A DNA stretch of 64,000 bases from Alteromonas macleodii (GTDB lineage Bacteria; Pseudomonadota; Gammaproteobacteria; Enterobacterales; Alteromonadaceae), in NCBI RefSeq assembly GCF_903772925.1, contig NZ_LR812090.1:1570333-1634332 (forward strand), read 5' to 3'. This document shows positions 1-64,000 of this stretch, in pieces. The translations under genes were made by a program, and so were the position numbers. Positions within the stretch are counted from its first letter, which is position 1; every line of letters begins with the position of its first letter. The notes beneath the pieces were generated by a model. It did no database searches. It saw nothing but the letters and a program-made list of their open reading frames with translations, and had not been told where the DNA came from.

Positions 1-1614
1 GATAGCATTGAGTTTTACACTACAGCCGGTTATAGCACTCGTGACTCTCTTGGTAGTGGCTTTTATCGCCGAGCTCAAGACTCACGTAACATTGTTGAGA
101 TATACCCAGATGGTTTCTTACCTTCTATCCAAACCGATATTACCGATATGTCGTTTATCGCTGGAATTAAAGGCTATGGCGATGTCTGGAATTACGACCT
201 ATCGTTAACTCACGGTGGTAACGAGCTAGAATACGGTGTAGTAAACACATTAAATACGTCACTTGGCCCAACAAGCCAAACTGAGTTTGATGCCGGTACG
301 CTAGAGTACGATACCACTATCATTAATGCAGACGCGTCTCGATTGGTGGATACTGGCTTGTTTTATAGCGAGATGAACTTCGCAATGGGAGCAGAATACC
401 GTCACGAAGGTTACGATATTACAGCCGGTGAAGAAAACTCTTACATTCAAGGTACCTTTGGCCCTGGTGGAGCGGTAACTGACCCAGTAGATGGGCCGTT
501 TGGCGCGGCTGGCGCGCAAGTATTCCCTGGCTTCACTCCAGAGTCTGCAGGTGATAATAGCCGTCACAACTACAGCTTTTATGTTGATGTAGAAGCCGAT
601 GTTGTAGAAAACTGGAATGTAGCAGTGGCAGGGCGCTATGAGGATTATTCTGATTTTGGCAGCACCTTTAACTGGAAAATGTCGCACCGTGTAACGGTCA
701 GTGATGCATTTGCTCTTCGTGCGTCGGTATCAACAGGCTTCAGAGCACCGTCTCTTCAGCAGCAGTATTTTACCTCTATTGCCACCGTATTTGTTGATGG
801 CGAGCCAACTGAAACTGGCACCTTTGCGCCATCAAGTGAGGTTGCACAAGCGCTTGGTAGCCCAGGCTTAGATGCAGAAGAGTCGAATAACTACAGTGCA
901 GGTTTTACCTACTCGCCCACAGCCGATTTCAACTTAACCGTAGACTTCTATCGCATTGATATTGATGATCGTATTGTGCTGTCTAACAACCTTTCGGGTG
1001 AAGCAATTGAAGCATTACTAGAGGGAACGGGCGCTAACCAGGCAAGATTCTTCTTAAACGCGATTGATTCACGTACAGAGGGCGTAGATATTGTTTCTAC
1101 CTATACACTTAATACGGCAGACTACGGTGCATTCAACTTTAACGCAGGCGCTAACTTTAATGATAATGAAGTAACCAGTGTAATCGATGCACCTGATGTA
1201 CTTCAAAATGCAGGGTTTGATCAGGATAACTTGTTTGATGATGTAGAGCTTCGTCGTTTCGAAACTGCTTCACCTGACAGCAAGCTGAACTTAGGTGTGA
1301 CGTGGAATTACGACCGTTACACCACTACGCTTCGTACTACACGCTATGGTGAAGTAGAAGATCCATCATCAGTTGAAGCAAGAAATGAAATCATTCCCTC
1401 AGAATGGATTACAGATTTAGATATTCGCATTGCGCTAACGGAAGGGCTAACCGTTTCTGTAGGTGCTAATAATGTCTTTGATGTATACCCAGAGCCAACG
1501 CGAGATCTTGTTGATGAAGTAACGACTTTCTCTCGCCTGTTTTCCTATTCAGGCTTCTCGCCGTACGGCTTTACCGGCCGTTTTGTTTACGGAAAAGTTG
1601 CATATCGTTTTTAA
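1..1614 (+). CDS. TonB-dependent receptor, C-terminal part (5' end outside window)
   Basis: The reading frame is open from base 1 to the stop at 1612-1614, giving about 537 residues of an outer-membrane beta-barrel; the plug domain and signal peptide lie upstream of the window. The sequence shows alternating aromatic/polar strands, the barrel motif GFRAPSLQQQYF, and a C-terminal segment (GLTVSVGANNVFDVYPEP, ending in FVYGKVAYRF) with the terminal aromatic residue expected of TonB receptors. The family imports siderophores, vitamins or oligosaccharides with energy from TonB-ExbBD; the substrate cannot be told from this part. An internal ATG at 148 is in frame but is not a real start. A strong terminator follows. 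Confidence 0.9.
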   Translation, partial: DSIEFYTTAGYSTRDSLGSGFYRRAQDSRNIVEIYPDGFLPSIQTDITDMSFIAGIKGYGDVWNYDLSLTHGGNELEYGVVNTLNTSLGPTSQTEFDAGTLEYDTTIINADASRLVDTGLFYSEMNFAMGAEYRHEGYDITAGEENSYIQGTFGPGGAVTDPVDGPFGAAGAQVFPGFTPESAGDNSRHNYSFYVDVEADVVENWNVAVAGRYEDYSDFGSTFNWKMSHRVTVSDAFALRASVSTGFRAPSLQQQYFTSIATVFVDGEPTETGTFAPSSEVAQALGSPGLDAEESNNYSAGFTYSPTADFNLTVDFYRIDIDDRIVLSNNLSGEAIEALLEGTGANQARFFLNAIDSRTEGVDIVSTYTLNTADYGAFNFNAGANFNDNEVTSVIDAPDVLQNAGFDQDNLFDDVELRRFETASPDSKLNLGVTWNYDRYTTTLRTTRYGEVEDPSSVEARNEIIPSEWITDLDIRIALTEGLTVSVGANNVFDVYPEPTRDLVDEVTTFSRLFSYSGFSPYGFTGRFVYGKVAYRF

Positions 1615-1659
1615 TTAAGCGCTTAGGATAAACGTAGAAATACTAGAGTCGTAATTTGA

Positions 1660-1703
1660 AAAGCCCCCTAAGGTTAGATGTACAACCTTAGGGGGCTTTT
1701 TAT
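1660..1703. terminator. Bidirectional intrinsic terminator
   Basis: A perfect 15-bp inverted repeat (AAGCCCCCTAAGGTT and its complement) with an 8-nt loop is followed by a T-run on the plus strand and preceded by an A-run. It sits between the convergent TonB receptor and thioesterase genes and can serve both. Confidence 0.9.
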
Positions 1704-1800
1704 TTGCTGGGCAAGATGCTATTGGCGGACAGCGAAACATAGTCAAAATTAAATGTATATTGCGGTACTACTATAAGTCCTTTGCTTTCAGATTTAACCT

Positions 1801-2385
1801 CTAATCTTCATCGTTTTGTTTTGCAGGCACATCATCCCGGTCAAAAGTAACGGTGCATCTATGCGCATCGAGAAGCGCAAAGTCTTCTTTAGGAATAAAT
1901 GCATCGTAATCACGTTGAAGCTTAACTTGCGCTTCTTTACGAATTTTACTGCGGCGAATAGCGGTGACAAAGTTTCGCATTTCATAGTGAGTAGATAGTT
2001 CAAGTTCAGGAACGGCCACAGGTTTACCGCTGTCATCTTTGGCTACCATGGTAAAGAAACTATTATTAGTATGCTTAACCTCGTTCGTTTTTATGTTCTC
2101 TGTGGTTACCTTTATCCCCACAACTAACGATGTGTTCCCAACATAATGCACAGTTGCATCTAGATGAAGAAGATCGCCAACCTCAACGGGCTGTAGAAAT
2201 TCAACGCCGTCGACAGTTACCGTAACGCAGTAGGCGCCTGCATGCTTACTTGCACACGCGTAAGCGACCTTATCCATTAAAGATAAGATAACGCCACCAT
2301 GTACTTTTCCGCCAAAATTAGCGAATGACGGTACCATTAATTCAGTAAGTCTTGTTCTCGAAAATGCGACACTTCGTGCAGTCAT
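1801..2385 (-). CDS. Acyl-CoA thioesterase, hotdog fold (ACOT/YciA-like)
   Basis: A protein of about 194 residues with a single hotdog domain. The central helix segment (NFGGKVHGGVILSLMDKVAY) and the following strand (VDGVEFLQPVEVGDL) match the acyl-CoA hydrolase family that cleaves acyl-CoA to free acid and CoA in the cytoplasm. About 60 C-terminal residues beyond the domain are rich in charged residues. The start was placed on the ATG at 2385 because AAAGG lies 6 nt upstream; a TTG two codons earlier is possible. It is monocistronic and divergent from the flavin reductase gene. The acyl chain preference is not visible. Confidence 0.85.
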   Translation of the reverse strand: MTARSVAFSRTRLTELMVPSFANFGGKVHGGVILSLMDKVAYACASKHAGAYCVTVTVDGVEFLQPVEVGDLLHLDATVHYVGNTSLVVGIKVTTENIKTNEVKHTNNSFFTMVAKDDSGKPVAVPELELSTHYEMRNFVTAIRRSKIRKEAQVKLQRDYDAFIPKEDFALLDAHRCTVTFDRDDVPAKQNDED

Positions 2386-2471
2386 AAACAACCTTTAATC
2401 TTAAGCCCTTGAAAAACGCCGTGTAAGCGTTCATATCAGTAGTAGTTTTACCCTACCACACATTTTAAGGA

Positions 2472-3098
2472 ATGGTTTTGTCACAAACGCATTTTTATCA
2501 ACCAAAAGAAGGTCATGGCTTAGCTCACGACCCCTTTAACGCGATTATTGCACCGCGCCCCATAGGGTGGATTTCTACAAAATCAAAAGCGGGTGTGCTA
2601 AACCTTGCCCCTTACAGCTTTTTCAATGCCCTTAATTATACGCCGCCAATTATCGGCTTTTCTGTAGTAGGCAGTAAGAAAGACTCATTGATAAACGTGC
2701 AGGAAACAGGCGAGTTTTGCTGGAATCTCGTATCCCAAGATTTGGTTGATGCGATGAATAAAACAAGCAAGCCTTTAGCATCTGAGGAAAGCGAGTTCGA
2801 CCATGCTGGACTTCAAACCGTAGAAAGCGAAATAGTGCAGGTTCCTCGCGTGAAAGCCAGTAAGGTGAGCATGGAGTGTAAGCTTACCGATGTGGTCCAG
2901 CTTAAGACGGCTTCAGGTGATGCGGTGAATAGTTGGTTCATTATGGGCGAAGTCGTGGGCGTACACATCGATAAGTCGCTAATTGAAAACGGTGTTTACA
3001 GTACGCTAAAAAGCGCGCCAGTGAGTCGTGGCGGCGGACGAGGTGATTACTACACTATATCCCAAGATAATTTTTTCGAAATGCTAAGACCTGAGTAA
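2472..3098 (+). CDS. Flavin reductase-like (FMN-binding split barrel) protein
   Basis: A 208-residue protein of the flavin reductase-like/DIM6-NTAB family, which binds FMN in a split-barrel dimer. Recognisable segments are FNAIIAPRPIGWIST near residue 23 and LNLAPYSFFNAL near residue 43, the usual flavin-contact region. The substrate is unknown; no partner monooxygenase is adjacent. The start is uncertain: the ATG at 2472 lies only 1 nt from the TAAGG sequence, whereas an in-frame TTG at 2478 has a better 7-nt spacing. It is separated by about 50 bp from the cupin gene and may be cotranscribed with it. Confidence 0.85.
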   Translation: MVLSQTHFYQPKEGHGLAHDPFNAIIAPRPIGWISTKSKAGVLNLAPYSFFNALNYTPPIIGFSVVGSKKDSLINVQETGEFCWNLVSQDLVDAMNKTSKPLASEESEFDHAGLQTVESEIVQVPRVKASKVSMECKLTDVVQLKTASGDAVNSWFIMGEVVGVHIDKSLIENGVYSTLKSAPVSRGGGRGDYYTISQDNFFEMLRPE

Positions 3099-3148
3099 CG
3101 GTCTTTAAGAAAATAGCGACAACGCGCCAATACCAATCGGTGACCTAA

Positions 3149-3805
3149 ATGTTAAATATGAACTTTGATGAACGCTTAGTTATCAATACACAAAAGCAAG
3201 AGTGGCAGCCGTCACCGTCTTCCACTGTTTGGCGTAAGCCGTTAGAGCGTGAAGCAAAAGAGTCTGGCCATACAACCAGCGTGGTGAAATACGAGCCTGG
3301 CGCCAGCTTCAAACAGCATAGCCATCCGTACGGAGAAGAAATTCTAGTGCTTGAAGGCGTGTTTTCCGATGAGCATGGAGACTACCCTGCAGGCACATAC
3401 CTGCGCAATCCTCCAGGCAGTAAACACAGCCCGTTTAGTAAAGAAGGCTGCGTGATCTTGGTTAAACTGAATCAATTCGATAAGCGCGATTTAGCTGAGG
3501 TTAGAGTGAACACGAATACGGCAGAATGGCTGCAAGGGCAGGGCGGTTTAGAGGTGATGCCGCTTCACAACTTTGAGCATGAACATGTTGCGCTGGTTAA
3601 GTGGCCTGTTGGCGAGGTATTTAAGCCCCACAAGCATTTCGGTGGTGAAGAAATATTTGTACTGTCTGGGACGTTTAAAGACGAGCATGGTGAATACCCC
3701 AAAGGTACATGGATAAGAAGCCCGCATATGAGTCAGCATCATCCATACGTTGATGAAGAAACAATCATCTGGGTTAAGACAGGGCATTTGCCAGTGGCGT
3801 TGTAA
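3149..3805 (+). CDS. Tandem cupin protein (ChrR-type cupin domains)
   Basis: A 218-residue protein made of two similar cupin domains (about residues 45-110 and 145-210). Each has the His-x-His-x4-Glu pattern (HSHPYGEE; HKHFGGEE), a conserved DEHG turn, and a later His (GSKHSP; SQHHPY), so both metal sites look complete. The domains resemble the C-terminal cupin of the ChrR anti-sigma factor, but the zinc-binding anti-sigma N-terminus and a neighbouring sigma factor gene are absent. An enzymatic or metal/oxidant-sensing role is therefore possible; the function is unknown. Confidence 0.8.
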   Translation: MLNMNFDERLVINTQKQEWQPSPSSTVWRKPLEREAKESGHTTSVVKYEPGASFKQHSHPYGEEILVLEGVFSDEHGDYPAGTYLRNPPGSKHSPFSKEGCVILVKLNQFDKRDLAEVRVNTNTAEWLQGQGGLEVMPLHNFEHEHVALVKWPVGEVFKPHKHFGGEEIFVLSGTFKDEHGEYPKGTWIRSPHMSQHHPYVDEETIIWVKTGHLPVAL

Positions 3806-3884
3806 GACATCATGACTTTTACATTCTGATAGTAAATGAATATGACGTGATGAATTGTTTTTGCCAACTCATGGCTAGACATGA

Positions 3885-3912
3885 AAAAGGCTAACCTTAG
3901 GTTAGCCTTTCT
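3885..3912. terminator. Intrinsic terminator
   Basis: AAAGGCTAACC and its complement form an inverted repeat around a 4-nt loop, followed by TTTCTT. It lies between the convergent cupin and symporter genes, with A-rich sequence on the other side, so it may act both ways. Confidence 0.8.
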
Positions 3913-3986
3913 TGTTGTAGCTGACTTATTTAGAACTGCTTAATCATAGTTACGGAGATAACATTCAACTTAATTTAAAATCGAAA

Positions 3987-5393
3987 TTAATCCCACACGC
4001 CATCTTCTGACTTACCCTGTATTTCACAGTCACCCGCTTTGTATTCCATGTCTGCGCCAGTGTCTTTTTTCTTAAAGTAGTCTTTGCTGATAGAAACAAT
4101 GGTTGGGGTCATCCATACAATAGCGATGATGTTGATTACCGTCATTAAACCTAGCGCCATGTCGGCCATGGCCCATACCTGAGGTAGCGCTGCTTGTGCA
4201 CCCCAATAAATCATGCCTAAATAGCCAATAGTGTAGACCAAACGGCCTATTTTATTATCCAGCTTGAACATGTGCAGGTTACTTTCGCCGTAGGCGTAGT
4301 TTGCTACTACAGATGTGAATGCAAATAAGCTGATGGCGGCTGCCACAAAGTCGGTACCGCCTTCACCTAAGTGACTACTCATCGCGTCTTGGGTTAAGCG
4401 TATGCCTTCCATTTGATCAGAGCTTGAACCGCCAGCAAGTAGAATGATAAAGGCAGTAGACGTACACAGTACTAGCGTATCTAAGAAAACGCCAAGCATC
4501 TGAATGTAACCTTGAGATACTGGGTGATTAGGGTTTGGAACAGCACTTGCTGCTGCGTGCGGTACAGAGCCGCTACCCGCTTCATTTGAATAGAGACCAC
4601 GCTGAATTCCATTTTTAATGGCAGCACCTAGTGCGCCAGCGCCAGCTTCCTGCAAGCCAAATGCTGACTTTATAATATCAAGCAGCATAGCGGGCAGTTC
4701 GGAAATATTAATGAAGGTGATGGCGAGCGCTACTAGTACGTAGCCAATCCCCATGAAAGGAACCACAAACTCGGCAAAGCGGGCAATGCTTTTAAGCCCT
4801 CCCACTACAATTAAAGCGGCTAGGGCAATAATGGCTAGGCCAACATATTCAGCAGGGAAAGAGTACGCATTGTTTAATGCATCGGTAATAGTGTTAGCTT
4901 GTACGGCACTGAAAACAAAACCGTAGCCAAAGAACAAACACAGCGAGAAAGCGACAGCTAACCACGTTTTATTTAACCCCTGCTTAATGTAGTAAGCTGG
5001 GCCGCCACGAAATTCGCCGTTTTCGTCACGTACTTTGTAAAGCTGACCCAAAACACTTTCAGCAAAGCCTGTTGCCATACCAAGAAGGGCAATCATCCAC
5101 ATCCAAAAGATAGCGCCAGCGCCACCTAGTGATATAGCAACCGCAACGCCAGCTAAGTTACCAGTACCCACACGGGCAGATAAACTGGTACATAAAGCTT
5201 GAAATGAACTGATCCCATCTTTAGAAGAGGTGTTACTGCCTTTAAGCAGGCTGAACATATGACCGAAATGTCTAAGCTGTACACCGCCTAGTTTTACGGT
5301 AAACCAAATACCACATGCCAGAAGCATGATAATAAGTACCTGGCCGTCTCCCCACAGAATATTGTTAACTAATGAAACGAATTCGTTTATCAC
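3987..5393 (-). CDS. Alanine/glycine:cation symporter family protein (AGCS)
   Basis: A 468-residue inner-membrane transporter with about ten hydrophobic segments. The family signature regions are present: GGVQLRHFGHMF after the first helix, LSARVGTGNLAGVAVAI, and GIQRGLYSNEAGSGSVPHAAAS, which mark the sodium:alanine symporter family that imports alanine or glycine with Na+ or H+. The length is typical. The start is a GTG at 5393 with AAGGAAAG just upstream. It is transcribed alone. The 300-bp leader was checked for a glycine riboswitch, which is common upstream of this family in Vibrio, but none was recognised. Confidence 0.92.
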   Translation of the reverse strand: MINEFVSLVNNILWGDGQVLIIMLLACGIWFTVKLGGVQLRHFGHMFSLLKGSNTSSKDGISSFQALCTSLSARVGTGNLAGVAVAISLGGAGAIFWMWMIALLGMATGFAESVLGQLYKVRDENGEFRGGPAYYIKQGLNKTWLAVAFSLCLFFGYGFVFSAVQANTITDALNNAYSFPAEYVGLAIIALAALIVVGGLKSIARFAEFVVPFMGIGYVLVALAITFINISELPAMLLDIIKSAFGLQEAGAGALGAAIKNGIQRGLYSNEAGSGSVPHAAASAVPNPNHPVSQGYIQMLGVFLDTLVLCTSTAFIILLAGGSSSDQMEGIRLTQDAMSSHLGEGGTDFVAAAISLFAFTSVVANYAYGESNLHMFKLDNKIGRLVYTIGYLGMIYWGAQAALPQVWAMADMALGLMTVINIIAIVWMTPTIVSISKDYFKKKDTGADMEYKAGDCEIQGKSEDGVWD

Positions 5394-5698
5394 GCACTTT
5401 CCTTCGTTATTGTTTTAATAGCTGCTCGGCGTGTAAAGATGAACTGAACATGACAGGTGCGTTGTCAGAACAAACGTTTAGGATTTAGCAAAAAAATATT
5501 TCCTAAACCTTAGGATAAGCCGAGCTATATCGATAAAGAACCAATACTAGCACGACAGTTAAATGATTGGACAATGAAAACGTACTGAAACTATGACGTT
5601 TTATGCTCGCATATAGCAAATTTATTCATTTAGAAGGGAAAGGCCGTAGAGTTTTTAACTAAAATCTATCAGTACTTTTTAGAAAGGGTAAACAAAAA
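5394..5698. other. Non-coding stretch upstream of the AGCS gene
   Basis: No credible gene. It contains one inverted repeat, GTTTAGGA (5476-5483) and TCCTAAAC (5501-5508) separated by 17 nt, followed by another TAGGA; it could be an operator or a leader hairpin for the minus-strand transporter gene. No riboswitch fold was recognised. Confidence 0.4.
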
Positions 5699-5727
5699 CA
5701 AAAAAGCCGCTCAAAAGAGCGGCTTCT
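5699..5727 (-). terminator. Terminator of the tRNA operon
   Basis: On the minus strand the stem AAGCCGCTC/GAGCGGCTT with a 4-nt loop is followed by a T-run. It lies directly after the last tRNA-Gln gene. Confidence 0.9.
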
Positions 5728-5736
5728 TCAAAAATA

Positions 5737-5812
5737 TGGCTGGGGTAACAGGACTCGAACCTATGAATGGCGGGATCAAAACCCGCTGCCTTACCAACTT
5801 GGCTATACCCCA
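5737..5812 (-). tRNA. tRNA-Gln(TTG), copy 1
   Basis: A 76-nt cloverleaf with encoded CCA, acceptor TGGGGTA/TACCCCA with G discriminator, and anticodon stem GCGGG with loop TTTTGAT (anticodon TTG). Last gene of the eight-tRNA operon. Confidence 0.97.
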
Positions 5813-5816
5813 ATTT

Positions 5817-5901
5817 TGGTGCGGAAGGAGAGACTTGAACTCTCACGCCGTGAAGCACTGGAACCTAAATCCAGCGTGTCTACCAATTCCACCACTTCCG
5901 C
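5817..5901 (-). tRNA. tRNA-Leu(TAG), copy 1
   Basis: An 85-nt class II tRNA with long variable arm, acceptor GCGGAAG/CTTCCGC, discriminator A and encoded CCA. The anticodon loop TTTAGGT gives anticodon TAG, equivalent to leuW of Escherichia coli. Confidence 0.97.
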
Positions 5902-5933
5902 AATGTAGACTTCCAATTAAGGAATGTAAAAGT

Positions 5934-6010
5934 TGGTGGCTACGGCGAGATTCGAACTTGCGACCCCATCATTATGAGTGATGTGCTCTAACCAACTGAG
6001 CTACGTAGCC
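5934..6010 (-). tRNA. tRNA-Met(CAT), elongator, copy 1
   Basis: A 77-nt cloverleaf with acceptor GGCTACG/CGTAGCC, CCA and anticodon CAT. It closely resembles the elongator tRNA metT/metU of E. coli and lacks initiator features such as the three G-C pairs below the anticodon. Confidence 0.96.
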
Positions 6011-6026
6011 TAAACTTTTATCTTCA

Positions 6027-6052
6027 ATAAAAAGCCGCTCGATGAGCGGCTT
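6027..6052 (-). terminator. Terminator-like hairpin inside the tRNA cluster
   Basis: The stem AAGCCGCTC/GAGCGGCTT with loop ATC on the minus strand is followed by T-rich sequence. The stem has the same sequence as the operon's final terminator. It lies between Gln copy 2 and Met copy 1, so it may uncouple the last three tRNAs or be a relic of duplication. Confidence 0.7.
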
Positions 6053-6062
6053 CTCAAGAATT

Positions 6063-6138
6063 TGGCTGGGGTAACAGGACTCGAACCTATGAATGGCGGG
6101 ATCAAAACCCGCTGCCTTACCAACTTGGCTATACCCCA
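6063..6138 (-). tRNA. tRNA-Gln(TTG), copy 2
   Basis: Same sequence as copy 1 over all 76 nt, anticodon TTG, CCA encoded. It is followed on its 3' side by the internal terminator-like hairpin. Confidence 0.97.
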
Positions 6139-6142
6139 GTCG

Positions 6143-6227
6143 TGGTGCGGAAGGAGAGACTTGAACTCTCACGCCGTGAAGCACTGGAACCTAAATCCAG
6201 CGTGTCTACCAATTCCACCACTTCCGC
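6143..6227 (-). tRNA. tRNA-Leu(TAG), copy 2
   Basis: Same 85-nt sequence as copy 1, anticodon TAG. It lies 4 nt from Gln copy 2. Confidence 0.97.
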
Positions 6228-6262
6228 GTAGACGCTAGCTATAATAGTCATTCAAAAAAGAA

Positions 6263-6338
6263 TGGCTGGGGTAACAGGACTCGAACCTATGAATGGCGGG
6301 ATCAAAACCCGCTGCCTTACCAACTTGGCTATACCCCA
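6263..6338 (-). tRNA. tRNA-Gln(TTG), copy 3
   Basis: Same 76-nt sequence as copies 1 and 2, anticodon TTG, CCA encoded. Confidence 0.97.
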
Positions 6339-6342
6339 GTCG

Positions 6343-6427
6343 TGGTGCGGAAGGAGAGACTTGAACTCTCACGCCGTGAAGCACTGGAACCTAAATCCAG
6401 CGTGTCTACCAATTCCACCACTTCCGC
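6343..6427 (-). tRNA. tRNA-Leu(TAG), copy 3
   Basis: Same 85-nt sequence as the other two copies. The 4-nt spacer to Gln copy 3 is identical to the Leu2-Gln2 spacer, showing duplication of a Leu-Gln unit. Confidence 0.97.
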
Positions 6428-6462
6428 GCAGCTAGACTTTCCTAAAAGAGATAACAGAGAAT

Positions 6463-6539
6463 TGGTGGCTACGGCGAGATTCGAACTTGCGACCCCATCA
6501 TTATGAGTGATGTGCTCTAACCAACTGAGCTACGTAGCC
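6463..6539 (-). tRNA. tRNA-Met(CAT), elongator, copy 2; first gene of the operon
   Basis: A 77-nt cloverleaf identical to copy 1, anticodon CAT. As the promoter-proximal gene it gives the transcription order Met-Leu-Gln-Leu-Gln-Met-Leu-Gln, similar to metT-leuW-glnU-glnW-metU-glnV-glnX of E. coli. Confidence 0.96.
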
Positions 6540-6573
6540 TTGCTATTCTCTTCCCTCTCAGGAAGTGGCGCGT

Positions 6574-6602
6574 ATTATGCGTATATGACTGGCAACCGTC
6601 AA
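6574..6602 (-). promoter_or_regulatory. Sigma-70 promoter of the tRNA operon
   Basis: On the minus strand TTGACG, a 17-nt spacer and CATAAT are followed by ACGCGCC. The GC-rich stretch after the -10 box is typical of stable-RNA promoters under stringent control. The mature tRNA-Met starts about 35 nt further on. Confidence 0.85.
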
Positions 6603-6710
6603 CCCCTTTTTTACTAACTTTTTTTAAATGCTCATTAAGTGTGCGCATTAGGGCGAAATACGCACAAAAAGCCGTGAATTTGAACAACTTGCAAGGGGTT
6701 AAGTACCCAT

Positions 6711-7724
6711 TTACCAAGTTTTGTCACTGGCTTTTGTCTGGTAATAACACACGTCAATAGGGCGCGGGCCATAGGTATTATCATGAAAAAACGGGTTATC
6801 TAGGTTTTTTCCTGTATTCACTCGTTTTTTATATTCTTCATGGCGTGGTGTTTGTAAAAAGTAAGGCGTTGAGTTGCTAGTATGCACAAAAGCCTGCTTA
6901 ATTTTACTCTCTTGGGTTATCTCATCTAGTACACCACCTGTGTCCATATTGCCTCTAGGTAATTTTTGAAGTAGTTCCATCCCCTTCACCACACGGCCTA
7001 CCACCGACATATTTCTATCTAAGTGTCGTGGCGCTTGACCAATTACAATATAAAACTCGGTACTGGCGGTATCTTTTTCGCTATTGCGAGCAAACGCCAC
7101 AACACCAGGGCAGTGAAGCCCCCACATTTCTTTTCGATTTTTATCTATACCCACTGGGAATCCGTCTAAAAATCCAGTATTAGGTGCAAACATATCCTTA
7201 GATTCGACCAATTTTACATTGCTATTAAGTGGCTGAGTAAATTCAGCGCTTATTGGCTTAAGCAGATTTGCTGCAAATTGAGATGTGTCGTGGGTGTCAT
7301 TGCTGCCCGCTTGTGCGACAAATCCATCTACTACACGATAAAACGCTTGCTCGTTGTAAAAGCCTGCGTCTATAAGCGCTTTGAACCTGGCCACATGCTT
7401 TGGCGCAAGTGTTGGGTGAAGTGCAATAACCACATCGCCATGTGCGGTTTTAAAAGTTACCGTATTAGCTTGGGGTACCTGATACCAACTATCGGCATTG
7501 CTTACCAATGTTGGCGCCATTTCACCGCCGCTGATGTCAGATTGTATGTTTACCGCTTTAACTTGAGTTTCACTGGCGATGGAAAAACTAGCAAAGGTTA
7601 GTAAACATAACGTTCTAACCGAGGCCCTAAATAGAGATTGTCGTTTTTTTAGTTGTGTGTATCGTTGCGACGTGCCTTTCGATACTGCGAACGAGTGTAA
7701 ATTGCAGAACTGTTTAAAAATCAT
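6711..7724 (-). CDS. Secreted cyclophilin-type peptidyl-prolyl isomerase
   Basis: A 337-residue protein with a cyclophilin domain at about residues 85-265. Family segments include FKTAHGDVVIALHPTLAPKHVARF at the domain start, FYRVVDGFVAQAGSN and GVVAFARN, with STEFYIVIGQAPRHLD near the active site. The N-terminal 50 residues carry a positive region and a hydrophobic stretch ending in an Ala-Ser context (SFSIASE), suggesting export to the periplasm. It catalyses cis-trans isomerisation of prolyl bonds and is longer than PpiA (about 190 residues), with a C-terminal extension of about 70 residues. No strong ribosome-binding site is visible. Confidence 0.85.
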   Translation of the reverse strand: MIFKQFCNLHSFAVSKGTSQRYTQLKKRQSLFRASVRTLCLLTFASFSIASETQVKAVNIQSDISGGEMAPTLVSNADSWYQVPQANTVTFKTAHGDVVIALHPTLAPKHVARFKALIDAGFYNEQAFYRVVDGFVAQAGSNDTHDTSQFAANLLKPISAEFTQPLNSNVKLVESKDMFAPNTGFLDGFPVGIDKNRKEMWGLHCPGVVAFARNSEKDTASTEFYIVIGQAPRHLDRNMSVVGRVVKGMELLQKLPRGNMDTGGVLDEITQESKIKQAFVHTSNSTPYFLQTPRHEEYKKRVNTGKNLDNPFFHDNTYGPRPIDVCYYQTKASDKTW

Positions 7725-7793
7725 TGTAAAAGTCGGTAGTTTTTTATTAGTTATATCAGCCCTATGTATACTTCACAATTGGTTACGGCAAAC

Positions 7794-7820
7794 AAAAAAG
7801 CCACCTTGCGGTGGCTTTTG
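7794..7820 (-). terminator. Terminator downstream of ychF
   Basis: The inverted repeat AAAAGCCACC/GGTGGCTTTT with loop TTGC is followed on the minus strand by more T residues. It closes the rplY-pth-ychF transcription unit. Confidence 0.9.
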
Positions 7821-7848
7821 TAAACAGCACTAATTTCTACTTGAGAAA

Positions 7849-8940
7849 TTACACGTTAAAGCGGAAGTGAATAACGTCACCATCTTTAACAATGTAGTCT
7901 TTACCTTCAAGACGCCATTTACCTGCATCTTTAGCACCTTGTTCGCCGTTAAACTCGACAAAGTGATCGTAGCTCACTATTTCGGCACGAATAAAGCCTT
8001 TCTCAAAGTCGGTGTGAATTTTACCCGCTGCTTGTGGAGCAGTTGAACCTTCAGGGAAAGTCCAAGCGCGCACTTCTTTAACACCTGCGGTAAAGTAAGT
8101 TTGAAGCGTTAGCAAGTTATAACCGGCACGAATTACGCGGTTAAGCCCCGGCTCTTCTAATCCCATATCTTGCATAAACTCTTCGCGCTCGTCATCTTCA
8201 AGCTCCGCGATATCAGACTCGATAGATGCGCAAACGGCTACTACAGTCGCATTCTCGCCAGATGCTATCTCTTTTACCTGGTCAAGGTACGGGTTGTTTT
8301 CAAAGCCGTCTTCATTTACGTTAGCAATGTACATAGTTGGCTTAAGAGTAAGCATGTTCATGTAGCTGATTGCCGCAAGTTCTTCTTTGCTAAGCTCAAG
8401 TGAACGAAGTAATAAGCCTTCATCTAGGTGCGGCTTAATCTTTTCAAGTACTTTCATTTCGTACTTAGCGTCAGCGTCGCCGCCTTTAGCGCGCTTTGCT
8501 ACACGGTGAAGTGCTTTTTCTGTGGTTTCTAGATCAGATAGCGCAAGCTCGGTATTAATAACATCGATGTCATCTTTAGGGCTAACGCGACCTGCAACGT
8601 GAACAATGTTTTCATCATCGAAGCAGCGTACTACGTGACCGATAGCGTCGGTTTCACGAATGTTCGCTAGGAATTTATTACCTAAGCCTTCACCTTTAGA
8701 TGCGCCTTCTACCAAACCCGCAATATCAACGAATTCCATAGTAGTAGGAATAACGCGCTGTGGATTTACGATTTCAGCCAACTTGTCCAAACGAAGATCT
8801 GGCACAGGTACTACGCCTGTGTTTGGCTCGATGGTACAGAAAGGGAAGTTGGCCGCTTCGATACCTGCTTTTGTTAATGCATTGAAAAGTGTTGATTTAC
8901 CTACGTTTGGTAGGCCAACAATACCGCATTTAAAACCCAT
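7849..8940 (-). CDS. ychF: Redox-regulated ATPase YchF (OLA1-type)
   Basis: A 363-residue P-loop protein of the Obg family. The G1 motif [11 protein letters not shown] (residues 8-18), the FPFCTIEPN switch region and a C-terminal TGS domain ([20 protein letters not shown]) are all present at the usual length. YchF binds ribosomes and hydrolyses ATP rather than GTP, and dampens the oxidative stress response. The start ATG is preceded by AAGGATCC. It lies downstream of pth, the common proteobacterial arrangement, and ends at a strong terminator. Confidence 0.96.
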
Positions 8941-8981
8941 GGTATGGATCCTTAGTTTGGAAAAGTGAAAACTGGCTAGGT

Positions 8982-9563
8982 TTACCCTTTGTGAGAGTGC
9001 AACCTGTTCTGTGCTTGCTTAAGGTCTTCTTTCAGCAAAATTTCGGTACAGCGTACCGCTTCATCAACGGCGCTTTCAATAGCTGCCTTTTCATCCGCTG
9101 GTGGCTTACCAAGAACATGGCCGGTTACTCGGCTTTTATGACCTGGATGACCAATACCTATGCGCAAACGCAAAAAATTCTTGTTGTTACCCATTTTAGC
9201 CACAATGTCACGTACGCCGTTTTGACTAGAACTTCCACCCACTTTGTATTTTGCTACGCCGGGAGGCAAATCTAATTCGTCAAATGCTACTAATATTTGT
9301 TCTGGTTCTATGCGGTAAAAATTAGCCAGTGCTGCTACGGCTTGTCCACTTTTATTCATAAACGTAGTGGGGTAGAGCAAACGGACATCTTTGCCAGCAA
9401 TAGTAATGCGAGCAGTCTTACCGAAGAATTTGGTTTCTGGTTTTAGCGGGGCGTTATAGGTGTCGGCAAGTTGGTTGAGAAACCATTCACCGGCATTGTG
9501 TCGGGTATTTTCATATTCGGGGCCTGGATTACCCAGGCCCACGATTAGGCGGATATCAGCCAA
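8982..9563 (-). CDS. pth: Peptidyl-tRNA hydrolase
   Basis: A 193-residue enzyme that cleaves peptidyl-tRNA released from stalled ribosomes. Signature segments are [20 protein letters not shown] (containing the catalytic His and tRNA-binding Asn), [10 protein letters not shown] and [17 protein letters not shown]. The start is a TTG at 9563, 5 nt after the rplY stop, with GAGGAA in the end of rplY as the ribosome-binding site; the use of TTG suggests translation partly coupled to rplY. Length is typical. Confidence 0.96.
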
Positions 9564-9568
9564 GAGGA

Positions 9569-10201
9569 TTATTCCTCTGAAGCTTCTTCTTCGCCGTCTT
9601 CTTCTGCGTCAGCCGCTTTAGGAGCAGGCTTAACAGTCACAACTGCTAGGTCGTGAGCTTCGTCGTTCTTAGCAAGTTCTACTGAAGAAACGCCAGCTGG
9701 AAGTGTTAGGTCAGAAAGGTGTAGCGTTTGACCCATTTCAACAGCAGCCATATCTACTTCGATGAACTCTGGAAGGTTCTTAGGCAGACAAGTAACTTCA
9801 ATTTCAGTTACGTGGTGCTCAGCGATACCGCCAGCTTTAACAGCAGCAGACTTCTCTTCGTTTACGAAGTGAAGTGGTACGTTAGTGTGAACGTCTTCGC
9901 CAGCGATTACACGTTGGAAGTCAATGTGCATGATCTTTGGCTTGTACGGGTGACGCTGCATGTCTTTAACTAGAACTTCAACAACTTTACCGTCTAGGTT
10001 TAGTTCAAGAACGTGAGAGTAAAACGCTTCAAAGTCAGCAGAGTTGTTAACTTTGTTGTGATCTAGTGTGATAGAAACTGGTGCTTCTTCACCACCGTAG
10101 ATGATACCAGGAAGCTTATCTTCGCGACGTAGGCGGCGGCTCGCACCTTTCCCTAGGTCTGTACGAACAGAAGCATCTAGTTTGAAATTTGCTTCAGACA
10201 T
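9569..10201 (-). CDS. rplY: 50S ribosomal protein L25 (CTC-type, long form)
   Basis: A 210-residue protein of the L25/general stress CTC family that binds 5S rRNA. The N-terminal L25 domain ([25 protein letters not shown]) is followed by the CTC C-terminal domain and an acidic tail ([13 protein letters not shown]). It is therefore the two-domain form, not the 94-residue single-domain form of E. coli. The ATG is preceded by GGAGACAG. First gene of the rplY-pth-ychF unit. Confidence 0.95.
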
Positions 10202-10526
10202 TGTCTGTCTCCAAAAAATATAAGTCTAATGATGTGGATTTTTGCGACCAAAACCCACTGTAATTTGATGTTTGTCACGTTTGAAAATACATTCTTACGC
10301 ACAATAAATCATCAGCCCAAAATTCAAGGGCGGCGAATTCTAACACCACCCACTACAACATACAATTGCCAACACAGATAAAAATAGAAGCGGGTAAGTA
10401 TAAAATTGACGATACTAATAATAAAAACGCGCCGAGGCGCGCTTTTATTATAACAAGAACAGTAAAGACAGATTTCTAACCGTGCTATATTACAATAACA
10501 GGCTACTTGCCTCGCACAGAATACGG
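10202..10526. other. Intergenic region between a lipoprotein gene and rplY
   Basis: No gene is visible. It should hold the rplY promoter and, at 10424-10446, the terminator of the preceding lipoprotein gene. Nothing else could be supported. Confidence 0.6.
10424..10449 (-). terminator. Terminator downstream of the 151-residue lipoprotein gene
   Basis: A GC-rich stem (GCGCGCC/GGCGCG) flanked by AAAA and TTTT is followed on the minus strand by TTTTTAT. It separates the lipoprotein gene from rplY. Confidence 0.75.
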
Positions 10527-10982
10527 CTATTTCGTTTGCAGGTTATCAATGACCTTGCTGGTATCAAGAACTTTAACGCTTGATACTTGAAGTACAGTAC
10601 CAAATTGGGTGAACGTCATCATATCAGGCTTAGGTGTACCTTTGACTTCAACAACGAGGCCATTCTTTTGATAAGTTTCATCTAATCCATGTAGAGTGTA
10701 ACGATCGCCATTCTCTGCAATAAACGCATAAAAACCGCCCTCTAAGTCTTTATATATAATGCTGCCTTTCATAGATACTTCACCTTTCACGTTCTCTTCA
10801 ATAGCTTCAGCTTGTGTAACAGGCTCAGCAACCAGTTCTTTAGGCATAGACTCAACCTTTGTGTCCATTTGTTTTTCTTTATCTACCATGTTGATGTCCT
10901 TATTGGCTTCTTCTTGAGAGCAAGCTACAAGCGTAAGTACTGAAGTAAAAATAAGTACAAGTTTAAGGCGATGTGTTGTCAT
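10527..10982 (-). CDS. Predicted lipoprotein of unknown function
   Basis: A 151-residue protein with an N-terminal signal ending in the lipobox LVAC (Cys at residue 21), so it is probably anchored in the outer or inner membrane facing the periplasm. Residues 22-70 are charged and disordered-looking. Residues 70-145 form beta strands (SMKGSIIYKDLEGGFYAFI, LVVEVKGTPKPDMMTF) compatible with a small OB-like barrel, but no family was recognised. GAGGA lies upstream of the ATG at a suitable distance. Transcribed alone. Confidence 0.75.
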   Translation of the reverse strand: MTTHRLKLVLIFTSVLTLVACSQEEANKDINMVDKEKQMDTKVESMPKELVAEPVTQAEAIEENVKGEVSMKGSIIYKDLEGGFYAFIAENGDRYTLHGLDETYQKNGLVVEVKGTPKPDMMTFTQFGTVLQVSSVKVLDTSKVIDNLQTK

Positions 10983-11604
10983 TCTTATATTCCTCTATTA
11001 GATAAGAGTAGGGCTTTATCGTTAGCGTTCAGCTAGCACCCAGTTAGAGTAAAGCGCACTGCAGTGCATAACTTTTGGGGTCTACCAAATAAATTTGTTC
11101 TTTGTTTTACAGTTTTCCATGGTGTTTAAGTAATTTCTACAAAAAACGCAGAAACCTATACATCTTTTTCACCTTTTAAAAAGTAGAGCTCATTTTTTTT
11201 TTGAACGAGAGAGATTTTTAATTTTTACAAAAACGAAGAATTTTTAAGGGATGATTATAAATGCTTTTATTTCACAGTAACTGGCGAAGAAAAAGTTTTA
11301 TAAATTTGCTTAAGCCGCTGTTCATAGGGCGATGGAAACAACTTTTTATACTAAGTGATGCAGCAAAAAAACATAGAACTTTCTTTATCGAAAAGGGAAG
11401 AATATGCTGAAATGGAATTTCGTCCTCCGCGCTTCCCCTATATTGTAAAGTGATTGGCATAGAGCCTGCTTCATAACCATTGACTTATGTAATGACAGCC
11501 CCGAGACCTACTTATCTAGTCAAAAGGCAATGTATTACGCAGCTAGCATAATCTCCATAACCTTATTTGGGGATTATCAAAAGCAACGTTTTTAAGGAGA
11601 GAAA
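10983..11604. other. 620-bp AT-rich non-coding region
   Basis: Both strands were read and no convincing gene was found; a 62-codon frame at 11272-11460 on the minus strand lacks a ribosome-binding site and family features. The middle (11110-11270) is strongly AT-rich with A and T tracts. It should contain the promoters of the two divergent lipoprotein genes. A small RNA is possible but no terminator-like hairpin supports one. Confidence 0.5.
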
Positions 11605-11913
11605 ATGAAGCACTTAACTAAAATTTTTGCAGTATCGAGTTTGGCACTAGCGGCAAGTGCGTGCGACGTGAACAAAACTGAAGATGGCGAAATGCCCGAT
11701 GTTGACGTTGAATCTGGCGAGCTTCCTGAATATGAAGTAAAGAAAACCGATGATGGACAAATGCCAGACGTTGATGTTGAAGGTGGCGAAATGCCTGAGT
11801 ATGACGTCGATACGATGGACGTTGACGTAAAAACAAAGACTAAAGAAGTTGAAGTACCTGTTGTTGACGTAGATATGCCAGAAGACGACGAAGAAGACGA
11901 AACGGGTAACTAA
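11605..11913 (+). CDS. Small acidic lipoprotein with tandem repeats
   Basis: A 102-residue protein with a signal peptide and lipobox (AASAC, Cys at residue 20). The mature part is extremely acidic and carries two adjacent 22-residue repeats (KTEDGEMPDVDVESGELPEY and KTDDGQMPDVDVEGGEMPEY cores), then a third partial set of VDV motifs and a poly-acidic tail. A strong ribosome-binding site, AAGGAGA, precedes the ATG. No family was recognised; the regular Asp/Glu spacing could bind cations such as Ca2+, which is inference only. Confidence 0.8.
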   Translation: MKHLTKIFAVSSLALAASACDVNKTEDGEMPDVDVESGELPEYEVKKTDDGQMPDVDVEGGEMPEYDVDTMDVDVKTKTKEVEVPVVDVDMPEDDEEDETGN

Positions 11914-11935
11914 ATAAAACTTCCCGTAAAAGAAG

Positions 11936-11980
11936 CGAGTGAAACAGTGCTATTTATCATCACTGTTTCACTCGTTTTTT
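11936..11980. terminator. Strong bidirectional terminator
   Basis: CGAGTGAAACAGTG and its complement form a perfect 14-bp stem around an 11-nt loop, followed by TTTTTT. It lies between the convergent acidic lipoprotein and prs genes. Confidence 0.9.
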
Positions 11981-11988
11981 AGATTGAA

Positions 11989-12936
11989 TTAGTATTCAAA
12001 CATTGCTGAAATCGATTCTTCGTTGCTAATGCGACGAATAGTTTCTGCAAGCATCTCAGATAAAGTAAGCTGTTTTACTTTTCCAATTTGCTTCATCTCT
12101 GCACTTAATGGGATAGAGTCGGTAACGATAATTTCGTCAATAACAGACTCTTTAAGATTGTTTGCAGCGTTACCTGAAAAGATAGCGTGAGTAGCGTAAG
12201 CATAAACACGGCGAGCACCATGTGCTTTAAGTGCTTCTGCTGCTTTTGCAAGCGTACCGCCTGTATCAATCATGTCATCAACGATGATACAGTCTCTATC
12301 TTTAACATCACCAATAATATTCATTACCTGAGCCACGTTCGCTTTAGGGCGACGTTTATCGATAATGGCAAGGTCGGTGTCGTTAAGTAGTTTCGCAGTA
12401 GCACGTGCACGAACAACACCGCCAATGTCAGGAGAAACGACAACAGGGTCGGCAAAGTCACGTCTTACCATGTCAGCAAGAAGGATAGGAGTACCGAATG
12501 CGTTATCCACCGGAACATCAAAGAAACCTTGAATCTGTTCGGCGTGTAGGTCGATGGTAAGTACGCGGTCAACACCAACGTTAGACAGGAAGTCAGCCAC
12601 TACTTTCGCAGTAATTGGCACCCTAGCTGAACGAACACGACGGTCTTGGCGTGCATAACCAAAGTAAGGAATTACTGCTGTAATACGACCAGCGGATGCG
12701 CGACGTAGTGCGTCGATCATCACAATAAGTTCCATAAGGTTATCGTTAGTAGGTGCACACGTAGACTGGATAATAAAAACGTCCGAGCCACGGACGTTTT
12801 CATGAATTTCTACGCTGATTTCACCGTCACTGAAACGGCCAACTTTGGCATTTCCAAGTTTGGTGTAGAGGCGATCGGCAACTTTCTGGGCAAGTTCTGG
12901 TACGGCATTACCTGCAAAGAGCTTCATATCTGGCAC
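11989..12936 (-). CDS. prs: Ribose-phosphate pyrophosphokinase
   Basis: A 315-residue enzyme that makes PRPP from ribose 5-phosphate and ATP for purine, pyrimidine, histidine and NAD synthesis. The sequence follows E. coli Prs closely: [11 protein letters not shown] start, [17 protein letters not shown], and the PRPP loop [11 protein letters not shown]. The start codon is GTG at 12936, as in E. coli, with AGGAACC upstream. It follows lolB, ispE and a tRNA-Gln gene on the same strand. Confidence 0.98.
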
Positions 12937-12969
12937 AAGTGGTTCCTCAGTGCGTTGATAAAAGAGGTT

Positions 12970-13045
12970 TGGCTGGGGTAGCAGGACTCGAACCTACGAA
13001 TGGCGGGATCAAAACCCGCTGCCTTACCAACTTGGCTATACCCCA
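12970..13045 (-). tRNA. tRNA-Gln(TTG), copy 4, between ispE and prs
   Basis: A 76-nt tRNA with anticodon TTG, nearly identical to the clustered copies but with changes in the T arm (GGTTCGAGTCCTGC context). It lies 33 nt after ispE and 33 nt before prs, so it is probably transcribed with them and released by processing. Confidence 0.96.
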
Positions 13046-13078
13046 ATTTTTAAGTTCTTGTCCGATGTGGCGTACACG

Positions 13079-13975
13079 CTATTTTTGTTGTTCTAATTTG
13101 TCTAATAGTGGTGAGCGATTCACACCTTTTGCGACAAAACTCTGCCAGGCTTCAGGCATTTTAGCCCTAACCTGTTCGGCTAAAGTGTAGTCAGAAAAAG
13201 TGGCAAATACGCAAGCACCTGTGCCCGTCATTCGCGACGGTGCGTAGTGTACCAACCACTGTAATAATTTTGCAACTTCAGGATAGCGATTCGCGACTAA
13301 TTGCTGACAATCATTCCAAGTTTTTTCAAATTTATAGTCTTCCCATCGTATCGCAGGTGTATTTCTGGGCAAATCGGGTGAAGTAAACACCTCAGCCGTA
13401 CTTACATGAACATTAGGGTTTGCGACAAGAAAATACATTTCTTTTTGTGGTGCAGGCGTTATTTCTTCACCCACACCTCCTGCAAATGCTGTAAGGCCTC
13501 GTACGAAGATAGGTACATCGGCACCTAAACTTAATCCTAACTCGGCTAGTTCGTTTTCGCTTAGCCCTGTATTCCATAAATGATTAAGCGCGACAAGGGT
13601 TGTTGCTGCATTCGATGAGCCACCCCCAATGCCGCCACCCATGGGTAGCCGTTTATCAATTGAAATAACAGCACCTTTATTGCACTTGGTTTTTGCTGCC
13701 AGCAATCGCGCGGCTTTTATGATTAAATTATCATCATCGGGTACACCATCTAGTGGCATTTCCATTCGGATATTTGAATTATCTATGCCTTCTTTGTTGG
13801 CAGTATCTATATCAAAGGCGAGGGCATCGCCGTAATCCAGCATTTGAAATAAACTTTGAAGCTGATGATAGCCGTTGTCGTATCGGCCTAAAATGTGTAA
13901 GAACAGGTTAAGTTTGGCGGGGGAAGGCCACCAATCTTTTTGCGTTGATTCAGATGCGTTCACTACAGAGTCCAC
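13079..13975 (-). CDS. ispE: 4-diphosphocytidyl-2-C-methyl-D-erythritol kinase
   Basis: A 298-residue GHMP kinase of the MEP isoprenoid pathway that phosphorylates CDP-methylerythritol. It shows the N-terminal PAKLNLFLHILGRYDNGYH motif, the ATP-binding loop PMGGGIGGGSSNAATTL, and the C-terminal MTGTGACVF loop. The GTG start at 13975 overlaps the end of lolB by 13 bp, indicating translational coupling. Order lolB-ispE-prs is the same as in E. coli. Confidence 0.96.
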   Translation of the reverse strand: MDSVVNASESTQKDWWPSPAKLNLFLHILGRYDNGYHQLQSLFQMLDYGDALAFDIDTANKEGIDNSNIRMEMPLDGVPDDDNLIIKAARLLAAKTKCNKGAVISIDKRLPMGGGIGGGSSNAATTLVALNHLWNTGLSENELAELGLSLGADVPIFVRGLTAFAGGVGEEITPAPQKEMYFLVANPNVHVSTAEVFTSPDLPRNTPAIRWEDYKFEKTWNDCQQLVANRYPEVAKLLQWLVHYAPSRMTGTGACVFATFSDYTLAEQVRAKMPEAWQSFVAKGVNRSPLLDKLEQQK

Positions 13976-14589
13976 TGATATATTTTAATTTTAAGCTGAG
14001 TTTTAGGCATATTTGGGGTTTCATCTTGGGTAAGCGTGATGCTGTGCGGTAGCCATACAGATGTTCCATCTTCTAAATCAACACTACCGTAGTTGCCGTA
14101 AGTCACCTGCCAATTACGGCAACCTTGGCAATAGCTTTCAAGGGTATTCACAAGCCCTTTTTCGGTTAAGGTGTATTTATCGCCTTCAAGGGGCAGACCT
14201 TTTACCCAAGACAGAAGAGGCTTTACCGGTATTACCATTTTGGTGATTTGATAAATAAGTGGTTCTGGTAAAGCATCTACATAGGTTTCGCCGTCAGCCT
14301 CTAATACTGACTGGTTTTTGTTCACGTTTAGATTAACTAGACTTACTCCTAAGAAATTAGTTAATCGAAAATCAAAATCACCGGAATCGTTTTTCCAGAC
14401 TAAATTAAGGCTGGCCGCTTCTTTTCCTTGGCGAAATGCAATTTTTCCGCGCATTTGCCACTGATGTACTTCAGCGACTTTTTCAAGTTGAGCCGTGAGG
14501 TTTACCGCGTTTTCTGGGCCTTTGGGAGCGGTTGTGCATGCGCTCAGTACGAAGCAGAGAAACAACAGTAGGGAAATAAAGCGAATCAT
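13963..14589 (-). CDS. lolB: Outer-membrane lipoprotein receptor LolB
   Basis: A 208-residue lipoprotein with signal peptide and lipobox LSAC (Cys at about residue 18). The segment HQWQMRGKIAFRQGKEAASLNLVWKN matches the first strands of the LolB barrel. LolB receives lipoproteins from periplasmic LolA and inserts them in the outer membrane. Conserved position between hemA (divergent) and ispE strongly supports the call. Confidence 0.93.
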   Translation of the reverse strand: MIRFISLLLFLCFVLSACTTAPKGPENAVNLTAQLEKVAEVHQWQMRGKIAFRQGKEAASLNLVWKNDSGDFDFRLTNFLGVSLVNLNVNKNQSVLEADGETYVDALPEPLIYQITKMVIPVKPLLSWVKGLPLEGDKYTLTEKGLVNTLESYCQGCRNWQVTYGNYGSVDLEDGTSVWLPHSITLTQDETPNMPKTQLKIKIYQWTL

Positions 14590-14720
14590 TAAGGCGCGTT
14601 ACCTGTATAAAAATAAAACACATTTAATTGTGACATTATGGGAACACAGTTTCACCAACACTTTCAATCATTTTGGGTTTTTCGTACAATGCCGCTCCGA
14701 CGTTGCCAGCACAGATTTTA

Positions 14721-15995
14721 ATGACTTTACTCGCCCTCGGTATTAACCACAAAACAGCACCAGTAGCACTTCGCGAAAAAGTGGCCTTTACACCAGATTC
14801 TCTGGTGGAAGCGCTTGCGAGTTTAAAAAAGCTGGAAGGCGTAGATGAGTCTGTCATTGTATCGACCTGTAACCGCACTGAGCTATACGTTAATACTCAA
14901 GACGACACCGGCCAAAAGCTTCTACAATGGTTAAGTGACTTCCATCACTTGGATGTAGAAGAGATTGCCAATAACAGCTATGTGCTCGCGCAGGATGAAG
15001 CGGTAAAGCACATTATGCGTGTAGCCAGCGGACTTGATTCACTGATTTTGGGAGAACCTCAAATCTTAGGTCAGGTGAAGCAGGCGTTTGGTGATGCAAA
15101 ACACTCAGGTATGGTGAGCAGCGAATTTGATAAGCTGTTTCAACACACATTTTCGGTGGCCAAGCGCGTTCGCAGTGAAACTGATATAGGGGCGAACGCG
15201 GTTAGCGTGGCCTATGCAGCAGTGCAACTTGCCAAGCATATCTTCGCTGAATTACCAAAGCGTTCAGTGCTACTAGTAGGCGCTGGTGAAACTATTGAAT
15301 TGGTTGCACAGCATTTGAAAGAGCAGGGCGTAAGCTGCTTAGCCGTTGCAAACAGAACGGTGGCCAGAGCAGAAGCCTTAGCCGAAACACTGGATGCAAG
15401 CGTGTTTACCTTGTCGCAAGTACCAGAGCACTTAAAAGATTTTGATATCGTGATAAGCTCTACAGCTAGCCAACTGCCCTTAATTGGCAAAGGCATGGTG
15501 GAAAAAGCGCTTAAACAGCGTAGAAACATGCCTATGTTTTTGGTCGACCTGGCAGTACCGCGAGATATAGAGTCAGAAGTAAACGAGCTAGGTGATGCCT
15601 ATCTTTATACTGTCGATGACTTACAGCACATTGTTCAAAAGAATTTAGAAAACCGCGAGCAGGCTGCAAAAGAAGCTGAAAAGCTTATCGACAAACAAGC
15701 TGGCGACTATATGACATGGAAACAGTCGCAGCAATCTATCGATTTAGTAAGACAGTATCGCCAGAAAGGCATGGCGCAGCGTGACGATATTGTGGAAAAA
15801 GCCAAAGCGCAATTAGCGGAAGGTAAAAATGCCGAAGCGGTATTAGAAGAAATGGCGTATAAACTAACCAATACGCTGTTGCATTCAACAACCCTAGCGT
15901 TACGCGAAGCTGCCATGCACGATGACCCGGCGTTAAGCCGTTGGATGGGACAGGCATTAGATTTATCTGACTTTTTGTCAGACAATAATAAATAA
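14721..15995 (+). CDS. hemA: Glutamyl-tRNA reductase
   Basis: A 424-residue enzyme making glutamate-1-semialdehyde from Glu-tRNA, the first step of C5 tetrapyrrole synthesis. The start was set at the ATG at 14721 because the protein then begins MTLLALGINHKTAPVALREK as in the family; the frame is open further upstream. The catalytic Cys lies in VSTCNRTELY, followed by GLDSLILGEPQILGQVK and a Rossmann NADPH fold (VLLVGAGETIEL). First gene of hemA-prfA-prmC. Confidence 0.97.
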   Translation: MTLLALGINHKTAPVALREKVAFTPDSLVEALASLKKLEGVDESVIVSTCNRTELYVNTQDDTGQKLLQWLSDFHHLDVEEIANNSYVLAQDEAVKHIMRVASGLDSLILGEPQILGQVKQAFGDAKHSGMVSSEFDKLFQHTFSVAKRVRSETDIGANAVSVAYAAVQLAKHIFAELPKRSVLLVGAGETIELVAQHLKEQGVSCLAVANRTVARAEALAETLDASVFTLSQVPEHLKDFDIVISSTASQLPLIGKGMVEKALKQRRNMPMFLVDLAVPRDIESEVNELGDAYLYTVDDLQHIVQKNLENREQAAKEAEKLIDKQAGDYMTWKQSQQSIDLVRQYRQKGMAQRDDIVEKAKAQLAEGKNAEAVLEEMAYKLTNTLLHSTTLALREAAMHDDPALSRWMGQALDLSDFLSDNNK

Positions 15996-16010
15996 GGTAA
16001 TAAAAAGCAT

Positions 16011-17096
16011 ATGAAAGAGTCGGTAGTTAGGAAACTCGAACACTTAGTCGAGCGTTTCGAAGAAGTTCAGGCGTTACTCGGCGACCCTGAAGTTATCGGC
16101 GATCAGGATAAGTTTCGCAACTTGTCAAAAGAGTTTAGTCAGCTAGAAGATGTAGTCGCTGGCTTTAATGCCTATCAGCAAGCACAAGAAAACTTAAGCT
16201 CAGCACAGGAAATGCTGAACGAAGACGATGCTGAAATGCGTGAAATGGCACAAGAAGAGATGAAAGAAGCTAAGGCTGAAATTGAGCGCCTTGAAACTGA
16301 GCTTCAGGTTTTACTTCTGCCTAAAGATCCAAACGATGATAACAACTGTTTCTTAGAAATTCGCGCAGGTGCGGGTGGCGACGAAGCGGCGATATTTGCA
16401 GGTGATTTATTCCGTATGTATAGCCGTTATGCAGAAAGCCGCGGTTGGCGTGTTGAGTTGGTGAATGCCAACGAAAGTGAACACGGTGGCTATAAAGAGG
16501 TGGTTGCTAACGTTAGTGGCGATGGCGTTTACGGCGTGCTCAAGTTCGAGTCGGGCGGTCACCGCGTACAGCGTGTACCAGAAACCGAATCACAAGGTCG
16601 TATTCACACCTCTGCATGTACTGTTGCTGTTTTGCCTGAAATCCCTGAGTCAGAAGCCATTGAAATCAACCCGGCTGAGCTTCGTATCGATACCTTCCGT
16701 GCATCGGGCGCGGGTGGTCAGCACGTTAACAAAACTGACTCTGCTATTCGTATTACTCACTTGCCAACAGGCTTGGTTGTAGAGTGTCAGGACGAGCGTT
16801 CTCAGCATAAAAACCGTGCTAAGGCTATGTCAGTACTTCAAGCGCGTTTAAATCAAATTGAAGAAGAAAAGCGCGCGGCAGAAGAAGCTTCTACCCGTAA
16901 AAGCTTAGTAGGTAGTGGTGACCGCTCAGAGCGTATTCGTACTTACAACTTCCCGCAAGGTCGCGTTACCGATCACCGTATCAACCTGACTATTTACCGC
17001 TTAGATGAAGTAGTAGAAGGGGATCTAAAACAGCTCGTCGATCCGATTTTGCAAGAACATCAGGCTGACTTGTTAGCCTCGCTTTCTGACGAATAA
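16011..17096 (+). CDS. prfA: Peptide chain release factor 1
   Basis: A 361-residue class I release factor for UAA and UAG. The GGQ motif sits in [19 protein letters not shown] (about residue 233), where Gln is methylated by PrmC, the product of the next gene. The PET-type tripeptide that reads the first stop bases in RF1 is visible as [14 protein letters not shown]. It starts 15 nt after hemA. Confidence 0.97.
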
Positions 17097-17132
17097 TTTC
17101 GTATTACAGCAAAAATAGCGTTAAAAAAGATA

Positions 17133-17972
17133 ATGCGCATAGATAACGCCCTAGCATGGGCTGTTAAACAACTAGAGGGTGGCGAGTCACCCTCTGTTGA
17201 TGCCAAAGTTATATTGGCAAGTATTCTAGGCAAGTCTCAAACTTACCTTTTCACATGGCCAGATAAAACTTTGGATGACACTGAGCAGGTGCAATTTGAA
17301 GCTGCAGTGGCAAAAAGAAAACGGGGTGAGCCTGTTGCTTATATTATCGGCAAGCGCGATTTCTGGACCCTATCACTATTTACCTCGCCGGATACCTTAA
17401 TACCGCGTCCTGACACTGAAGTGCTGGTCGAGCAAGTGCTCAACTGGGCCAATGAACATCTATCTCATCCTCTATCAATCTGCGACTTAGGAACGGGCAC
17501 GGGCGCTATTGCTCTGGCGTTAGCAAGCGAATTACCTAAAGCATCAGTTACTGGTGTGGACTTCCAGCAGGGAGCGGTAAAACTTGCTACTCGTAATGCA
17601 CAAGCTAACAACTTACTTAATGCCCGCTTCGTGCAAAGTGACTGGTTTAGTGCACTCGATGGCCAGACCTTCGACATTATTGTTTCAAACCCGCCTTATA
17701 TCGAAGAAACCAGCCCATACCTTGATGAAGGCGACGTGCGTTTTGAACCGAAAACAGCGTTAACCTCGGGCCACGATGGCTTAGACGATATAAAGCACAT
17801 TATTAAGAATGCGCCTGCATACCTCAATAAAGGGGCTTTGTTAGCCTTCGAACACGGCTTCGATCAAGGAAGTGCGGTTAATACACTGCTCACTGATGCA
17901 GGCTTTGTTAAGGTTAAGACTGTCAAAGATTTCGGTAACAACGACCGCGTGACGCTAGGTCAGTGGCGCTAG
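17133..17972 (+). CDS. prmC: Release factor glutamine methyltransferase
   Basis: A 279-residue SAM-dependent N5-glutamine methyltransferase that modifies the GGQ glutamine of RF1 and RF2. The SAM loop ICDLGTGTGAIALALA and the catalytic NPPY motif (SNPPYIEE) are present, with PRPDTEVLVE before the SAM loop. It follows prfA by 36 bp in the same operon. Confidence 0.96.
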   Translation: MRIDNALAWAVKQLEGGESPSVDAKVILASILGKSQTYLFTWPDKTLDDTEQVQFEAAVAKRKRGEPVAYIIGKRDFWTLSLFTSPDTLIPRPDTEVLVEQVLNWANEHLSHPLSICDLGTGTGAIALALASELPKASVTGVDFQQGAVKLATRNAQANNLLNARFVQSDWFSALDGQTFDIIVSNPPYIEETSPYLDEGDVRFEPKTALTSGHDGLDDIKHIIKNAPAYLNKGALLAFEHGFDQGSAVNTLLTDAGFVKVKTVKDFGNNDRVTLGQWR

Positions 17973-18129
17973 CGCTTTCATTACTTTCATCACGCATAGA
18001 ATTGGCAGTAACCATTGCTGTTTAATTGCAAACTTGCTTATATCTGGTTTTGCATTAGTATTTGTTTAGCGTCAAAGAAAACTAAAAAGCGCCAAGTTAA
18101 ACAATCTCTTACAGGACAGGACGTACCAG

Positions 18130-19695
18130 ATGAATGATGACTTTCTTTTCGCAGAAGACGACGATGAAAATGAAGCGGATGATCTGGGTAGCTGGAAAGT
18201 ACTTATCGTTGATGATGAACCTGAAGTACACGCCGTTACCAAGCTGGCACTAAATGACTTTAGCTTAAATGGTAAAACACTAGAGTTTGTAAGTGCCTAT
18301 AGCGGTGAGGAAGCTAAATATATTTTCGAAACCCACGATGATATAGCAGTTGTGTTACTCGACGTGGTCATGGAAACCGATGATGCCGGCCTTCAAGTGG
18401 CAGACTACATTCGCAACGAACTCGATAATCACTTCACTCGCATAATTTTACGCACCGGCCAGCCCGGCCAAGCACCAGAAAAAGATGTTATCATTAACTA
18501 CGACATCAATGACTATAAATCTAAAACCGAACTAACTGCACAAAAACTATTTACTGTTATTATTGCAGCACTGCGCTCTTATCGCGATATTATTGTTATT
18601 GAAGAAAACAGGCGCGGCCTTGAAAAGATCATTGATGCCTCTGTTGATTTGTTTTCTTCACGTTCTCTCGAAAAATTCATGCAGGGCATCATTCAACAGT
18701 TGGCCTCTATTTTGGGTTGTTCGAAAGATGCCGCCTATATCACTACTGCGGTTGCCACTACATCGCGAACAATCAATACAAACAATAGTCAGTTGGGCAA
18801 AGACGAACTTTATGTGTTTGCAGGAAATGGCGAATATGCCAGTAAAGAAGGCGTGCCGCTAAAAGATGCGATTAGTGCAGAAGAATATGCACTATGTGCA
18901 CAGGCAATGCGCGATAAGCAGATTGTATATGCAGAAGATCACGTTGTGGCTTACTGTAACAGCAAAACTCACGACGGTGCACTTTTGTATTTATCGGGTT
19001 TGCCCAGAAGAATTGGTGATAATGATCGGCATTTGGTGAAACGCTTTTCTGATAGTGTGCAGCTGGCGTTCGATAACGTACTAAAAAGCGTTGATGTTGA
19101 AGCAACGCAGAAAGAAATTATTGAGCGCTTAGGGCGCGCTTTAGAGCATGAATCAAATGCGTCAAATCACCTAACGAGAATGGTTGAAATGGCCCAACTA
19201 TTGGCAGAAAAAGCAGGGCTTGGTGAACAGGACCTTGATACTCTGCGCCTTGCTATACCGCTGCATGATATTGGTACTTCTATTGTACCAAAAGCTATTT
19301 TGAAAAAAACAACGCCTTTAACCGAAGAAGAAGTTTTCAACATACGTCAGCATGCAGAGTTTGGGTATCAAATTTTGCAAGACTCAAACCGCCCAACGGT
19401 TCAGCTTGCCGCCATGTTAGCAAAACAACATCACGAACGTTGGGATGGAACAGGTTATCCCGATGGGCTTAAGGGCGAAGAAATAGATATTAAAAGCCGT
19501 ATTGCCACATTGGTAGATGTGTTTGATGCGCTAATAAACTCACGACCCTACAAGCCCGCGTGGACAGTTGATAAGGTTGAAGCTGTATTAAAAGAGGAAA
19601 GCGGTAAACACTTCGACCCACACTTGGTAGAATGTATGCTAAACGATCTTCCCGCTTTTATAGCAATACAAGCTCAATATCCTGATGCGAAGTGA
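18130..19695 (+). CDS. Response regulator with DUF3369 and HD-GYP domains
   Basis: A 521-residue protein with three parts: a receiver domain (about 22-140) with phospho-acceptor Asp78 in LLDVVM, a DUF3369 middle (about 165-315), and an HD-GYP phosphodiesterase domain (about 340-505) with LHDIG, KQHHERWDGTGYPDG and DVFDAL. HD-GYP domains hydrolyse cyclic-di-GMP, so this is a RpfG-like output protein. The usual HDIGK is HDIGT here, a change at a conserved position. No sensor kinase is adjacent, so its phosphodonor is unknown. The first 20 residues are a very acidic tail. Confidence 0.92.
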   Translation: MNDDFLFAEDDDENEADDLGSWKVLIVDDEPEVHAVTKLALNDFSLNGKTLEFVSAYSGEEAKYIFETHDDIAVVLLDVVMETDDAGLQVADYIRNELDNHFTRIILRTGQPGQAPEKDVIINYDINDYKSKTELTAQKLFTVIIAALRSYRDIIVIEENRRGLEKIIDASVDLFSSRSLEKFMQGIIQQLASILGCSKDAAYITTAVATTSRTINTNNSQLGKDELYVFAGNGEYASKEGVPLKDAISAEEYALCAQAMRDKQIVYAEDHVVAYCNSKTHDGALLYLSGLPRRIGDNDRHLVKRFSDSVQLAFDNVLKSVDVEATQKEIIERLGRALEHESNASNHLTRMVEMAQLLAEKAGLGEQDLDTLRLAIPLHDIGTSIVPKAILKKTTPLTEEEVFNIRQHAEFGYQILQDSNRPTVQLAAMLAKQHHERWDGTGYPDGLKGEEIDIKSRIATLVDVFDALINSRPYKPAWTVDKVEAVLKEESGKHFDPHLVECMLNDLPAFIAIQAQYPDAK

Positions 19696-19764
19696 TGCAT
19701 TTCCCCGTTATTTACGTACTGTAATACGTTACAATAACAGTGTTTAAACGCGCGCTATAAAAAT

Positions 19765-19796
19765 AAGGCAGGTGTAACCAAATGCACCTGCCTTTA
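19765..19796 (+). terminator. Probable terminator after the HD-GYP gene
   Basis: A perfect 10-bp stem, AAGGCAGGTG/CACCTGCCTT, with a 10-nt loop. The T-run is short, so termination may be weak. Confidence 0.6.
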
Positions 19797-19992
19797 AGAT
19801 GACTGCTCGCACTTTAAAATGTGACGCTAGGGCAATCGGATATTGCCAAAGCCCTTATAAAGAAAGGCCTAACCATAGTTGTCTTCTAGAGGGCACTTGC
19901 TTTTCGCTTCAAAGATCAAGCAATGCCCAATTAGCACATGTGTTAGAGTAACGAGCAGCAGGCTCATCATCTAATAAAAACAGGAACACACT

Positions 19993-20364
19993 ATGTACAT
20001 GATGGCAAAACACCTTCATTTAACCGCTGTTGGCTTAAGTATTTTATTCTTTGTCTTTCGGTTTATTTGGAGCCAATTCGACGCCACAGCGTTGAACAAA
20101 AAGTGGGTGAAAATTCTCCCTCATATCATTGATACCGTGCTTTTAGCTACTGCAATTTGGCTGTGTTTTATTCTGTCTCAATATCCGTTCGTTAACGCAT
20201 GGCTCACATTTAAGGTGCTCGGCGTAGTGCTGTACATTGCGTTTGGGTTGTTTGCGCTTAAAAAGGCTAAGACAACGTTAAGCAAGTGGGGCTTCTTCGT
20301 TGCCGCACTGGTGGTCCTAATGGCAACAGCTATGGTTGCAGTGACCAAACAACCTCTTTTTTAA
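19993..20364 (+). CDS. SirB family membrane protein
   Basis: A 123-residue inner-membrane protein with four predicted helices (near residues 8-25, 42-62, 68-88 and 97-117). It matches the SirB2 family (HLHLTAVGLSILFFVFR; LPHIIDTVLLATAIWL), which is often found near kdsA and prmC in gammaproteobacteria, as here. The biochemical role is not established. It sits 20 bp before kdsA and is probably cotranscribed. Confidence 0.85.
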   Translation: MYMMAKHLHLTAVGLSILFFVFRFIWSQFDATALNKKWVKILPHIIDTVLLATAIWLCFILSQYPFVNAWLTFKVLGVVLYIAFGLFALKKAKTTLSKWGFFVAALVVLMATAMVAVTKQPLF

Positions 20365-20381
20365 GATTTAATTGGAAATAG

Positions 20382-21239
<858 letters not shown>

Positions 21240-21251
21240 GCTTATGTTGAT

Positions 21252-21283
21252 GGCGTATGCCGGTGCAAGCACCGGCATGCGTA
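21252..21283. repeat. Long GC-rich palindrome after kdsA
   Basis: ATGCCGGTGC AA GCACCGGCAT is perfect, extended by a few pairs on both sides. There is no T-run on the plus strand, so it may be an mRNA 3'-end stabiliser or a factor-assisted stop between the convergent genes. Confidence 0.6.
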
Positions 21284-21300
21284 TCAGGTGTGTAAGTTGC

Positions 21301-21579
21301 TTATTCCGCTTCAGAAACGGTTACGCGCTCTTCACCTTTCGCCATTGCTAATAGATTTTTGTGAAGCTGAACTTGGATCTCTTCAGCTAAAATTGCTTTT
21401 GATTGCTTCTTAACAACGATGTGAGCATCGTTTTCTGGCAAGACTTCAGCCATTTTTACACTGGTCATTGCCGTGTTGATTAAAGATTGTAGATTGATCT
21501 TTTCTGGTTGTGCGTTAGCATTTGCAGCAGCGCTTGCGAAAGCCATTACAGAAACGCTAGCTAAAAGTAGTTTTTTCAT
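21301..21579 (-). CDS. Small secreted protein of unknown function
   Basis: A 92-residue protein with a clear Sec signal peptide ending around ANANAQ (residues 1-24), so it is periplasmic or secreted. The mature part is a predicted helix-rich chain with charged residues. The ATG at 21579 was preferred over an in-frame GTG two codons earlier because AGGTG lies 5 nt upstream. No family was recognised; upstream is AT-rich sequence shared with the divergent LysR gene. Confidence 0.7.
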   Translation of the reverse strand: MKKLLLASVSVMAFASAAANANAQPEKINLQSLINTAMTSVKMAEVLPENDAHIVVKKQSKAILAEEIQVQLHKNLLAMAKGEERVTVSEAE

Positions 21580-21796
21580 TTTCACACCTAATAAAAATAA
21601 TTAAAAATTTGTTGGCTAATGTTAAAATGTTTAACATTTGGTCGGCATAATTAATTGAAATTAAATGCTCTTTCTTAATTTCGGGTAAATTATAATCAGC
21701 AGGTGGCGAAAAATAAAACGAGTAAAAGTATGGGTTGTCATTAGAAAAACTAATGGATTTGTCATGCTTCGGTCACACTGGATTTGAATACAATAT

Positions 21797-22699
21797 ATGC
21801 ACCGACGTTTACCTCCTCTTAATGCCTTAAAGTCGTTCGAAGCGGCAGCACGCCATTTGAGCTTTACCAAGGCAGCGGACGAATTGTTTGTTACTCAAGC
21901 AGCAGTAAGTCATCAAATAAAAGCCCTTGAAGATTTCTTATCTATGAAGCTGTTTCTAAGAAGAAACAGAACCTTGCTTCTGACCGAGGAGGGACAGGCC
22001 TATTTCTTAGAGTTAAAAGATATCTTTAAAAACTTACAGGACGCGACAGAAAGATTGCTTGCGAAGGGCAGTAAAGGTGCCATTACAGTCGCCATGCCGC
22101 CTAGCTTTGCGAGCCAATGGTTGGTACCCCGTATTCATAAGTTTAGTTTGGCTCACCCTGATATTGACGTGCGCATAAAAGCGGTAGACTTCGATGAGGG
22201 CTTCTTAGAAGACGATGTGGACGTTGGAATATATTACGGTAAGGGGCGTTGGGCTGGTCTGCAGGCTGATCAGCTGCACAGAGAGTTTCTAACGCCGCTA
22301 TGTTCACCCATGCTTTTTCAAGGGCCTAAGCCTCTTTCTAGCTTGTCTGACTTAAGACACCATGTGTTACTTCACGATTTAAGCCGAACCGCGTGGAAAA
22401 ACTGGCTAAAACACGTTGGCGTTGTTGGCGTGAATGTAAATCATGGCCCGGTTTTTAGCCATTCTATGTTGGTATTGCAAGCGGCTGCGCTAGGTCAAGG
22501 TATCGCGTTGGGTAACACCATACTCGCTAGGCCAGAAATTGAAGCAGGTCGCCTTGTGATGCCGTTTGAAGAACGGGTAGAGAGTCGCGACGCATTTTAT
22601 TTGGTTTGTGAGGAATCACAGGCTGAATTAGGAAAAATTGCAGCGTTTAGAGACTGGATCTTAGCGCTGGTTGAAGCTGAACAAGAGGATTTGTTGTAG
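21797..22699 (+). CDS. LysR-family transcriptional regulator, GcvA-like
   Basis: A 300-residue regulator with an N-terminal winged helix (PPLNALKSFEAAARHLSFT, helix-turn-helix about residues 20-45: AADELFVTQAAVSHQIKALE) and a type-2 periplasmic-binding effector domain. The start motif and the gene order with ygdD and rlmM match gcvA of E. coli, which controls glycine cleavage genes in response to glycine. No gcvTHP genes are in the window, so target assignment is inference from synteny. Confidence 0.85.
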   Translation: MHRRLPPLNALKSFEAAARHLSFTKAADELFVTQAAVSHQIKALEDFLSMKLFLRRNRTLLLTEEGQAYFLELKDIFKNLQDATERLLAKGSKGAITVAMPPSFASQWLVPRIHKFSLAHPDIDVRIKAVDFDEGFLEDDVDVGIYYGKGRWAGLQADQLHREFLTPLCSPMLFQGPKPLSSLSDLRHHVLLHDLSRTAWKNWLKHVGVVGVNVNHGPVFSHSMLVLQAAALGQGIALGNTILARPEIEAGRLVMPFEERVESRDAFYLVCEESQAELGKIAAFRDWILALVEAEQEDLL

Positions 22700-22700
22700 T

Positions 22701-23420
22701 ATGGCTAAAATAGAAGGAGCCAATTTACAAACCAATACAGAAGCTAGCACAAAGGATGTTGCTTTTGATATGGAAGTGCACGTAGCCAAAGCGCCTGTCG
22801 CATGCTTAATACTTGGGCACGGCGCTGGTGCGGGTAAAGAGCATGAGTTCATGCAAGACATGGCAAACGAACTTGTTGCAAAGGGCATATCTACGGTGCT
22901 TTTCAATTTTCCTTATATGCAAACCATTAAGTCTACTGGTAAGCGCAGACCTCCTGATAAAGCCGATAAACTCATGTCACACTTTGCTGCGGTAATTGAG
23001 TCCTGTAGCAAAGATAACAGTGCCCTGCATAACTTACCCGTCTTCATTGGCGGGAAGTCCATGGGCGGGCGTATGGCCACCATGGTGTATGAAGGTATTA
23101 GCAACGTAAAAGGCGCGATAGCGCTGGGCTATCCATTTCACCCACCGGGTAAGCCGGAGAAAACCCGCACAGAACACTTGCTAACAGCGGCAAAACCTCT
23201 GCTTATCATCCAAGGGGAAAGAGATACCTTTGGTACTAAAAATGAGATTGAAAGTGGTGAAGAGAACTACGCGCTATCCTCAATTATTGAATGCGTATTT
23301 TTAGAGGACGGTGACCACAGCTTCAAACCTCGAAAGGCTAGCGGTAAAACCCAACAAGAGCATATTGTTAAAGCTGCTGATTTGACCGCGGCGTTTATAA
23401 CCCGCAATCTGTCTAGTTGA
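22701..23420 (+). CDS. Alpha/beta hydrolase family protein (TEX30/KANL3-like)
   Basis: A 239-residue cytoplasmic hydrolase-fold protein. The catalytic triad is visible: Ser in GGKSMGGRMA, Asp in QGERDTFG, His in EDGDHSFKP; the oxyanion segment is LGHGAGAGKEHEF. Members of this family have no settled substrate. The start was placed at the ATG at 22701, just after the stop of the LysR gene; an in-frame upstream ATG would overlap that gene by 29 bp. It is inserted between the gcvA-like gene and ygdD. Confidence 0.82.
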   Translation: MAKIEGANLQTNTEASTKDVAFDMEVHVAKAPVACLILGHGAGAGKEHEFMQDMANELVAKGISTVLFNFPYMQTIKSTGKRRPPDKADKLMSHFAAVIESCSKDNSALHNLPVFIGGKSMGGRMATMVYEGISNVKGAIALGYPFHPPGKPEKTRTEHLLTAAKPLLIIQGERDTFGTKNEIESGEENYALSSIIECVFLEDGDHSFKPRKASGKTQQEHIVKAADLTAAFITRNLSS

Positions 23421-23462
23421 TATTCAAAACAACATTTTAAATGAAAGCGAACGATTAAATTA

Positions 23463-23975
23463 ATGAGTAACAAAAAACTTGGGTTGGCTAGCCTCGCTAA
23501 ACCTTATCTTGTAATTGGAGCTGCACTTGCAGGCTTAGCGGTTGTTCTAGGGGCGTTTGGCGCACATGGTTTAAAAAGTGTATTAAATACACAGCAACTC
23601 AACACATTTGAAATAGGCGTGCGCTATCAAATGTATCATTCAATAGCCTTGTTGCTATTGCCCGCTTTGTCTGCTTACGTCTCATCGAAATGGGTTAACC
23701 GTGCGGCATTTTGTTTTGTTACCGGTACGGTATTGTTTAGCGGAAGTTTATACGCGCTCGCCATCAGTGGTATTAAATGGTTTGGTCCAGTTACCCCATT
23801 GGGCGGCCTATTCTTTATCGCTGGGTGGACTTTATTAATGATTGGTTTGCTTGTGGGAAGGTCTAAAGAGAACGAAAGGGTACAGCAAAACTTATCTGAT
23901 TTAGATCGGACAAATGCTAAACACATGGCGCAAGCCGAAATAACGGACAAAAACAGAGGAGCAGGTAATGTCTAA
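23463..23975 (+). CDS. ygdD: DUF423 family membrane protein YgdD
   Basis: A 170-residue protein with four hydrophobic helices. LGAFGAHGLKSVL and VRYQMYHSIALLL are the DUF423 signature. In E. coli ygdD lies between gcvA and rlmM, and the same order holds here. About 40 residues of charged tail extend the usual 130-residue family length. It overlaps rlmM by 8 bp. Function is unknown. Confidence 0.88.
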   Translation: MSNKKLGLASLAKPYLVIGAALAGLAVVLGAFGAHGLKSVLNTQQLNTFEIGVRYQMYHSIALLLLPALSAYVSSKWVNRAAFCFVTGTVLFSGSLYALAISGIKWFGPVTPLGGLFFIAGWTLLMIGLLVGRSKENERVQQNLSDLDRTNAKHMAQAEITDKNRGAGNV

Positions 23976-25065
23976 TGCTAGTATTTTAGGCTATTGCCGA
24001 CCGGGGTATGAAAATGACACGGCTAACGAACTTACATCTCGATACGGTGAAGCTCAGTGTTACGGCTACCCAGTGTCAAAGAAAAATAGTGGCTTTGTGC
24101 ACTACCATTTATATGATGCCGCGCAATTAGAGCAAACCATTACCCAGTTTGCTGTTCACGACAGTATCTTTCCTCGCCAGCTAGTGGCTGTTTTTGTCAC
24201 GTTAACTGAAGTGGAAAAAGAAGATAGAGTGGGGCAGGTACTTGAAGCACTAAAAGAAGTAGAAAAACCGTTTTCTATTTTTGGTGCCATCGACGTGGAG
24301 TACCCTGATACCGAGGATGGGAAAACCCTCGCTAAGTTTTGCCGTAAGTTTACCGTACCTCTTCGCCAAGCGTTAAGAAAGGCGGGGTGGCTCACTGCAA
24401 AAGAAAATTTAGGTAAACCTAAGCTGCATATTTTTTTTGAGTCGTTTGAAATTTGTCATATTGGCTATACATTACCTAGCCACGCAAGTCGTGATCATCT
24501 CGGTATCTGCCGATTGAAATTTCCGAGTGATGCGCCTAGCCGGTCTACGCTTAAACTCGAAGATGCACTTGTAAACATGCTGAGTGACAAACAGCAAACG
24601 AAAGTACTTCGAAGCGGTGGTCGTGCGGTTGACTTAGGGGCGTGCCCTGGCGGCTGGACCTATCAACTGGTGAAACGCGGCATGTATGTGGAAGCTATCG
24701 ACAATGGACTTGTAGCCGATAGTTTAATGAGTACTGGGTTGGTTGAACATCACGCAGCAGACGGGTTTACTTATCGACCACAATTTGGTCGCGTCGATCT
24801 GCTTGTCTGTGATATGATAGAACAACCCGATAGAGTAGCGAAATTGATGGGGGATTGGCTGGTCAAGCACTGGGCGACCCACGCCATTTTTAACTTAAAG
24901 CTACCTATGAAACAACGCTATGAAACTGTAGTCGAAGCCATGGCGTTGCTAAATAGCCGTTTAAATGCCTTAGATGATGCATTCGCGGTTAAGGTTAGGC
25001 ATCTCTACCACGACAGAGATGAAGTTACAGTAACAATTGTTCGCACTTCAGCTGATGAGGTGTGA
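23968..25065 (+). CDS. rlmM: 23S rRNA (cytidine2498-2'-O)-methyltransferase RlmM
   Basis: A 365-residue enzyme with an N-terminal THUMP-like region and a C-terminal Rossmann methyltransferase domain. The SAM site is VDLGACPGGWTYQLVKRG, followed by DLLVCDMIEQP and the NLKLPMKQRY segment holding the catalytic Lys. It methylates C2498 in the peptidyl-transferase region of 23S rRNA. Translationally coupled to ygdD by an 8-bp overlap. Confidence 0.96.
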   Translation: MSNASILGYCRPGYENDTANELTSRYGEAQCYGYPVSKKNSGFVHYHLYDAAQLEQTITQFAVHDSIFPRQLVAVFVTLTEVEKEDRVGQVLEALKEVEKPFSIFGAIDVEYPDTEDGKTLAKFCRKFTVPLRQALRKAGWLTAKENLGKPKLHIFFESFEICHIGYTLPSHASRDHLGICRLKFPSDAPSRSTLKLEDALVNMLSDKQQTKVLRSGGRAVDLGACPGGWTYQLVKRGMYVEAIDNGLVADSLMSTGLVEHHAADGFTYRPQFGRVDLLVCDMIEQPDRVAKLMGDWLVKHWATHAIFNLKLPMKQRYETVVEAMALLNSRLNALDDAFAVKVRHLYHDRDEVTVTIVRTSADEV

Positions 25066-25248
25066 TTTTGTTATTTTTCAAAAAAGTGTCATAACATGTT
25101 AAGTTGTTGATACTTATAGAAAAGAATTGATGCTGGCGCGGATTTTGGCAAGCGAATTTTAGGTTTATGCTAAAAAAGGTGTAAATCTGGTATAGAAATC
25201 CTTTATAATCCAGCCGTTTTTTTACTCTGAACCAATGAAAGTGAACTA

Positions 25249-27336
25249 ATGTCAGACTTATCTTTATACAGAAACATTGGTATTTTCGCCCACGTAGACG
25301 CGGGTAAAACTACCACAACAGAACGTATCTTGAAGCTTACTGGTAAAATCCATAAAACTGGTGAGGTTCACGATGGTGAATCAACAACTGACTTCATGGA
25401 GCAGGAAGCTGAGCGTGGTATTACCATCCAGTCAGCGGCAACAACCTGTTTCTGGAAAGATCATCGCATGAACATCATCGATACTCCGGGACACGTTGAC
25501 TTTACAGTTGAAGTATATCGTTCACTTAAAGTACTAGACGGCGGTATCGGTGTATTCTGTGGTTCTGGCGGTGTTGAGCCTCAGTCAGAAACTAACTGGC
25601 GCTATGCTAACGAATCTGGCGTTGCACGCTGTATCTTCGTTAACAAGCTAGACCGTATGGGTGCAGACTTCTACCGTGTTGTTGGCCAAGTTAAGAAAGT
25701 TCTTGCTGCTAACCCACTAGTAATGACGCTTCCAATCGGTATCGAAGACGACTTCAAAGGCGTTGTTAACCTTCTAGACATGAAAGCGTACATCTGGGAT
25801 GACTCAGGCCTACCTGAGAACTACGAAGTAGTAGATATCCCAGAAGATATGGTTGAGAAAGCAAACGAATACCGTGAGCAACTAATCGAGACTGCTGTTG
25901 AGCAAGACGACGACCTAATGATGGCTTACATGGATGGCGAAGAGCCGTCTCTAGAAGACATCAAGCGTTGTATCCGTAAGGGTACTCGTGACCTAGCGTT
26001 CTTCCCAACATACTGTGGTTCTGCATTTAAGAACAAAGGTATTCAGCTAGTTCTTGACGCGGTTATCGATTTCCTACCTTCTCCAACAGAAGTAGACCCA
26101 CAGCCTCTTACAGACGAAGAGACTGGTGAACCTACTGGTGAAGTAGCAACAGTATCTGTTGACGAGCCGTTCCGTGCGCTTGCGTTCAAAATCATGGACG
26201 ACCGTTTTGGTGCGCTTACGTTTATCCGTATTTACTCTGGTGTACTTAACAAGGGTGACACTATCCTTAACAGTGCTACAGGTAAAACTGAGCGTATCGG
26301 CCGTATGGTTGAGATGCACGCTGATGAGCGTACTGAACTTACTTCTGCACAAGCAGGTGACATCCTAGCTGTTGTAGGTATGAAGAACGTTCAAACTGGT
26401 CACACGCTTTGTGATCCTAAAAACGCTTGTACACTAGAGCCAATGATCTTCCCTGAGCCAGTAATCTCGATTGCTGTTAAGCCAAAAGACAAAGGCGCTA
26501 ACGAAAAGATGTCTATCGCTATCGGTAAACTAGTAGCAGAAGATCCATCTTTCCAAGTTGAAACTGACGAAGATTCAGGCGAAACCATCCTTAAAGGTAT
26601 GGGTGAACTTCACCTTGATATCAAAGTAGACATCTTGAAGCGTACTTACGGCGTTGAGCTAGAAGTTGGTCAGCCACAGGTTGCATACCGTGAAACTATC
26701 ACGCTACCTGTTGAAGACAGCTACACGCACAAGAAGCAGTCTGGTGGTTCTGGTCAGTTTGGTAAGATTGATTACCGCATCAAGCCAGGCGAAACTAACT
26801 CTGGCTTCAAGTTCACATCTACTGTTGTGGGCGGTAACGTACCTAAAGAATTCTTCCCTGCAATCGAAAAAGGTTTCGCAGGTATGATGGAAGTAGGTCC
26901 TCTAGCTGGTTACCCAGTACTAGACGTTGAAGTTGAGCTATACGACGGTGGTTTCCACGCAGTTGACTCATCAGCAATCGCGTTCGAAATTGCAGCTAAA
27001 GGTGCATTCCGTCAGTCAATGCCAAAAGCAGGTCCTCAAATTCTTGAGCCTGTGATGAAAGTTGACGTATTCAGCCCAGAAGACAACGTTGGTGACGTAA
27101 TCGGTGACCTTAACCGTCGTCGTGGTATGATCAAAGACCAAGAAGCTGGCGCTACTGGCGTTCGCATCAAAGCAGATGTACCTCTATCTGAGATGTTTGG
27201 TTACATCGGTCACCTACGTACTATTACATCTGGTCGTGGTCAGTTCTCTATGGAATTCAGCCACTACTCAGCATGTCCTCAGAACGTAGCTGACAAAGTA
27301 ATTGAAGAAGCGAAAGCACGTAAAGACGCTAAGTAA
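25249..27336 (+). CDS. fusA: Translation elongation factor G
   Basis: A 695-residue GTPase with the EF-G five-domain layout. G motifs are [15 protein letters not shown] (G1), DTPGHVDF (G3) and [10 protein letters not shown] (G4). It is monocistronic, away from the rpsL-rpsG-tufA operon, so it is probably a second EF-G paralogue like those in Vibrio and Pseudomonas; I cannot see whether another copy exists. Codon use is strongly biased (CGT, GGT, GTT, ATC, CTA), more than in neighbouring genes, pointing to high expression. A 183-bp AT-rich leader precedes it and a strong terminator follows. Confidence 0.93.
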
Positions 27337-27350
27337 TTAGCCTTTGCGAA

Positions 27351-27376
27351 CGTTAGCTAACTTGTGTTAGCTAACG
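27351..27376. repeat. Perfect 11-bp inverted repeat after fusA
   Basis: CGTTAGCTAAC, a 4-nt TTGT loop, and GTTAGCTAACG. It precedes the terminator by about 15 bp and is not itself followed by T residues. It may protect the 3' end of the EF-G mRNA. Confidence 0.6.
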
Positions 27377-27391
27377 CTTCAAAAAAATACC

Positions 27392-27420
27392 AAAAAGCCG
27401 GTCATTCGACCGGCTTTTTT
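27392..27420. terminator. Bidirectional intrinsic terminator
   Basis: AAAAAGCCGGTC and GACCGGCTTTTTT form the stem with a 4-nt loop. It lies between convergent fusA and cynS. Confidence 0.92.
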
Positions 27421-27439
27421 ATGCCTAAAGCACTGGGCT

Positions 27440-27889
27440 TTAGTACATTTTGTATGGTAAAAACTTCCCTGACATAACTACGCTCACGCGGTCGCCTTTA
27501 GGGTCGTTCTCACGCTGTAAATCCATTGAGAAATCAATCGCGCTCATAATACCGTCGCCAAACTCTTCATGGATAAGTTCTTTTAAGGTAGTGCCATATA
27601 CATTTACGAGTTCATACCAGCGATAAATAAGCGGGTCGGTAGGCACTTCTGTGGGTAATGAGCCTTTATAAGGTACGATTTGAAGCCAAGCAATGGCTTC
27701 GTCGGTAAGTTCAAGTAATTCGCCTACCGCTTCTGCTTGTTGCTTTGTCATGGCCATCTGGCCTAAGCAAGCGGCAGTACTCCACTCTTTAGACTGACCT
27801 ACAACCTCAGCAATTTGGCTCCACTTTATGCCTTTTAGAATTTTGGCTGATTGGATCATGTCGGTAACTTGTGTTCTTGATGTAATCAT
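27440..27889 (-). CDS. cynS: Cyanate hydratase (cyanase)
   Basis: A 149-residue enzyme that converts cyanate and bicarbonate to ammonia and CO2 through carbamate. The catalytic residues align with E. coli Arg96, Glu99 and Ser122 as Arg90 (LIYRWYE), Glu93 and Ser116 (GIMSAIDF). The N-terminal helix-turn-helix-like domain is complete and the length is typical. GAGGAAA precedes the ATG. It starts 18 bp after the kinase/phosphatase gene and is the last gene of the operon. It supplies ammonium from cyanate, fitting the nitrogen-type promoter upstream of the first gene. Confidence 0.97.
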   Translation of the reverse strand: MITSRTQVTDMIQSAKILKGIKWSQIAEVVGQSKEWSTAACLGQMAMTKQQAEAVGELLELTDEAIAWLQIVPYKGSLPTEVPTDPLIYRWYELVNVYGTTLKELIHEEFGDGIMSAIDFSMDLQRENDPKGDRVSVVMSGKFLPYKMY

Positions 27890-27907
27890 TAGTATTTCCT
27901 CAACAGG

Positions 27908-29797
27908 TTAATTAAACAAAATGAGCGTTACTAGGTTGCAAACAATAAGGGCCAGTATTAGTGCTTTGTAGACAAAAAGCGGATGGCGCTTTACTAAGGG
28001 CTGATACGTTGTGTGCTCAGAAGGATTTGGGTAGCGCAGCGAGTGTATAAACTCTGAAAGCGAAGAGTAGCGTTTGTCAGGGTTTATGTGTAAGGCACGC
28101 TTAAGCGCACTATCAACCCAAGTAGGTATTCGCCTTTTAGGATCTAACGCCGTCTCGTATTTTAGTTTTTTCTGTTCAGCAAAAGTGCGACAGTGGGCAA
28201 GCTTGGTATGGTAAGGATAACGACCACATAAAAGGTAATAAGTGAGTACGGCTAAGGAAAATAAATCAGAGCGCTCGGTGCCTACATTTCCTAAAAAGTA
28301 TTCTGGTGCAGCAAAGAGTGCTGCGCCAGGAATAGGCGCATCACTATAAAGACTGGGGGCATTTTGTAAGGCAGCTGATCCAAGGTCAATAAGGGTACAG
28401 TGACCGAGTTCGCTGATGATAATATTGTCGGGACGTATATCCCTGTGAAGAATGCCCTGGCGATGCATTGCCTGTAATCCATTACAGACTTGCTCAACAA
28501 TATTCCGAACTTGTTCTAATGAAGGTGTAGGGTTATCAATAGACCACTGTGCCAAGGTCTGCCCTTGTACATAGCTACTCACGCTATAAAAGGCTGTGGG
28601 TGTGTTTTTATAACCCAAGTCCGTAAACGTGGGGCTTTTTACAATATGGGGTGAGTCGACCCGCCTTAAAAACCAATTCTCTATTAGAAAACCGTTTAGC
28701 ATTTCAGGTGATTGGGAAAAGTCAGTGGCTGGTGTTTTTACAACTACAGTATCATACGGGTTTGCAACGGGTGACGTGCGTCGCGTGGCGATAAATACAT
28801 GACTGCGCGCAGAAGTATAAAGCTGTCGCTTTAAGTTAAAGCCATCTATTTCATCGCCTGTTTTAAGTTCGGTAAACGCTAACTCGCCGGTAGTCTTTAG
28901 TGGTAATTTATCATCATTATAGCCGGCTGCATTAGATACACCGTGACAGTTGCTATCTATTTCTCCAGTAGCCGTAATCAAGCTTTGTTCACCATCAATA
29001 TCACCACTACTACCAACATCAATATTACCGAACTCGACTTTTATAAGCAGAAGGGTGAGGTTATCATCGCTTCCATTGTTAAACGCTTCGTGTACCACTA
29101 AAGCAGCTTGGTTTTCAGATAGCGTATAAGCATTATTTATTTTATTGAGTATGCTCGGTAGCGCTACAAATTCATAAACGCCGTCGGTACTTATCGCAAT
29201 GGTACTTGGTGAGGTTAACGTTAATGAAGTGTGGTCAATATCGATACTTGCTGTAACGCCCAACGCATTAGCAAGGTAAGTTTGTGAAGGTTCACTATCT
29301 GATGCTTGTCGATGAGGGCGAGTTAGCAATATAGGGTCTTTAGCATTACTTGTAACAACCTGAATTTGGCTATCTCCAACGTGAAATACGTCAAGGCGAT
29401 TGCCGGTTACGATTGCTACCGAAAATGTGCACACATAGCCTTTTTCTGGGGTGTAGCAAAAAGCGCTTTTCTGCGTTCGGGTATAAAGCAGTGCATTAAT
29501 TTCTTTAATAATGGTTTCGGCGCGGGTTTTGACCGTCCATTGTTCGGGCGCTATGTTAAACAGCTTAGTAAACTGGCGTGTGGCAAAATCGCTAGCAACC
29601 TGGCTTACCGTGCTACTGCTGACACCGTCAGCAACTATAAAAATGCTACTTTGATTTAGCTCGTCAGAGGAAACGTGGTAGGTGTAAGCATCCTGGTTTA
29701 TGTCTTTGATGCCAGTTGTTGAAAAAGCACTTACTGAAAGTGTGCAAGGTAGCGAGGAGTTCGATGTTTTTAGCGCTGCTTGCTTATTCATATTCAA
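27908..29797 (-). CDS. PP2C phosphatase/serine-threonine kinase fusion with C-terminal membrane anchor
   Basis: A 629-residue protein. Residues about 20-255 are a PP2C-type phosphatase with metal motifs DINQDAY, VADGVSS, HVGDSQ, TDGVYE and GSDDNLT. Residues about 315-590 are a Hanks-type kinase with VVVKTP (ATP Lys), LHRDIRPDN catalytic loop, IDLGSA in place of DFG, and APEYF. A hydrophobic segment at about 605-627 anchors it in the membrane. The start is probably TTG at 29797, since AGGAAA lies 7 nt upstream; an ATG two codons later is spaced too far. It lies between a formate/nitrite-type channel and cyanase. Such fusions accompany nitrate/nitrite assimilation genes in related bacteria; target proteins are unknown. 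Confidence 0.92.
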   Translation of the reverse strand: MNMNKQAALKTSNSSLPCTLSVSAFSTTGIKDINQDAYTYHVSSDELNQSSIFIVADGVSSSTVSQVASDFATRQFTKLFNIAPEQWTVKTRAETIIKEINALLYTRTQKSAFCYTPEKGYVCTFSVAIVTGNRLDVFHVGDSQIQVVTSNAKDPILLTRPHRQASDSEPSQTYLANALGVTASIDIDHTSLTLTSPSTIAISTDGVYEFVALPSILNKINNAYTLSENQAALVVHEAFNNGSDDNLTLLLIKVEFGNIDVGSSGDIDGEQSLITATGEIDSNCHGVSNAAGYNDDKLPLKTTGELAFTELKTGDEIDGFNLKRQLYTSARSHVFIATRRTSPVANPYDTVVVKTPATDFSQSPEMLNGFLIENWFLRRVDSPHIVKSPTFTDLGYKNTPTAFYSVSSYVQGQTLAQWSIDNPTPSLEQVRNIVEQVCNGLQAMHRQGILHRDIRPDNIIISELGHCTLIDLGSAALQNAPSLYSDAPIPGAALFAAPEYFLGNVGTERSDLFSLAVLTYYLLCGRYPYHTKLAHCRTFAEQKKLKYETALDPKRRIPTWVDSALKRALHINPDKRYSSLSEFIHSLRYPNPSEHTTYQPLVKRHPLFVYKALILALIVCNLVTLILFN

Positions 29798-29861
29798 TTG
29801 CTTGTTTCCTAGTTACCTGGACATAGGTCTGTCGACTTACTTTTAAATAGGAAAGAATGTT

Positions 29862-29900
29862 GCCATCACGACTTAATATAAAGGTTTATGTCGTGATGGC
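29862..29900 (-). repeat. Inverted repeat between the channel and kinase genes
   Basis: GCCATCACGAC (29862-29872) and GTCGTGATGGC (29890-29900) pair perfectly over 11 bp with a 17-nt loop. No T-run follows on the minus strand, so it is more likely an mRNA processing or stability element than a terminator. Confidence 0.7.
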
Positions 29901-29920
29901 GGTTTGGCTAAATAGCTTTA

Positions 29921-30769
29921 TTAGATAGGTAGCGTTTGAGATGCCGCTGCTTTATCAACAGGGATTGTACGCTTTGGCAATGTCTTCACGTGGGTGGTAT
30001 AAAGCGTTAGGCCAGTAAACGCTAAACCGCCTACTAGGTTGCCTAGTGCTGTTGGAATTTCATTCCAAATGAAGTAATCCATTACAGAGAAATCACCGCC
30101 CATGATAAGACCAAATGGGAAAAGGAACATATTTACCACAGAGTGTTCAAAACCCATGAAGAAGAACAGCATGATGGGCATCCACATAGCCAACACCTTA
30201 CCGCTTACGTGAGTTGAGATCATCGCTCCTACAACGCCTAGAGACACCATCCAGTTACATAGCATGCCGCGGATGAAAATGGTGAACCAGCCAGCTGCGC
30301 CATGCTCTGCATAGCCTAACGTTCGGGCTTCGCCAATACTGGCAACCTTGGTCGCAATAGCGCCGCCATCTACGTTGTAGCCCATGGTAAAAATAAACGA
30401 CATCATAAAGGCAACGGTTAATGCGCCGCCGAAGTTACCTAAGAAGACTAAGCCCCAGTTTCGTAATATCTGTTTCGGGGTAACCCCTGGGCGCTGGGCA
30501 AGCCATGCTAGCGGCGTTAATACAAACACGCCGGTTAAAAGGTCGAAACCCATAAGGTAAAGCATACAAAAGCCAACCGGGAACAGCACGGCTCCTAGTA
30601 GGAAAATACCAGTTTGAACGGCTATGGTAATTGCAAAAACGGCAGCGAGTGCCAAGATTGCGCCTGCCATATAAGCGCGTATTAAAGTATCTCGTGTAGA
30701 CATATAAATCTTCGCTTCGCCTGCATCTACCATTTTGGTCGCAAACTCAGCGGGGAGAAGATAAGCCAT
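29921..30769 (-). CDS. Formate/nitrite transporter (FNT) family channel
   Basis: A 282-residue inner-membrane protein with six helices of the FocA/NirC family, pentameric channels for small monovalent anions. Signatures are FPVGFCMLYLMGFDLLTG, NFGGAL, RGMLCNWMVSLGVV and GFEHSVVNMF with the central conserved His. GAGGTG lies 6 nt before the ATG. It is the first gene of an operon with the kinase/phosphatase and cyanase. The genome neighbourhood makes nitrite or cyanate the likely cargo; the sequence alone does not decide. Confidence 0.92.
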   Translation of the reverse strand: MAYLLPAEFATKMVDAGEAKIYMSTRDTLIRAYMAGAILALAAVFAITIAVQTGIFLLGAVLFPVGFCMLYLMGFDLLTGVFVLTPLAWLAQRPGVTPKQILRNWGLVFLGNFGGALTVAFMMSFIFTMGYNVDGGAIATKVASIGEARTLGYAEHGAAGWFTIFIRGMLCNWMVSLGVVGAMISTHVSGKVLAMWMPIMLFFFMGFEHSVVNMFLFPFGLIMGGDFSVMDYFIWNEIPTALGNLVGGLAFTGLTLYTTHVKTLPKRTIPVDKAAASQTLPI

Positions 30770-30850
30770 GGTTTCACCTCACGTTGTCGTTATTAATAAG
30801 TTGCCAGTTGTGTTCCGAAAGTTAGCTATCTACATGCGCTCTTGCAGATC

Positions 30851-30900
30851 AAAAAAAGGCGTCCGCAGCACTCTCGTTAGAAAGAACTGGGGACGCCTTT
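30851..30900 (-). terminator. Leader terminator (attenuator) upstream of the FNT gene
   Basis: On the minus strand AAAGGCGTCC and GGACGCCTTT form a perfect 10-bp stem with a 26-nt loop followed by TTTT. It lies in the 5' leader, about 80 nt before the start codon, not after a gene. Its 5' arm is shared with the second AAAGGC hairpin, so the two structures exclude each other. Confidence 0.88.
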
Positions 30901-30975
30901 GTCCAAAAATTGTGCATTGTAGTAGCTATCAGTCGTAATTTTTTAAACGCTTTATATGTGCACGCCTTTGTACAC
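30891..30975 (-). promoter_or_regulatory. Two-hairpin ANTAR-type antiterminator leader
   Basis: Hairpin P1 (30958-30975, minus strand) is GTGTAC-AAAGGC-GTGCAC with a six-pair stem including one G-T pair. Hairpin P2 (30891-30904) is GGAC-AAAGGC-GTCC. Both have the identical hexaloop AAAGGC, with A at position 1 and G at position 4, the recognised pattern for ANTAR-domain antiterminators such as NasR, NasT, AmiR and EutV. P2 overlaps the 5' arm of the terminator. The 53-nt linker between P1 and P2 is longer than usual. No ANTAR protein gene lies in the window. Confidence 0.72.
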
Positions 30976-31053
30976 CAAAGTTCCTAAGCAATATTACATA
31001 GCAGCCATCGCTTCGAACTTTAATAACTATGGTTTTAAAACACCAAAGAAGTA

Positions 31054-31069
31054 GCCAAAAAAGTGCCAA
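31054..31069 (-). promoter_or_regulatory. Sigma-54 promoter of the FNT-kinase-cynS operon
   Basis: On the minus strand TTGGCAC-N5-TGGCT gives the invariant GG-N10-GC spacing of the -24/-12 elements. Transcription would start near 31042, about 67 nt before hairpin P1. This matches nitrogen-regulated assimilation operons such as nasF of Klebsiella. Confidence 0.68.
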
Positions 31070-31176
31070 TAGATGAAAAATAAGCGATGGTTTTAAAAAA
31101 ATCTATTTAAAACATTATATTAAGCTTATTTTTTTAGGCGGAAGTAAAAAGTAGTCCTGATAGAAATTCAGCCATT

Positions 31177-31214
31177 TGCACTAAAAAGGTGGGGGCGTGA
31201 ATGTTTAAGGTGCA
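31177..31214. promoter_or_regulatory. Tandem NtrC-like enhancer sites
   Basis: TGCACT-N5-GGTGGG (31177-31193) resembles the NtrC site TGCACC-N5-GGTGCA. A second perfect half-site GGTGCA lies at 31209-31214, giving 21-bp spacing between half-sites. They lie about 135-170 bp upstream of the predicted sigma-54 start, a usual enhancer distance. Confidence 0.5.
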
Positions 31215-31262
31215 ATGTCGATATCTATTTCACAAGCGCACTTACGCTTTTAGATAGGATCT

Positions 31263-33329
31263 TTATTTGAGAGACTGTTTGAGTGTTTTTAATTGAAGCT
31301 TCATGACTTCATGTCTATCAGAGCTTCGATCCCTCTTTGCATAACGCTCACGCTCAAATATCTCGCAGAGTTTTTTAAATGACCTGGCTGCATGCGGGGG
31401 TAAATAAGCGCTGGTTTGATTTATATAAGCTGATAAGGTTTTGTTATCTCTACGTACCCCTGTCTTTGTTTCAACAAGCTTTATCGCTTTTAGCAATATG
31501 CGATACGAAGGCGACAAGTGGACCTTTTGTTTTTTGGGTAAAAAATATAGCGCCAATATGAGCCCGATTAACCCAAGAGCCGATAAAAATACTGCACGCA
31601 TTTTCTGCGGAGTCAGCGCGCCTAATAGTTCCTCAAGCATGTTGGTCTGGGCTGTATTATCGAAACCCAGCACCCACTTGCTCCACGAATAATCGAGTTG
31701 CTGAAACCAGCCTTGCAAGGTTGCAAAAAATGCAGAATTGCCAAATTCACTTAATATGGTTGTTTCGCGTGACTCCCCTAATTCTTCTAATGCGTGTTCA
31801 AGCCCAAAAGATAATCGAGACGGCGCGACCATGCTGGTGGGGTCGAAACGTATCCACTTACTGTCTATTAAGGCTTCTACCCATGCATGGGCATCGTACT
31901 GCCTTACTTGAAGGACGTTATCACTTAGTGCGCTACCACCCTGGTAGCCTGTTACCATTCTAGCCGGTACGCCAGCTGCGCGAAGCACGTATACCATAGC
32001 GCCAGCATAGTGAGCGCAAAAGCCGGCCCGTTGCTCAAATAAAAAGCTGTCTATAGGGTCCACGGGCATAGCATTTGGGGAAAGGGTATAGCGGAACCCC
32101 CCTTGATTGAATTCTCGCATTACCGCATTGACGACCTCAATAGTATTGCTGTATTGATTGGCTAGTGCTTGTCCCCAAGCCCTGGCTTCGGGGTTGCCAT
32201 TTGTTGAAACTTGCAAATTTAGTTGCGCTTCAAAGTTTCCTATACCGTTTATGATCGGTGCGTTTGAAAAGTAGCGTAAATAAAAGGCTTTTTTGCTGGA
32301 TATAGGCGTATCGGCACGCAAGGTATAATCAAATAGCGTGCTGACAGTAATACTGTTCTTAAGGTTATTAGGCGATGAAGGTTCTAGCGCGAATAGCCAC
32401 CTTTGTTGAGTCGGCTCTACAATTAATTCATAGTCGGTTACAAGGGATAATTCTTTTACTGCTAGGATGGATAGAGGCGTTGATCTACCCATAGAAGCTA
32501 ACTGTTGCTCGGCTTGTTTGCGTTTGTTACTGATAGACCAGGTTTTTCCATCAAAATGCTCGAGTGTCATTGCACGCCAGTATCTCAAAGGCGCATCGGG
32601 AACCTCTTCTTCACTATTGAAGGTAGCACTAAAAGCAAGTTCAGATGAGCTAGCAAGTGATGCTATATCACCAGGCGTCACTGTATCGGAAAGCCCGGTT
32701 TCCGTGGATTTTGACGTGGGCATTTGCCAAAGGGGCGGAAGCTGAGGCAATAATAGGAATAAAAGTAGCGCAATGGGAAAAGCTTGAACGATAAGTATAC
32801 TGACGAATCTAACGCTTCTCGCTATAGAAACACCAGCACCGTGATAAATGGCCGTTGCGACGAGCAGTAATGCTAATATAGCTGTATAGCCTATCCATGC
32901 AAATACACTCAGTGACGAAATAAAACCGCAGCCGATTAAGAATAAGCTGGTACATATTAGCAGGTGAAAATCTCGCTTATTTTTAACAAGCATGATTTTT
33001 AAGGCGCACGCTACCGTCAACAAATTAATCATGCTATCAAGAAGACCTACTGAGAAACCAAACCAAGACAAAGCAAATACGGCAAGTACAGCAAGTAAAT
33101 TCACCGTACGTGAAGTAGGTAAGTTGTGCAGTGTGCTAAGGCCTGCAACCCTCACCACCACAGCACACCCGCTAAGCATCAATACCCATATCATTAAAGG
33201 TGAGGTAAGCGTAGAGAGTATTAGGGAAAAGGCTGCGCAAAGTAGAAGAACAGCCACAGATTGGGGTTGGCTAAATACGCTTTTTAAAACAGCTAATTGT
33301 GAAAACTGCCTAGAAGTAAGGATACTCAC
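31263..33329 (-). CDS. TgpA-like transglutaminase membrane protein (DUF3488)
   Basis: A 688-residue inner-membrane protein. Residues about 20-190 hold several helices (DUF3488), and residues about 390-490 a periplasmic transglutaminase-like core with catalytic Cys (QRAGFCAHYAGAM), His (YDAHAWVEAL) and Asp (WIRFDPTS). A further helix near residue 570 is followed by a cytoplasmic tail. The start is a GTG that overlaps the DUF58 stop by 4 bp (GTGA). Together with MoxR and DUF58 it forms a conserved trio, thought to act in envelope or protein assembly. Confidence 0.9.
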   Translation of the reverse strand: MSILTSRQFSQLAVLKSVFSQPQSVAVLLLCAAFSLILSTLTSPLMIWVLMLSGCAVVVRVAGLSTLHNLPTSRTVNLLAVLAVFALSWFGFSVGLLDSMINLLTVACALKIMLVKNKRDFHLLICTSLFLIGCGFISSLSVFAWIGYTAILALLLVATAIYHGAGVSIARSVRFVSILIVQAFPIALLLFLLLPQLPPLWQMPTSKSTETGLSDTVTPGDIASLASSSELAFSATFNSEEEVPDAPLRYWRAMTLEHFDGKTWSISNKRKQAEQQLASMGRSTPLSILAVKELSLVTDYELIVEPTQQRWLFALEPSSPNNLKNSITVSTLFDYTLRADTPISSKKAFYLRYFSNAPIINGIGNFEAQLNLQVSTNGNPEARAWGQALANQYSNTIEVVNAVMREFNQGGFRYTLSPNAMPVDPIDSFLFEQRAGFCAHYAGAMVYVLRAAGVPARMVTGYQGGSALSDNVLQVRQYDAHAWVEALIDSKWIRFDPTSMVAPSRLSFGLEHALEELGESRETTILSEFGNSAFFATLQGWFQQLDYSWSKWVLGFDNTAQTNMLEELLGALTPQKMRAVFLSALGLIGLILALYFLPKKQKVHLSPSYRILLKAIKLVETKTGVRRDNKTLSAYINQTSAYLPPHAARSFKKLCEIFERERYAKRDRSSDRHEVMKLQLKTLKQSLK

Positions 33330-34528
33330 TTTAAAGGCCTCATCTTCTTCTTTTGCTTGGAAGCTAAAGATACGGGCCTGTTTGTTGTTGAGGTGAACGA
33401 TGACGTATTATGGCTTGTGTTACTTGCAGACGCTAAACAAGCAAGTGCGCTAAGGCATTCATGTATGTGCTCAGCTCCATGGTCAGGCGCAATATTTAGT
33501 CCTTTGAACTGTACACCGAACCCGCGTTTTGCACTTGACCCAAATTCCGCTTTTGTCCAAGAGCCCGCTTTTGTCAAAGAAAGTACGGCATGAGTAAGCG
33601 CCGAAACCGCAGTTTCTAAATCCGTATTAGACGGTATTGAAAGTATATAGCTGTCGCTTTGCAGAGAAGTAAAAGATTTAGAAACCCAGTTTCCATTTTT
33701 AGCCACATGCTTCCACGATACCCGGTTAAGTGGCTGTCCAACTTCGTAATCCTTCAATGCGTAAAAGTCTTCGCTACTGGTTGGGTGGCTCAATTCACTA
33801 ACATTTTTTGACTCATCTGTATTGGCAATCCTATTGATAGTGATAGGGCCTTCCTGAGGCTTGGCATACACAATAACTTGCTGATCAAAATCAAGGTGAG
33901 TCCAGCATTTATAAAGCCCAAGAGGAAAGTCACAGGCGATGGTCATTCGACCCAAAGTGAATAGCCCTCGCTTTGGTATTTGCAAAGGTACCCTGAGGCT
34001 TTGTCGCTGGCCTTTGTTTGAGCCTAGATGTGTATTTAACGCAAAGCTAAAGTTTCGCTCTAAAAATGCTGATGTGTCGCCATCAGTTGTTTTTTGAGTG
34101 TGAGTATTTGCTGTGCGCACTACATTCAGCCACTTTACCGACAGTACGCCACTGCAGGGTTTCGTTGGAGTGTTCTTATGAGGAATGATCTGAAGGTGTA
34201 TTTCACCGTCTAAGTTGCAATGAAATGAGTCGGGCGGAAGAGCTTTAAGAGCTAGACGGGCAAAGTTTTTATGAGTGTAAAACAACGTGAGTAGCATAAT
34301 GCTTAAGCACAAATAGCTAAGCAGTAACATCAAGTTGTTTTGATAGTTGGTCCCGAGTAAAAACAAGCACAGCGACAAAATAATAAACGACCAGCCAAAC
34401 CCACTTGGTAGTATAAAAATACTGTTCAAGTTTAGGTGATGTTCGGGGGAAGCCGGAACACGTTTATCTAGCCACTTCAGTAGTCGCTGCTTGAAGTAAT
34501 TTGATAAGGAGGCAGGCACTTTACGCAC
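33326..34528 (-). CDS. DUF58 domain-containing membrane protein
   Basis: A 400-residue protein with two helices near residues 38-80 followed by a cytoplasmic DUF58 region, identified by FYALKDYEVGQPLNRVSWKH. DUF58 proteins resemble von Willebrand A-like proteins and pair with MoxR AAA+ ATPases. The start is GTG at 34528 with GGAG 8 nt upstream. Middle gene of the MoxR-DUF58-TgpA operon. Confidence 0.9.
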   Translation of the reverse strand: MRKVPASLSNYFKQRLLKWLDKRVPASPEHHLNLNSIFILPSGFGWSFIILSLCLFLLGTNYQNNLMLLLSYLCLSIMLLTLFYTHKNFARLALKALPPDSFHCNLDGEIHLQIIPHKNTPTKPCSGVLSVKWLNVVRTANTHTQKTTDGDTSAFLERNFSFALNTHLGSNKGQRQSLRVPLQIPKRGLFTLGRMTIACDFPLGLYKCWTHLDFDQQVIVYAKPQEGPITINRIANTDESKNVSELSHPTSSEDFYALKDYEVGQPLNRVSWKHVAKNGNWVSKSFTSLQSDSYILSIPSNTDLETAVSALTHAVLSLTKAGSWTKAEFGSSAKRGFGVQFKGLNIAPDHGAEHIHECLSALACLASASNTSHNTSSFTSTTNRPVSLASKQKKKMRPLK

Positions 34529-34555
34529 GTGTAATACTCCGACAATCCATAAATA

Positions 34556-35503
34556 CTACGCTGCTAATGGGTCGATACTATTAAGTAATTTTTGGCTCAG
34601 TTTCTCTCCATCAAAAGTTTGGTTATGTTGTCCCTGAGCACCTTGGTGGGAAGATAAACTTAATCGGTGTGCGGTAATTGCCACAAATACAGCCTGAACA
34701 TCGTCGGGCGTCACATAATCTCTACCACACACATATGCCCATGCCTTAGCACCTTGAAGTATTGCTCGGCTTGCTCTCGGTGAAAGCGGGTTAGGGTAGT
34801 CGCCGCTCTCTCTGCTTTCGCTTACCAGTCGCAAAATATAGTCAAGAATGGCATCGCTCGTATGAATAGCAGACACTTCACTTTGCATTTGGTGTAAATT
34901 TGCTTCAGTTAGAATTTGGCTGAGAGGCGCTGAAGCGTCTTGCTGCAAAAGCATAGCTTTTTCGGCTTCCCAAGCAGGATAGCCCAGTGAAATACGCATA
35001 AAGAAGCGGTCTAGCTGAGACTCTGGTAAAGGGTAAGTGCCAGATTGATAGCTAGGGTTTTGCGTAGCAATCACAAAAAAAGGCGAGGGAAGTGCGTGGG
35101 TCACACCATCAATACTCACTTGGCGCTCTTCCATTGCCTCTAATAGGGCACTTTGAGTTTTAGGGCTTGCTCTATTTAATTCGTCGGCCAGAACTACTTG
35201 GCTGAAAATAGGGCCGTGTTTAAAAGAGAAGCGTTTTTGCTCATCGCTTTCGTGACTGTGAAAAATGTTTACGCCCAACATGTCGGAAGGAAGTAAGTCT
35301 GACGTAAACTGAATACGCGCATATTGAAGACCAAAAACTTGTGAGAGGGCATGTGAAAGGGTGGTTTTCCCCATTCCAGGTAAGTCTTCAATTAACAAGT
35401 GACCATTGGCCAGTAAACACGTAATGGCAAGTTTCAACTGGTGCTCTTTACCAATAATTTTTTGACTAAGAGCTTGCTGAATACGAATAATATCTTGGCG
35501 CAT
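34556..35503 (-). CDS. MoxR family AAA+ ATPase
   Basis: A 315-residue ATPase with Walker A (LPGMGKTTLSHAL), Walker B (VLADELNRASP) and sensor 1 (VIATQNP). MoxR ATPases act as chaperones for complex assembly. First gene of the operon, 27 bp before the DUF58 gene, with an ATG start at 35503. Confidence 0.94.
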   Translation of the reverse strand: MRQDIIRIQQALSQKIIGKEHQLKLAITCLLANGHLLIEDLPGMGKTTLSHALSQVFGLQYARIQFTSDLLPSDMLGVNIFHSHESDEQKRFSFKHGPIFSQVVLADELNRASPKTQSALLEAMEERQVSIDGVTHALPSPFFVIATQNPSYQSGTYPLPESQLDRFFMRISLGYPAWEAEKAMLLQQDASAPLSQILTEANLHQMQSEVSAIHTSDAILDYILRLVSESRESGDYPNPLSPRASRAILQGAKAWAYVCGRDYVTPDDVQAVFVAITAHRLSLSSHQGAQGQHNQTFDGEKLSQKLLNSIDPLAA

Positions 35504-35736
35504 AGTTTTGTCACTTTTATTTAAAAATACTCTGTCATGCTAATGACGATAGTTTTAATCATAGTAGCAACGATAGGGTATCGCTTTCTATTCTTATACC
35601 TTTGTAAATCTATACGTTGGTATGCAATGGGTCTGTTCAACCTTTAATATTCACGATTCCTCAAAACATCTGCTATTAAGTGCTGCGTACTTTAATTGTG
35701 TTGTCTATAATGGTGCCTCTTAAAAAGGAAGTAGTT

Positions 35737-36546
35737 ATGAAAAGCATTGAAATAGATGACGATTTATATGCCTTCATCGCCAGCCAGACTAAGCATATTG
35801 GTGAGAGTGCATCGCAAATTTTAAGACGTTTACTTTTACCTGAAGACGGAGCTGTATCGCAGGGCTCAAAGCCTAGTGAAGCTTCATCGACGCCTGCAAA
35901 AACAAGCGAAACAAAAAGTGCAGACGTTACAGAGTCGACAAGTAAACCAAGCTCGGCGGTAGAAGCAGAAGTGGAGCCTAAAGTACCATCAGCCAAAACT
36001 GCTACAAAAGCGTCTAACGCTTCGGCAAGGTCAACAACGAAAAAAGCCTCGGTTAATAGAACTGCGGCGAAGAAAGCGCCAGCAAAGGCCACGCCTGCAA
36101 AAACTGCTGCAGCGAAAACATCCGCTGGCACCAAAGCTGTGAAAAAGCCAGCGGCGGCTACTGAAACATCGCTTTCAAACGACGCCCACACCAAGCGAGA
36201 CATTTTGGATGCCGTGTCAAAAGATGCATTGAGCACCTTTACTAAACGGGTTGATCAGTTCTTGTTTGTTTTAAGTGCAGCGCACAAGCTTAATGCAGAA
36301 AATTTTGCGCGTGTTGAAAGCATTAAGGGTAAAAACCGTACTTACTTTGCGACAAGTAAGGAAGCGTTACTTGAAAATGGCAGCAGTACAAATCCCAAAG
36401 CTATCCCAGATAGCCCGTTCTGGGTGGTGACAAATAATAACACTGCCAAGAAAACGAACATGCTGGAACAAGTTTTGCGTAACCTAGGTTATCAACCTGA
36501 TGTAATTGAAACCGTCGTCGCGCGTTTCTCTTCAGAAGGTAAATAG
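35737..36546 (+). CDS. seqA: Replication negative regulator SeqA with extended linker
   Basis: A 269-residue SeqA. The N-terminal oligomerisation domain (MKSIEIDDDLYAFIASQTKH) and the C-terminal hemimethylated-GATC binding domain (about 155-265; ARVESIKGKNRTYFATSKEA) are conserved. Between them, residues about 38-150 are a low-complexity linker rich in Lys, Ala, Thr, Ser and Pro with histone H1-like AKKAPAKATPAKT repeats; E. coli SeqA is only 181 residues. The start at 35737 is fixed by homology and AAGGA 6 nt upstream. SeqA sequesters newly replicated oriC and organises nascent DNA. It is followed by pgm, as in E. coli. Confidence 0.95.
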   Translation: MKSIEIDDDLYAFIASQTKHIGESASQILRRLLLPEDGAVSQGSKPSEASSTPAKTSETKSADVTESTSKPSSAVEAEVEPKVPSAKTATKASNASARSTTKKASVNRTAAKKAPAKATPAKTAAAKTSAGTKAVKKPAAATETSLSNDAHTKRDILDAVSKDALSTFTKRVDQFLFVLSAAHKLNAENFARVESIKGKNRTYFATSKEALLENGSSTNPKAIPDSPFWVVTNNNTAKKTNMLEQVLRNLGYQPDVIETVVARFSSEGK

Positions 36547-36592
36547 CAAGCCAAGCAACAAATAACGAAACTTCTAAATAAGGACTTTTTTC

Positions 36593-38245
36593 ATGGCATT
36601 ACATCCGCAGGCTGGAGAGCATGCAGCAAAGGAACAACTCATTAACGTACCACAGTTGGTGAGCCAGTATTACAGCTACAAACCGGATATGAATGACCCG
36701 GGCCAAGCGGTTTCCTTCGGTACCTCAGGCCACAGAGGTACCGCTTCAAACGCTACCTTTACCGATACTCACATCAGTGCAATTTGCCAAGCTTTGGTAG
36801 AATACCGCAAGCAAGAAGGCATTGACGGCCCGCTATACGTTGGTAAAGATACCCACGCGTTATCTGAACCGGCCATGATCACTGCAATAGAAGTTTTATG
36901 TGCCAACGGCGTAGATGTTGTGGTGCAACGTGCAGATAATGAAAGCATGGGTTATACGCCAACGCCTGTTATTTCCCGCACTATCATTCGTTATAATCGT
37001 GCTGATAATAAAGACAAGGCGGACGGGATCGTTATTACACCTTCTCATAACCCTCCTTCAGACGGCGGCTTTAAATACAATCCCCCACACGGTGGCCCTG
37101 CCGATAGCGATGTAACTAAGCAAATTCAAGATCGCGCAAACACGTTAATTGCTGATGGCAACAAAGATGTTCAGCGTATTAATATTCGCCAAGCTACCGA
37201 GCGCAAACTGGTCCGTGAAGAAGACTTTATGGAGCCTTACATCGAGGACTTAGCCAAAGTCATCGACATGGAAGCGATTGCAAAAGCGAACTTAAAGCTA
37301 GGCACAGACCCACTGGGTGGCGCCGGAGTAGGATATTGGTCGCGTATTTCTGAAAAATACGGGTTAGACATTACGGTGGTTAATGATGCTGTCGACCCTC
37401 AGTTTGGTTTTATGCGTCGTGACAAAGACGGCAAGCTTCGCATGGATTGTTCATCTGCTTACGCCATGGCAGGGTTAATTGAGCTAAAAGACAACTTTGA
37501 CTTAGCATGGGGCAACGATCCAGATTTCGACCGTCATGGTATCGTGTGCAAAAGCGCAGGGCTGATGAACCCTAACCACTATTTGGCCGTGGCAATTAAT
37601 TATCTTTATACCCACCGTCCAGACTGGCCAAGTGACTTGAATATCGGCAAGACACTCGTATCTAGCAGCATGATTGACCGCGTAGCGAATAGTCTAGGTA
37701 AGCCGCTGGCTGAAATGCCTGTTGGCTTCAAATGGTTTGTAGAGGGTCTATCTAACAGCACTATTGGTTTCGCTGGTGAAGAAAGTGCGGGTGGTATTTT
37801 TCTAGAGCGTAATGGAAGCACGTGGGCAACAGATAAAGATGGCTTTATTCTTTGTTTGTTGGCAGCAGAAATTCTAGCCGTTACAGGCAAAGATCCTGGC
37901 GAGCACTACGAAGCGCTAACGGAAAAATTTGCAGCACCGGTATACAGCCGTGTAGACGTAGCAGCGACCCTTGAGCAAAAGCAGAAACTTTCAGCGATGG
38001 ATGCGTCTGTAGTCACTAGCGATACCTTAGCAGGAGAGTCTATAACTTCTGTGCAAACTCACGCTCCGGGTAATAATGCAGCCATTGGTGGTGTTAAAGT
38101 ATCAACAGAAAACGGCTGGTTTGCAGCTCGCCCATCTGGCACCGAGCAGATCTACAAAATTTACGCAGAAAGCTTCAATGGTGAAAGCCACTTACAAGAG
38201 TTAATTGGCGAAGCTGAAACGCTGGTGGGTAAAATTATTAAATAA
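36593..38245 (+). CDS. pgm: Phosphoglucomutase, alpha-D-glucose phosphate-specific
   Basis: A 550-residue enzyme that interconverts glucose 1-phosphate and glucose 6-phosphate. The phosphoserine loop [11 protein letters not shown], the Mg loop NDPDFDRHG, the sugar loop EESAGG and the C-terminal phosphate loop ARPSGTEQ are all present. AAGGAC precedes the ATG. It lies 46 bp after seqA, and glgP, which produces glucose 1-phosphate, follows after a terminator. Confidence 0.97.
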
Positions 38246-38292
38246 GTACAAAAATAAATCGCTTTAGCGGTTTGTTTGTAACTAAAATGTAA

Positions 38293-38328
38293 AAGGCCGC
38301 ATGAATGCATACGAATTCATGCGGCTTT
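38293..38328. terminator. Terminator between pgm and glgP
   Basis: GCCGCATGAAT pairs with its complement across a loop of about 8 nt, then TTTCTTG. AAAA on the other side. Confidence 0.8.
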
Positions 38329-38464
38329 CTTGTTATTTTAACAAAATTATTACAACATTAGGTGTGAGTCACTGCTATATTGCTGTCATATTCTGAAGTT
38401 ATTCTGTAATTAAATTACGCTTTCGGTGTGTGAACACCGCTTTTACTTAAGAGTGAGACGCAAA

Positions 38465-40942
38465 ATGAACGCAAAAGCGACCAAGACGCAACCCTCTCCA
38501 GTGATCGATAAGGCTGCATTCAAAGCAGCGGTTATCAAACACTTACACTGCACGCTAGGCACCGACGAAAACAAAGCAAACAACCACGCCTGGTGGAAAG
38601 CTACTTGTGCGGCTATTCAAGAGCAAGTGCTTGAAGGATTGCGCAAAACGCAGAAGAGTCACTATTTGAACGACACCCGCGCCGTTCATTACTTCTCGGC
38701 CGAATTCCTTATGGGTCGTTTACTTTCAAACAACCTGCAAAACTTTGGCTTGTTCGACGTTGCTGGCGGCGCACTGAAAGAGCTAGGCGTTGAGATTTCA
38801 GATATTCTTGAAGAAGAGCCTGACATGGCGCTTGGTAACGGCGGCCTTGGCAGACTAGCAGCGTGTTTTATTGACTCCCTAGCTACCATGGAATTGCCTG
38901 CTATTGGGTATGGTATTCACTACGAACACGGTCTGTTCCGTCAGGAAATTAAGAGCGGTGCGCAAATCGAGCGCCCAGATAGCTGGCGTGATTACGGTAA
39001 CCCTTGGGAAATTTGCCGTCCAGAATCTATACAAGAAGTCTCTCTTTATGGTTACGTAGAAACAAAGTACGGCGAAAATGGTCGCGTGCTTAAAGAGTGG
39101 CACCCTGGTTCTATTGTAAAAGGTGTACCATGGGATATTCCGGTTGTAGGCTACGAAGGTAAAACCGTAAACGTACTGCGTTTGTGGCAGTCAGAAGCGT
39201 CTGATTACTTTAATTGGGACGTGTTTAATGCGGGTGGCTACGTTGATGCACAGCGTGAAAACGTGCAGGCAGAAACCATCTCAAAAGTGCTTTATCCAAA
39301 TGATGAAACCGAAGCGGGTAAAGAGCTACGCCTTATTCAGCAATACTTCTTCTGCTCGTGCTCGCTAAAAGATATTATTCGTCGTTACAAGCGCGCCCAC
39401 GGTGACGATTGGAGCCGTTTCGCAGACCAGGTTGTTATTCAGCTAAACGACACTCACCCAGCTATTTCAATACCAGAGCTAATGCGTATTCTTGTAGATC
39501 GCGCAGAGTTAGGTTGGGACGAAGCTTGGGGTATCTGTACCAAAGTATTCGCCTATACCAACCATACCTTGCTGCCAGAAGCGCTTGAAAAGTGGCCTGC
39601 CCGCATGATTGAGAAAATTCTTCCTCGTCATTTGGAAATCATCTACGAAATCAATCACCGCTTTATGGCAGAGGTTGATAAGAAGTGGCCTGGCGACAAT
39701 GCAATGAAGGCTAAGCTTTCAATCATTGAGGAAGGTAACGAAAAGATGGTGCGAATGGGTCACCTTTCGGTAATTGGCTCGTTTGCGGTTAACGGCGTGG
39801 CAGAAATGCACTCTCGCCTAGTTAAATCATCGCTTTTCCCTGAATTTGACGAACTCTACCCGGGTAAGCTTACTAACGTGACCAACGGTATTACGCCGCG
39901 TCGCTGGCTGAAAGCATGTAACCCTGGGCTATCTAAGCTTATTGATAAGAAAATAGGTGATGATTGGCCAAGAGATTTAGACAAGCTACAGGGCTTGGCA
40001 AAATTCGCAAGCAACAAAACGTTCCAAAAGCAATTTATGAAAGTGAAGCTTGAGAATAAAGAGTTGCTAGCAGAAGAGATTCGCAAGTCATTGGATATAG
40101 AAGTAGACGTAAACGCTATTTTCGATGTGCAAATTAAGCGCTTGCACGAGTATAAACGTCAGCACTTAGCACTACTTAATATTATGGCGTTGTACCGTCG
40201 TATTCTTGAAAATCCAGATTACGATATGCACCCGCGTGTATTTGTATTCGGTGCAAAAGCAGCGCCGGGCTACAAGCTTGCAAAAGACATTATTTACGCG
40301 ATTAACAAAGTTGCTGACAAGATTAATAACGACCCGCGCGTCAACAACAAGATCAAAGTGGCATTCTTACCAAACTACCGCGTGTCGCTTGCAGAGAAAA
40401 TGATCCCTGCAGCAGACGTGTCTGAGCAAATCAGTACGGCAGGTAAAGAGGCATCAGGTACAGGTAATATGAAGCTTGCACTCAATGGTGCGGTTACTAT
40501 TGGTACACTTGACGGGGCCAACGTTGAAATTGCTGAAGAAGTAGGTGATGACAACATCTTTATCTTCGGTCTGACTGTAGAAGAAGTGAACGAGCTTAAG
40601 GCTAGCGGCTACAACCCGCACGATTACTACTACAAAGACCCTGAGATTAAAGCGGTGCTGGATTGGTTAGAAACCGATTATTTCACGCCGGGTAAACCAG
40701 GAGCTCTGGTATCTATCAAGCAAAGCCTGCTAGATAACGGCGACCCCTACATGGTGCTAGCGGATTTCCGCGCCTATTCTGACGCGCAAATAGCCGTTGA
40801 TGCTGCGTATCGCGACAAAGAGCGCTGGGCGGAAATGGCTATTATCAACACAGCGAAGATGGGTAAGTTCACTTCAGATCGCTCAATTCGTGACTACGTT
40901 GAGCGCGTTTGGAAGCTTTCACCGTGTAAGATTGAAAGCTAA
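38465..40942 (+). CDS. glgP: Glycogen/starch/alpha-glucan phosphorylase
   Basis: An 825-residue PLP enzyme releasing glucose 1-phosphate from alpha-1,4-glucans. The PLP lysine lies in [13 protein letters not shown] near the C-terminus; other family segments are [16 protein letters not shown] and [13 protein letters not shown]. The ATG at 38465 was chosen because the usual family N-terminus begins there; a GTG at 38426 is in frame but less likely. With pgm upstream it feeds glycogen carbon into glycolysis. No other glg genes are in the window. Confidence 0.96.
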
Positions 40943-41260
40943 TCGCAGAAGCGTATAGAAAGAACCCGGCAGTGTTAAACTAGCCGGGTTTTTTTATTAC
41001 CTCTTTAAAAAGCGTCTATATTGTTAAATCAGTGCACCCTCACGAGGTATTGCCTTACTTGAAAGGTTTCTTTGGTATTTTATTAACGATAGTTAAGTAG
41101 CTATTGGCCAAACAGGGGCACAGAATTAAACAATGTTGTACAAAAGTATAAGAAGGTATGCAAAATTATACGCACGTGTCGTTGCGCCATTTGTATCGGC
41201 ATGGTCTTATATAAGTAGTTGTTTTTAGTACCTAGAAGCGTAAAGCTCAAGGAAAACATC
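40943..41260. other. Intergenic region before the EAL gene
   Basis: Apart from the glgP terminator nothing was recognised. It should contain the promoter of the EAL protein gene. Confidence 0.5.
40963..40995 (+). terminator. Terminator after glgP
   Basis: AACCCGGC and GCCGGGTT with a 12-nt loop, followed by a seven-T tail. Confidence 0.92.
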
Positions 41261-42565
41261 ATGAGCCAACATAGATCACTGGCAACCATTCCCAATCGCT
41301 ATGCGTTTATCGATAGCGTTTTAAAGCAGGCGTCTCAAAGTACCTCTATTTCTTTGATGCTGGTTGATGTAGTGCGTTTTTCAGATGTAACAACGAGTTT
41401 AGGTATTCACGTTGGCGACCGTTTCTTGCTTGAAATTGCTAATCGTATTCAACACCTTTTTGGGCAACATGTGCTTATCGGCCGAATTAGCGGCGATGTA
41501 TTTGGAATTGTTTTTCCCAACGAAAATAAAGAAACCGTAATGCGACAAATGTTCGAGCGCCTTGTAGAGCATTTCAAAACACCTATGCATTATGACGGCA
41601 CGGCATTTATTGCTGATTTTAATGTTGGCGTGGTATGCGGCGAAAACGATGGGTTTGAGATTACCGCTTTTGTATCTCGTGCAGAATCTGCATTAAAGCA
41701 GGCCAAAGAGAATAAATACGAAAACTACTTTGCACTGACCAAGTCAGACAAATCTGATACGGGCAGAAGTTTGGCGCTAAAAGCGGACCTAAAGCGAGCA
41801 CTTTCCCAAAATGAACTTGAGCTTTATTATCAACCCAAAGTTGACCTGAATACCCTTGAAGTTGTGGGGGCTGAGTGCCTGTTGCGTTGGAACCATCCTC
41901 TTGACGGTGTATTGTTTCCCGGGCCGTTAATTGAAGCCGCAGAGTCATACAACATGATGAATGAACTGGGCTACTGGACGTTGGAGCAAGCGTTTAGAGC
42001 ACTCGCTGAACTGGATGGGCTACGAATGCCGATTGTTCTGTCGGTAAACATTTCACCTACTCAGCTCTACGACAATCAGTTAATACCTACACTGAGAATG
42101 TTAAGTGATACCTATGGTTTGCCGCTATCCCTCATTGAATTAGAACTCACCGAAGACGTTGCGCTATCCAATTCACTAATGGTGAAAAAACAGCTAGATG
42201 AGCTAAGAAGTCTTGGTGTGGCTATATCGGTAGATGACTTCGGCAAAGGATATTCTAACCTTGCCTATATTCGCGACCTAGATATTGATGCGCTTAAAAT
42301 AGACAAATCTTTTGTCATGGAATTAGAAACACATCCGGTCAACAGGGCGATTATTGAAGCTGCAAAAGTTATAGGTCACGCTAAGGGGTGTTGTGTAGTC
42401 GCTGAAGGTATTGAAACCGTAGAGCAGCTTCATATTCTACGAGAAGTCGGGGTTTCCCAAGGGCAGGGGTATTTATTCTCTCGTGCCGTACCTTTTACTG
42501 AATTTGTTCAACTTACTCAGCAAGAGATTATTGTCGGTAGTTCGCCAAGAAGGGCACAGGCCTAA
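41261..42565 (+). CDS. EAL phosphodiesterase with degenerate GGDEF domain
   Basis: A 434-residue soluble protein. Residues about 20-165 resemble a GGDEF domain, but the motif is SGDVF, so cyclase activity is not expected. The EAL domain (about 185-425) looks intact: ECLLRW, NISPTQL, ELTEDVAL, VDDFGKGYSNL, LKIDKSF and VVAEGIET, so it should hydrolyse cyclic-di-GMP to pGpG. The start at 41261 has AAGGAAAA about 6 nt upstream. No transmembrane or sensory domain is visible. Transcribed alone. Confidence 0.9.
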   Translation: MSQHRSLATIPNRYAFIDSVLKQASQSTSISLMLVDVVRFSDVTTSLGIHVGDRFLLEIANRIQHLFGQHVLIGRISGDVFGIVFPNENKETVMRQMFERLVEHFKTPMHYDGTAFIADFNVGVVCGENDGFEITAFVSRAESALKQAKENKYENYFALTKSDKSDTGRSLALKADLKRALSQNELELYYQPKVDLNTLEVVGAECLLRWNHPLDGVLFPGPLIEAAESYNMMNELGYWTLEQAFRALAELDGLRMPIVLSVNISPTQLYDNQLIPTLRMLSDTYGLPLSLIELELTEDVALSNSLMVKKQLDELRSLGVAISVDDFGKGYSNLAYIRDLDIDALKIDKSFVMELETHPVNRAIIEAAKVIGHAKGCCVVAEGIETVEQLHILREVGVSQGQGYLFSRAVPFTEFVQLTQQEIIVGSSPRRAQA

Positions 42566-42851
42566 CTACTGCCAACGCTAGTCAATCGCAATAAACCTCA
42601 GTGGCTTTGCACTTTATTGCATCTTGGTTTCTAGACTTTTCAATTTTGGTCACCGATTTAAGTTAAATGTTGCTATGCTCTGGTTATTGAAGCGCGGCCT
42701 GGGCATGCAAAATATCGCTACCATTACGTGAAAGCGTTATTTATTAGTTACAGCCTAGCGCAATAAAACCTTGAGATTAGGTGATTTTGATAGACTGTCT
42801 CGGTACACTTAAGTCATTCGAGATTAGACAAAGTCAACAAAGCTCACACTT

Positions 42852-43883
42852 ATGCAAGAACTTATCGAAAGCGGCCATTTTTTAACACTTTCTCGCCGTC
42901 AACCCGAGTTATTCGAACGTGCTCACCAATTTACGCTAGCCAATGGTACCGACGTTAGTATCACTGCGCCTGGCATCATTAGTTTCTCCGTACAGCCTAC
43001 CTCTACGCCAAGTAAACGCATTGTTTTGTCCTGTGGTGTTCATGGTAATGAAACTGCACCTATCGAAATTTGTGATGAGTTGGTTAAAGGTATCCTTACA
43101 GGGGCAATGACGTTAGCACATGATGTGCTGTTTTTATTCGGTAATTTACCGGCCATGGATATTGCTGAGCGCTTTGTCGAAGAGAACATGAACCGATTGT
43201 TTAGCGGCGCGCACTCAAAAGGTGAGGGTTTAGTGAACGCCGAACGTGTGCGTGCTAAGCAGTTAGAAGAGGCGGTAGCGTCTTTCTTTGAAGCGGCTGA
43301 AGGCACCCGTTATCACTACGACCTGCACACGGCAATACGCGCTTCTAAAAATGAAAAGTTTGCGGTATATCCTTATCTTCACGACAGAGTTCACAGTAAA
43401 GGGCAGCTTGCCTTCCTTGCAGCGTGTGGGGTAAAAACCATTCTACTTTCTGAAAGTTCAACCACCACATTTAGTTATTTTTCTTCTTATCAATATAACG
43501 CCCATGCGTTTACCGTTGAACTTGGAAAAGTACGCCCGTTTGGGCAGAACGACATGAGCCGGTTTGCTGATGCTAAAAACGCACTCATGCAGCTTATAAC
43601 GGAACAAGACTTTTCACCTTCGGTAAATATGGACGACCTTGATATCTACCGCGTGAACCAAGTAATAAACCGCCAGGAAGAAGAGTTTACACTCCATTTT
43701 GACGACGATACCCCAAACTTCACTGACTACCCTAAAGGCACAGTGTTGGCGTCTGAACCAGGCAAAGAATACGTTGCTGAGCAAGACGGTGAAGCTATTG
43801 TTTTTCCTAACGCAAAGGTGGCCATTGGGCAACGCGCCTTATTAACCGTAGTGCCTACCACCCTGGATAAGCTAGATGTTTAA
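42852..43883 (+). CDS. astE: Succinylglutamate desuccinylase
   Basis: A 343-residue zinc carboxypeptidase-like enzyme, last step of the AST arginine catabolic pathway, releasing succinate and glutamate. Zinc ligands are in HGNETAPIEICDEL (His and Glu) and DLHTAIR (His). Length is typical. The other ast genes are not adjacent, so its call rests on sequence. It overlaps the HIT gene by 8 bp. Confidence 0.9.
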   Translation: MQELIESGHFLTLSRRQPELFERAHQFTLANGTDVSITAPGIISFSVQPTSTPSKRIVLSCGVHGNETAPIEICDELVKGILTGAMTLAHDVLFLFGNLPAMDIAERFVEENMNRLFSGAHSKGEGLVNAERVRAKQLEEAVASFFEAAEGTRYHYDLHTAIRASKNEKFAVYPYLHDRVHSKGQLAFLAACGVKTILLSESSTTTFSYFSSYQYNAHAFTVELGKVRPFGQNDMSRFADAKNALMQLITEQDFSPSVNMDDLDIYRVNQVINRQEEEFTLHFDDDTPNFTDYPKGTVLASEPGKEYVAEQDGEAIVFPNAKVAIGQRALLTVVPTTLDKLDV

Positions 43884-44286
43884 ACTTGATAGCCGTTTAC
43901 ACAATGATACATTTTTTGTCTGTGATCTCTCGCTGTGTCGTGTACTGTTGATGAACGACAGCCAGTTTCCGTGGCTCATACTGGTGCCTATGAAAAATGA
44001 TATCGCGGAAATTATCGATTTATCAGAAGATGACCAGGTGGTCTTACTAAGAGAATCTGCGCTGGCTTCAAAGGCGATGCAAGCCATATTTTCACCATTA
44101 AAACTAAATGTAGCCGCATTAGGTAACGTGGTAAGACAGCTTCATGTACACCACGTCGCGCGTTTTGAAAACGACTGTGCTTGGCCAAAACCTGTATGGG
44201 GTAATCAGCCTACAGTGGCCTATGACACTAATAAAGAGCAAGCACTTGTTGAGACCATTAAGCAATGGTTTAAAGACAATAGTTAG
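43876..44286 (+). CDS. HIT domain protein
   Basis: A 136-residue histidine-triad hydrolase-like protein. The motif appears as QLHVHHVARFEND, with WPKPVWG after it, matching a gammaproteobacterial HIT subfamily. HIT proteins hydrolyse or transfer nucleotides; the substrate here is unknown. It is translationally coupled to astE by an 8-bp overlap. Confidence 0.88.
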   Translation: MFKLDSRLHNDTFFVCDLSLCRVLLMNDSQFPWLILVPMKNDIAEIIDLSEDDQVVLLRESALASKAMQAIFSPLKLNVAALGNVVRQLHVHHVARFENDCAWPKPVWGNQPTVAYDTNKEQALVETIKQWFKDNS

Positions 44287-44339
44287 GCGGTTATGTCTAA
44301 TAGCGGTAGATTAATAGTTCACATTAAAAGGAGTTACGC

Positions 44340-44666
44340 ATGATTGTTTCAACTACCCCAACCTTGGAAGGTCACAAAATTGAGGCTTATTACGGTATTG
44401 TTGTGGGCGAGGCCGTAATGGGCGCAAATGTGTTTAAAGATCTTTTCGCATCTATTCGCGATATTGTAGGCGGACGCTCGGGGTCTTATGAAGAAGAGCT
44501 TACCACTGCGCGAAAACTAGCGTTTACCGAACTAGAGCATGAAGCAAGAAGCATGGGCGCAAACGCTGTGGTTGGTATAGATTTAGACTATCAAGTAATT
44601 GGAGATAAAGGCAGCATGCTAATGGTGAGCATTAGTGGTACTGCAGTAAAAACGACGCCGGTATAA
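44340..44666 (+). CDS. YbjQ (UPF0145) family protein
   Basis: A 108-residue protein. The segment [31 protein letters not shown] is the UPF0145 hallmark, a small fold proposed to bind heavy metals. AAGGAG precedes the ATG. Length is typical for the family. It sits 53 bp after the HIT gene. Confidence 0.9.
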
Positions 44667-44714
44667 ATACAAAAAGTGTATAGTTTTTAAAGTATGCGCT
44701 TATCCACCAATTAG

Positions 44715-44767
44715 AGCGAGGCTAGAGCCCGTTGTTTGTCAACGGGCGCAATGTCTCGCTTTTTTTG
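44715..44767 (+). terminator. Nested hairpin terminator
   Basis: An inner stem GCCCGTTG/CAACGGGC inside an outer stem AGCGAG/CTCGCT, followed by seven T residues. Confidence 0.9.
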
Positions 44768-44802
44768 TTTATTACCCTCAAAAAACTTATTAAGGAAATA
44801 GA

Positions 44803-47220
44803 ATGCTACGAAAATGGATGTTTGTCCTATTTGCCGCATGCTCCTGTCAGCTATTTGCGCAGGATGGCCTTCAGTATCAAAAACCGTCTAAAGAAATTCT
44901 AGATTTAGTAGATGTTACGCTAGCGCCAGCGACCCTCGTAGATGACGCACAAAAGAATATGGTGCTGTTGTTTCGCGATAACTATAAGTCGATAGAAGAC
45001 TTATCGAAAGAAGAGCTTCGCTTAGCAGGTCTTAGAATTGACCCTGTCACCAACATTGGAAGTCGTGTCACTTATTATAATAAATTAGAGGTTCAGCGCG
45101 TAGGGAGTAAAGATAGCATTGCTGTTAAAGGCATGCCTGAAACCCCGCGTCTTACCAACTTTTCTTGGTCACCGAATCAGCGCTATATGGCGTTCACTCA
45201 CACTACAAGTAAAGGTGTTGAGCTATGGGTGCTCGATATCAAAGCGGCAGCGGCGAGAAAGCTTTTTGATAAACCCATAAATGCGAATATGGGCGATACC
45301 TTAAATTGGAATGCAGATAGTCTTTCACTTTTGGTAAAAGTCGTACCCAAAGATAGAAAAGACTTGATCGACACCAGCGTAGCAGTGCCAACGGGCCCAA
45401 CGATTTCAGTAAGCGACGGTAAAAAAGCGCAAAACCGCACATATCAAGACTTGCTGAAAAACAAAAACGACGAGTTTAATTTTGAGCAATTAGCCCGTTC
45501 TGAAATTTATGAAGTGCCACTAAAAGGTGAGCCTTCACCTTGGCTAGCGTCGGGAATGTATGGCGATATTAGCGTATCTCCTGCCGGCGACTACGTGATG
45601 GTGCAGGAGTACAACACCCCGTTTTCTTATTTGGTGACCTACCGCCGCTTTCCTCACACTATCAGCTTGTATAATAAAAATGGAACGCTAGCTAAAACAC
45701 TTGTCGACGTTCCGCTTATTGAAGATTTACCACAAGGCTTCATGGCTGTTCGTACTGGGCCTCGCGATGTACAGTGGCGTAACGATAAACCAAATACAAT
45801 TGTATACGCTGAAGCGCTAGACGGGGGAGACCCTGAGAAAGAGGTAATGCACCGTGACAAGCTTATGCAGCTTGATGCGCCATTTAGTGGCGATGCCGAG
45901 CAAATCCTTAAAACAGAAGACAGGTTTTACCGTTTTATTTGGAGCGACGACAGTACTGCGGTAGCCATGGATTATTGGTGGAATACCCGCAATCTCAAAA
46001 CCTATCTGTTTAGCCCTGACCAAAGTAAGCCTGCAAAGATTATCTCAAATCGAAGCTATCAAGATAAATACAGCGACCCAGGCAGCTTTGTTACCCGCAA
46101 AAATGAATACTTCAAAGATGTACTGGCGCTAGATGGCGAGAATGCGTTTTTGCTGGGAGATGGGTTTACGCCCGAAGGGCAGTTTCCGTTCTTAGATAAG
46201 TTCAATCTTAACACCCTTGAAACATCACGGGTTTATTTAAGTGAATACACAGATAAATTTGAAGACTTGCGCGATTTCAATATGGAAAACGAACGCTTGT
46301 TGGTAAGAATTGAGTCTAAGCGAGATTACCCGAACTACTATTTCCGTAGTTTAAAAGATAACACGCTGACTCAGTTAACCCACTTTGAAAATCCTTTCGA
46401 AAGCATTCAAAACGTTAAGAAAGAGGTGATTACGTACAAGCGTAATGACGGTTTAGATTTAACAGGTACCTTATATTTGCCAACAGATTACGAAGAGGGC
46501 AAACGCTACCCTATGATCCTATGGGCTTACCCAGAAGAATTTAAGGATAAATCTAGCGCAGGTCAAAATACACAAAACCCTAATCGTTTTATTTATCCAT
46601 GGTACGGCTCGCCTATCTATTGGGTAACCAAAGGCTATGTTGTGTTAGACGATGCCTCTTTCCCTATTGTAGGGGAGGGAGACGAAGAGCCTAACGACAC
46701 CTTTAGGCCTCAGCTAGTTGCCAACGCAAAGGCAGCAATTGATGCGCTAGACGAAAAAGGGCTTATTGACCCAGAGCGTGTCGCGGTGGGCGGTCATAGC
46801 TACGGTGCCTTCATGGTGGCAAACCTGTTGTCCCATTCGGATCTGTTCGCTGCCGGTATTGCCCGTTCTGGTGCCTACAATCGTACACTGACCCCGTTTG
46901 GTTTTCAGTCGGAAGAGCGCCATTACTGGGATGCGCCAGACGTGTATTACACTATGTCGCCATTTATGCACGCTGAAAAAATGAAGACGCCACTTTTACT
47001 CATACATGGCGAAGCAGACAATAATTCGGGAACCTACCCTATGCAAAGTGAACGTTATTTTAACGCTTTAAAAGGCTTAGGCGCAGTGACACGATTAGTT
47101 ATGCTGCCAAAAGAAAGTCATGGATACCGTGCAAAAGAAAGCGTATTGCACACCCTTTGGGAACAAGACCAGTGGCTTGAAAAGTATGTGAAAAACAAAG
47201 GCGCTAAACAAGCACAATAA
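44803..47220 (+). CDS. Secreted S9 (prolyl oligopeptidase family) serine peptidase
   Basis: An 805-residue protein with signal peptide (cleavage near LFAQDG, residue 20), an N-terminal beta-propeller region (about 60-530) and a C-terminal alpha/beta hydrolase domain. The triad is Ser in GGHSYGAFM, Asp in HGEADNNSG and His in KESHGYR. The layout resembles glutamyl-endopeptidase-like S9 peptidases, probably periplasmic. AAGGAAAT precedes the ATG. It is flanked by terminators, so monocistronic. Confidence 0.9.
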   Translation: MLRKWMFVLFAACSCQLFAQDGLQYQKPSKEILDLVDVTLAPATLVDDAQKNMVLLFRDNYKSIEDLSKEELRLAGLRIDPVTNIGSRVTYYNKLEVQRVGSKDSIAVKGMPETPRLTNFSWSPNQRYMAFTHTTSKGVELWVLDIKAAAARKLFDKPINANMGDTLNWNADSLSLLVKVVPKDRKDLIDTSVAVPTGPTISVSDGKKAQNRTYQDLLKNKNDEFNFEQLARSEIYEVPLKGEPSPWLASGMYGDISVSPAGDYVMVQEYNTPFSYLVTYRRFPHTISLYNKNGTLAKTLVDVPLIEDLPQGFMAVRTGPRDVQWRNDKPNTIVYAEALDGGDPEKEVMHRDKLMQLDAPFSGDAEQILKTEDRFYRFIWSDDSTAVAMDYWWNTRNLKTYLFSPDQSKPAKIISNRSYQDKYSDPGSFVTRKNEYFKDVLALDGENAFLLGDGFTPEGQFPFLDKFNLNTLETSRVYLSEYTDKFEDLRDFNMENERLLVRIESKRDYPNYYFRSLKDNTLTQLTHFENPFESIQNVKKEVITYKRNDGLDLTGTLYLPTDYEEGKRYPMILWAYPEEFKDKSSAGQNTQNPNRFIYPWYGSPIYWVTKGYVVLDDASFPIVGEGDEEPNDTFRPQLVANAKAAIDALDEKGLIDPERVAVGGHSYGAFMVANLLSHSDLFAAGIARSGAYNRTLTPFGFQSEERHYWDAPDVYYTMSPFMHAEKMKTPLLLIHGEADNNSGTYPMQSERYFNALKGLGAVTRLVMLPKESHGYRAKESVLHTLWEQDQWLEKYVKNKGAKQAQ

Positions 47221-47257
47221 CCCAAACTAACTTAAGCTATATATTGCTAGCACGGTT

Positions 47258-47293
47258 AAAAAAAGGTGGCACTGTGAAGTGACCACCTTTTTC
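47258..47293. terminator. Bidirectional terminator
   Basis: AAAAAGGTGG and CCACCTTTTT around an approximately 13-nt loop, between the convergent S9 peptidase and symporter genes. Confidence 0.85.
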
Positions 47294-47352
47294 TTTTGCT
47301 GTAAAACTTATTACTTTATGGCATTTTCACTGCCAATTGGATGCACATTTAT

Positions 47353-48696
47353 CTAGCTTTTATCTGTGCCCACCTTTTCTTTAAAGGTCGCATCGCTAGC
47401 ACTATCATCCATGTTAGTTTTATCAATAGCACTATCATCCATGTTAGTTTTATCAATAGCACTATCATCAATATCAGTTTTATCAATAGCAATAGTATCA
47501 ATAATCACGGCACAAGCCGCGTCACCGGTAATGTTCAGGGCGGTACGGATCATGTCGAAAATTCTGTCGAGGGCAAACAACAAAGGTAAGCCTTCAATAG
47601 GAATGCCTGCAGCAAGTAATACGGCAACGACCAAGAATGACGGGCCAGGTACTCCTGCTTGTCCAACGGCGCCAAGGGTAGAAGTTAGGATAATAGCGAC
47701 ATAGGCGCCCATGGATAAATCGATATTGAAAAGCTGCGCAAAAAACACCGCCACTAAGCCGTAATAGATAGCGTTTCCGCTCATATTAATGGTGGCACCT
47801 AACGGCAGTACAAACGACGCCGTTGCATTTCTTACACCCAGTTCGTTTTCTACAGTATTCATAGTAACTGGCAGCGTTGCCATCGATGATGCCGTTGATA
47901 ACGCCACTGCTTGCGGCTTTTTCATCGCAACAAGAAAAGACTTAGCTGAGGTCTTTGTAAATAGTTGAACCAGTAGGGGGTAGATCACAAAACCAAACAC
48001 TAAAATAGCAGCAGTAAACACTAAGAAAAGTTTGAACACTACCATGAGCGCGGAAAAGCCGAATGTGCCTACTGCTTCTGCCATCAAGCCAAAAACGCCG
48101 ATAGGGGCAATTTTCATTACGCAGTTAATCATCCACACCATGGCATCAACAATGGTGTTTACCCCATTTAAAATAGGCTCACGGCTCTTTTTCGGCTGTT
48201 TGGAAAGGGCAATGCCGAAGAATAAGCAAAACACTAAAATTTGTAGAATGTTAGCGTTAGTTAATGACGCAAACACATTGGTCGGGATCATGCCTGTCAC
48301 GGTTGCCCAAAAAGAGGGTAGCTCACCTTTAGAGGCATATTCGCCAGAGAACATGCCTTGCACCGATGATACATCAATACCAATACCAGGCTTAAACACT
48401 TCGCCCATTATTAGCGCAAGCGCTACAGCTAGGGCTGAGGTGAAGCCAAAGTAGGCTAGGGTTAATAGCCCCACTTTTCCTGCGTTGGTGCTGTTACCTA
48501 GCCCCGCTGCACCTGAGATAAGCGCCACGGCGACCAGTGGAATAACCAGCATTTTTATCAAGTTGATAAAAATAGCTCCCAAAGGTGCGAACATTTCAGC
48601 GCTTTCGCCCATAAAAGCACCAACGGCAGTACCAATGATCATAGCAATGACAACTTGAACGCCGATATTGCTAAGTAAGGTTTGTTTATTAGACAC
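47353..48696 (-). CDS. Dicarboxylate/amino acid:cation symporter (DAACS/GltP-like) with repeat tail
   Basis: A 447-residue transporter of the GltP family. The start was placed on GTG at 48696 with GAGG 8 nt upstream, since the frame further upstream lacks transporter features. Family motifs are LPLGATINMSGNAIYYG (helical hairpin region), LTSTLGAVGQAGVPG and IRTALNITGDAACAVI. It imports dicarboxylates or acidic amino acids with Na+ or H+. The last 50 residues are not transporter-like and contain three IDKTxxDDSA repeats from a 30-bp tandem DNA repeat. Confidence 0.9.
   Translation of the reverse strand: MSNKQTLLSNIGVQVVIAMIIGTAVGAFMGESAEMFAPLGAIFINLIKMLVIPLVAVALISGAAGLGNSTNAGKVGLLTLAYFGFTSALAVALALIMGEVFKPGIGIDVSSVQGMFSGEYASKGELPSFWATVTGMIPTNVFASLTNANILQILVFCLFFGIALSKQPKKSREPILNGVNTIVDAMVWMINCVMKIAPIGVFGLMAEAVGTFGFSALMVVFKLFLVFTAAILVFGFVIYPLLVQLFTKTSAKSFLVAMKKPQAVALSTASSMATLPVTMNTVENELGVRNATASFVLPLGATINMSGNAIYYGLVAVFFAQLFNIDLSMGAYVAIILTSTLGAVGQAGVPGPSFLVVAVLLAAGIPIEGLPLLFALDRIFDMIRTALNITGDAACAVIIDTIAIDKTDIDDSAIDKTNMDDSAIDKTNMDDSASDATFKEKVGTDKS
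47401..47490. repeat. 30-bp tandem repeat, three units
   Basis: Units at 47401-47430 and 47431-47460 are identical; the unit at 47461-47490 differs at three positions. The repeat is in frame in the symporter gene and encodes the repeated decapeptide IDKTNMDDSA. Confidence 0.95.
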
Positions 48697-48891
48697 GTCT
48701 AGAACCTCGTAGAGTGTATTTATGTGATGGAAAGATAGTGAGCGGTTTGTGCTTGCAACTAGCCTAAACGGCATACTTTGATGCACACAATGACTAAAAG
48801 CACCTAACTAAAAAATTGGATTAGGTGCTCGCTTCAAGCGTCACTATCGATAAAGGGCGGTAATGAGCGATAATAGAGTTAAATGAAAAAG

Positions 48892-49161
48892 CTATTTCAC
48901 GGATTTCTTGGCGTTGTCGCCACTACCATTATTTGTTTGTATCAACGAAGCATGGTCGCCCGCCGTTTCATTCTCGGCATGTGGGCGAGTAGCGTCTTTA
49001 TTAGGATTGTCGTACTCGTCATCATATTCATCACCTTGATCATCAAAAGGCTTAGAGGGGGTAGGGAATTTAAACTTAGCGCTGTATTTAAGTAACGTAA
49101 TATTTCCAATAACTACGCCTAATACTAAAACAATAACGATAATGACCCAGGTAGTACTCAT
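48892..49161 (-). CDS. DUF2897 family small membrane protein
   Basis: An 89-residue protein with one N-terminal helix (residues 4-26) followed by LLKYSAKFKFPTPSKPFDDQ and a hydrophilic tail. The N-terminal half matches DUF2897, found in Alteromonadales and Vibrionales. The acidic DDEYDDEYD-like tail is longer than usual. Function is unknown. It lies between the symporter and the M15 peptidase and on the same strand. Confidence 0.82.
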   Translation of the reverse strand: MSTTWVIIVIVLVLGVVIGNITLLKYSAKFKFPTPSKPFDDQGDEYDDEYDNPNKDATRPHAENETAGDHASLIQTNNGSGDNAKKSVK

Positions 49162-49175
49162 AAAAATTCCGTAGG

Positions 49176-49856
49176 CTAGCGCCCTTTGTTCAAAACGTAG
49201 CGATTATACAAGTTAGGCAGCTGGGGCAAAATACACGACTTACCTTCTATACCGCTTTGTTCGATGGCTTGAGTAAAACCTTCTAGGTTTCTGGCACCTT
49301 CAAAGGTACTTGCTGTACTTTTAAAGCTCAAATGCCAAGGTTCAACGGCCACACCACCAGTATTGACAGAGAATGGACGGTAGAAACCGAACTGATCCAT
49401 ATTATCAGCTAACCAACAAGAAAGGTTATGGCAGGGGCCGCCACTAAGGTATTCGCTTTCTACAAGGTTAAAGTCGCCGCCCCAATTGTGCACAGCAGCT
49501 CTGTCATAAACGTCAATGTCGGTACCCCAATGATGACGACTGCCGCCAGGTAGCGCAGACCAGGTCAAAATTGCATGGAGTTTTTCATTGTCACTTAGCG
49601 TTTCGAAAGGAAGTTCTTTGCCGTTAACATCAAGAAGCTGCGCCTGCCCCGTCCACTTGCGGTTAAAAATGGCGGTTTGCCTATCAAAATCACGAAAGCT
49701 ACTGACTAACTGCAGGTCTACACCGTCATTGTGCGCAGCATCTTGCATAGCAAGAAAGGGCGAAATGACGTCTTGATGAAGCCTATGGCCACTGCCAGCA
49801 TCAACAAGGTAGTCGTTGTGCTGGCCTAGCCATGCTTGTTGAGGTATCTGATTCAT
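49176..49856 (-). CDS. M15 family D-alanyl-D-alanine carboxypeptidase-like protein
   Basis: A 226-residue peptidase of the VanY/M15B type. Zinc-site motifs are SRHHWGTDIDVYD and PWHLSF, with the usual SSFRDF before them. These enzymes trim peptidoglycan stem peptides. No signal peptide is seen. The start is uncertain between ATG at 49856 and TTG at 49865, both with weak ribosome-binding sites. It follows dapE by a few bp. Confidence 0.87.
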   Translation of the reverse strand: MNQIPQQAWLGQHNDYLVDAGSGHRLHQDVISPFLAMQDAAHNDGVDLQLVSSFRDFDRQTAIFNRKWTGQAQLLDVNGKELPFETLSDNEKLHAILTWSALPGGSRHHWGTDIDVYDRAAVHNWGGDFNLVESEYLSGGPCHNLSCWLADNMDQFGFYRPFSVNTGGVAVEPWHLSFKSTASTFEGARNLEGFTQAIEQSGIEGKSCILPQLPNLYNRYVLNKGR

Positions 49857-49870
49857 GTACGACAAAAAAG

Positions 49871-51007
49871 CTATTTAGCCAGCAAACGTTCTAAAATACC
49901 GAAATACATATCGGCAAGTTGCTCTAGGTCAGCCATTTTTACGCACTCGTCAATTTTGTGAATAGTGGCGTTGACCGGGCCTAGCTCAATAACTTGTGCT
50001 CCCGTGGGCGCAATAAAGCGTCCATCAGATGTGCCGCCAGCAGTAGAGAGTACTGTAGGTGTACCTTTAACTGCAGCAATCGCACCTTGGGTTGCTTCTA
50101 ATAGCGCGCCTGTATCGGTCAAAAATGGTTGTCCATTAAAGGTCCAGTTTATCTCGTACTCAAAATCGTGGGCTTCTAAAATAGCGGTGACACGTTCAAT
50201 AAGAAGTTGGTCGGTCACTTCTGTTGAAAAGCGGAAGTTGAAGCAAACGTGAAGTTCGCCTGGTATCACATTACCTGCCCCTGTACCTGCGTGGATATTT
50301 GAAATCTGAAAGCTGGTGGGTGGGAAGAAATCGTTACCGTTATCCCAGTGTGATTTTGCTAATTCATCAAGCGCTGCCATGGCGCTGTGCACAGGGTTGT
50401 TAGCTAGATGAGGGTAGGCAACATGGCCTTGCACGCCTTTTACAACTAAATCGCCAGTTAATGAGCCTCTACGACCATTTTTGACAATATCACCAACTTC
50501 GTCTGTTGAAGAGGGTTCACCAACAATACACCAGTCTATCTTTTCATTTCGCGCTTCTAGGGTGTCGATAACGCGTGTAGTACCGTTAATAAATGGGCCT
50601 TCTTCGTCGCTCGTAATAAGGTAAGCAATGCTCCCCTTATGGTCTGGGTACTTATTCACAAATTCACGAGTGGCGACTAGCATAGCAGCAAGGCTGCCTT
50701 TCATGTCGGCAGCGCCGCGGCCGTGTAAATAGCCATCAACTTCTGTCGCAGTGAAAGGGGGTGTTTTCCACGCCGATTCTGGGCCGCTTGGTACCACATC
50801 GGTATGGCCAGCAAAACAAAATACGGGGCCTTCTTTACCTCGGCGAGACCAGAGGTTAGTGGTGTCTTCAAACACCATAGTTTCATTGTCAAACCCCAGA
50901 GCGCCTAGAAACTCGCCCATGGCCTCTTGGCAGCCCGCATCTTCTGGCGTTACTGAGCGGCGGTTTATGAGTTGCTTAGCAATTTCAATAACAGAGTCGT
51001 TTAACAA
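49871..51007 (-). CDS. dapE: Succinyl-diaminopimelate desuccinylase
   Basis: A 378-residue zinc M20 enzyme of lysine/diaminopimelate synthesis. Metal ligands are in [25 protein letters not shown] and [11 protein letters not shown]. The TTG start at 51007 has GAGGAAA, part of the end of the preceding gene, as ribosome-binding site; the genes overlap by 7 bp. The ArsC-like yffB next to dapE is the same as in E. coli. Confidence 0.95.
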
Positions 51008-51348
51008 AATATTTCCTCATACTGTGCAGGCTTAAATCCAATGTAAAAAGCATTGTTGTGATAAAGAATAGGGCGTTTAACCATAGCTGGATGAAGCTCT
51101 AACAAAGCGAGCGCTTTGTCTTTATCTAAGCTTGCTTTTTCTTGCTCTTCTAGCTGGCGATAGGTTGTTCCACGTTTGTTTAACATGGTTTCCCAGCCAA
51201 GCTCAGACTCAGCGCGTACAAGGAAACCGTTGTCGATACCGTCTTTGCGGTAGTCGTGAAAGGTGAACGGGATATCGTTATCTGCTAACCATTTCTTCGC
51301 TTTTTTGATGGTGTCACAGTTAGGGATCCCATAAAGGATTGTGCTCAT
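51001..51348 (-). CDS. ArsC/Spx family reductase (YffB-like)
   Basis: A 115-residue thioredoxin-fold protein. The single N-terminal Cys in [13 protein letters not shown] and the KRPILYHN segment match YffB of E. coli. The substrate is not known. It is upstream of dapE with a 7-bp overlap, showing translational coupling. Confidence 0.92.
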
Positions 51349-51581
51349 GGTGATTTATTCCGTACTACTTTGTTGATAAAGGCACAGTTACTAGCGTGCC
51401 ATTAAGTCCAGTATTTATGTCGGTGCATAAGAAGAAAACGCGAAGCGCGTCTTGAGCACCAACAGGATTTCAGCTGTCGACTTTTCTTATTTGCTACATC
51501 ATACAAGCAGTTGATACGTTGTTAAACTCACTCGCGATGGTTTTTGGAAGGTTAAAGCCTATATTTAGGTTAAGAATGAAG

Positions 51582-52082
51582 TTATAGATAGAGTGTTAGA
51601 AGTGTGTCTTCACCGGCTTCTACAAATTTTTGGTGAGTGGGCAATACACCGATAAGCGCCTGGGCATTAAGTAAAGTTAACGCACAAGTGTTGCTTACAC
51701 CACGCTGTTTCAGCCATGCGGCATTTACGGTAAAAAGTACCTGTTTTGGTTTAATTTGCTCTCCGCGCTTTAACGCGCAAACGAATTGTGCGCCATGCAG
51801 AGACGTTGTGTCACCGCCGTATTTAATTTTGCATTTAAGACCAGCAGTAGACTGTATATCTATAGCGTAGTCTAAGGGCGAAATATTAATTACTTTGCCA
51901 GCGAAAGGCGAAATCACGGTATTTGAGTTAGAACTTATAGCGGCACCTGGCCCCATAAGCCCATTTTTATAGAAAGGGTCATCAATATCTGAGAGCGATA
52001 CTACCTGCCCCGAAAACGGACTTAAGGTGACGAATTGCTTGGCAAAACTTTCTGGCGGGCACTGTAATTGCTTAGCTTTCAC
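51582..52082 (-). CDS. Degenerate EIIA-Glc-like protein without phosphotransfer histidines
   Basis: A 166-residue homologue of the glucose PTS EIIA domain: SPFSGQVVSL, ISPFAGKVINI, LDYAIDI and YGGDTTSLHGAQF align with the Crr fold. Positions equivalent to E. coli His75 and His90 are Tyr72 and Lys87, so phosphotransfer is not expected. It may act as a binding protein. The start is GTG at 52082, 5 nt after the ACT gene stop, suggesting coupling. Confidence 0.82.
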   Translation of the reverse strand: MKAKQLQCPPESFAKQFVTLSPFSGQVVSLSDIDDPFYKNGLMGPGAAISSNSNTVISPFAGKVINISPLDYAIDIQSTAGLKCKIKYGGDTTSLHGAQFVCALKRGEQIKPKQVLFTVNAAWLKQRGVSNTCALTLLNAQALIGVLPTHQKFVEAGEDTLLTLYL

Positions 52083-52086
52083 TATT

Positions 52087-52476
52087 TTAAATGTCCTGAT
52101 TTACGGTATAGCCCGCGCCTTTAAGAGCGCTGATAGCATCTTTTAGTTTGTTATCTTTTACTAAGAAGAAATCGGTATCAAAGGTTGAAACGACAAAAAT
52201 GGCGACTTTAGCTGATGCTAATACTTCGCCTATTTGTGCCATGATCCCTACCATAGACAAGTGTAAAGGTCCTAGCAACTCAAGGGCACGCCAACCTTCA
52301 TCGCTATCAAGGGAGGGAACATTAATAGAATCTGGCACAACGATAGACAACTCATCTTCTGTTTTACCTAGAAAAAATAATGGGCTATTGAGTACAGAGG
52401 CTGGGATATCACTTTCTGGATCCAAGCTATGAATTGTAAACAAAGATTCTCTAACTAGCAGTGTTTGTTTTGGCAT
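52087..52476 (-). CDS. ACT domain protein
   Basis: A 129-residue protein with a C-terminal ACT-like segment (LHLSMVGIMAQIGEVLASAKVAIFVVSTFDTDFFLV). The layout resembles small CASTOR/ACT_7-type proteins that bind amino acids. It precedes the degenerate EIIA gene with 4 nt between stop and start codons. Function unknown. Confidence 0.82.
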   Translation of the reverse strand: MPKQTLLVRESLFTIHSLDPESDIPASVLNSPLFFLGKTEDELSIVVPDSINVPSLDSDEGWRALELLGPLHLSMVGIMAQIGEVLASAKVAIFVVSTFDTDFFLVKDNKLKDAISALKGAGYTVNQDI

Positions 52477-53086
52477 GAAAAACCGGAAAAAAGATAACTT
52501 CGAAGATATTCACATTAAACCACTAACTGTGATTAAGTGCTACGTGTTATCCACTTAATCTGTGGATAAGTTTGTTGAGTAGTTTGGGGTCTTATTGTAA
52601 GTTGCTGATATTAAATGATTAAATAAACTGTACAAACAATGTTCAGTGGATAACATTCTCAAATTAACAAGCATTTTCCACAGGCCATGTCTACAACTAA
52701 AATAAAAAATGTTTGGTCATTTTGCAATTTCTTAGCTTGACAAGCGTCACTTTTTTAAAAAATTTAGAACATTAAGAAGCGGCGGCTAACCGGGGATCTG
52801 CCGCTTAAAAACTGTTGTTTGAAACCGTGAGTAAGTTAAATCGATCTTTTATTTAACAAATATTTCGGAACGTACTAAAGTCAGAAACAAGGCGGAGGGT
52901 TTACTCCAATGTGCAGGAACAAGATTTAATTTAAGTTTTGGGTCAATGTTTGGATCAAGGCACAGCAAAAGCATGATTCTGTTATAACAAAACAGCTATA
53001 GCAAAACAGTTATATTGCACGTTTAGCGCAAGCTTTGACCAAAGCGATTGACCTTATTCCTAACTCTAACAAAAGAGAAAAAGATA
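52477..53086. other. 610-bp AT-rich non-coding region with DnaA boxes
   Basis: No gene is visible on either strand. It contains four DnaA boxes (52547-52682), a stem-loop AAGCGGC/GCCGCTT at 52777-52806 without a T-run, and a near-direct repeat TAACAAAACAG/TAGCAAAACAG near 52984-53010. The divergent promoters of the ACT and VOC genes must also be here. Confidence 0.6.
52547..52682. promoter_or_regulatory. Cluster of four DnaA boxes
   Basis: Boxes are TTATCCACT (52547-52555, plus), TGTGGATAA (52561-52569, minus, perfect consensus), AGTGGATAA (52645-52653, minus, one change) and TTTTCCACA (52674-52682, plus, fits TTWTNCACA). The first two are inverted and 5 bp apart. No dnaA, gidA or other origin genes are near, so this is unlikely to be oriC. 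Confidence 0.7.
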
Positions 53087-53452
53087 ATGTCAGATTCTTC
53101 ATGGTGCGATATTACTGTAGAAAATGCAGATGAACTGGTCAGTTTTTATGAAGCTGTGATGGGCTGGAAGAAAGAACCTATTGATATGGGGGGCTACAAT
53201 GATTACGTCATGCTGAAGCCTGACGGCACGCCAGTAGGCGGTATTTGTCATAAGCAAGGTGTTAATGCGCAGTATCCCGGCGGGTGGATTAATTATTTTA
53301 CGGTGGAAAATCTTGAGTCTGCGTTAAATGCGGTAACTGAAAAGGGCGGAAAGCAGGTGGGTGACATACGTCACCATGGCAAAGACAGCTTCTGTGTGAT
53401 CCTTGACCCAAGTGGTGCTGCTTGTGCGCTTTATGAAAAAGGGCAAAGTTAA
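53087..53452 (+). CDS. VOC family protein
   Basis: A 121-residue single-domain vicinal-oxygen-chelate protein (WCDITVENADELVSFYEAVMGW; FCVILDPSGAACALYE). Family members include glyoxalases and ring-cleaving dioxygenases; this substrate is unknown. The ATG at 53087 was preferred over an in-frame upstream TTG because AAAGAGAAAA lies just upstream. Confidence 0.88.
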   Translation: MSDSSWCDITVENADELVSFYEAVMGWKKEPIDMGGYNDYVMLKPDGTPVGGICHKQGVNAQYPGGWINYFTVENLESALNAVTEKGGKQVGDIRHHGKDSFCVILDPSGAACALYEKGQS

Positions 53453-53514
53453 ACAGGGGTTTAATACCACCACAATTAGAAATAGCGCACTAAGAGAGCA
53501 AAACGAAAAATAAA

Positions 53515-53548
53515 AAAGGCAGCGTGTAGAGCTACTCGCTGCCTTTCT
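53515..53548. terminator. Bidirectional terminator
   Basis: AAAGGCAGCG and CGCTGCCTTT with a 12-nt loop. On the minus strand a longer T-rich tail follows, so it is stronger for hpd. Confidence 0.85.
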
Positions 53549-53612
53549 AGATAGCCTATTAAGCGATTTTACTCGCCTAGCGCGAAGAGATTACTCATTC
53601 AGTTCGAGGCGT

Positions 53613-54686
53613 TTACTTGTTCAGCACACCGCGGTTAACTTGATCCCGTTCAATAGATTCGAACAGGGCTTTGAAGTTACCCTCTCCGAAACCTTCATCT
53701 TGCTTGCGCTGAATAAATTCAAAGAACACCGGGCCAAATACGGTTTCAGAGAAAATCTGAAGTAACAAGCGTGGTTCACCATTCTCGGTAGTACCATCAA
53801 GCAAAATACCGCGTTTTTGAAGTTCGTCTACGTTTTCACCATGACCAGGTAGGCGCTCTTCTAGCATTTCATAATAGGTATTGGGCGGAGGCGTCATAAA
53901 CTTCATGCCTCTTGCTTTCAGCTTATCTAAACATGCCACCAAGTCGTCACAAGCAAAAGCGATATGCTGTATACCTTCACCGTTATACTTCATCAAAAAT
54001 TCTTCGATTTGGCCGCCACCGCCAACCGCTTCTTCGTTTAGCGGTATACGAATTTTACCGTCTGGCGCTGTCATAGCTTTCGACAGTAGGCCAGTATATT
54101 CGCCTTTAATATCGAAGTAGCGAATTTCTCTGAAATTAAATAGCTTTTCGTAAAACCCTGCCCAGAAATCCATGCGACCGCGATACACATTATGGGTGAG
54201 GTGGTCGAGGGTGTGGAATCCACATCCCTCAGGATGGCGATCTACCCCTTCAATCCAATTGAAGTCGATATCATAGATAGTGTTCTCGCCTTCATAACGG
54301 TCAATAAGGTACAGCATAGCGCCACCAATACCTTTTATTGCGGGTAGTTTCAATTCCATTGGGCCTGTGTGTGTGTCCATAGGCTGGGCACCGCGAGAAA
54401 GTACTTCTTTATAAGCGTGCTGGGAATCTTTAACGCGAAAAGCCATGCCACACGCTGAAGGACCGTGCTCTTCAGCATAGTAGCCCGCATGGCAGTTTTT
54501 TTCGTAGTTACTCAACAGGTTGATGTCGCCCTGACGCCATAGCTCAACGTCTTTTGATTTATGGCGTGCAACTAGGGTAAAGCCCATTGCTTCAAATATA
54601 GGCTCTAGTATGCCTTTTTCTGGCGCAGTGAACTCTAGAAATTCGAACCCATCCAATCCAATTGGGTTTTCAAACAAATCAGCCAT
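53613..54686 (-). CDS. hpd: 4-hydroxyphenylpyruvate dioxygenase
   Basis: A 357-residue Fe(II) enzyme that converts 4-hydroxyphenylpyruvate to homogentisate in tyrosine breakdown. Iron ligands lie in LDHLTHNV (His), IQHIAFA (His) and FFEFIQRK (Glu). Length is typical of the bacterial enzyme. GAGGATG lies upstream of the ATG. The gap to hmgA on the same strand is 300 bp, so they may have separate promoters. Confidence 0.95.
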
Positions 54687-54986
54687 AGCAATACATCCTC
54701 AACGTAAATCATATTTTATAATTGTTACTCGATTGTAAGGCTGCAGTGAAAAATCAGGCAATAGGTGGTGTGCATGACCGTTTTAATGATGGAAAGCGAG
54801 GCTGTAACGTTTAGTTTTCACTTGCGGTGGTAACGCTAGGTTAAAGCAAATGATTTTGCTCTAACCTGTTGAACATAATGCAAATATAACAAGTTTTGCG
54901 GCTGATGCCTGTGTTCATAAATTGATACAGGTAATAAAACGAGTAAACCTTTTAGTACTAAAAAGCATTCAGAGGGAGTAGCTCGC
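54687..54986. other. Intergenic region between hmgA and hpd
   Basis: About 300 bp with no gene; a 73-codon frame on the minus strand at 54836-55057 overlaps hmgA and lacks family features. It presumably holds the hpd promoter. Confidence 0.5.
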
Positions 54987-56282
54987 TTACTTCTGCCCAT
55001 CATAATATTTTTTAAGACCTTTCCAACACGCCAAATAGTCTTGTTGGCGAATGTCATTATTTAAAGCAAATTCCGTCGGAGCAATGGCATAGCGAGACTC
55101 AAACATAAACGCCAATGTGTTTTCGTAGCGTTGGGGTGCTAACTCAGCGTTAGATGCTTTTTCGAAAACTTCAGCTTCAGGTCCATGTGGCGTCATGCAG
55201 TTATGAAGGCTCATACCACCCGGCACGAAACCATGTTCTTTTGCATCGTACGTCCCTTCAATAAGCCCCATAAATTCACTCATAATATTTCTGTGGTAAT
55301 AAGGTGGGCGAAAGGTATTTTCCGCTACCATCCACCTGGGTGGAAAAATAACGAAGTCTACGTTCGCTGTACCCTCTAGCTCAGACGGTGAGGTAAGCAC
55401 GGTGAAAATAGACGGGTCAGAATGATCGAAACTTACCGTATTTATTACGTTAAAACGAGAAAGATCGTATTTGTAAGGCGCAGAATTACCTACCCAAGCC
55501 ACTACATCAAAAGGGGAATGATTAAGTTCGGCTTCAAATAGGTTACCGCAGAACTTGTTGACCATGGTATGAGGCGTATCGTTATCTTCAAACCAAGCCG
55601 TGGGGTAAAAAAAGTCTCGTTGGTTAGCATAGCCATTTGCGCCAACCGGGCCGCGTTCGGGCAATACAAAAGGGTGGCCGTAGTTTTCGCATACATACCC
55701 ACGAATTGGTCCATTAGTTGGGTCAACAGCAAAACGAACACCTCGAGGGATAACCGCAATTTCACCCACAGACAAATTGAGCTTGCCGAATTCGGTGGTA
55801 ATGAGCATATCGCCAAGCTGAGGGACAATAAGCATTTCACCATCAGATGAATAAAAAACACGGTTTTGCATATAAGCATTAGCACTGTAGCAGTGTATGC
55901 CCATACCCACTTGCGTCTTAGCATCCCCGTTAGTGGCAATGGTGATGAGCGAATCTACAAAATCAATCTCTTGTTCAGGAAGAGGCACCGGACTCCATCT
56001 CAATACATTAGGTGGACAATGCACGTCAGTCTCTGGCGCAGTTCTCACCAGGCCATTATCAACTCTTTTAAAGTCCCCCATTGCGATAGATGGACGTAGG
56101 CGATACGTCCAGCTGCGGCGATTCTCAGCCCTAGGGGCGGTAAATGCAGTGCTGCTAAACTGTTCAGCATAGAGCTTATAGTTCACCTTCTGCGGGCTGA
56201 ACTGACCTTGAGGGAGTGCGCCTGGCAGCGCTTCAGTTTCATGTTCGTTGTTAAAGCCCGTCAAATAAGACAAGTTATCCAT
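54987..56282 (-). CDS. hmgA: Homogentisate 1,2-dioxygenase
   Basis: A 431-residue iron enzyme opening the homogentisate ring. The start was set at ATG 56282 because the protein begins MDNLSYLTGFNNEHETEALP as in the family and GGAG lies 6 nt upstream; 37 codons of open frame lie further upstream. Segments HNCMTPHGPE and PPRWMVAENTFRPPYYHRN carry iron-site residues. It follows hpd in the homogentisate pathway. Confidence 0.95.
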   Translation of the reverse strand: MDNLSYLTGFNNEHETEALPGALPQGQFSPQKVNYKLYAEQFSSTAFTAPRAENRRSWTYRLRPSIAMGDFKRVDNGLVRTAPETDVHCPPNVLRWSPVPLPEQEIDFVDSLITIATNGDAKTQVGMGIHCYSANAYMQNRVFYSSDGEMLIVPQLGDMLITTEFGKLNLSVGEIAVIPRGVRFAVDPTNGPIRGYVCENYGHPFVLPERGPVGANGYANQRDFFYPTAWFEDNDTPHTMVNKFCGNLFEAELNHSPFDVVAWVGNSAPYKYDLSRFNVINTVSFDHSDPSIFTVLTSPSELEGTANVDFVIFPPRWMVAENTFRPPYYHRNIMSEFMGLIEGTYDAKEHGFVPGGMSLHNCMTPHGPEAEVFEKASNAELAPQRYENTLAFMFESRYAIAPTEFALNNDIRQQDYLACWKGLKKYYDGQK

Positions 56283-56501
56283 ATACGCTCCAATAGGCAG
56301 GGCCAGAGTTAGGCTCTGCTCCCAGACCAATAATAAAGTAGTTGCAAATGAAACTATGTGATTTAGGCTAGAGGTAAATGAAATGTAAATCAATAATGCG
56401 TGTCTGGTTGGCGTGATAAAGGTAAAGCAGGTTTCGGTACGCTAGCTTTACACTCATTGTATTAGGCGTTAACAGGCTTGCTTTTACAAAGGAAGTAGCA
56501 C

Positions 56502-56930
56502 ATGAAGCTTGACGATATGCTTGCCTATAAGGTGGCCATGCTAGCAAGCGATTTAAGTGAGTCCCTCGCAAAGGAATACGCTGAATATAAGCTCACCAAT
56601 CCACAGTGGCGTATCATTGCCACGTTAGGCGCTACGAATGATAGTGCGCCAGGGGCTTCGCTAACAGCAAAAGAACTCGCTATGGCAACGCGTCTCGATA
56701 AGGTTCAAGTTTCACGAGCGTTAGAGCGACTGGTGAAACGAGACGCTATCCATAAACGTGCCTGTGCAGATGATAAGCGTGCCACGCATATTTCACTGTC
56801 CATAAAAGGAGAACAAATTTATCAAACCTTGTTACCAAAAATCACTCGCTGGCAAAATAAGCGATTAGAAAATATCACTGATGATGAGTACCAAATATTT
56901 CTAAAAGTGATAGATGCACTCAGGCCTTAA
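56502..56930 (+). CDS. MarR family transcriptional regulator
   Basis: A 142-residue winged-helix protein: TNPQWRIIATLGA, LTAKELAMATRLDKVQVSRALERL (helix-turn-helix) and DDKRATHISLSIKG are MarR features. AAAGGAAGT precedes the ATG. It diverges from hmgA, so it may repress the hmgA/hpd genes in response to an aromatic ligand; no clear operator palindrome was identified in the 219-bp space between them. Confidence 0.88.
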   Translation: MKLDDMLAYKVAMLASDLSESLAKEYAEYKLTNPQWRIIATLGATNDSAPGASLTAKELAMATRLDKVQVSRALERLVKRDAIHKRACADDKRATHISLSIKGEQIYQTLLPKITRWQNKRLENITDDEYQIFLKVIDALRP

Positions 56931-57164
56931 AATTCGGGTGAAATCCTTAATAGGGCTGGTCTGAGCAGATGCGAGGCTATCGCCATAAAGGTTACTTTCA
57001 CCCCTTTAGCTGTTAAATTCCTTTGAACTTATTAAATGGTGCAGCTTAGGCGTTTACTAATTGCGGCTTGTTGCCCTAGAGGTATGTAAAAAATCGCTAT
57101 TAATTAGCGCTTGTAGTAAAGCTTGTATTGAAGCTTCATCTAAAAAACTTAGCAAGGAAATTGA

Positions 57165-58238
57165 GTGGCACCCTTAGACATATATGCAGGTAAGAAAGCA
57201 CGCGAAACTATAATGAAAAACGGGTTTACGCCCGAGTTGTTTAGTTACTTCCTGGGTGCTTCTGGCGGCCCTAAATGGTTTTCACTTGCGGGCCTAGACC
57301 GCGTGCTATTTCCTGAATGGTTTGCCAATATTGACCATCAAATACATGTTATAGGCTCATCAGCAGGTGCGTTTCGAGCAATTTGCGCTGTCCAAGACGA
57401 CCCGTTGGCTGCAATAAACCGTCTAGCGACGTCTTACTCGACAACTACGTACAGCGAAAAACCAACACCGAGAGAAATTACCGCAAAAGCTGAAGAATTG
57501 TTGAAAGAAATGGTAAACGAAGTAGGCAAGCAAGAGGTGCTGTCTAACTCTCGCTTCAAAGCCCACCTTATTGTTGCTAAGTGTTTAGGCGCTACCCGCT
57601 TTGAAAGTAAATTCAGACAGCTTTCGGGCTTAGCTATGAGCGCAGCGGCGAACACGGTTAATCGCAAAAATTTGTCGCGCTTATACACACGTTATGTCTT
57701 TTCTACTCCGAATACGGACTTTGCTATTAATGACCCTTACCAGCTGCCTACAAAGTACCATGAGCTGACACAGGGAAACATACATACAGCATTACTAGCA
57801 TCGGGTTCAATTCCTGTTGTGATCGAAGGTGTACCGGAAATTGAAGGTGCGCCTGTCGGTATGTATCGCGATGGCGGTATTATCGACTACCATTTTGATC
57901 TGTCGTTTGGACCGGATGAAGGTTTAGTGCTGTATCCGCACTTTTACAATAAACCTATCCCGGGATGGTTCGATAAGGGCTTAAAGGGTAGGGTACCCCA
58001 TAGTTCGAGCTACGATAATGTGGTGATGTTAGTCCCTTCAGCTTCTTTTGTAGCAAATTTACCTTACAGCAAAATTCCCGACAGGAAAGATTTTGAAGTG
58101 CTCGATGCTGACACGCGCATTAAATACTGGCAAACGGTACTAAAGGAGACCGACAGGCTGGGGGAGTACTTTATGCGTGCTGTTAACGACGGAACCTTAG
58201 TGGACGCTATCAAGCCGCTTCCATTTAATATGATATAA
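57165..58238 (+). CDS. Patatin-like phospholipase family protein
   Basis: A 357-residue protein. The Ser of the nucleophile elbow lies in VIGSSAGAFRA and the Asp in YRDGGIIDYH, forming the patatin Ser-Asp dyad; GASGGPKWFSLAG corresponds to the oxyanion loop. It probably hydrolyses lipid esters in the cytoplasm. The start is GTG with AAGGAAAT upstream. Confidence 0.87.
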   Translation: MAPLDIYAGKKARETIMKNGFTPELFSYFLGASGGPKWFSLAGLDRVLFPEWFANIDHQIHVIGSSAGAFRAICAVQDDPLAAINRLATSYSTTTYSEKPTPREITAKAEELLKEMVNEVGKQEVLSNSRFKAHLIVAKCLGATRFESKFRQLSGLAMSAAANTVNRKNLSRLYTRYVFSTPNTDFAINDPYQLPTKYHELTQGNIHTALLASGSIPVVIEGVPEIEGAPVGMYRDGGIIDYHFDLSFGPDEGLVLYPHFYNKPIPGWFDKGLKGRVPHSSSYDNVVMLVPSASFVANLPYSKIPDRKDFEVLDADTRIKYWQTVLKETDRLGEYFMRAVNDGTLVDAIKPLPFNMI

Positions 58239-58316
58239 AACGGAATAGTTAATCGTTAGATAAATGGCTAATTGCTGTCAAATTAGTCACTTGAACCTTC
58301 TTTTAATAAGTTTTTC

Positions 58317-58345
58317 TTGCAGGTGGCGCCTATGCTAAGTATTAT
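58317..58345 (+). promoter_or_regulatory. Sigma-70 promoter of tRNA-Val
   Basis: TTGCAG, a 17-nt spacer and TATTAT, followed by the discriminator ACGCGCC, the same as in the tRNA-Met operon promoter at 6574. Confidence 0.8.
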
Positions 58346-58398
58346 ACGCGCCGTTGTCCGGCATTCGCCCACCTCACAGGTGCAACACAGTTCTATAT

Positions 58399-58475
<77 letters not shown>

Positions 58476-58689
58476 TTTATTTCTCCATCACAAAGATTAC
58501 AACCTTTGTCGTATCCTACTTGTGCTATTGACACGGTATGGTGTATTGGCAGTTACAGTATTCATTTATTCTCTGTGTTCGTTATTGCGTCTTATAAGAC
58601 CATCTAACTACTGGTTTTAGACTACACTGAAATAGTGCTGAAAATTTTTTTCGAACGCTGAGTACTTAAAAAGTAGTTACGGGAGTACG

Positions 58690-60417
58690 ATGAGCTTGCA
58701 GAGATACGAAGAGCCCTTGTTGTTTGGACAACATGGTGCTGCTGAGAGGCGGTTCCTTGAGCTCATTAGCGCCTTACCAAAAGTATCTGTGCAAGGATAC
58801 GACAAGTACCGAAATGTAATCTACTGGAATAAATCAAGCGAAGATATCTATGGCTACAGCGAAACCGAGGCGCTGGGTAAAAAGCTTGAAGACCTCATTA
58901 TCCCTAACTTTATGCGCGATGACGTTATTAAATTTCATCAGCGCTGGATAGAGTTTAATGAGCCTATCCCTTCCGATGAATTGGTATTAAAGAAAAAGGG
59001 CGGTCAGCCCATTCACGTTTTTTCTTCTCACGTAATGTTAAAGCAAGGCACTGATTCGCCGGAGATGTACTGTGTTGATATTGACTTAAGTGAACAGCAT
59101 GAGATACGCCAAGAACTTGAGCGAATGGCATGCACTGACTTACTTACGAATTTACCCAACAGACGCGCGTTAGAACAATGTTTAACTTCTGTTATTGACG
59201 ATGCACGGTCATCTAACACAGGTTTTGGGCTGTTTTTTATCGACCTAGATATGTTCAAAGAGGTTAACGATACCTTGGGGCATTCCTGGGGTGATGAATT
59301 GCTAAAGTCAGTGGCCAAACGCTTGTCAGGCTGCATTGATAACGCTAATGGCGTACTGGCGCGATTTGGCGGCGACGAGTTTGTTTACTTGGCTAATAAC
59401 GTAAGTTGCGAAATTAGGTGTGAGGAAATCGCGAAAACCCTGTCCGCGTGTTTTCGTGAGAGCTTTGCGCTAAGTACTGAAAACGTCCATATTACCTCTA
59501 GCATTGGCATCAGCCTGTACCCCCGTGATGGCGATGTGATTGACGACATTCTAAAACACGCCGACGCAGCTATGTACCAGGCGAAGGCTGAAGGCCGCAA
59601 CAGATATCATTTTTTCACAGATGCGCTAAGCCAGCGTCTTCGCGAGCAAAGAAACGTAGCAGCGAATTTAAGAGAATCGCTGCGCAATGATGAATTTGAG
59701 CTTGTATATCAACCTCAGGTCGACTGCAAAACAGGTGGGTTTACTTCATGTGAAGCGCTGCTTAGGTGGTGTCCTGTAGATAAAACTAAAGCTGTACCTC
59801 CTGATGTCTTTATACCTATCGCTGAGCGCGGTGAGCTTATAGGCGATATAGGAACCTGGGTGCTTAGAAAAGCGTGCCAACAGGCGAAAGAATGGAAGCA
59901 AAAAGGCATCGAAATTCGTATCGATATTAACGTTTCAGGCAAAGAGCTAGAAAAAAGCTCTTATTTTAAATGCCTTACTGCTTGTCGCGACGAATACAAC
60001 TTGCAGCCTAAAGATATCGGTTTAGAGCTTACTGAAAACGTACTAATTAAATCAGACAGTACCATTTTAGAAGATCTTCGAGTACAGCGAGATTTAGGCG
60101 TAGAAATCTCAATTGACGATTTTGGGACTGGCTATTCCTCACTAAGTTATTTGAAGCATTTTCCTGTTACACATTTAAAAATTGACCGCTCTTTTCTAGA
60201 GGGCGCACCGGAGAATGACTACGACAGCGCATTAATGGAAGCCATTGTAAATGTAGGACACAAACTAAACTTGAAGATTGTTGTAGAAGGGGTAGAAACA
60301 GAAAGCCAGTCTGACTACTGTAAATCACTAAACGTAGAATATGTACAAGGCTATCTGTACTCAAGGCCGGTAAGCGCTGACACCATTGAAAGCTTATATT
60401 CAGGTCAAAGTTGGTAG
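58690..60417 (+). CDS. PAS-GGDEF-EAL cyclic-di-GMP protein
   Basis: A 575-residue soluble protein. A PAS domain (about 20-130; VIYWNKSSEDIYGYSETEAL) is followed by GGDEF (about 145-310) with intact RFGGDEF, and EAL (about 325-570) with SCEALLRW, ELTENVLI, DDFGTGYSS, LKIDRSF and VVEGVET. Both catalytic sites look intact, so it may make or break cyclic-di-GMP. The RxxD inhibitory site before GGDEF is absent. GGGAG precedes the ATG. Confidence 0.93.
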   Translation: MSLQRYEEPLLFGQHGAAERRFLELISALPKVSVQGYDKYRNVIYWNKSSEDIYGYSETEALGKKLEDLIIPNFMRDDVIKFHQRWIEFNEPIPSDELVLKKKGGQPIHVFSSHVMLKQGTDSPEMYCVDIDLSEQHEIRQELERMACTDLLTNLPNRRALEQCLTSVIDDARSSNTGFGLFFIDLDMFKEVNDTLGHSWGDELLKSVAKRLSGCIDNANGVLARFGGDEFVYLANNVSCEIRCEEIAKTLSACFRESFALSTENVHITSSIGISLYPRDGDVIDDILKHADAAMYQAKAEGRNRYHFFTDALSQRLREQRNVAANLRESLRNDEFELVYQPQVDCKTGGFTSCEALLRWCPVDKTKAVPPDVFIPIAERGELIGDIGTWVLRKACQQAKEWKQKGIEIRIDINVSGKELEKSSYFKCLTACRDEYNLQPKDIGLELTENVLIKSDSTILEDLRVQRDLGVEISIDDFGTGYSSLSYLKHFPVTHLKIDRSFLEGAPENDYDSALMEAIVNVGHKLNLKIVVEGVETESQSDYCKSLNVEYVQGYLYSRPVSADTIESLYSGQSW

Positions 60418-60528
60418 GTCTAAAAAACGTTTAAGGCGCTCACTATTATGTCTTAACCCTTTCACATGCATCCGCGCACGTCTTAAAGCGCGGTAATCAT
60501 CTATCGAGTATTAATAACAACCGGCGTA

Positions 60529-62463
60529 TTAATACACATTCCACAGTGATGGTTTGGCAAAGTAATAACCTTGCTGATGATCGACGCCAAGCTTATTCAA
60601 GGCCACGGATTCAGCTTCGTTTTCTACCATTTCTGCTATCACTTTTATGTTCAAGCCTTTGGCTATACTCACAAGGCTTGAAATAAATAGCTGGTTGTCT
60701 TTATTTGTATGAATACCTTGGGTCAGCCTGCCAGAGAGCTTTACAAACTGCGGTTGTATTGCCCTTAGGCCAGAAAGTGAAGCAAAATTATCACCAAAAC
60801 GCTCAATAGTAATTCCACAGCCTATGTTAATTAACTGGCGGCAAAGCGATTCTGTAACCTCTCTATACTGAATTAGGGCGGCATCTTCTACTTCAAAATT
60901 CAGTCTATGGCTTAAGGGCTTACGCTTAGCGATTTCCTTTACTAACCAGTCTCTAAACTCGGCATTCGCAATTGAGGCTATGCTTAAATTTACAGCGACA
61001 TGTTGAGAAGTTACTTCTAACTTTTTCAGTACGATAGTAGTGACAAGCTTGTCCACCTGTGGAATAAGATCTAATCGCTCCGAGGCTGGAATCAGTTGCC
61101 CCATAGGGATTACGTCATTTGTATCCTTATCCTTGAAACGTCCTGATGCTTCGTAATAAGCGGGAACGTTTTGGTCTGTGTTCATTACAGGCTGAATCAT
61201 AATATCGGCGTACTGTTGAGACACAATGTAGTTCAATCGCTCACGCCACTGAGTATTACTGTGTACTTTTGATATCTCTGATGCCAACTGCCAGCCGTTT
61301 TGGGTTTTCATTGCAGTAATGAGAGCGCTATCCACACTTTCCATAATTTGCGGCATTGTCATTGTACCGACAAATCGAGTGATCCCCATGTAGGTCGCTT
61401 TGGTTCCATCTCGAAGCGGCGATGCGCTTGCACATTGCTTTGCAAGATTAGTAAGCATAAGTTCTCGGGCCGCGCTTTCCATAGCTTCGCTGATTAGTGC
61501 GAAATCACCGCCCGACAATCGAAACACAAAGCGGATATTGTGGTTGTTCTTGGTTTCTTCTACCAAAATATTTGCCACCGCTTTAATGTAATTATCGCCC
61601 GGAACCATACCCATTTTCGTATTTATACTGCCTAAGTGAGCTAGTCTGACAATGATAAGCTCTTTCTCTTGAGCAGAAGCATTTTCATTTAGAAGAGCGC
61701 GCATATGACGCTCAAAAGCACCTCTATTAGCTAGCATTGTGAGCGAGTCTTTACTGGCTTCTTTTTTAAATAGTTCTGCTTGACGCTTTAGCTCATCAAA
61801 TTTAGTAGATAATGTGCCTGCAAGTGAGTTAGCCGCTTCGGTTAATGGCTTAAAATCTTCACTCGACGCTGTTATTTTAGGCGATGTAAAGTTATGGCTG
61901 CCAATCTCATTGAGCTTTTTAACGGTGTCATCAACGGGGCGCTTTATGCGTCGGTTAACGAGTACAACGAAAAGTGAAAGAAGCACTGCAAGAGCGAGAA
62001 AAGCAGCGATATTTTTAATTAGTACAGCAAGTAAATTACTGGCAAGCGTACTTTTACTTGCCGTAAGTACGAGGTTATTCTCACTATTGTATAAAGCGAT
62101 GCGCTTCACAAAAGCAGGGCTTGGGTCAACGAGTGAATACCACGGTGGCACGGTGTTTTCGCTTGCGGCCTTTGCGCTCAACGCTTCTTTACCGTTTGAG
62201 TCAACAACTGATGCAGCAGATACATAGGGCTGTGCTACGGCACTTTCTAGTAACGTTTCTAGTGCTAGACGCTCAGCTTGAGGGGAAAGAGGAACCTGTT
62301 GAGCGACAGCCTTCTTATATACCAGCGCACTTTTTTCAGCCTGCAGCGTTACCGCCTCAGACGTGTTTGATTGTAGCTCACGTAATTCAGCGACAGACAA
62401 TGCAGTAAATGCTAAAAACAAAAGGGTTACAATACCCAAATTAGTTTGGCTAGATAGCTTCAT
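60529..62463 (-). CDS. Membrane protein with degenerate GGDEF and EAL domains (CsrD/LapD-like)
   Basis: A 644-residue protein with two helices (about 8-26 and 147-168) flanking a periplasmic domain, then a HAMP-like stretch with coiled coil, a GGDEF-like domain (about 240-385) with GGDFA, and an EAL-like domain (about 395-640). EAL is replaced by EAS, DDFG by ERFG, so neither enzyme activity is expected. Length and architecture fit CsrD (RNase E adaptor for CsrB/C decay; 646 residues) or the receptor LapD; sequence does not decide. No lapG-type gene is nearby. GGAG lies upstream of the ATG at a 10-nt distance. Confidence 0.85.
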   Translation of the reverse strand: MKLSSQTNLGIVTLLFLAFTALSVAELRELQSNTSEAVTLQAEKSALVYKKAVAQQVPLSPQAERLALETLLESAVAQPYVSAASVVDSNGKEALSAKAASENTVPPWYSLVDPSPAFVKRIALYNSENNLVLTASKSTLASNLLAVLIKNIAAFLALAVLLSLFVVLVNRRIKRPVDDTVKKLNEIGSHNFTSPKITASSEDFKPLTEAANSLAGTLSTKFDELKRQAELFKKEASKDSLTMLANRGAFERHMRALLNENASAQEKELIIVRLAHLGSINTKMGMVPGDNYIKAVANILVEETKNNHNIRFVFRLSGGDFALISEAMESAARELMLTNLAKQCASASPLRDGTKATYMGITRFVGTMTMPQIMESVDSALITAMKTQNGWQLASEISKVHSNTQWRERLNYIVSQQYADIMIQPVMNTDQNVPAYYEASGRFKDKDTNDVIPMGQLIPASERLDLIPQVDKLVTTIVLKKLEVTSQHVAVNLSIASIANAEFRDWLVKEIAKRKPLSHRLNFEVEDAALIQYREVTESLCRQLINIGCGITIERFGDNFASLSGLRAIQPQFVKLSGRLTQGIHTNKDNQLFISSLVSIAKGLNIKVIAEMVENEAESVALNKLGVDHQQGYYFAKPSLWNVY

Positions 62464-62673
62464 TACTAGCAGTTATCTCCTTCAACTGAAAAATTGATTT
62501 TCGCTATAGCGGTCGCGCAGCATCTCTGTGCGCTTAGACTTTAACCGCACAGCATTTTATCTAATTGTAGCTTACTCAAGAGATGAGTGCGAATTATACA
62601 ATGTAACCATAAATGTACAGTAAAACAAAATGTTAAGCGAGTAGTAATAAAGCCTTCTCTTTGTCTATATGTT

Positions 62674-63741
62674 TTATCTGTTTTCCATCCACCAGGTCTT
62701 ATTAGGGACTTCACCAGCACGCTTTATAGGTACTATTTCGCCAAAGATAGGAATGCTGGTAGGGACACCCTTAGCACCAGCAAGGTCTGTGATTTTTATT
62801 AAAGGCTCATTCCAATTATGTAGTGCTAAATCAAAGGTACTGTTGTGCACAGGCATCATGACACTCGCTTGAATATCAATATGGGCTTGCAAGCTCTCTT
62901 CAGGCAGCATGTGAATGTCAGACCATAGCTCGTTGTATGCGCCGGTTTCAATCATCGATAAATCAAACGGACCGTACTTTTCACCAATAGCTTTAAATCC
63001 GTCAAAATAGCCCGAGTCGCCGCTGTAAAAAATGCTTGTAGTTGAAGATTTGATAACCCAGCTAGCCCAAAGTGTTTCATCTCTATCAAATAATCCTCGC
63101 CCGGAGAAATGCTGAGAAGGGGTCGCAACAATTTCAAGATTGCCAATTTCAGTGTTTTGCCACCAATCTAACTCTACAATCTTGTCTGCATTTACTCCCC
63201 AGTTGCGTAGATGATTACCTACTTTTAACGGCGTGATAAATACGCCAACCTTGCTTTGAAGTATTTCAATACTGCTCTTATCTAAATGGTCGTAATGATC
63301 ATGACTAATTATCACTGCATCGATGTCAGGTAAGTCTTGAAGTGATATTGGTGCATCGTGAAACCGCTTGGGTCCTATCCATTGCACAGGAGACGCTCGT
63401 TCACTAAATACCGGATCGATTAATATAAAACGCTCGGCAAGTTTCAATAGGGTAGTAGAGTGGCCCAGCTTTATCACGCTATCTTCTGCAACTGCGTCAA
63501 GCATCTGAGGTGTCAGTGCCGAGACGGGTATGTCAAACGTTGGCGTTGCTGCATCTCTGTTGTCACGAAAATACGCTTTGGTCACTTTCCACATGTCTCG
63601 CCACGTCGTTTTATATTCAATATGGGTATTCGCAAATTTTTCAGATTGTGACGCGCTTGCAGCAAGGCTGTTTGAAGAACCACAGAAAGATGTCATAAAT
63701 AAAACTCCAACAAGAAAGCGTGTGCGATTAAAAACGGGCAT
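62674..63741 (-). CDS. MBL-fold metallo-hydrolase with N-terminal signal
   Basis: A 355-residue protein of the metallo-beta-lactamase fold resembling the NAPE-PLD/UlaG-type subgroup. The metal motif is ISHDHYDHLD, with SGDSGYFDGF and MPVHNSTFDLAL for the later ligands. Residues 1-30 form a signal peptide (MTSFCGSS could be a weak lipobox). The substrate is unknown. AAGGTGAG precedes the ATG. Confidence 0.87.
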   Translation of the reverse strand: MPVFNRTRFLVGVLFMTSFCGSSNSLAASASQSEKFANTHIEYKTTWRDMWKVTKAYFRDNRDAATPTFDIPVSALTPQMLDAVAEDSVIKLGHSTTLLKLAERFILIDPVFSERASPVQWIGPKRFHDAPISLQDLPDIDAVIISHDHYDHLDKSSIEILQSKVGVFITPLKVGNHLRNWGVNADKIVELDWWQNTEIGNLEIVATPSQHFSGRGLFDRDETLWASWVIKSSTTSIFYSGDSGYFDGFKAIGEKYGPFDLSMIETGAYNELWSDIHMLPEESLQAHIDIQASVMMPVHNSTFDLALHNWNEPLIKITDLAGAKGVPTSIPIFGEIVPIKRAGEVPNKTWWMENR

Positions 63742-64000
63742 GCTCTCACCTTAAATAAAAAGTATACTGCACAGTGTAGTTTACCCATAATAAACTAATT
63801 TTGTTAAAAGTAAACTGGTGGGTGTAGTTTTTGTTGCTTTGTCTGAAGTTTTGATTGTACTGACAGGCTTAACTATGAAGCACAATTACTTTGTAATACG
63901 GGACCTAATCTGGGATGAGTCGAGCGAATGCTTTCGCAGAACTAGGTGAATTAAAGCAACCTGTTAACACATAGCCAATGGTATTGAACTTATTGTCGAG

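Follow-up and report, generated by a model that had tools for sequence, protein, structure and literature searches.

A predicted NasR-type antitermination leader in front of a channel-kinase-cyanase operon of Alteromonas macleodii

In the marine bacterium Alteromonas macleodii, the operon encoding a channel, a kinase fusion and cyanase, which converts cyanate to ammonia, is very probably controlled by an ANTAR-type antitermination switch, which NasR would operate in response to nitrate or nitrite and which lies behind a putative nitrogen-limitation promoter. Leaders of this type are known; cyanase would be a new target of ANTAR proteins. That cyanase depends on nitrate or nitrite is so far a strong prediction. 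The window analyzed, a stretch of 64,000 nucleotides, belongs to a genome consisting of one contig of 4,665,060 bases.

Leader and operon in the window

On the minus strand, read from 31069 to 30851, the leader was composed of a sigma54-like element, a first hairpin (P1), a linker, a second hairpin (P2) and a terminator. The sigma54-like -24/-12 element, TTGGCACTTTTTTGGCT (31053..31069), agreed with the consensus at 10 of 11 positions, which points to a sigma54/Ntr-type promoter preceding the leader. P1 (GTGTAC-AAAGGC-GTGCAC, 30958..30975) and P2 (GGAC-AAAGGC-GTCC, 30891..30904) are separated by a linker of 53 nt (30905..30957); both display, as read in the preliminary description, the same AAAGGC hexaloop with A1 and G4, closed in each case by a C:G pair. 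The intrinsic terminator (30855..30900) is followed by a T run reaching 30851, and its outer stem consists of 10 perfect base pairs between AAAGGCGTCC (30900-30891) and GGACGCCTTT (30864-30855), with more pairing inside. Since the loop and the 3' arm of P2 constitute the 5' arm of this terminator, the two structures are mutually exclusive, an overlap already described earlier and now confirmed in the sequence. The terminator ends ~85 nt before the channel gene. The possibility that it merely terminates the upstream gene was rejected, given that it lies ~360 nt past the stop of that gene (31263) and after the sigma54-like site.

The terminator stretch folded with -28.7 kcal/mol (z -6.65; equalled by 0 of 200 shuffles), P2 with -4.8 kcal/mol (z -1.44; equalled by 14 of 200) and P1 alone with -7.5 kcal/mol. 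With P2 so much weaker than the terminator, termination should be the default, and a protein would be required for P2 to form. P1 did not appear in the minimum-energy fold predicted for the leader, which counts against antitermination, and the part containing both hairpins without the terminator folded no better than its shuffles (z -0.11). The arrangement exceeds chance: over both strands of the window, paired hairpins with the same A1/G4 hexaloop (stem of at least 4, at most 90 nt apart) were found at two places, one of them the leader, and three A1/G4 hairpins were overlapped by terminator-like stems of 8 bp or more, only that of the leader reaching 10 bp. The exact pattern ACAAAGGCGT had 14 copies in the genome, two of them in the leader, and 7 when read backwards; being common in both directions, this short pattern is no evidence on its own.

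At the gathering threshold, the search of the whole window against Rfam returned tRNAs only. Eight tRNA matches lay within 800 bp at 5740-6539, in repeated groups. A permissive scan recovered the P11 leader (RF00625) with 17 bits, below its gathering threshold of 70. The covariance search suggested in the preliminary description was weakly informative as far as Rfam is concerned, and its result served as a lead only; a model of our own, R1, did match the leaders of the genus but is not independent of them (see below).

Three genes follow on the minus strand: a channel of the formate/nitrite transporter family of 282 aa (29921..30769; PF01226, E 4.6e-64), a fusion of PP2C phosphatase and protein kinase of 629 aa (27908..29797; PF13672 and PF00069) and the cyanase CynS of 149 aa (27440..27889; PF02560, and TIGR00673 with 172.5 bits over a cut-off of 113.3). 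The gaps between them measure 123 nt (channel-kinase) and 18 nt (kinase-cynS), and the three genes are presumably co-transcribed. A terminator-like hairpin recognized by eye after cynS (GCCGGTC/GACCGGC, 27392..27420) probably marks the end of the operon. The channel matched five NCBIfam models, in each case under the cut-off, and its lowest E-value among solved chains was obtained with LCIA (9v2a). It could carry nitrite, cyanate or bicarbonate, the last being a co-substrate of cyanase. In a cyanobacterial FNT channel, the uptake of nitrite was not inhibited by nitrate, cyanate or formate (PMC4390861).

In the kinase part of the fusion, the PF00069 match starts only at position 27 and the glycine-loop region looks degenerate by eye, with VVVK, HRDIRPDN and DLG-like motifs kept. 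Between genomes whose channels were 98-100% identical, the fusion showed 64-83% identity (first-listed tblastn segments). Additionally, a perfect 11-bp inverted repeat, GCCATCACGAC/GTCGTGATGGC, with a 17-nt loop and no T run, is located between the channel and kinase genes (29862-29900) and could be an RNA-stabilising or processing hairpin.

The ANTAR protein and related leaders

Exactly one ANTAR match was present in the genome, a protein of 446 aa with NIT (PF08376) and ANTAR (PF03861) domains that matched the solved NasR of Klebsiella (4akk, E 1.5e-36). The NasR/NasT-like protein postulated in the preliminary description is thus a NasR, and its NIT-ANTAR composition is that of the regulator in NasR/nasF-type regulation. 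The nasR gene lies on the minus strand ~3 kb before nirB, which is on the plus strand; a permease-like gene, assigned by reading, is located between them, and a nirD-like gene follows nirB.

The leader resembles that of nasF in Klebsiella oxytoca in its NIT-ANTAR protein, in the two A1/G4 hexaloop hairpins with C:G closing pairs, in a terminator that is bypassed on binding and in a nitrogen-limitation promoter, which in nasF is sigma54-dependent. It differs in its target, nitrate assimilation genes in nasF and channel-kinase-cyanase in the window, and in the P1-P2 linker of 53 nt. The nalA leader of Pseudomonas, which we take to be the same as P11 (RF00625), also carries a P2 loop AAAGGC over a terminator, and the P2 sequence GGACAAAGGCGUCC is found in the Rfam consensus line as well; matches of our detector likewise preceded nirB in Pseudomonas and Stutzerimonas loci. 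That leader works with NasT/NasS on nirBD, whereas NasR and cyanase are concerned here and the P11 score stayed at the low value given above. In Pseudomonas nalA, a sigma54/NtrC promoter, the leader and the ANTAR protein NasT control nirBD (PMC12830290). The SELEX motif of NasR consists of A1/G4 hexaloops with C:G closing pairs, which the window loops match; tandem hairpins were bound by NasR only with nitrate or nitrite among the tested ions (those named are nitrate, nitrite, sulfate, sulfite, carbonate and guanidinium), and nitrate increased read-through from 5% to 52% in this system (PMC7496416). The eut leaders of Enterococcus faecalis, recognized by EutV, are also dual-hairpin antiterminators with P2 overlapping the terminator, but they depend on the two-component system EutVW and on ethanolamine, and their linkers measure 5-12 nt. 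When the eutP linker was set to 14 nt, induction was drastically reduced, which counts against the reading for a leader with a linker of 53 nt; the general ANTAR-target motif was defined with a variable linker (PMC3369931 for both points and for the eut leaders). A survey of sigma54 regulons found cyanate lyase enriched in alpha- and gamma-Proteobacteria (PMC12316311). No report of ANTAR control of cyanase was found in the open-access literature searched.

In the preferred reading, nitrogen limitation would lead to transcription from the sigma54 promoter, probably driven by NtrC, and RNA polymerase would by default halt at the strong terminator. NasR, carrying nitrate or nitrite, would bind the hexaloop hairpins; P2 would be held closed, its 3' arm and loop would be kept out of the terminator, and read-through into the genes for the channel, the PP2C-kinase and cyanase would rise. 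The NIT domain and the linkage to nirB suggest nitrate or nitrite as the signal.

Conservation in the genus and beyond

In 59 genomes of the genus, the channel, an ANTAR protein and nirB (over its cut-off) were each detected in 46 and cynS in 40; a partial nirB match in G053, below the cut-off, came in addition. The presence of channel and ANTAR protein differed in two genomes only: G012 lacked the channel in spite of its ANTAR protein and nirB, and G053 had a channel with an R1 match and no ANTAR match, which counts against the switch, in an assembly with 7% contamination and 590 contigs. Each of the 46 channel genes was followed, on its own strand, by a kinase-fusion match. P2 with an overlapping terminator was found before all 46 channel genes, P2 starting 106 to 143 nt upstream, and the same detector fired in 9 of 2300 shuffled upstream regions. 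By coordinates, 29 of the 40 cynS genomes have cynS directly after channel-kinase. The remaining 11 have it elsewhere, channel-kinase preceding nirB instead, and each of these lone cynS genes had a P2-terminator leader of its own, 93 to 110 nt upstream (nine of them with another stem, GAGC, GGGC or GGGT instead of GGAC/GGAT), together with a sigma54-like site matching at 9 or 10 of 11 positions. Hence, all 40 cynS genes of the genus stand behind such a leader. The strongest evidence for the switch is the leader of the lone cynS genes, which indicates that the switch accompanies cynS in whichever operon it lies. Furthermore, cynS was present in 40 of the 46 genomes with an ANTAR protein and in none of the 13 without (Fisher 7e-9, a statistic that ignores phylogeny).

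The arrangement of the nasF/nas leaders that the preliminary description had recognized is accordingly supported by NasR and by the conservation of P2 and terminator, and neither a lack of hexaloop conservation nor a lack of ANTAR protein was found outright. Its expectation for the leaders of orthologous operons held for the P2 loop and the terminator (46 of 46 channel genes and 11 of 11 lone cynS) and only partly for the P1 loop, which was of the A1/G4 kind in six of the nine closest leaders (L111, L113, L114, L115, L117 and L120) and departed from it in three (L112, L116 and L121), which counts against the reading.

At least 9 of the 11 positions of the sigma54-like element were matched by 36 of the 57 genus leaders, against a mean of 1.5 in shuffles, and by 51 of 61 further leaders, against a mean of 2.2. 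A scan of seven leaders for NtrC sites, which had no control, gave 8 to 10 of 12 positions and was set aside as evidence.

Model R1 was built from 49 leaders, 18 of them from genus genomes and no fewer than six others from named loci of Alteromonas, and is not independent because it was built from leaders that it then finds. With E 0.01 or better, it returned 56 sites in the 59 genus genomes, namely the 46 channel leaders (that of G053 included) and those of 10 of the 11 lone cynS genes, missing the one of G004. No other site was returned in these genomes, and none in the 13 without the channel, with the stricter filters being able to lose weak matches. In G023 (L118), the cynS match lies in two separate pieces on the contig; the leader there keeps P2 and terminator and has no P1 of the kind seen in its close relatives.

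For covariation, 49 of 92 non-redundant leaders were picked by hand, the eight leaders with G1 loops being among those left out. The pairing of P2 is full by construction because the detector that supplied the rows demands both hairpins; no genus row was lost through this demand. Cells changed on both sides numbered 24 in P2 and 28 in the terminator, and for each structure this count, the covariation score and the percentage paired were all reached by 0 of 500 shuffles. The number of pairs with changes on both sides showed no excess over shuffles (P2 168/500, terminator 102/500), nor did that of further pair types (P2 497/500, terminator 191/500). The 5' arm of P2 (columns 4-7), which lies outside the terminator, changed together with the 3' arm.

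In nine close leaders, the P1 helix had 96.3% of its cells paired and two pairs changed on both sides. When it was counted jointly with a middle hairpin, 3 of 500 shuffles attained the number of cells changed on both sides and the covariation score, and there was no excess of pairs with changes on both sides (213/500) or of further pair types (473/500). This middle hairpin belongs to the linker of close relatives, where 70.4% of its cells are paired, and is not formed by the window sequence. Within the 110 nt preceding P2, 29 of the 92 leaders had an A1/G4 hexaloop hairpin with 5 bp or more, against 4.2 (sd 2.3) in shuffles; in 54 of 92 there was no such hairpin of even 4 bp upstream of P2, which counts against the reading. 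As loop controls in the same leaders, C1 and T1/T4 showed no clear excess and A1/A4 a slight one (10 vs 6.5); hexaloop hairpins of any loop were also in excess (73 vs 51.4). The eight lone-cynS leaders of this set had no hexaloop P1 within 50 nt. The hexaloop P1 is real as a class and often degenerate.

The P1 candidates listed were 9 to 91 nt away from P2; in two nirB leaders of Pseudomonas, the distance was 49 nt (L102) and 52 nt (L108). The linker of 53 nt is at the long end of this range and not alone there; in the window and one sister leader it is ~10 nt longer than in the other seven aligned leaders. Already named as the weak point at the outset, it remains one, being outside the 5-12 nt of eut. 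The linker just before P2 (often ACAA) was complementary to the RNA just after the terminator (often TTGT) in L034-L036, L074, L116, L121, L147, L148, L150, L151 and others; L148 reached 13 pairs and L151 reached 12. Among the 92 leaders, 21 had runs of at least 8, compared with 12 on average and 18 at most when the downstream part was shuffled 20 times, and the longest run averaged 6.52, against 6.02 (maximum 6.16) with swapped partners. Might this pairing form an outer helix of the read-through RNA?

Outside the genus set, with which it shares some genomes, a set of named channel loci (the best 80 of 584) contained cynS in 26, and 20 of these 26 had a P2-terminator leader before the channel. 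No such leader preceded the channel in L041, L045, L049, L067, L098 and L100; L045 and L100 kept a hexaloop hairpin with no qualifying terminator. In a family sample of 147 genomes, cynS was present in 29, of which 28 had an ANTAR match (the exception being G104). The leader was found in 16 of these 29, 14 by the detector and two by eye (L208 and L209); four of the 14 were obtained with the standard setting and 10 at a looser limit of 3 bp, five of those having only 3 bp. The remaining 13 cynS genomes had no such leader, which counts against the antitermination reading. The 16 matches of R1 in this sample fell into 15 genomes, each of which also had an ANTAR match; the 72 genomes lacking an ANTAR match gave none. 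Twelve of these matches precede a channel gene. The other four (G061, G154, G162 and one in G110) are near no channel, cynS or nirB and count against the reading; one of them adjoins an ANTAR gene, and otherwise none of the six probe genes was nearby. Several ANTAR proteins of the family sample were NasT-sized (~210 aa, open-frame length), so that the leader appears to go with either the NasR or the NasT type.

A P2 loop GACGGC or GACGGT, with G1 in place of A1, was seen in L044, L059, L068, L072, L075, L086-L088, L209, L214, L216 and L219. Six of the eight named loci with this loop are from Marinobacter, the P1 candidate of L044 also has G1 (GACGTA), and the loop has possibly changed together with the ANTAR protein. 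In one cynS-first cluster (L211, from 5531 on), an AAAGGC-loop hairpin overlapping a terminator-like stem of 14 bp lies between the channel and kinase genes.

Signal and meaning of the switch

The same switch might respond to cyanate, alone or in addition, since this too is a small anion, as nitrite is; cyanase would then be induced by its substrate, which we consider improbable. The cynFABDS operon of Pseudomonas pseudoalcaligenes CECT5344, which shares a putative sigma54 promoter with the present operon and is itself repressed by ammonium, is induced by cyanate through CynF, includes an ABC transporter, and is described in the accessible text with no mention of a leader terminator. In that organism, nitrate does not induce cyanase (145 vs 2677 with cyanate), which counts against the nitrate signal, although a different cyn operon is concerned (PMC6627978). 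Cyanate is not among the ions named for NasR, the word being absent from the text of PMC7496416, and nasR divergently adjoins the channel-kinase-cynS operon in L043, L063, L065, L069 and L093. On the other hand, all cynS genomes of the genus (40 of 40) had nirB and an ANTAR protein, and six of the 46 ANTAR genomes had nirB with no cynS, which makes nitrate assimilation the constant partner; moreover, channel leaders followed by nirB and those followed by cynS share one type.

That the terminator is real and the hairpins are read by no ANTAR protein, sigma54 and NtrC alone exerting control, is very unlikely. The variability of P1 and its place outside the predicted fold would fit such attenuation, as would the leader of G053 and the cynS-first clusters among the 13 family genomes without leader, of which all eight inspected by eye had a sigma54-like element ahead of cynS and no attenuator there. 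The joint change of the P2 arms, one of them outside the terminator, argues against it, as do the R1 matches of the family sample, all in ANTAR genomes. Least credible of all is a leader that acts for the sake of nitrite uptake through the channel, with cyanase as a passenger of no functional meaning: nirB follows channel-kinase in 15 of the 46 channel-bearing genomes of the genus, but all 11 stand-alone cynS genes keep their own leader, most with other stems, and their own sigma54-like site.

With NasR and nitrate or nitrite as the preferred reading, the simplest one is that cyanase belongs here to the nitrate-assimilation regulon. Cyanate is a marine nitrogen source, and, to our knowledge, cyanase has been found to be induced by cyanate wherever its control was studied (PMC6627978, for instance). 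The switch predicts that in these bacteria cyanase is made when nitrate is present and ammonium scarce, and would extend the known targets of ANTAR leaders to cyanase. More tentatively, and with doubt outweighing confidence, cyanase, induced by nitrate or nitrite and not by cyanate, may be a standing part of this regulon in Alteromonas and within parts of the marine groups related to it; either these NIT-ANTAR proteins would also read cyanate or nitrate assimilation would create a need for cyanase. A metabolic link of the latter kind was not found in the open-access literature searched. Some nirB genes were preceded by another type of P2, GGC-AACGAA-GCC or GGGC-AACGAA-GCCC, over a terminator (L010:11830-11885, L150, L152 and L230); the first of these, assigned by eye, is the nirB leader of the genome studied here, and in the three genus genomes concerned R1 listed the channel leader only.
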